From positions 1-22,966 of IMG/VR virus record IMGVR_UViG_3300029267_000042: a stretch of DNA of 22,966 nt; one strand, 5' to 3'. The notes beneath the pieces are model-generated. The model made no database searches. It saw nothing but the letters and a program-made list of their open reading frames with translations, and had not been told where the DNA came from. Source of the DNA: a virus. This document shows positions 1 to 22,966 of this stretch, one piece after another. How positions within the stretch are numbered: the stretch's first letter is position 1; each line of letters opens with the position of its first letter. Both the position numbers and the translations under genes were made by a program.

Positions 1-1
1 T

Positions 2-688
2 GGACAAGCTGATGCCGTTCTCGCCTATAGAGACGCAATCAACCCTAAGAGTTCATACGCAATCATGGACACTGGTTGGAAGGTTGTTTACGACCAATAT
101 AGAGACACATACAGAAGTGTTCCTCTAAACGGTGACATCGCTGGTCTTATGGTTCGTACCGACGAAGACAGTGAACCTTGGTTCTCACCTGCTGGATTCA
201 ACCGTGGTAGACTTCGCAACGTTGTGAAACTCTACTACAGCCCAGGCAAGACTGATAGAGATAAGCTCTACGTCAAGGGTGTTAACCCAGTCGTAAACTT
301 CGAGAACGAAGGAATCGTCCTCTACGGTGACAAGACCATGCAGGCGAAACCATCCGCTCTTGACCGTATCAACATTCGTAGACTCTTCAACATTCTTGAG
401 AAGTCAATCGCAACTGCTGCTAACTTCTCACTCTTCGAGTTCAACGATGAGTTCACAAGAGCTTCGTTTAGAAACCTCGTCGAACCATTCCTTCGCGACG
501 TTCAGTCACGACGAGGAATCACCGACTTCAAGGTTGTTTGTGACGAAACCAACAACACACCAACTGTGATCGACAGAAACGAGTTTGTTGCCGACATTTA
601 TGTGAAACCAGCTAGATCCATCAACTTCGTAACTCTTAACTTCATCCTTACACCAACTGGTGTAGACTTCACAGAAATTGGTGCTTGA
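2..688 (+). CDS. 18: Tail sheath protein gp18, C-terminal part
   Basis: This is the contractile tail sheath subunit, which polymerises around the tail tube and shortens at injection. The frame is open from base 2, so the gene begins upstream of the window; the ATG at 65 is internal. The 228 visible residues match the conserved sheath C terminus: a VLYGDKT segment, then DRINIRRLFNILEKSI, then VCDETNNTPTVIDRNEFVA and PARSINFVTLNF close to the end. These blocks are nearly identical in T4 gp18 as I recall it. The gene is followed by a late promoter motif and the tail tube gene, as in other T4-type phages. Codon choice is strongly C-ending (AAC, TTC, CTC), as in the other abundant virion genes here. 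Identification is firm; only the N-terminal domains are unseen. Confidence 0.96.
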   Translation, partial: GQADAVLAYRDAINPKSSYAIMDTGWKVVYDQYRDTYRSVPLNGDIAGLMVRTDEDSEPWFSPAGFNRGRLRNVVKLYYSPGKTDRDKLYVKGVNPVVNFENEGIVLYGDKTMQAKPSALDRINIRRLFNILEKSIATAANFSLFEFNDEFTRASFRNLVEPFLRDVQSRRGITDFKVVCDETNNTPTVIDRNEFVADIYVKPARSINFVTLNFILTPTGVDFTEIGA

Positions 689-691
689 GAT

Positions 692-699
692 TATAAATA
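692..699 (+). promoter_or_regulatory. T4-type late promoter (TATAAATA)
   Basis: An exact match to the T4 late promoter octamer lies 4 bases after the gp18 stop codon and 31 bases before the gp19 start. In T4 this element is read by gp55-RNA polymerase with gp33 and the gp45 clamp. Position, orientation and the expected late expression of gp19 all agree. Confidence 0.8.
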
Positions 700-730
700 A
701 CCAAGTAAGCAAATCAAACAGGAGTAACAA

Positions 731-1312
731 ATGGCTTCACTAAAAGTAGATAAACTCAGATCAGCTATCAGGGGTGGTGTTAGAAGTAACCTCTTCGAAG
801 TAACACTCACACCTCCAGTCATCGCCGGCGTTGACTTTTCAGCTCTTCGTGAGGAAAACTTCACCTTCCTTGTAAGATCGGGACAGATTCCTGCACTGAA
901 CCTTACACCAATCGAAGTACCTTTCCGTGGTTCAAGACTTAAGATCCCAGGCGACAGATCGTTCGAACCTTGGACAATGACAGTCTACAACGACGACAAG
1001 ATGCTTTACAGAAGTTTGTTCGAGAGATGGCAAAACGCCATTAAGGGTTCAGTGTCAAACGTTGCTGTTGAAAACTACGAGAGTATCTTCGGTACAATCG
1101 CTGTTCGTCAACTCAACCAACAGGGTGAACCAGTCCGTCCAGGCGGTAACGAACTCAGTGGACAGTGGACTCTCCACGACTGCTGGCCTTCAGACATCGC
1201 CGCTATTGATCTCTCAAGTGACAACGAGAACGCAGTTTCTGACTTCACCGTCACTTGGCAGTACCAGTACTGGACACACGCACCGTTCACCGACGACCAG
1301 AACGCCAACTGA
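731..1312 (+). CDS. 19: Tail tube protein gp19
   Basis: This protein forms the inner tail tube through which DNA passes. The 193 residues compare with about 163 in T4 gp19. Features of the family are an N-terminal strand region with RSNLFEVTLTPP, a middle FLVRSGQIPALNLTPIEVPF segment, then FRGSRLKIPGDRSFEPWTMT, and a C-terminal FTVTWQYQYWTH strand that resembles the closing strand of tube-fold proteins. The ATG at 731 has AGGAG six bases upstream (720-724). It sits between sheath and portal genes and has its own late promoter at 692-699. Codon choice is C-ending, consistent with very high expression. Confidence 0.95.
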   Translation: MASLKVDKLRSAIRGGVRSNLFEVTLTPPVIAGVDFSALREENFTFLVRSGQIPALNLTPIEVPFRGSRLKIPGDRSFEPWTMTVYNDDKMLYRSLFERWQNAIKGSVSNVAVENYESIFGTIAVRQLNQQGEPVRPGGNELSGQWTLHDCWPSDIAAIDLSSDNENAVSDFTVTWQYQYWTHAPFTDDQNAN

Positions 1313-1340
1313 TTTATTGTTTTAGAATGAAGGAAGTGAT

Positions 1341-2924
1341 ATGCCTGAGTTATTTGGATTTTCTTTCGGGAAGTCTTCTCGTAAGTCGGCAATAGATAAC
1401 ACCGTCACCAAACCAGACGGAACAGTAGTAAACCCATCGTTCGTGCCTCCAAGCATGGACGATGGGTCTGCTATTGTTGGTGGTGGTGGATACTTTGGAC
1501 AGTATCTTGATATGGATGGATCAATTCGTTCCGACAACGATTTGATCATGAAATATCGGTCTATGGCCATGCACTCTGAAATTGAGATGGCGATTGAAGA
1601 CATTCTCAATGAAGCTATTGTTTATGAAATTGATTATCCCGCTGTCAAGTTAAGACTTGAACAACTGAACATCTCCGATTCGATAAAGAAGAAAATCGAA
1701 GAAGAATTTGAATCAATACTTAAACTTTTAAACTTTAGTAATAGAGGTTATGATATTTTCCGTAGATGGTACATTGAAGGAAGACTCTATTACCACATGA
1801 TCATTGACCAACAGAATCCCAAGAAGGGTATTCTGGAATTACGACCTGTTGATCCTATCAAGATGAAAAAGATCAAGCAGATTCATAAGGAAAAGGATCC
1901 AAAAACACAGGTCAGTATGGTGACGAAAGTTGATGATTTCTTTGTATACTTTGACAAAGCATACATCGACAAGTATGGAACTGGTCTTCAGATAATCAAT
2001 ACTCAAGGAATCGAAGGTCTTAAAATCTCAACAGATTCTATCTGTTACGTTACTTCTGGTTTGTATGACTTCGAAAACAAGAGAGTGATTGGTTATCTTC
2101 ATAAGGCAATCAAACCACTCAACCAGCTCCGAATGATAGAAGATGCGGTTGTCATTTATCGTATCTCAAGAGCACCAGAACGTCGTATCTTTTATATTGA
2201 CGTAGGTTCTCTACCGAAGACCAAGGCTGAACAGTACCTTCGAGAGATCATGAACAAGTATCGCAATAAACTCGTTTATGATGCTTCCACGGGTGAAATT
2301 CGTGACGACCGTAGGCACATGTCGATGCTTGAAGACTTCTGGCTTCCTCGACGTGAAGGTGGACGTGGTACGGAAATTCAAACACTCGATGGTGGACAGA
2401 ACCTCGGTGAAATGGAAGACGTAGATTACTTCAAGAGAAAACTCTATCGTTCGTTGAACGTTCCAATCACTCGACTCGAGCCAGACACAGGATTTAATCT
2501 TGGTAGAGCTTCTGAAATCACCAGAGACGAACTTAAATTTGGTAAATTCATTGATAAACTTCGCTCATCATTTGCTCAATTATTCATCAATCTCATTCGT
2601 ACACAACTTCTTCTAAAGGGCGTGATGAGAGAAGAAGAATGGAAGAACATCGAGCAAGATATTCGCTTTGATTTTAATCGTGATTCATACTTCACAGAAC
2701 TCAAGAACACTGAAATTATGAAGGAAAGACTTGAGTTAATTCGTGAGATGGAAGAACATATTGGTATTTACTTCTCAAGAAACTTTGTCAGAAAGAACAT
2801 TCTTCACCAATCCGAGAAGGAAATTGAAGAAATGGATAAAGAAATTGAGAAAGAAACCAAAGAAGGTGATATAGATATGAGCGGCGGAATGGACGATCAA
2901 CAACAACCTCCGCTAAGGAGATAA
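1341..2924 (+). CDS. 20: Portal vertex protein gp20
   Basis: This is the dodecameric portal, which nucleates prohead assembly, docks the packaging motor and later joins the neck. At 527 residues it is almost the length of T4 gp20 (about 524). Recognisable blocks include the N-terminal SMAMHSEIEMAIEDILNEAI, the central GLYDFENKRVIGYLHKAIKP, RISRAPERRIFYIDVG, and DASTGEIRDDRRHMSMLEDF followed by WLPRREGGRGTEI and VPITRLEPDTGF. The start is supported by AGGAAG at 1331-1336. The C terminus is highly charged (many EKEIEEM-type repeats) and ends in a Gln/Pro tail. The next gene's ribosome binding site lies over its last codons, suggesting coupled translation. Confidence 0.97.
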   Translation: MPELFGFSFGKSSRKSAIDNTVTKPDGTVVNPSFVPPSMDDGSAIVGGGGYFGQYLDMDGSIRSDNDLIMKYRSMAMHSEIEMAIEDILNEAIVYEIDYPAVKLRLEQLNISDSIKKKIEEEFESILKLLNFSNRGYDIFRRWYIEGRLYYHMIIDQQNPKKGILELRPVDPIKMKKIKQIHKEKDPKTQVSMVTKVDDFFVYFDKAYIDKYGTGLQIINTQGIEGLKISTDSICYVTSGLYDFENKRVIGYLHKAIKPLNQLRMIEDAVVIYRISRAPERRIFYIDVGSLPKTKAEQYLREIMNKYRNKLVYDASTGEIRDDRRHMSMLEDFWLPRREGGRGTEIQTLDGGQNLGEMEDVDYFKRKLYRSLNVPITRLEPDTGFNLGRASEITRDELKFGKFIDKLRSSFAQLFINLIRTQLLLKGVMREEEWKNIEQDIRFDFNRDSYFTELKNTEIMKERLELIREMEEHIGIYFSRNFVRKNILHQSEKEIEEMDKEIEKETKEGDIDMSGGMDDQQQPPLRR

Positions 2925-2927
2925 TCA

Positions 2928-3434
2928 ATGGCATCAGCAAACTATGATATTTCTCACGAACAAGGTACAGACTTTGTTCTGAATATCAACTATTACGACG
3001 ATCAGGGTGTTCCAATAGACATGACAAGTGGATATTGGGCCAAAATGGACGTGCGCGGCCAAAAATATGAGTTGGACACAAACGACACATCACTGAAAAT
3101 TCGTTTTAGTACGTCAAACACATATGGTTATACAGGAAGCATCGACACCGCTGAAGGAAAGAAAAAAGCTGGACATATTTCTCTGAATGGTGAATATCTT
3201 TACTCCGATGATGCAGAAGGTGCAACTTCGAGTCAAGTCACTGGACAAATATCTTTAGCTTTTACAAAACAGGTTTCTAGACAAATCGCATCTGGTTCCT
3301 ACTTGTATGATTTATTTCTCTATAAGGATAGAGGAATATCATCAGGTACAACCGCAGACGCTCTTGTTGAAAGACTTGTAGCTGGTAAGTTTATAATTTC
3401 ACCATCCATCTCAAACCCGGAATTTGACTCCTAA
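2928..3434 (+). CDS. Ig-like domain phage structural protein (BppU-like N-domain type)
   Basis: This 168-residue protein resembles the widespread phage family that opens with an 'EQGTDF...INYYDDQGVPIDMTSGY' type strand pair, continues with a 'W-A-K-M-D-V-R' strand, and closes with YLYDLFLYKD and a final LVAGKFIISPSIS strand. Such proteins adopt a small beta-sandwich and are usually baseplate, fibre or neck attachment modules, so a virion role is inferred. AAGGAG at 2915-2920 overlaps the end of gp20. Its stop codon overlaps the next start (TAATG), so the two are probably translated as a pair. It is not a T4 gene, and it heads the accessory cassette inserted between portal and prohead core. 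The exact partner and position in the virion are unknown. Confidence 0.7.
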   Translation: MASANYDISHEQGTDFVLNINYYDDQGVPIDMTSGYWAKMDVRGQKYELDTNDTSLKIRFSTSNTYGYTGSIDTAEGKKKAGHISLNGEYLYSDDAEGATSSQVTGQISLAFTKQVSRQIASGSYLYDLFLYKDRGISSGTTADALVERLVAGKFIISPSISNPEFDS

Positions 3435-4303
3435 TGCCTTTAACAGTTTCACCCAGAACACAGTTTTCCATAGGAAAGTTTGGTCAGTCCTTTGTGAATA
3501 TTCATCGAGGACAAAATGTAGAATCTCAACAATCTGAGGTCTTTCTTCGAGAAAGTACAAATTTCATTGGTAAAGGCCCATTTAGTCCGGCAGGTGTTTA
3601 TCCGTGTCGTTCGCAGGGCCGACAAGACCCACAAAACAGACCATACTATTCTATAGAAAATGGCACAGATATACCAACACAACTTTGTTTGGGTGAAGCT
3701 GGATTTCGAAGATTCCGAGATACGTTTCTCAATCCCATTGATGAAGAAAGTGATCCGTTTCTTTCGACCGACCCAGATAGTGATTACGTTAACGGCACTG
3801 ATATATTAAACTCAAAACATGCTGGTGAAAAATATGAAGCAACATCATCTTTCACTGATTGGAAAATTGTTTCTGGTATTGAATTCTCAATGGCACCAGA
3901 CATTTACGATGAATATTATCCAAAACAAGGTTCTTCTATAAATGTATATTGGTCATATCACAAAGAGGGTGAAGTGGGTGAACAACCAGCGATTGTTACC
4001 GACAACCGAAATGACGAATATCTCAATATAGCAAATAGCATCGGAATAAACCCCGTCTACTGGGCAGGTTCTCGTATATACCTCGAAATAAGACATGATT
4101 TGAATACTATGGATTATTCGTATACAGTTGAAAACATGGAAGGGTGGGTTCGAACCAAGAAGAAAAATTCACTCATCTTGTCAAGATTCGTTTCAGCATA
4201 CAACAGTAAAGTGTTTTCGAATCTAGAAAATTATTACAGAGATCGAGATTCTGGCCCAGGAATCCCAAGAGGAAGATGTACAGTAATGTTCTTCTCGAAG
4301 TAG
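3434..4303 (+). CDS. Unknown protein, probable virion component
   Basis: I do not recognise this 289-residue protein. Its ATG overlaps the previous stop (TAATG), and it ends 7 bases before the next gene, so it belongs to the three-gene cassette between portal and prohead core. It has no signal peptide or membrane segment. It is rich in aromatic and polar residues, with many Tyr and Ser-Asn-Thr stretches. A mostly beta structure is likely, judging from segments such as SSINVYWSYH and SRIYLEIRHDL alternating with loops. The C terminus (GRCTVMFFSK) is short and strand-like. Codon use is more A/T-ending than in gp18, gp19 or gp23. A head, neck or fibre role is inferred only from position. Confidence 0.6.
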   Translation: MPLTVSPRTQFSIGKFGQSFVNIHRGQNVESQQSEVFLRESTNFIGKGPFSPAGVYPCRSQGRQDPQNRPYYSIENGTDIPTQLCLGEAGFRRFRDTFLNPIDEESDPFLSTDPDSDYVNGTDILNSKHAGEKYEATSSFTDWKIVSGIEFSMAPDIYDEYYPKQGSSINVYWSYHKEGEVGEQPAIVTDNRNDEYLNIANSIGINPVYWAGSRIYLEIRHDLNTMDYSYTVENMEGWVRTKKKNSLILSRFVSAYNSKVFSNLENYYRDRDSGPGIPRGRCTVMFFSK

Positions 4304-4310
4304 GATTGAT

Positions 4311-5618
4311 ATGTCAAGTAATCAAAAAATCACGGGTTATCTGAAAATTATTGATAACGGTTCTCCCATCTTTAGTCCTGGCAGAAGAAATAGCCGTCTT
4401 ATAAAGAGAAGAGATGAAATTGTTTTAGAGATCACAAAAAGAGATAGTAAAAAAGTTTACTATTATGATGATCCTACTGCTAAGTTTTTCATGAAAAAAC
4501 CATGCGATCTGAAGTATCTTTTACCACTTGACTGCAATCGAAAAATAGAAGTTCTATGCGGACAGGACGAATGTGATCTGAGAGGATTTGGTAGAGCTAT
4601 AAATATAAATACACCCCAAACTCCCAGTTATGATGATGATGAAGATGGTGGCAACGAAATAGCAGGAGGCAGCCCTCCATGCTTAAATCCTCCATGCGTC
4701 AGTATCAATTGTCCAAATCCACCATGTAACCAAGAAGATTGTGCAGAGGGGGAAAATTACAATCCAGAAACTGGTGAATGCGAACCACCCGATTGCCTCA
4801 ATCCAACAGGACAAGGAAGTTGTTGTTTTGACCAAGATCAAGAAAATTGTTGTTATGTGACTTGTTATAAAGTCGTTCGCGAATCAGGAGGTGAATTGGA
4901 TTGTTGTACAGAACCAACAATTCCATTTGATCCAAACAACCCATGCGGCGGTGATCTGGTATGTCCTGATTGTTATCTAGGCAAATTTAAACTATGTCCA
5001 GTCGTTGAAAAGTATTGTTTAGAAGGCGAAGACGAAAGTGGATATTTGATTTTCTCTCTGGACAACAAAAGTGTAAAATTCGATCCAAACTTCGGTCAGT
5101 TTGTTCCACCAAACACAGAACCAGATATCGAATGCGAACCAGACGGCACGCCTTGTAATGCGTGTTTGACTCTTCCTTGTGGACAACCAGACGAATATTT
5201 AGACGGAACGAATATCGGATGTGCTCATGGCCCTCTTTGGGTGGGATTGCCACAAGCGCCAGATCCAGATGGAAATCCATATTCAGAAGATGATGAGAGA
5301 TATGACAACGTATTAGAAGAGGTTTTTTCAAATTCAGTTGGTATATGTAATGACCCAGATGGTCAATGTACACGTTATAGAACTTTTTTTTATTGTGTAT
5401 GTCCTCCTGGCCCATCAAATAATTATAGAGCATCGTATGCGTCAATACGAGTACCATCCTGCACTGTGAGTTGGAGGCCTCCTTCACAAGAAGAACCACC
5501 TGCTTTGTATACAACACTGTTGCCAGGCTCGGATTCTGGATGGGTGTCTGAATTTGTATGGACATCTGCGGGTGCAGTTGCAGGTGGACCTTCGAGTTCT
5601 TGTAATTGTGGCGGATAA
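4311..5618 (+). CDS. Cysteine-rich protein, unknown function, possible virion decoration
   Basis: This 435-residue protein contains 35 cysteines (about 8%), exceptional for a cytoplasmic phage protein. Residues 1-105 form a Lys/Arg-rich, Cys-poor head. An Asp-rich linker (YDDDEDGGNE) follows, then Pro-Cys and Cys-Cys motifs (NPPC, SCC, NCC, DCC, VCPDC, PCNAC, CVC) to the C-terminal CNCGG. There is no signal peptide, so disulfides would have to form after lysis or the cysteines bind metal. TAGGA at 4301-4305 supports the ATG at 4311. It closes the cassette before the capsid genes and could be a capsid or neck surface protein. It resembles EGF- or VWC-like repeats only in cysteine density; I cannot name a family. 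Confidence 0.6.
   Translation: MSSNQKITGYLKIIDNGSPIFSPGRRNSRLIKRRDEIVLEITKRDSKKVYYYDDPTAKFFMKKPCDLKYLLPLDCNRKIEVLCGQDECDLRGFGRAININTPQTPSYDDDEDGGNEIAGGSPPCLNPPCVSINCPNPPCNQEDCAEGENYNPETGECEPPDCLNPTGQGSCCFDQDQENCCYVTCYKVVRESGGELDCCTEPTIPFDPNNPCGGDLVCPDCYLGKFKLCPVVEKYCLEGEDESGYLIFSLDNKSVKFDPNFGQFVPPNTEPDIECEPDGTPCNACLTLPCGQPDEYLDGTNIGCAHGPLWVGLPQAPDPDGNPYSEDDERYDNVLEEVFSNSVGICNDPDGQCTRYRTFFYCVCPPGPSNNYRASYASIRVPSCTVSWRPPSQEEPPALYTTLLPGSDSGWVSEFVWTSAGAVAGGPSSSCNCGG
4598..4611 (+). promoter_or_regulatory. Two overlapping TATAAATA octamers inside a gene
   Basis: Two exact late-promoter octamers share two bases (4598-4605 and 4604-4611) within the cysteine-rich gene. They could be an internal late promoter for the downstream prohead block, but no start codon with a ribosome binding site follows closely, and the run encodes Ile-Asn-Ile-Asn. 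Chance is possible in A/T-rich sequence. Confidence 0.25.
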
Positions 5619-5631
5619 AAATCCTTTTTCT

Positions 5632-5639
5632 TATAAATA
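5632..5639 (+). promoter_or_regulatory. T4-type late promoter (TATAAATA)
   Basis: An exact late octamer stands in the gap between the cysteine-rich gene and the prohead core gene, 34 bases before the ATG at 5674. It would serve the prohead core, protease, scaffold and capsid genes. A small GGAT-AAAA-ATCC hairpin with five T (5613-5629) just upstream may weakly stop read-through. Confidence 0.8.
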
Positions 5640-5673
5640 AACAATAGCCTTTTCCAACAACGGGAGATTTTAA

Positions 5674-6261
5674 ATGTCTTATATTAAGAATATCATCGAA
5701 GGAATTATTGAAGAAAATCCTTCACTCGCAAAAAAAGCAATCGAGGCCGCACTCTACGAGAAGATGGCTGAACGACTTGAGTTTGCAAGGGAAGATGTCG
5801 CTTCTTCCATGTTCGTAGAGGATGAGGATATCTGCGAAGAGTGTGAAGAAGAATGGGATGACGAAGAAGTCCTCGAAGCGAAGAAGAAAGATGAAGACGA
5901 CGATGAAGAGGATGAAGACGAAGATGAAGAGGATGAAGACGAAGAGGACATGAAGGAAGCAAAAAAAGCTGACAAAGATTATGACGGTGATGGTGAAGTC
6001 GAATCAGGAACCGAAGAATGGAAGGGTTCAAGAGACAAGGCTATTAAGAGAGCCATGGCTGCCAGAAAAGAATCTTTCGACGGAATCAATGAAATCTCAA
6101 CTGGACTACTGCACTCCGCCCGCCGCGAAGCAGGTAGAGATAGGACTTCTGCTCTTGACGGTGCAGCGATGGGTGAAAAGGGAGCCGCAAAACACGCCGC
6201 GAAGAGAACTCGTTTAATCAACAAGATCGACAAGAGACTTGCAAAGAAACCCCGTCCCTGA
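5674..6261 (+). CDS. Prohead core protein (gp67/gp68-like)
   Basis: This is a probable internal scaffold component of the prohead, cut by gp21 before DNA packaging. It has 195 residues, against 80 in T4 gp67. The N-terminal helix (residues 1-50, SLAKKAIEAALYEKMAERL) and the following Asp/Glu tract (about residues 70-92) fit gp67. The rest is an extension: a DYDGDGEVESGT loop with the D-x-D-x-D-G pattern of calcium-binding loops, then a basic tail (KHAAKRTRLINKIDKRL). The same D-Y-D-G-D-G/GSRDKAIKRAM arrangement is familiar from marine T4-like phages. GGGAG at 5662-5666 supports the start. The acidic tract contains a perfect 21-base tandem duplication. Assignment rests on position plus composition, so gp67 or gp68 cannot be separated. 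Confidence 0.75.
   Translation: MSYIKNIIEGIIEENPSLAKKAIEAALYEKMAERLEFAREDVASSMFVEDEDICEECEEEWDDEEVLEAKKKDEDDDEEDEDEDEEDEDEEDMKEAKKADKDYDGDGEVESGTEEWKGSRDKAIKRAMAARKESFDGINEISTGLLHSARREAGRDRTSALDGAAMGEKGAAKHAAKRTRLINKIDKRLAKKPRP
5902..5943 (+). repeat. Two perfect 21-base tandem copies in the acidic tract
   Basis: A 21-base unit is repeated exactly (5902-5922 and 5923-5943), in frame, each copy encoding DEEDEDE. Slippage here would change the acidic tract by seven residues without a frameshift. Confidence 0.9.
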
Positions 6262-6281
6262 TTCTATAAAGAGGAATTAAA

Positions 6282-6935
6282 ATGCTTCTAATCACAGAAC
6301 ATTCAGACGATCTACAGGTCATTTCAGAGGCATCGGAAGATGGAAAGAAGAACATCTTCATTGAAGGTATCTTCATGCAGTCTGAAAAGAAGAATAGAAA
6401 TGGTCGTATTTATGAAAGAGCCATTCTATTCAAAGAGGCTGATCGTTATAACAAAGAGTATGTAGAAAAGAACAGAGCGATGGGTGAACTTGGACATCCA
6501 AATGGTCCAACACTCAACCTCGAACGTGTGTCACACAACATCACCAATCTTAAGTTTGATGGTGATAATGTCGTAGGAAAAGCAAGAGTTCTTGACACTC
6601 CATATGGAAAAATCGTCAAGAGCCTTATCGGCGATGGAGTTAAACTTGGTGTTTCCACCCGTGGTATGGGTTCTCTTGAAGAGAGAAATGGAGCCAAGTA
6701 TGTCAAGGAAGACTTCATGTTGACCGCTGTTGACATCGTTGCAGATCCATCTGCTCCTGATGCTTTTGTGAATGGTATCATGGAAGGTAAGGAATGGGTC
6801 TGGGATAATGGAGTTCTTCGAGAAAAACAAATCGAACAATATCACAAAACAATCTCAGAAGCAGATCGGAAAAATCTGGAGGAAACTCAAATTCGAGTCT
6901 TCCAAGATTTCATGTCAAAGTTATCAAATTACTAA
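6282..6935 (+). CDS. 21: Prohead maturation protease gp21
   Basis: This serine protease cleaves scaffold, core proteins and the gp23 N terminus during head maturation, and then itself. The 217 residues match T4 gp21 (212). Visible family marks are NRNGRIYE (residues 39-46), the GELGHP motif with His72, a second histidine at 85 (RVSHNI), the GVSTRG loop with probable catalytic Ser125, and the DIVADPSAP segment (151-159). GAGGA (6271-6275) supports the ATG at 6282. It lies directly between prohead core and scaffold genes, the order used across T4-type phages. Which histidine and acid complete the active site cannot be settled from the sequence alone. Confidence 0.95.
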   Translation: MLLITEHSDDLQVISEASEDGKKNIFIEGIFMQSEKKNRNGRIYERAILFKEADRYNKEYVEKNRAMGELGHPNGPTLNLERVSHNITNLKFDGDNVVGKARVLDTPYGKIVKSLIGDGVKLGVSTRGMGSLEERNGAKYVKEDFMLTAVDIVADPSAPDAFVNGIMEGKEWVWDNGVLREKQIEQYHKTISEADRKNLEETQIRVFQDFMSKLSNY

Positions 6936-6973
6936 ATAACAATACTGTAAGGTATATTCAAAGGAGTCCTTAG

Positions 6974-8062
6974 ATGAGTTCAGAAGACCTAACCCCAATC
7001 GAGGCCGCAAGAGCAATTCTTGAAGCGAAAAGATTACATAATGAGGAAGCTTCAGATTTGGTAGAGCATCTTGAAGAAGTCGAAGAGGACTTCGAGGATA
7101 TCGAAGAGGAACAACAAGAAATGAAAAAACCAAGTAAAGTAAAAATGTCAGGTGACAAGGATGCCGCAGTCGAGAAAGATGTAAGCGGCAAGTCTTCACA
7201 TGACACCCAAGGAAAGGGTCCAGTCATCGGAACCGATAAGGGAACCGAAGGCAAGGACAAGAAGAACAAGTCTTCTGTTTCCATGAAGTCATCTGATGCT
7301 TCAGGAAAGATCGAGAAGCCAAAGATGACTGCTACTGCGGAACATATGGAAGCACTCTTCAATGGCGAAGACCTTTCCGAAGAGTTCAAGGATAAGGCAA
7401 CAACCATTTTCGAAGCCGCTGTCAACGATGCTCTCGGTCGTTACGCCGAAGCACTTGAAGAATCATACGAAGTTCAACTCATGGAAACAGCTGCTACAAT
7501 CGAAGAGAACCTTACAGAATCACTCAACGATTATCTTGATTATGTCGTAGAAAACTGGATGCAAGAGAACGAAGTCGCTATCGAAAGAGGCATTCGTGCA
7601 GAAGTCGCCGAATCCTTCATGGGTGGTCTTCGCGATCTCTTCACCAACCATTACATTGACATTCCAGAAGAGAAGTTTGATGTTGTTGAAGGACTCGTAA
7701 ACGACATCGAAGAACTTCAGAATGAACTCAACGAAGAAATCGAAAGAAACATGTCATACCGAGATGCAAACGAATCACTCGCTTGCGAACTGACTTTCCG
7801 AGACATGACCGAAGGTATGGTCGATACTGATGTCGAAAAGCTTCGTTCACTCTCAGAAGGTATTGAGTTTGACAACGCTGATCAGTTTGCTGACAAACTT
7901 GAAGTTCTTCGTGAGAACTACTTCAAGAAAGTCAACGGTGGATCCGATGTTTCATTCATCACAGAAGAGACAGAAGAAGATGGTAACAATACCATCAAAG
8001 AAGAACTTAACGGACCAATGAGCTACTACGCTCAAGCAATTTCAAGAACAGTAAAGAAATAA
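6974..8062 (+). CDS. 22: Scaffold (prohead core) protein gp22
   Basis: This is the main internal scaffold of the prohead, degraded by gp21 before packaging. At 362 residues it is longer than T4 gp22 (269). Residues 1-115 are charged, low-complexity sequence (EEVEEDFEDIEEEQQE followed by Lys/Ser/Gly-rich stretches), which may be the extra length. The conserved core begins near MEALFNGEDLSEEFKDKA and continues as long helices rich in Glu, Leu and Ala, as expected for a helical scaffold. AGGAG at 6961-6965 supports the start. Position between protease and capsid genes is diagnostic. The C terminus (NGPMSYYAQAISRTVKK) is a typical terminal motif for the family in marine relatives. Confidence 0.93.
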   Translation: MSSEDLTPIEAARAILEAKRLHNEEASDLVEHLEEVEEDFEDIEEEQQEMKKPSKVKMSGDKDAAVEKDVSGKSSHDTQGKGPVIGTDKGTEGKDKKNKSSVSMKSSDASGKIEKPKMTATAEHMEALFNGEDLSEEFKDKATTIFEAAVNDALGRYAEALEESYEVQLMETAATIEENLTESLNDYLDYVVENWMQENEVAIERGIRAEVAESFMGGLRDLFTNHYIDIPEEKFDVVEGLVNDIEELQNELNEEIERNMSYRDANESLACELTFRDMTEGMVDTDVEKLRSLSEGIEFDNADQFADKLEVLRENYFKKVNGGSDVSFITEETEEDGNNTIKEELNGPMSYYAQAISRTVKK

Positions 8063-8086
8063 TCTATATCTAAAAGGAGAGATTAG

Positions 8087-9514
8087 ATGCGTTACGAAGA
8101 AATCAATTCACTTGCAGAGCAAGTACGAAATAAGTGGAACCCAATTCTGGAACACCCAGAATTAACTCCAATCCAAGATTCATACAAGAAGAACGTCACA
8201 GCTATTCTTCTTGAGAACCAAGAGCAATACCTCAGCGAAACCCCAACAAACGCTGGTATGCAACTCGGTATGGTCAACGGCATTGGAAACAACCAAACAT
8301 CAACAGGTAATGTTCAGTCATTCGACCCAGTTCTCATCTCACTCGTCAGACGATCAATGCCAAACCTGATCGCTTATGACATCTGCGGTGTTCAACCAAT
8401 GACTGGTCCTACTGGACTTATCTTTGCCATGAAGAGCAACTATGTTGCTAATGATGGTACAAGAAACGGAGAAGCCCTCTTTAACGAAGCTCGTACAGGT
8501 TACGCCACACGCGCTGGTGGTAACACATCAGGTGATCCAGGCCTAACTTCAGATTCAGTATTCGCTGATGATGCCGGCGATCCAATTGCCAACTTCGTCA
8601 ACGGTGGTATCTCAACCGCTCAAGCTGAAGCTCTTTCAGCAAGTGGTGCAGATTCATTCCAAGAAATGGCATTCTCAATCGAGAGAACAGCCGTCCAAGC
8701 GAAGACTCGCGCCCTCAAGGCTGAGTATTCAACTGAACTCGCTCAAGACCTTCGTGCTGTTCACGGACTTGACGCCGAGACAGAACTCGCTAATATCCTC
8801 TCGACCGAGATTCTTAGCGAAATCAACCGCGAAGTAGTTCGTAACATTCTTAAGGTTGCCAAACTTGGTTGCCAACAGGATGATCTCTACATGAAGACTG
8901 CTGCCGGTGCATCATTCGGTGTTGCTGGAAGTGGTGTCGGTGGTATTTACGACATTCTTCGCGACTCAGACGGTCGTTGGAGTGCAGAACGCTTCCGTGG
9001 TCTGCTCTTCCAAATCGAACGCGAAGCAAACCTCATCGCTCGTGAAACACGTCGAGGTAAGGGCAACATCGTCATCTGTTCATCAGATGTCGCTGCCGCA
9101 CTCGCACTCAGTGGTTCAATGCAATCAACCCCAATGGGCGGAGGAAGTCTCCAAGTTGATGACACAGGCAACACCTTTGTCGGAACCATCAATGGTCGCC
9201 TAAAGGTCTACATTGACCCATATGCCGACTTCAACTACTGCGTAATTGGTTACAAGGGTTCAAGTCAATATGACGCTGGACTCTTCTACTGCCCATACGT
9301 TCCACTACAGATGGTTCGTGCAGTAGGTGAGAACACATTCCAACCAAAGATCGGCTTCAAGACTCGTTACGGAATGGTTTCAAACCCATTCGTCGCGAAG
9401 GCCGATGGAAATCCAGACGGTGAAACACTCACCGCCCGTAGGAACCAGTACTACAGAGTCTTCCGCGTTGACAACCTCCACGGTATCAACTCAGGACAAG
9501 GCGCAACTCAGTGA
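8087..9514 (+). CDS. 23: Major capsid protein gp23
   Basis: This HK97-fold protein builds the hexamers of the head. It has 475 residues (T4: 521). The N terminus (NKWNPILEHPELTPI, ILLENQEQYL) and the LVRRSMPNLIAYDICGVQPM block closely follow T4 gp23. Later blocks include AEYSTELAQDLRAVHGLDAE, EILSEINREVVR, LLFQIEREANLIARETRRGK and IGFKTRYGMVSNPF. The sequence LSE at residues 49-51 fits the gp21 cleavage rule (Leu/Ile-x-Glu), so the mature protein probably starts at Thr52. AAGGAGAG just upstream supports the ATG. Codons are strongly C-ending. A perfect terminator follows. Folding of gp23-type proteins needs a GroES-like cofactor in T4; one is encoded at 21584. Confidence 0.98.
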   Translation: MRYEEINSLAEQVRNKWNPILEHPELTPIQDSYKKNVTAILLENQEQYLSETPTNAGMQLGMVNGIGNNQTSTGNVQSFDPVLISLVRRSMPNLIAYDICGVQPMTGPTGLIFAMKSNYVANDGTRNGEALFNEARTGYATRAGGNTSGDPGLTSDSVFADDAGDPIANFVNGGISTAQAEALSASGADSFQEMAFSIERTAVQAKTRALKAEYSTELAQDLRAVHGLDAETELANILSTEILSEINREVVRNILKVAKLGCQQDDLYMKTAAGASFGVAGSGVGGIYDILRDSDGRWSAERFRGLLFQIEREANLIARETRRGKGNIVICSSDVAAALALSGSMQSTPMGGGSLQVDDTGNTFVGTINGRLKVYIDPYADFNYCVIGYKGSSQYDAGLFYCPYVPLQMVRAVGENTFQPKIGFKTRYGMVSNPFVAKADGNPDGETLTARRNQYYRVFRVDNLHGINSGQGATQ

Positions 9515-9540
9515 TAAAACGGATTTGATCCGACACTAGG

Positions 9541-9576
9541 AACAGGGGAGTCTTCGGACTCCCCTGTTTCTTTTTT
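9541..9576 (+). terminator. Strong rho-independent terminator after gp23
   Basis: A perfect 12-base-pair stem (9541-9552 with 9557-9568) closes a TTCG tetraloop and is followed by TCTTTTTT. It lies 26 bases after the capsid gene stop and isolates the capsid transcript from the next gene, which has its own late-type promoter motif. Confidence 0.95.
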
Positions 9577-9581
9577 ATACA

Positions 9582-9589
9582 CATAAATA
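9582..9589 (+). promoter_or_regulatory. Probable late promoter (CATAAATA variant)
   Basis: A one-base variant of the late octamer lies just after the terminator and 15 bases before the ATG at 9605, with GGAGG (9594-9598) between. The gene it would serve encodes a tail protein, which fits late expression. Confidence 0.6.
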
Positions 9590-9604
9590 ATCTGGAGGTG
9601 CATT

Positions 9605-10162
9605 ATGCCACAGTATAATCAATATGTTCAATATGCTTTAGACCGACAACCAGAGAATGAAAATCTTTTACAGACAACTGGTTTCAGATTCGTTCTTTCA
9701 AAGTCACCACAAATTGTTTACTTTTGCCAAAGTACGATGATTCCTTCAATATCCGTTTCGGTTACTGATATTCTAGGAAAACACCCAACACTTCATATTC
9801 CAGATCCAAAGATAACATACGAACCTCTCATGTTTACATTTTTGGTAAATGAGGATATGGGAAACTGGTTGGAAATTTACAACTGGATGAAGCAAATGAG
9901 TCTTCCAGACGAAGGAATCACTGTAAGAGATTTCAAACAAATTAGAACCACTGTCGAAGAGAATCGTGCAAACAATTACGAAACTGACGGCACACTTGTG
10001 ATACTCAACAGCAATTCAAGACCGCAAGCCTCTATCACATTCAAAGACATGTTCCCAAGTTCTCTTGGAGAGATTGAATTCAATGCCACTGACGGTGACG
10101 CAACTCAGGTGACATGCACTGCAACTTTTCAATATCGAAGTTATTCTGTAGAAATCTATTGA
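9605..10162 (+). CDS. Tail-tube-fold protein (gp19/gp54 family; slot of gp3)
   Basis: This 185-residue protein looks like a member of the tail-tube fold group. It starts with a short helix, then GFRFVLSKSPQIVYFCQSTM and IPSISVSV, resembling the 'F-x-F-x-hydrophobic ... IPGI' opening of tube and baseplate-tube proteins. It ends with CTATFQYRSYSVEIY, a typical closing strand, after a KDMFPSSLGEIEF turn. In cyanophage-type relatives the gene between 23 and uvsY is commonly annotated as gp3 (tail completion), so it may be a tube terminator or initiator. GGAGG at 9594-9598 sets the start at 9605. It is flanked by the terminator and late motif upstream and the uvsY promoter at its stop codon. Exact role uncertain. 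Confidence 0.6.
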   Translation: MPQYNQYVQYALDRQPENENLLQTTGFRFVLSKSPQIVYFCQSTMIPSISVSVTDILGKHPTLHIPDPKITYEPLMFTFLVNEDMGNWLEIYNWMKQMSLPDEGITVRDFKQIRTTVEENRANNYETDGTLVILNSNSRPQASITFKDMFPSSLGEIEFNATDGDATQVTCTATFQYRSYSVEIY

Positions 10163-10187
10163 CTTCTGCCTGTGTGTGGTGTATATT
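10159..10187 (+). promoter_or_regulatory. Sigma70-like promoter for uvsY
   Basis: The -35 TTGACT (10159-10164, overlapping the previous stop codon) and the -10 TATATT (10182-10187) are separated by exactly 17 bases. Transcription would begin about 10193-10195, at or beside the A of the uvsY ATG (10194), leaving no 5' leader. Confidence 0.65.
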
Positions 10188-10193
10188 TTGCTT

Positions 10194-10628
10194 ATGAATT
10201 TCAATGAATTGAAAAAACTTGTAGAACGAGACATGCAGATCGACGACACTCAGCTCGATCTCGAATCCCTCAAAATACCTCAACTTCACAATAAGTATTT
10301 GAACTTTCTACACGAAGAAAGATTCAATTTGAAGAAGATGAGTTTTGATATGGCATCACTTCGACGATCGAAGTGGGAATACTTTACAGGCAAAATGAGT
10401 CAAGAAGAACTTGACAGACATGGATGGGAACCATTCGACCTCAAGATTCTCAAAGCAGACCTTGATCTTTACATGGAATCGGATGAGGATGTCATTCGCA
10501 TGAAGCAGAAAATCACATACCAAGAAGAGAAAGTGTTTTACCTAGAGTCTGTTTTGAAAGAAATCAATCAGCGTAACTGGGAGATTCGTAACGCAATCGA
10601 ATGGAGGAAGTTCGTTTCAGGCTCATAA
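10194..10628 (+). CDS. uvsY: Recombination mediator UvsY
   Basis: UvsY loads the UvsX recombinase onto gp32-covered single-stranded DNA. The protein has 144 residues, close to T4 UvsY (137). The N terminus MNFNELKKLVERDMQID aligns with T4 MRLEDLQEELKKDVFID, and the middle SLRRSKWEYFTGKMSQEEL and KILKADLDLYMESDEDVIR follow the T4 'DYYSG...VLSADKDVLK' region. I chose the ATG at 10194 over the GTG at 10176 because of this alignment and because the GTG lies upstream of the likely transcription start. No ribosome binding site precedes the ATG. It has a sigma70-like promoter; uvsY is a middle gene in T4. Confidence 0.93.
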   Translation: MNFNELKKLVERDMQIDDTQLDLESLKIPQLHNKYLNFLHEERFNLKKMSFDMASLRRSKWEYFTGKMSQEELDRHGWEPFDLKILKADLDLYMESDEDVIRMKQKITYQEEKVFYLESVLKEINQRNWEIRNAIEWRKFVSGS

Positions 10629-10631
10629 ATA
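10624..10631 (+). promoter_or_regulatory. Possible late promoter for uvsW (CATAAATA variant)
   Basis: A variant late octamer overlaps the uvsY stop codon and ends four bases before the uvsW ATG (10636). uvsW is a late gene in T4, so a late promoter is expected, but the start of transcription would fall at the start codon. It could be chance, because TCA TAA is coding sequence plus stop. Confidence 0.4.
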
Positions 10632-10635
10632 GAGC

Positions 10636-12120
10636 ATGAGCGATTTGGTTATTGAAAAAGTTGACGAAGTAAACATTCGCGTTCGATGTGAAAGAAGTTT
10701 CGCAAAAGAACTCTCAGACTTTTTTACTTTTAAAGTTCCAGGGCATAAGTATATGCCCGCTTATCGCAGCAAAGTCTGGGACGGAACGATTAAGCTTTAC
10801 AATATGTTCTCCCAAGAGATTTACGGTGGACTCTTGGACTACGTTGTGTCTTTCGCAAAGGAAAGAGGTTACTCATACGAGTTAACACTCGACATTCCAA
10901 ATAACAAAGTGGATGAATCTCTCGTAAGAAGATACATTGAAAACGATCTTCGTGTATCAGTCAAAGACAAACCAATCAAACCACATGACCACCAAGTAAA
11001 TGCGATCGCACACGCAATTCGCAAAGAGAGATGTTTACTTCTTTCGCCTACGGGTTCTGGAAAGAGTCTCATCATTTATACTCTGATGAAACATTATCTC
11101 AAAAAAACGAACAAGAAAATACTTATCATCGTACCTACAACTGGTCTGGTGACTCAGATGTTTTCTGACTTTGTTGACTACTCAGGGGTGAACAAATGGA
11201 GCGTCGAAGAAAACGTTCACAAAATTTACGGTGGTCAAGAAAAACAAACAGATAAACGAGTCATCATATCCACATGGCAGTCTCTCTACAAGATGCCTGT
11301 AAAATACTTTGAAGACTTCGAAGTCGTATTTGGTGACGAGTGTCACTTGTTCAAAGCCAAGTCTCTCAACACCATTATGTCAAAATTGAAGAATGCAAGG
11401 TATCGCATTGGAACGACGGGTACATTGGATGGTGCATTGACACACAAATTAGTTATCGAAGGTTTGTTTGGGCCAGTTCGAGATGTTACGACTACAAAGG
11501 AACTGATGGAGAAAGATATTCTCTCACAACTGGACATCGACTGCATCCTTCTAAACTACCATGACGAGGACAAAAAGTTAGTGTCAACTCTCAAGTACCC
11601 CGACGAAATGAAATGGTTGACCACAAACGAAAGGCGAAATTCTTTCATCTCGAAACTGGCAGGAACAACAAAGGGAAATACACTTGTTCTGTTTCAGTTC
11701 GTCGAGAATCATGGAAAGAAATTGTATGAGAAGATCAAACATGAGAACTCTGATAAGAAAGTCTTTCTGATACACGGTGGCGTCGAAACAGACGACCGTG
11801 AGCGGGTCCGTGGCATCGCCGAGAAGGAAAAGAGTGCAATCATCGTTGCTTCGTATGGAACGTTCTCTACAGGCATCAATATTCGCAATCTTCACAACAT
11901 TGTATTCGCATCACCGTCCAAGTCTCGCATTCGTATTCTTCAGTCAATAGGTAGGCAATTAAGAAAACATGAAACAAAAAAGATTGCCAAATTGTATGAC
12001 ATTGGGGATAATCTACAGTGGAAGAAGAAGATGAATCATACGCTTCGTCACTTCTTCGAAAGAATAAAGATATATAAGATAGAAGGTTTTAATTTTAAAA
12101 CCATCAAGATAAACATCTAG
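10636..12120 (+). CDS. uvsW: UvsW DNA/RNA helicase
   Basis: UvsW is a superfamily 2 helicase that unwinds R-loops and branched DNA and helps shift replication from origins to recombination. The 494 residues are close to T4 UvsW (about 503). Residues 1-85 form the UvsW-specific N-domain (FTFKVPGHKYMP, KVWDGTIKLYN). Walker A SPTGSGKS is at 137-144, the DECH box at 234-237, TGTLDG near 261 (motif III region) and QSIGRQLRK (motif VI) at 436-444. The N terminus aligns with T4, so the ATG at 10636 is right, yet no ribosome binding site lies within reach (nearest AGG is 14 bases away). It follows uvsY by 7 bases. Confidence 0.96.
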   Translation: MSDLVIEKVDEVNIRVRCERSFAKELSDFFTFKVPGHKYMPAYRSKVWDGTIKLYNMFSQEIYGGLLDYVVSFAKERGYSYELTLDIPNNKVDESLVRRYIENDLRVSVKDKPIKPHDHQVNAIAHAIRKERCLLLSPTGSGKSLIIYTLMKHYLKKTNKKILIIVPTTGLVTQMFSDFVDYSGVNKWSVEENVHKIYGGQEKQTDKRVIISTWQSLYKMPVKYFEDFEVVFGDECHLFKAKSLNTIMSKLKNARYRIGTTGTLDGALTHKLVIEGLFGPVRDVTTTKELMEKDILSQLDIDCILLNYHDEDKKLVSTLKYPDEMKWLTTNERRNSFISKLAGTTKGNTLVLFQFVENHGKKLYEKIKHENSDKKVFLIHGGVETDDRERVRGIAEKEKSAIIVASYGTFSTGINIRNLHNIVFASPSKSRIRILQSIGRQLRKHETKKIAKLYDIGDNLQWKKKMNHTLRHFFERIKIYKIEGFNFKTIKINI

Positions 12121-12128
12121 GAGGAATT

Positions 12129-12758
12129 ATGACTGACTACAGAATTCTGAAACTTCGATCAGGGGAAGAATTAATTGCTGTGGTAAGTGGTAAGACTTCA
12201 CAAGAAATCAAATTAAATAGGCCTATGCAATTAAGGCTTACCACTCTCCATGATCCTCTTACTGGATCTGTAGTGAAAGAAAATTGGACAATGCGAAACT
12301 GGATTCCGAATGCAGTCGAAAACGACTGTATGATTCCACTCGATTTTATCGTCTATTCCCTCGAACCAAATGACGAATCCATCTTTCAATATGAATTAGA
12401 AAAGGAAAGAGAAGACAACCCACCACCACCCAAAAAGGCAGTGAGTAATGAAGGATCTTCTCTCGTTCTCGAACAACTCTTTCGACAACTTGGAATGGAC
12501 ATACCTGAAGAACAGGATACGAAGAAAAATAAAAACAATATCAGTCCAGACAAACTGGATGAATTTGTCATGATGAATTTTACCATGTCAAAAGAACTCT
12601 TCTCGAAACTCATGGAAGAGGGCGTCTTTGACGAAGAAGAAATTCCTTTTGACGATTTTGGTTTTGACGAAGAAGAGGAACCTGACCGTAATCCCGATTC
12701 TGAAGATTGGGGAAACAAATGGTCAGACTGGCCTGATAATCTAGATGACTACCTTTGA
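12129..12758 (+). CDS. Sm-like domain protein with acidic tail, beside gp55
   Basis: This 209-residue protein opens with YRILKLRSGEELIAVVSGK, IKLNRPMQLRL and later MIPLDFIVYSLEP, the strand pattern of phage Sm/LSm-like proteins found in marine T4 relatives. From about residue 95 it is Glu/Asp-rich and probably disordered, with one likely helix (DKLDEFVMMNFTMSKELFSKLMEE, positions about 140-163). The last residues are DNLDDYL. This resembles the clamp-binding ends of T4 gp55 (LDFLY) and gp33 (LDFLL), so a role in late transcription is possible. AGGAGG (12120-12125) supports the start. A palindrome and hairpin separate it from gp55. The Sm fold is a pattern judgement; the function is unknown. 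Confidence 0.65.
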   Translation: MTDYRILKLRSGEELIAVVSGKTSQEIKLNRPMQLRLTTLHDPLTGSVVKENWTMRNWIPNAVENDCMIPLDFIVYSLEPNDESIFQYELEKEREDNPPPPKKAVSNEGSSLVLEQLFRQLGMDIPEEQDTKKNKNNISPDKLDEFVMMNFTMSKELFSKLMEEGVFDEEEIPFDDFGFDEEEEPDRNPDSEDWGNKWSDWPDNLDDYL

Positions 12759-12760
12759 GT

Positions 12761-12772
12761 GGCCTATAGGCC
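12761..12772. repeat. Perfect 12-base palindrome
   Basis: GGCCTATAGGCC begins two bases after the stop codon at 12758. It could be a protein-binding operator or a small hairpin in the transcript. Only the symmetry is seen. Confidence 0.55.
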
Positions 12773-12773
12773 T

Positions 12774-12819
12774 AAAGCTTCCTTTCTCTCTTGGCACAGA
12801 GAATTATAAGGGGCTTTTC
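12774..12819 (+). terminator. Imperfect hairpin, possible weak terminator
   Basis: AAAGC (12774-12778) can pair with GCTTT (12813-12817), CCTT (12781-12784) with AAGG (12808-12811) and TTCTCT (12784-12789) with AGAGAA (12798-12803), with bulges. A short T run ends the structure. It lies between the Sm-like gene and the gp55 promoter, a sensible place for a transcript end. Confidence 0.4.
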
Positions 12820-12851
12820 AGACTTGTCAAGCATAAAATATTATTTTTAGT

Positions 12852-12880
12852 TTGACTTAAACTATTATGTGAACTATACT
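12852..12880 (+). promoter_or_regulatory. Sigma70-like promoter for gene 55
   Basis: TTGACT (12852-12857) and TATACT (12875-12880) are 17 bases apart, with an A/T-rich stretch just upstream. Transcription would start about 12887, giving a 20-base leader with AGAGGA (12896-12901) before the ATG at 12908. The -35 hexamer and spacer equal those of the uvsY promoter. Confidence 0.75.
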
Positions 12881-12907
12881 TCTAACAAACCGAATAGAGG
12901 AATCATT

Positions 12908-13465
12908 ATGAAAAAATCTAAAGAGACAGAACATTACATAGACAATGAACAGTTCTATAAAGAGATTTCCAAATGGAAATCAAAAGTAAACGAAGCAGAG
13001 AGTGAAGGTGAAGATCGTCCACCTGTAACAAATTACATGGGCGAATGTTTCATGAAGATTGCAGAAAGACTTTCATACAAACCAAACTTCATGAACTATC
13101 CTTTTCGAGATGAGATGATTGGTGATGCAATCGAAAACTGCTTGATGTATGCACACAATTTTGATCCAGAGAAATCAAAGAATCCTTTCTCATATTTTAC
13201 GCAAATGATCTACTACGCTTTTATTCGTAGAATTGAGAAGGAAAAGAAACAAGTCTATGTCAAATACATGTTGATGGAAGAAATGGATAAGGAAGGAAAG
13301 TTTACTCGATGGGCGGCAGATAATGAACTTGTAGATCCTGAAGCAAAGAATCCGTACGCAGAATATTTCAATCTTTCAGAGAACGACATTCAAAAATTCA
13401 AACCAAAGAAAAAGAAAGAAAAGAAGACAAGTGGATCTACTCTCGATAAATTTTTAGGAGACTGA
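12908..13465 (+). CDS. 55: Late transcription sigma factor gp55
   Basis: gp55 is the small sigma-family subunit that directs host RNA polymerase to TATAAATA late promoters. From the ATG at 12908 the protein is 185 residues, the same as T4 gp55. The core MGECFMKIAERLSYKPNF, GDAIENCLMYAHNFDPEKSKNPFSYFTQMIYYAFIRR (split by family-conserved positions) and RIEKEKKQVYVKYM matches T4. The end, STLDKFLGD, corresponds to the T4 clamp-binding tail (SLDFLYE), predicting contact with gp45. I prefer 12908 to the GTG at 12869 because the latter lies inside the promoter. A sigma70-like promoter and ribosome binding site precede it, and gp47 follows at once. Confidence 0.92.
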   Translation: MKKSKETEHYIDNEQFYKEISKWKSKVNEAESEGEDRPPVTNYMGECFMKIAERLSYKPNFMNYPFRDEMIGDAIENCLMYAHNFDPEKSKNPFSYFTQMIYYAFIRRIEKEKKQVYVKYMLMEEMDKEGKFTRWAADNELVDPEAKNPYAEYFNLSENDIQKFKPKKKKEKKTSGSTLDKFLGD

Positions 13466-13466
13466 G

Positions 13467-14513
13467 TTGAAACTCGCCATTATTAATGATACGCACTTTG
13501 GTGCCAGAAACGACAATCAATTATTTCTCGATCAATCGTTTCAGTTTTTTGAAGAACAATTTTTTCCTTACTGTTTAGAAAATGGAATCACAAAGGTCTT
13601 ACACCTCGGCGACTTTCTTGATCGCCGAAAGTTTGTAAACTTCAATACTCTTGCACAGGTCCGTTCTCGTTTCATTTCCAAGTTGAAAGAACATGGAATT
13701 GAAGTGCATTGTATCTTGGGCAACCACGACACATACTATCGAAATACCAATCGAATCAATTCCATTCGGGAACTCTTTTCCGATATGGAAAACTTTTATC
13801 TGTACGAAGATCCAATCGAATTGACATTCGATAGTCTTAAGATTGCGATGGTTCCGTGGATCAATAAAACAAACAGCAAAGAGATGATTGACTTCATAAA
13901 GAATTCTAAGGCTCCAATTGTTGCTGGTCACTTTGAACTGGATGGATACGAAGTTCTTCGTGGCGTGAAGTATGAAGGTGGACTTGATGACAAACTCTTC
14001 AGTCGATATGAGATGGTTCTTTCTGGACATTTTCATATCAAGAACAGCAAGAACAATGTTCATTACCTCGGAACACAATATCAGTTGACGTTCAGTGATC
14101 TGAATGTGAAGAAGGGTTTTCATACACTTGACACTGAAACGAGAGAGTTGAGATTTGTGGAGAATCCAAAAATATTGTTTCATTCCATCACATATGACGA
14201 GAAAGAAGATATGTTGGAAAGAGATTATTCCATGTATGAGAATAGTTTCGTGAAGGTGTATGTCTTCGAGAAAAGTAATCCATATTTGTTTGACAAGTTT
14301 CTCGACAAGTTGTATGATGTGAAGGTTTCGAGCCTAACTATTATTGAGGACATGGGTGTTGACATTGGCGAAGATGTGGGTATAGATGTCTCAAAGGACA
14401 CTGTTTCCATCATGAACGATGAAATTGACACTCTCACAAATGTACCAGACGATCAGAAGTCTCGAATCAAAAATCTTATGCGTGAACTTTACATGGAGTC
14501 CTTGTCCCTATGA
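13467..14513 (+). CDS. 47: Recombination nuclease subunit gp47 (Mre11-type)
   Basis: gp47 is the nuclease of the gp46/gp47 complex, which resects double-strand ends for recombination-dependent replication. The 348 residues (T4: 339) carry the metallophosphatase motifs: NDTHFG (Asp8, His10), GDFLDRR (Asp49), GNHD (85-88), GHFELDG (His155) and SGHFH (186-190). The start is TTG at 13467, one base after the gp55 stop, with TAGGAG (13455-13460) at good spacing; the translation MKLAIINDTHFG is the expected N terminus, so no ATG is available. Its stop overlaps the next ATG. Gene 46 follows after one intervening gene. Confidence 0.95.
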   Translation: MKLAIINDTHFGARNDNQLFLDQSFQFFEEQFFPYCLENGITKVLHLGDFLDRRKFVNFNTLAQVRSRFISKLKEHGIEVHCILGNHDTYYRNTNRINSIRELFSDMENFYLYEDPIELTFDSLKIAMVPWINKTNSKEMIDFIKNSKAPIVAGHFELDGYEVLRGVKYEGGLDDKLFSRYEMVLSGHFHIKNSKNNVHYLGTQYQLTFSDLNVKKGFHTLDTETRELRFVENPKILFHSITYDEKEDMLERDYSMYENSFVKVYVFEKSNPYLFDKFLDKLYDVKVSSLTIIEDMGVDIGEDVGIDVSKDTVSIMNDEIDTLTNVPDDQKSRIKNLMRELYMESLSL

Positions 14514-15085
14514 ACATTTTTGTTCTTGACGAATCCCCCGTCGTATCTGCGGAGATGATGTGTGATAAACATGTTGTTAAAATGCCTGTGGAAACTGCAC
14601 AGATGCTTTCAACAGTCCATCGGTTTTTGGATGGAAAACAAACCTTCTTCAAATCGAAGAATGGTAGAAATCTCAAAACATGGACCCACCTCACAGACTC
14701 GGTTGAGTATTACCCTAACGGTCCTGTGTTATATCGTTCTACTATGATCAATCATCCATGCACAGTGTGGGCTCGAGAGACTATGGGCAACTATGACTGG
14801 TTAGTACGTCATGGTCTTGCTCTGTGTACGGAGTATACTCGTCGATATGATAAGATTCACGGATCACAGAAGGTCATCGAATGGTGTCGAGACAACATGC
14901 CAAAAAAGATTTCACCTTCGATTTTTCTTACCGAATTTGCTCAAGCCATGCCTGAACAATATCGAGTAAAGTATGATGCTGTTTCTGCTTATAGAAGCTA
15001 TTATCTCGGGGAAAAGAAAAAGTTTGCTACATGGACCAACCGCGAGATTCCCGAGTGGTGGTCGTCTGGAGTTGTTCTTGTATGA
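14510..15085 (+). CDS. Conserved phage protein between 47 and 46, unknown function
   Basis: This 191-residue protein is of a kind common in T4-like marine phages, often in the same place between genes 47 and 46. Conserved-looking parts are MNIFVLDESPVVSAE, CDKHVVKMPVETAQMLSTVHR (residues 18-38), NHPCTVWARE and the FAQAMPEQYRVKYDAVSAYR-YY stretch. The Asp/Cys/His residues near the N terminus and the HPC motif could form a catalytic or metal site. The arrangement faintly recalls pyrimidine-dimer glycosylases (T4 endonuclease V), but I cannot support that assignment. It overlaps the gp47 stop by four bases (ATGA) and its own stop overlaps the gp46 start, so co-translation with the nuclease subunits is likely. 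Confidence 0.75.
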   Translation: MNIFVLDESPVVSAEMMCDKHVVKMPVETAQMLSTVHRFLDGKQTFFKSKNGRNLKTWTHLTDSVEYYPNGPVLYRSTMINHPCTVWARETMGNYDWLVRHGLALCTEYTRRYDKIHGSQKVIEWCRDNMPKKISPSIFLTEFAQAMPEQYRVKYDAVSAYRSYYLGEKKKFATWTNREIPEWWSSGVVLV

Positions 15086-16803
15086 TAAATTTTCAAAGAG
15101 TTCGTTTCCGAAACTTTGGTTCGTTCGGAAACACTGATACCGAAATAGATTTAGGAAAACATAACTTTGTTCTGGTTTCTGGAAACAACGGACACGGGAA
15201 GTCATTCGCACTTCTCGATTCTATCACATTCGCCTTGTTCGGAAAACCTTTTCGCAAGATCAATATCCCACAATTGGTAAATTCTATCAATCAAAAAGAT
15301 TGTGTGGTGGAGGTTGAGTTTTCGATTGCGAATGATGAATATCGAATTGTCAGAGGATTGAAGCCTAAGATTTTTGAGATTCATCGTAACGGAAAACTAT
15401 TGGATCAGTCTGCAAAATCAAAAGACTACCAGAAAATGCTGGAGGAACAAATTCTGAAGATGAACTACAAGTCTTTCACTCAGGTGGTGATTCTTGGAAG
15501 TTCTTCGTTTGTCCCTTTCATGCAATTGACTGCTGCGGATCGGAGAAGTGTCATTGAAGACATTCTGGATATTAATGTATTCTCTCTGATGAATGGAATT
15601 CTAAAGATGAGAATCTCTACTTTGAAAGAGGAAGAAAGAGAACTCGAATATGAAATTAGTATCACGAAAGAAAAGATACAGGTACAAGAAAACCATATCA
15701 AGAAAATCAAAGCAAAAAGCCAAGAGTCAATTAAAGAAATTGAAAATGAGATACAGACTATCTTAAATGAAGCTCAAGATGTTCAAACGAGTATTAAAGA
15801 GATAGATGGGGAGATTGATGATCTTCGTGATCAGATAACCAACAAAGATTCTTTGGAGGAGTCATTTCATAAGATCAACAAACTCCGAGAAAGTATTGTG
15901 AAAAATATTGATACTTCGGATGGTGATATTGAATTCTATCAGAAGAATCAAAATTGCCCTACATGTCATCAGGAGATTGATGAAATACATCGCAATCAAA
16001 TGATCAAAGAAAAGGAACAGAAGAAAAAAGAATACTATGAAGGTTTGACTCAGATCAATTTGAAATTGATCGAAGTGAGCGAAGAATTGTCTTTCATTGA
16101 AGGTTTATTGGGTGATATCAAAACAAAAGAATCAAAGATTTCTTCATTAAAAACCGAACTCTCAATTAAGAAGGATCGTATTCAGAACGCCAAAAAAAGA
16201 ATCGAATCAATCAAGTCAAAAGATACAGATGATTTACAAGAAAGTGAAAGGCTTTCTGAGTTGAGTGCAGAACTTGAAGATCATCAGAAGGTGAAGGACG
16301 AAAACATACAAACCATGTATGACTACGATATCGTTTACGGTTTACTAAAAGACAGTGGTATTAAGTCGAAGATTATTAAGCATTATCTTCCGATCATGAA
16401 TCAACTGATCAACAAGTACCTCGGAGCGATGGATTTCTTTGCTCAGTTTCATCTTGATGAAAACTTCAATGAAACAATCAAGTCGAGACATCGTGATGAG
16501 TTCAGTTATATGAGTTTCAGTGAGGGTGAAAAGATGCGTATTGATCTCGCTCTTCTCTTGGCTTGGAGAGAGGTGGCGAGGCTAAAGAACAGTGCGAACA
16601 CCAATCTTTTGATTTTGGATGAAGTATTTGACTCGTCTTTGGATAGTATGGGTACGGATGAGTTTATGAAACTTCTATATAATCTGGGTAAGAAGGTGAA
16701 TGTATTCATCATCTCACATCGTACGGACCAACTTTCAGATAAGTTTGAACATACGATTTCATTTGAGAAGAAGAATAATTTCAGTCGAGTATTGCGAACC
16801 TGA
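15082..16803 (+). CDS. 46: Recombination nuclease ATPase subunit gp46 (Rad50-type)
   Basis: gp46 is the SMC-like ATPase partner of gp47. From the ATG at 15082 (overlapping the preceding stop) it has 573 residues (T4: 560). It shows Walker A SGNNGHGKS (33-41), two coiled-coil arms (about 175-275 and 300-420), the zinc hook NCPTC (Cys292, Cys295) between them, the ABC signature SFSEGEKMRID (478-488) and Walker B LLILDEVFD (509-517), followed by the D-loop SSLD and an ISHR switch histidine. The upstream ORF extension to 15031 lies inside the previous gene and is not used. TGGAG at 15067-15071 is a modest ribosome binding site. Confidence 0.96.
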   Translation: MINFQRVRFRNFGSFGNTDTEIDLGKHNFVLVSGNNGHGKSFALLDSITFALFGKPFRKINIPQLVNSINQKDCVVEVEFSIANDEYRIVRGLKPKIFEIHRNGKLLDQSAKSKDYQKMLEEQILKMNYKSFTQVVILGSSSFVPFMQLTAADRRSVIEDILDINVFSLMNGILKMRISTLKEEERELEYEISITKEKIQVQENHIKKIKAKSQESIKEIENEIQTILNEAQDVQTSIKEIDGEIDDLRDQITNKDSLEESFHKINKLRESIVKNIDTSDGDIEFYQKNQNCPTCHQEIDEIHRNQMIKEKEQKKKEYYEGLTQINLKLIEVSEELSFIEGLLGDIKTKESKISSLKTELSIKKDRIQNAKKRIESIKSKDTDDLQESERLSELSAELEDHQKVKDENIQTMYDYDIVYGLLKDSGIKSKIIKHYLPIMNQLINKYLGAMDFFAQFHLDENFNETIKSRHRDEFSYMSFSEGEKMRIDLALLLAWREVARLKNSANTNLLILDEVFDSSLDSMGTDEFMKLLYNLGKKVNVFIISHRTDQLSDKFEHTISFEKKNNFSRVLRT

Positions 16804-16824
16804 ACTCACAGAAGGGCGACAGCC

Positions 16825-17598
16825 ATGAATCCAAACCAAATCCGAGAAGATTGGTATTCGGAAGAACGAGAAAAAGTAAAGGTTAGATTCAAGGGTGCCA
16901 AACCAGTAAAGAACAAAGTCAAAACATACAAATCTGATTCTGGAAAGTACACACTGATCGTGACTCCTGTAAGATTTCGCGTACGAAATAAGAAAACCGA
17001 ATACGAATATACCATTGGTTCTGTTTATCATGATGGTAAATTGATCTTTAATATTCATCGAAGTGCTCCAGACTTTCCTTTTCTCTTTGTTGAAGATTAT
17101 GACGGACACGACTACTTAATTTGTGCCGAAGATCCTCAGTCGAGAACTGTAGTGGGCTTGAAGACTGGAAACGCTAAATCGTTCATCAGCGAAAAGTCAA
17201 AAAGAGGAATTGAGTTTTGCTGGGAAAGTCTTCATCTTTCGCCTGACAAGAACAAGATTGCTGTGCAGGGTTATGTGAAACATAAACCAAAGGATCTCGT
17301 CGAGTTTCGAGAAGTGAGATTCTACAAAATTAATCATATTATGGACTTGCCTTGGGAAGAAATTTCTGATAGAATAACCTTTCACTTCGAGGAATTTGTT
17401 TCTTGGAAGGATGAGGAAACTTATGTTTTGTCTGTTCTGGAAGACGTACGAAAAAGTGATGAAACCAAAATCGAAGATTTATCTCTTGACGAACGAAAAG
17501 ATTGCATAGATAATGATGAGATCGCAATAAAGAAAACGTTTTACGAAGTACCACTACAAGAAGGATTGAAACGAGAAGTTTACTCTGAATGGCTTTGA
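16825..17598 (+). CDS. Protein of unknown function, propeller-blade-like
   Basis: This 257-residue protein is not a T4 gene. It resembles a family of bacterial hypothetical proteins with strands in the order 'SGKYTLIVTPV', 'YTIGSVYHDGKLIFNIHRS', 'FLFVEDYDGHDYLICAEDPQ', 'RTVVGLKTG' and 'FCWESLHLSPDKNKIAVQGY', a pattern like beta-propeller blades. The Cys-Trp and S-P-D-x-N-x-(I/L)-A-V motifs are the clearest. The C terminus is charged. AAGGG at 16812-16816 supports the ATG at 16825. It follows gp46 by 21 bases and overlaps the next gene by ten. A cellular origin is inferred from the family resemblance. Function and partners are unknown. Confidence 0.6.
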   Translation: MNPNQIREDWYSEEREKVKVRFKGAKPVKNKVKTYKSDSGKYTLIVTPVRFRVRNKKTEYEYTIGSVYHDGKLIFNIHRSAPDFPFLFVEDYDGHDYLICAEDPQSRTVVGLKTGNAKSFISEKSKRGIEFCWESLHLSPDKNKIAVQGYVKHKPKDLVEFREVRFYKINHIMDLPWEEISDRITFHFEEFVSWKDEETYVLSVLEDVRKSDETKIEDLSLDERKDCIDNDEIAIKKTFYEVPLQEGLKREVYSEWL

Positions 17599-18284
17599 AA
17601 ATGATGCAAGATACAATCGGAATCGTTTTAAACAGAATGACCGACGAATACATTGACAATCTTCGTCAAAATGGAAGTATTCGAAAACCAAACATGAAAA
17701 ATCTGGTGAAGGTGTACAAGCCTGCAAAGAGAGATATGAAAGAACTCTTGGAGGAATATGATTCTTTGTTGCATGATGTCAGTGCTGCAATCGAAGAACG
17801 TGATGATGATCTGATTGAAGCTTGGGACTTTCTGAACAAGACCAAGTTGGGGCATCTTCGCGACTTCTTTGAAAACGTTCGTAGTTTTCTTGATGAAAAC
17901 AGCAAGATTACTCGTAAGAAGAGAAAGATTAACAAGGCGAATCGCGTCAAGAAAGTCAAGTATCTTGAAGAATGTGAAGGTGTAAAATCAATAAATCCCG
18001 AAAAGATTATTGGTATGCACTATTTTGTGTGTTATAATTGCAAGCAGAGAAAACTCTTCTTCTACGAAAGCACAGAAGGTTTTGATATCAAGGGAACAAC
18101 ACTTCAGAACTTTGACAGAGAGAAGTCTTTCTGTAAGAACTTTGGTAGAAGTAAACTGACACTCAAGCAGATCCAGAATTCTGGTATTCTTGCGATTCGA
18201 CAAGAGATGGAAAAGTTATCTAACAAGACATTGGAAGCAACAGGTCGTATCAATGGTGATATGATTCTAGTGAAAGTAGCATAA
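17589..18284 (+). CDS. Conserved phage protein of unknown function
   Basis: This 231-residue protein has an N-terminal helical half (VYKPAKRDMKELLEEYDSLL, then RKKRKINKANRVKKVKYLEE, highly basic near residues 100-120). A more ordered C-terminal half follows: SINPEKIIGMHYFVCYNCKQ, then KLFFYES, FDIKGTTLQNFDREKS and a closing RINGDMILVKVA. The 'GTT-x-Q-NFD' and 'INPEKIIG' patterns recur in cyanophage-type T4 relatives in proteins without known function. CYNC could bind metal. The ATG at 17589 overlaps the previous stop; ATG at 17601 is an alternative. The stop overlaps the RNase H start (TAATG), so expression is coupled to replication genes. The basic stretch suggests nucleic acid contact. Confidence 0.65.
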   Translation: MALKMMQDTIGIVLNRMTDEYIDNLRQNGSIRKPNMKNLVKVYKPAKRDMKELLEEYDSLLHDVSAAIEERDDDLIEAWDFLNKTKLGHLRDFFENVRSFLDENSKITRKKRKINKANRVKKVKYLEECEGVKSINPEKIIGMHYFVCYNCKQRKLFFYESTEGFDIKGTTLQNFDREKSFCKNFGRSKLTLKQIQNSGILAIRQEMEKLSNKTLEATGRINGDMILVKVA

Positions 18285-19123
18285 TGATTTTAATTGACAA
18301 TTCACAGGTGATTCTTTCGAGTATTTTTGGTCAGATCAAGGGAAATGCAGACCTGATCGACGAATCGCTTGTACGACATATCACTTTGAACTCTTATCGG
18401 TATTTTCGAAACCGATTTGGTGATGAATATGGTGAGTTAGTAATCTGCGATGATTCTTCAAATTGTTGGAGAAAGGATTACTTTCCTCACTACAAGGCCA
18501 ATCGTAAGAAGAATCAGGCAAAGTCTGGTCAGGATTGGTCTGCTATTTACGATACTCTTACGACCATTCGGAATGAGATTATCGAGACTTTTCCGTACAA
18601 GAACATGCGAGTGGAAAGATGTGAAGCAGATGATATCATAGCAATTCTCTGCAAGCATATGCACATGCAGGAAAAGATCATGATTGTTTCTGGTGATAAA
18701 GACTTCAAGCAACTTCAGATGTATCCGAATGTGTACCAGTATTCACCGATTCAGAGAAAGATGTTGGATTGTTCTGATCCAGATTCTTTCTTGTTCGAAC
18801 ATATCATCAAGGGTGATTCAAGTGATGGTATTCCGAATGTTCTATCGGATGATGATGTATTTATTGATGAAAATAAAAGACAAAAGCCTTGTGGTGCCAA
18901 GAAGATTGGACAACTACGCGAGGATCGAGAGAATATCGAATCCACTCGAAACTGGAATCGAAACAAGATGTTGATTGATCTGACTCAAATTCCAGAAGAG
19001 ATGGAAGATCGAATCATGCAACATTGGTATTATGAACCTATTGTCGGTTCGCGTTCTAAAATTTTAAATTACTTTGTCGAGCATAAGCTCAAAAATCTTA
19101 TGGGAGATATACAGGAATTCTGA
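18284..19123 (+). CDS. rnh: RNase H (T4 Rnh-type 5'-3' exonuclease)
   Basis: This is the FEN-1 family nuclease that removes RNA primers from lagging-strand fragments. It has 279 residues (T4 RNase H: 305). The acidic active site is visible: MILIDNSQ with Asp5, VICDDS (Asp56, Asp57), CEADDIIA (Glu114, Asp116, Asp117), VSGDKDFKQL (Asp138, Asp140) and KGDSSDGIPNV (Asp178, Asp181). KANRKK (71-76) and a basic loop around residue 200 fit the arch and DNA contacts. The start ATG overlaps the preceding stop (TAATG). The next small gene begins two bases later. It lies upstream of clamp and clamp loader genes, consistent with lagging-strand work. Confidence 0.92.
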   Translation: MILIDNSQVILSSIFGQIKGNADLIDESLVRHITLNSYRYFRNRFGDEYGELVICDDSSNCWRKDYFPHYKANRKKNQAKSGQDWSAIYDTLTTIRNEIIETFPYKNMRVERCEADDIIAILCKHMHMQEKIMIVSGDKDFKQLQMYPNVYQYSPIQRKMLDCSDPDSFLFEHIIKGDSSDGIPNVLSDDDVFIDENKRQKPCGAKKIGQLREDRENIESTRNWNRNKMLIDLTQIPEEMEDRIMQHWYYEPIVGSRSKILNYFVEHKLKNLMGDIQEF

Positions 19124-19124
19124 T

Positions 19125-19304
19125 ATGAAAAGAGATGATTACCAAGAAGAAGATTTTCGTCCTACACGATCTGCAAAGAAGGTTCGAAACAAGAATCGTA
19201 GGCACAACCAAAAACAGTCACTAAAGGATCTTCATAATCTTTCAACCGAAGAGATTGAATATGAGTATGATGATTATACCGATAACTTTGAGGAGGAATG
19301 GTGA
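19125..19304 (+). CDS. Small basic/acidic protein, unknown
   Basis: The ATG at 19125 has AGGA (19113-19116) upstream and gives 59 residues. The first 40 are very basic (RSAKKVRNKNRRHNQKQSLK); the last 20 are acidic and aromatic (YEYDDYTDNFEEEW). Its stop overlaps the next start (TGATG). Similar short basic proteins sit near the clamp gene in cyanophage-type T4 relatives. The basic half suggests nucleic acid binding; nothing more can be said. Upstream in-frame codons from 19074 lie within RNase H and are not used. Confidence 0.6.
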   Translation: MKRDDYQEEDFRPTRSAKKVRNKNRRHNQKQSLKDLHNLSTEEIEYEYDDYTDNFEEEW

Positions 19305-19942
19305 TGGGATGTGGATGTAATAAAGGTAAAAGTACGGGTGGTTCGAAGAGAGCCAATTCAAATCTAAAGCAAAATGAATCGACGCCCAAGATTCAAAATG
19401 AACCATCGTTTCCAACGATTCCGCAGTTATCAACACCAGTTTCGAGGCCTGTTACCGAAGACTCCGAAGAACCAGAGTCGCAAAAGGGAAAGGTTTCTTT
19501 TGGAGATAAGGTAAAGAACTTCGGTAAAGCTGTAGTTTCGAGAGCCACTCAAGGAAAAGCAGACGATAAGTTGGTAAAACTTAGAGTTTTATCTTGTCAT
19601 GGTGATGATGAAGTGGTATCATGTCCGTATCGAAAACCAAGTAATGTTCGTGAAGGATTTTTCTATTGTGACGCATGTGGTTGTGGAGACAAACCAAGAG
19701 CATTCTTGAATAATCCAGACAATCCTGATGCTTACACAAAATTACATTATCCTTGGGTTTCTTGTCCCGTACGAATGCCAGGTTTTGGAGATTACAAGCC
19801 ATACGCCGAAGAAACTCCAGAAGATATTGAAAAGTTTAAAGAGGGTATGGAGAGAAAGAAGTTGGTAGAGATCGTTTTGAAAGAAAGAGGAGAAGAAATA
19901 CCTCCTGCTTATTCACCCACGAAAAATGGAGACAGTGAATGA
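19304..19942 (+). CDS. Cysteine-cluster (zinc-ribbon-like) protein, unknown
   Basis: This 212-residue protein begins MGCGCNKGKS, a Cys-Gly-Cys head typical of several short phage proteins, then has a long Ser/Pro/Lys-rich, probably disordered stretch (to about residue 85). The C-terminal domain holds LSCHGDDEVVSCPYRKPS, YCDACGCGDKPRAF and YPWVSCPVRMPGF, a cysteine arrangement suited to one or two zinc ions. I chose the ATG at 19304 because AGGAGG (19291-19296) is seven bases upstream; the in-frame ATG at 19298 is too close to it. Its stop overlaps the clamp start (ATGA). A link to replication is inferred only from position. No family name is certain. Confidence 0.65.
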   Translation: MGCGCNKGKSTGGSKRANSNLKQNESTPKIQNEPSFPTIPQLSTPVSRPVTEDSEEPESQKGKVSFGDKVKNFGKAVVSRATQGKADDKLVKLRVLSCHGDDEVVSCPYRKPSNVREGFFYCDACGCGDKPRAFLNNPDNPDAYTKLHYPWVSCPVRMPGFGDYKPYAEETPEDIEKFKEGMERKKLVEIVLKERGEEIPPAYSPTKNGDSE

Positions 19943-20646
19943 CAACTGTGGAAACTAATATTATGAAGATTTCAAAAGAAACCCTAGACATCCTAAAGAA
20001 TTATTCGACCATCAATTCAAACATCATCATTCCAGAGGGGAATGAGATTGCAACTCTTTCGCCGATGAAGAACATCATGTCTCTTGCTTCGGTAACAGAA
20101 ACTTTCGAGAACGAGATTGCTATTTGGGATCTCAACAAGTTTCTCGGTACGATTTCTCTTTATGACAAACCAATCTTTGAGTTCAATGAAGATCATGTCA
20201 TCATCTCAGAAGAGAATGGAAAGACTCGCACAAAGTATCGTTATGCAGAATCGCAACTGATTCAACGAGTAACTCAGCGTGTGAAGATGGATGATGTTGT
20301 TGTGAGTTTTGAACTGCGCAACAAGGATCTTTCTCAGGTTCTTCGTGCCGCTTCTGTTCTTCAACTTCCTGATTTAGCCGTTCGTACTTCCGAGAGTGGT
20401 GATTCAATTGAACTGGTCGCTCTGGATTCAAAGGATTCTACCTGCAACACATACTCTGTGGATCTCGGAGAACTTCCGAACGATGGTCATGATTTTGAGT
20501 TCTTCTTCAAGACTGAAAACATGAAGATGTTGCCTGGAGATTACAACATCGAGATAAGCAAGAAGATGGTTTGTCAGATGAAGAATCAGAATTCTGATCT
20601 GTCTTATTGGATTGCACTCGAAAGTAACTCAAGGTATGAGGACTGA
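19939..20646 (+). CDS. 45: Sliding clamp gp45
   Basis: gp45 is the trimeric processivity clamp for the phage polymerase and, in T4, the mobile enhancer of late transcription. The 235 residues match T4 gp45 (228): MKISKETLDILKNYSTINSN aligns with T4 MKLSKDTTALLKNFATINSG, AIWDLNKFLGTISL with AIYDLNGFLGILSL, and NMKMLPGDYNIEI with NMKMQPGNYKLLL. The ATG at 19939 overlaps the preceding stop and has GGAGA upstream. The internal ATG at 19963 aligns better with the T4 start and could be the true one, giving 227 residues. gp55 here keeps a matching C-terminal docking motif. Confidence 0.95.
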   Translation: MTTVETNIMKISKETLDILKNYSTINSNIIIPEGNEIATLSPMKNIMSLASVTETFENEIAIWDLNKFLGTISLYDKPIFEFNEDHVIISEENGKTRTKYRYAESQLIQRVTQRVKMDDVVVSFELRNKDLSQVLRAASVLQLPDLAVRTSESGDSIELVALDSKDSTCNTYSVDLGELPNDGHDFEFFFKTENMKMLPGDYNIEISKKMVCQMKNQNSDLSYWIALESNSRYED

Positions 20647-20648
20647 AC

Positions 20649-21587
20649 GTGAAGGATGAGAACCTGTGGGTCGAGAAGTATCGGCCTCGAAAAATTGAAG
20701 ATTGTATTCTTCCTGTGCCTATCAAAAACACTTTTCTCGATATTGTGAAGAGTGGAGAGATGCAAAATCTTCTTCTGTCAGGTAAGGCAGGAGTGGGAAA
20801 GACAACCGTTGCTCGTGCCCTGTGTAATGAACTCGGGTGCGAAAACATCTTGATTAACTGTTCGGAAGATGGAAACATCGACACACTCCGTACCAAGATC
20901 AGAAACTTTGCAAGTACGGTTTCGTTCAGTAATCAAAAGAAGGTTGTGATTCTAGACGAGTTCGATTATTCCAATGCACAGTCTACACAACCTGCTCTTC
21001 GCGGGTTCATCGAAGAGTTTTCAAAGAACTGCCGGTTCATTCTTACATGTAATTATAAGAACCGAATCATTGAACCGATTCATTCTCGATGTACGAACAT
21101 CGAGTTCAAGATCGAGAGTGGAGACAAACCTAAACTGGCAAAGCAGTTCTTTGATCGTTGTTCTATGATTCTCAAGAACGAGGAAGTGTCTTTTAAAGAT
21201 CGAGTTTTGAGTGAACTCATCATCAAGCATTTTCCAGACTTCCGCAGAATCTTGAACGAGTTGCAGAGATATTCTGTGGCTGGTCAAATTGATGAAGGAA
21301 TTCTGACGCAACTCAGTGAAGTGAACATCAAGAATTTGATGAAGTTCATGAAGGAGAAGGACTTCACGAATGTTCGCAAATGGGTTGTTGAGAATCTAGA
21401 CAATGATCAAGTTCAAATCTTTCGCAAATTGTATGACAATCTGTATGATCATTTAACTCCACATAGTATTCCTCAAGCGATTCTTATCATCGCTGAGTAT
21501 CAATACAAGGCTGCATTTGTTGCTGATTCGGAAATTAATCTTACAGCATGTCTCATTGAAATTATGATGGAGTGTTCATTCAAATGA
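20649..21587 (+). CDS. 44: Clamp loader ATPase subunit gp44
   Basis: gp44 is the AAA+ subunit that, with gp62, opens and loads gp45. The 312 residues (T4: 319) begin with WVEKYRPRKIEDCILP, the usual clamp loader N terminus. Walker A SGKAGVGKTT is at 44-53, Walker B ILDEFD at 101-106 and the SRC motif at 146-148, followed by FPDFRRILNELQRYS. The start is GTG at 20649, two bases after gp45, with GAGGA (20638-20642) upstream; no ATG fits. The stop overlaps the GroES-like start (ATGA). No gp62 gene follows directly, unlike T4. Confidence 0.95.
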   Translation: MKDENLWVEKYRPRKIEDCILPVPIKNTFLDIVKSGEMQNLLLSGKAGVGKTTVARALCNELGCENILINCSEDGNIDTLRTKIRNFASTVSFSNQKKVVILDEFDYSNAQSTQPALRGFIEEFSKNCRFILTCNYKNRIIEPIHSRCTNIEFKIESGDKPKLAKQFFDRCSMILKNEEVSFKDRVLSELIIKHFPDFRRILNELQRYSVAGQIDEGILTQLSEVNIKNLMKFMKEKDFTNVRKWVVENLDNDQVQIFRKLYDNLYDHLTPHSIPQAILIIAEYQYKAAFVADSEINLTACLIEIMMECSFK

Positions 21588-21883
21588 CAAAGTTTTATCC
21601 AAGTCGTGGGAAAGTAGCTATTAAATATGTCCCCCAGACACAATCAAAGGGACCAATCATCTATGAAGAAAAAAGAACTGGAATGTATGGCGTCGGCTAT
21701 GTTATTAGTCTTGGTCTTCCCAACATTCTCAAAAATGGGAAAGTGTGTTCAGTTGAGTATCAAGAAGGTCAACTCGTTGCCTATGAAAACCGTAAGGAAA
21801 ATGAAAACTATGGTGACTTCATTCTGATGGATCAGTCTGCTGTTGTGATGGTTGTCGAAGATGCGGAGACTCGCATTGGCTGA
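21584..21883 (+). CDS. GroES-like co-chaperonin (gp31 functional analogue)
   Basis: The 99 residues fit the GroES barrel: PSRGKVAIKYV (first strand, residues 6-16), a shortened mobile loop containing KGPIIYEEKRTG (22-33), where PIIY may replace the GroEL-binding IVL tripeptide, then GVGYVISLG (36-44), a roof region LKNGKVCSVEYQEGQLVAYEN, and the closing strand GDFILMDQSAVVMVVED. These follow the order of bacterial GroES, including 'G-x-V-hydrophobic-x-hydrophobic-G' and 'I-L-x-x-(S/D)-x-I-hydrophobic'. T4 gp31 is more distant in sequence. The ATG overlaps the gp44 stop (ATGA). It probably assists the host GroEL in folding gp23. Identification is by pattern; a structural search would settle it. 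Confidence 0.75.
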   Translation: MTKFYPSRGKVAIKYVPQTQSKGPIIYEEKRTGMYGVGYVISLGLPNILKNGKVCSVEYQEGQLVAYENRKENENYGDFILMDQSAVVMVVEDAETRIG

Positions 21884-22966
21884 GTTGTTATTGAACTCTA
21901 TTGATACCGATTATGCTATCGGAAAGTTTCGTGATTACTATGACAACTTTGATCGCATTGATGGGTACTTTCGGGATCGAAAGAAGGAGAGACTGGAGGG
22001 GGTCACTCCTTCTCTCTTTCCCGTTGAGAATGAGTTCTTTCATGATTTCACTATGAATCCAATGGACATGAACTTTGCTGTGACTGAAACATCGAAGGAA
22101 GTCTACGACAATTTGTTTTGTCAGGTTTCTTCGTTTCCCGCTGATGACAATCCTGGCAAGAATGTTCGATTCATTATCAAGGAAACAAATACCAACACAA
22201 TTGCTGGCTTTGTTCGGTTGGGATCTCCGACGATCAATAGTGCCCCTCGAAACAAGATGTTGAATCGAACACCAGATTTGACGGCATTGAATCGTCACTT
22301 CATCATGGGGTTTCATATTGTACCAGCACAACCATTTGGATTTAATTATCTCGGCGGTAAACTATTGACCATGATCTGTTGTTCGCACTTCACTCGACGT
22401 TACATCGACAAGAAGTACAACACCGAGATTTGTGCTTTTGAAACTACATCTTTATATGGAAATCTAAAGGGTTGTAGTCAGTACGATGGTATGAAACCAT
22501 ATCTTCGAAACGTAGGATTGACCGATAGTAAGTTTCTCTTAACTATGGCGGATCAGTGGTACAGAGAACTGAACGAGTGGTTCATCAATCGAAACGGTGG
22601 CGAACCTCTGGTGAAGAAGGAGGCCTCCAGTCGTAAGTTGAAAACTCAGACGAAGATGATTGCAATCATCAAGGCCAGTCTTCGTTCACTGGGTCGCACG
22701 CAGGATCTGAAGGACTTTGATGACTTCATCAAGCGTGCCATTGGTTTGAATACACAAAAGTTGCAATACTTTTCAGATTATGGGTTCTCGAATGTGGTTG
22801 ATTATGTGAATGGCAAGGCAGATTCTCTAGAGAAGAAACCAAACTTTGATAATTATGAACTGGAAAATGCAATCAACTGGTGGAAGAAAAAAGCACAAAA
22901 AAGGTTTGACAATCTAAATGCTGATGGTAGAATTCGACATGAGATGGAAGTCTGGAAGTCAGACAA
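21861..22966 (+). CDS. DUF4338/DruA-like protein, partial (runs off window)
   Basis: This frame stays open for 368 codons to the window end. Its central region (residues 103-220) resembles the DUF4338 family that includes DruA of the Druantia defence system: NTIAGFVRLGSP and APRNKML, then LNRHFIMGFHIVPAQPFGFN, LGGKLLTMICC, FETTSLYGNLKG and the MKPYLRNVG end. Similar proteins with 'PFGYNFLGGKL' and 'TTSLYG' motifs occur in T4-like marine phages without known function. The ATG at 21861 overlaps the GroES-like gene by 23 bases and lacks a clear ribosome binding site; TTG at 21876 has GGAG at 21865-21868 and is an alternative. The C-terminal part (after 260) is basic and helical. It occupies the usual position of gp62 but does not resemble it. 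Confidence 0.6.
   Translation, partial: MRRLALAELLLNSIDTDYAIGKFRDYYDNFDRIDGYFRDRKKERLEGVTPSLFPVENEFFHDFTMNPMDMNFAVTETSKEVYDNLFCQVSSFPADDNPGKNVRFIIKETNTNTIAGFVRLGSPTINSAPRNKMLNRTPDLTALNRHFIMGFHIVPAQPFGFNYLGGKLLTMICCSHFTRRYIDKKYNTEICAFETTSLYGNLKGCSQYDGMKPYLRNVGLTDSKFLLTMADQWYRELNEWFINRNGGEPLVKKEASSRKLKTQTKMIAIIKASLRSLGRTQDLKDFDDFIKRAIGLNTQKLQYFSDYGFSNVVDYVNGKADSLEKKPNFDNYELENAINWWKKKAQKRFDNLNADGRIRHEMEVWKSD

Follow-up and report, generated by a model that had tools for sequence, protein, structure and literature searches.

A DruA-family protein with a predicted GNAT fold encoded in the replication gene cluster of marine T4-like phages

The window analyzed here (the whole stretch of viral DNA, 22,966 nt) carries at its end a stand-alone gene whose product very probably belongs to the DruA family and has a GNAT acyltransferase fold, as judged from profile comparisons and a predicted structure. 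The gene is located in a phage replication cluster, and a tentative, plausible reading of its role is that the protein acts as an acyltransferase on phage DNA, in a manner resembling the Mom protein of phage Mu; acyl transfer and DNA as its acceptor are both inferences here.

Gene frame and genomic setting

The open frame extends on the + strand from TTG 21852 to 22964, reaching the end of the window. Two candidate starts were considered, ATG 21861, used in the initial annotation, and TTG 21885 (MLLNSIDTDY); since relatives begin with "MILNxxDAxYA", which aligns with the latter, an uncertainty of 8 residues remains at the N terminus. The 3' end of the gene is missing (relative L008 extends 9 codons further), and the frame is thus incomplete, with its stop outside the window. 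The gene and its upstream neighbors are as follows:

19939 to 20646, + strand: gp45 sliding clamp (PHROG 223, E 4.6e-69)
20649 to 21587, + strand: gp44 clamp loader (PHROG 168, E 1e-124)
21572 to 21883, + strand: GroES-like gene, overlapping the DruA-like frame (PHROG 3188, E 0.003; Cpn10 17.6 bits, under the cut-off)
21861 to 22966, + strand: DruA-family (PF14236/DUF4338) gene for a protein with a predicted GNAT fold (open reading frame, Pfam, PADLOC, profile-profile comparison, AlphaFold model)

Elsewhere in the window, a pyrimidine dimer DNA glycosylase (14510-15085; PF03013, E 5e-11) is encoded between gp47-like and gp46-like genes, and a cysteine-rich protein of 435 residues (4311-5618) downstream of the virion genes.

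The gene was present in 31 phage records, all of them marine and T4-like (Synechococcus phages, cyanophages, pelagiphages and two marine single-cell virus records), and in at least 597 IMG/VR contigs. Records carrying gp44 number about 376 for Synechococcus phages and 61 for entries labeled "Cyanophage"; the gene occurs in roughly 6% of these and is therefore accessory. Its position in isolates is between gp44 and gp62-regA, or, in HTVC008M, between gp43 and uvsX. Among about 112 loci, the nearest recognized upstream gene was gp44 (39), gp43 (22), a GroES-like gene behind gp44 (10), hsp20 (9) or gp41 (3), and the nearest recognized downstream gene was gp62 (45), gp43 (10) or uvsX (9); the remaining loci ended at a contig border or had no recognized neighbor. 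A GroES-like gene separating gp44 from the DruA-like gene was seen only in close relatives of the window (10 loci). In contig L027 the gene is placed between a pyrimidine-dimer-glycosylase-like gene and gp47/gp46-like genes, named by similarity to genes of the window. The replication cluster is not a universal setting, since in contig L034 the gene adjoins structural genes and uvsW/gp55-like genes read on the opposite strand. The phage proteins formed a single clade (SH-aLRT 100), and on the tree the gene switched at least five times between three slots. The initial annotation had described a T4-type core operon: the location in a replication operon stands, while "core" does not suit the gene itself, which is accessory and occupies several slots of the cluster. 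Comparison with close relatives yielded dN/dS values of 0.03-0.05, similar to those of the neighboring gp44, indicating strong purifying selection.

Family membership and conserved residues

The match of the window protein to Pfam PF14236 (DruA) was significant (E 2.8e-6), yet its score of 27.1 bits exceeds the curated cut-off of 27.0 by a margin that is thin by itself. Seven relatives with 43-49% identity scored 35-45 bits against the same profile, and PADLOC DruA1 was matched with E 3.5e-4. A profile-profile comparison (hhalign) of 57 viral sequences with 54 DruA sequences from bacterial genomes gave E 9.4e-15, which, together with the Pfam scores, bears out the DruA/DUF4338 link proposed in the initial annotation. 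Ten of the bacterial loci were inspected and resemble Druantia I operons, with a druA of ~410 aa followed by genes of ~560 and ~630 aa, or by a ~955-aa fusion, and then by the start of a large frame. PHROG 19197, a family of unassigned function, was matched over the full length (E 1.7e-136); the NCBIfam search of the window protein returned no match, and the PDB sequence search no relative.

A second phage paralogue clade scored higher against PF14236 (80 bits for Mosig EXVC030M, 77 for copy 2 of L067 and 66 for copy 2 of HTVC008M). This more DruA-like clade was noticed at L067:1454-2584 and 2606-3994, where both paralogues are arranged in tandem, and at L116:3974-5113 and L007:3608-4903; HTVC008M carries both paralogues at separate places.

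The features recognized within the protein, with residues numbered from position 21852, are:

22059 to 22529, + strand: GNAT core, residues 70-226 (AlphaFold2 model; strands and helices in GNAT order)
22242 to 22256, + strand: APRNK motif, residues 131-135 (sequence; joint alignment)
22329 to 22367, + strand: QPFGFNYLGGKLL, residues 160-172, between a strand and a helix (sequence, predicted secondary structure, conservation)
22437 to 22460, + strand: FETTSLYG motif, residues 196-203 (sequence)
22476 to 22496, + strand: SQYDGMK segment, residues 209-215 (joint alignment)
22530 to 22964, + strand: C-terminal part, mostly helical and net positive, mean charge +5.6 (model)

The four motifs reported initially (APRNK, PFGFN at residues 161-165, LGGKLL at 167-172 and FETTSLYG) were recovered in the order and spacing then described, with FETTSLYG 28 residues after GGKLL. 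According to the joint alignment, R133, the GGK within QPFGFNYLGGKLL, T198, S200 and G203 of FETTSLYG, and Y211 of SQYDGMK are kept in both phage and bacterial DruA, and the invariant polar residues T198, S200, S209, Y211, K170 and R133 lie near the expected active site, where Y211 may possibly serve as general acid. In GNATs the CoA pyrophosphate is bound at a strand-to-helix junction, where a loop with the consensus [RQ]xxGxG/A precedes the helix. Residues Q160-P-F-G163-F-N165 nearly match this consensus at the expected position, and the segment QPFGFNYLGGKLL would accordingly be a candidate acyl-CoA-binding site; the loop is not a clean consensus, because bacterial DruA differs there and lacks the QPxGxN residues of the phage protein.

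Predicted structure and relation to Mom

The AlphaFold model of the window protein (57 sequences; mean pLDDT 88, pTM 0.83) and that of a bacterial DruA (pLDDT 85) showed an identical order of helices and strands along the whole protein. VIA-align, whose alignments cover residues 70-334 of the phage model, returned GNATs throughout, with 282 chains at Z of 8 or more. The top PDB match was phage Mu Mom (8bv8; Z 10.6, rmsd 4.0, 172 residues aligned), followed by polyamine, aminoglycoside and protein acetyltransferases; the next matches align 139-148 residues at Z 9.8-10.0, and the polyamine and aminoglycoside enzymes 138-148 residues. As matches within 1 Z unit count as tied, the result reads as a GNAT that is Mom-like among others. 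The bacterial DruA model again retrieved GNATs, with Mom third (Z 9.1) and tied, and Foldseek gave weak matches to the phage model (best E 0.015), nearly all of them GNATs. The four best viral structures were identical for both models; three are uncharacterized giant-virus proteins (BFVD A0A3G4ZXG3, A0A5K0UAJ3 and A0A3G4ZRA1, from Faunusvirus, Yasminevirus and Dasosvirus).

Membership of the Mom family by sequence was rejected on both Pfam and profile comparisons: PF25680 (Mom) was absent from the matches of the window protein up to E 10, and hhalign against Mom gave a probability of 1%, i.e. no sequence-profile link. Mom has a catalytic S124 and conserved residues D149, Y159 and N163. True Mom genes (PF25680) do occur in marine T4-like phages, namely in Melnitz-3, S-SSM7 and one IMG/VR contig (L215, L216, L217). 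The last two also carry the DruA-like gene, true Mom having been detected in two of eight tested records with that gene (S-SSM7 and G002). The presence of both genes argues against simple substitution of one protein for the other, and replacement of Mom by the DruA-like protein was rejected as a rule. Melnitz-3 had no DruA match in a search whose control gave no signal either. GenBank record S-SCSM2R names its copy of the gene "methylcarbamoylase mom".

Possible roles of the phage protein

Under the tentatively preferred reading, the DruA-family protein stands alone, has a GNAT acyltransferase core, which profiles and predicted structure support, and is probably produced together with the phage replication proteins, judging from its operon position. 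From a donor of the acyl-CoA type it would transfer an acyl group to the phage DNA as this is replicated, in the way of Mu Mom, and would thereby protect the DNA against nucleases. Mom-family GNATs are known from published work to modify adenine in DNA. The family profiles, the GNAT models, the repeated placement among replication and recombination genes and the purifying selection count for this reading, whereas the missing profile link to Mom, its tie with other GNATs, the presence of true Mom in two of eight records, the low frequency of the gene among cyanophages and the imperfect cofactor loop count against it. DNA is favored as acceptor because of the replication-cluster setting and the DNA-related systems in which the family otherwise occurs (Druantia; DndF fusions). 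Since the GNAT similarity is generic, it is also possible that the enzyme acylates a protein, an RNA or a small molecule (host RNA polymerase, a replisome protein, tRNA or polyamines) in host takeover or metabolism; the acetyltransferases tied with Mom in Z and the published precedent of phage GNATs acetylating host RNA polymerase agree with such acceptors, but the genes around it serve replication and recombination, not host takeover, and Mom aligns over more residues than the polyamine and aminoglycoside enzymes.

The positively charged C-terminal part and the departure of the family's cofactor loop from the GNAT consensus would also fit a non-catalytic protein, in which the fold persists as a replisome scaffold that binds DNA or protein, yet the invariant polar residues near the expected active site and the strong purifying selection make this unlikely. 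Among the roles proposed in the initial annotation, housekeeping or DNA modification fits the GNAT fold, the replication setting and the selection regime, while blocking of host Druantia or competition between phages found no positive evidence. Homology with a Druantia component is what speaks for a part in countering Druantia, as decoy or inhibitor, or in attacking competing phages; such a function appears highly improbable for an old, diversified and monophyletic phage clade, abundant in environmental contigs and conserved in its replication context, whose members keep a full-length enzyme fold with no sign of a truncated or fast-changing decoy, and no homologue of druB or druC was found in any of 50,697 phage records. 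On this last result a Druantia operon in phages was rejected; the neighbors of the DruA-like gene are replication genes.

Returning to acylation of DNA, a broader and rather unlikely extension is that DruA is a Mom-like DNA-base acyltransferase in Druantia and marine phages alike, with the phage modifying its genome at the fork and Druantia I marking self or foreign DNA. The phage relative is widespread and highly conserved, and its predicted fold is nearest to Mom. An acylated base in cyanophage or pelagiphage DNA, if present, would account for the phage gene and point to what DruA does in bacterial defense.

Comparison with known systems

Druantia type I, a bacterial anti-phage system, comprises druA together with druB, druC, druD and the druE helicase; to our knowledge, no role of DruA in this system has been established by experiment. 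The phage protein shares with it the PF14236 family, the profile match, the order of secondary structure and the GGK, TxS, G, SxY and R residues, but is only about 19-20% identical, has a QPxGxN loop of its own and is encoded in a phage replication cluster without druB or druC, so that the window gene falls outside Druantia type I as defined by druA with its partner genes. Phage Mu Mom (PF25680, 8bv8) is likewise a phage-encoded GNAT and the top PDB fold match, but sequence-profile similarity is absent and the DruA-like protein has extra N- and C-terminal helical parts. DUF4338 has been termed a GNAT domain where it is fused to DndF (PMC10853773); the Pfam domain is common to both, but there it is an accessory domain of a restriction protein and here a stand-alone phage gene.

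The closest precedent is the Phold study (PMC12774648), the only work on cyanophages and Druantia found in the literature, in which six Synechococcus phages were reported to encode proteins structurally like DruA, with S-PRM1 shown. The S-PRM1 protein is 46.5% identical to that of the window and is encoded in the same place beside the clamp loader; nothing essential sets the two apart, structural likeness to DruA alone having been reported there. As phage DruA-like genes and the GNAT assignment had been published separately, the gene described here does not represent a new system; it belongs, with good support, to a family already known. The present analysis adds its place in the replication cluster, how abundant it is, the selection acting on it, a second paralogue clade and the structural resemblance to Mom.
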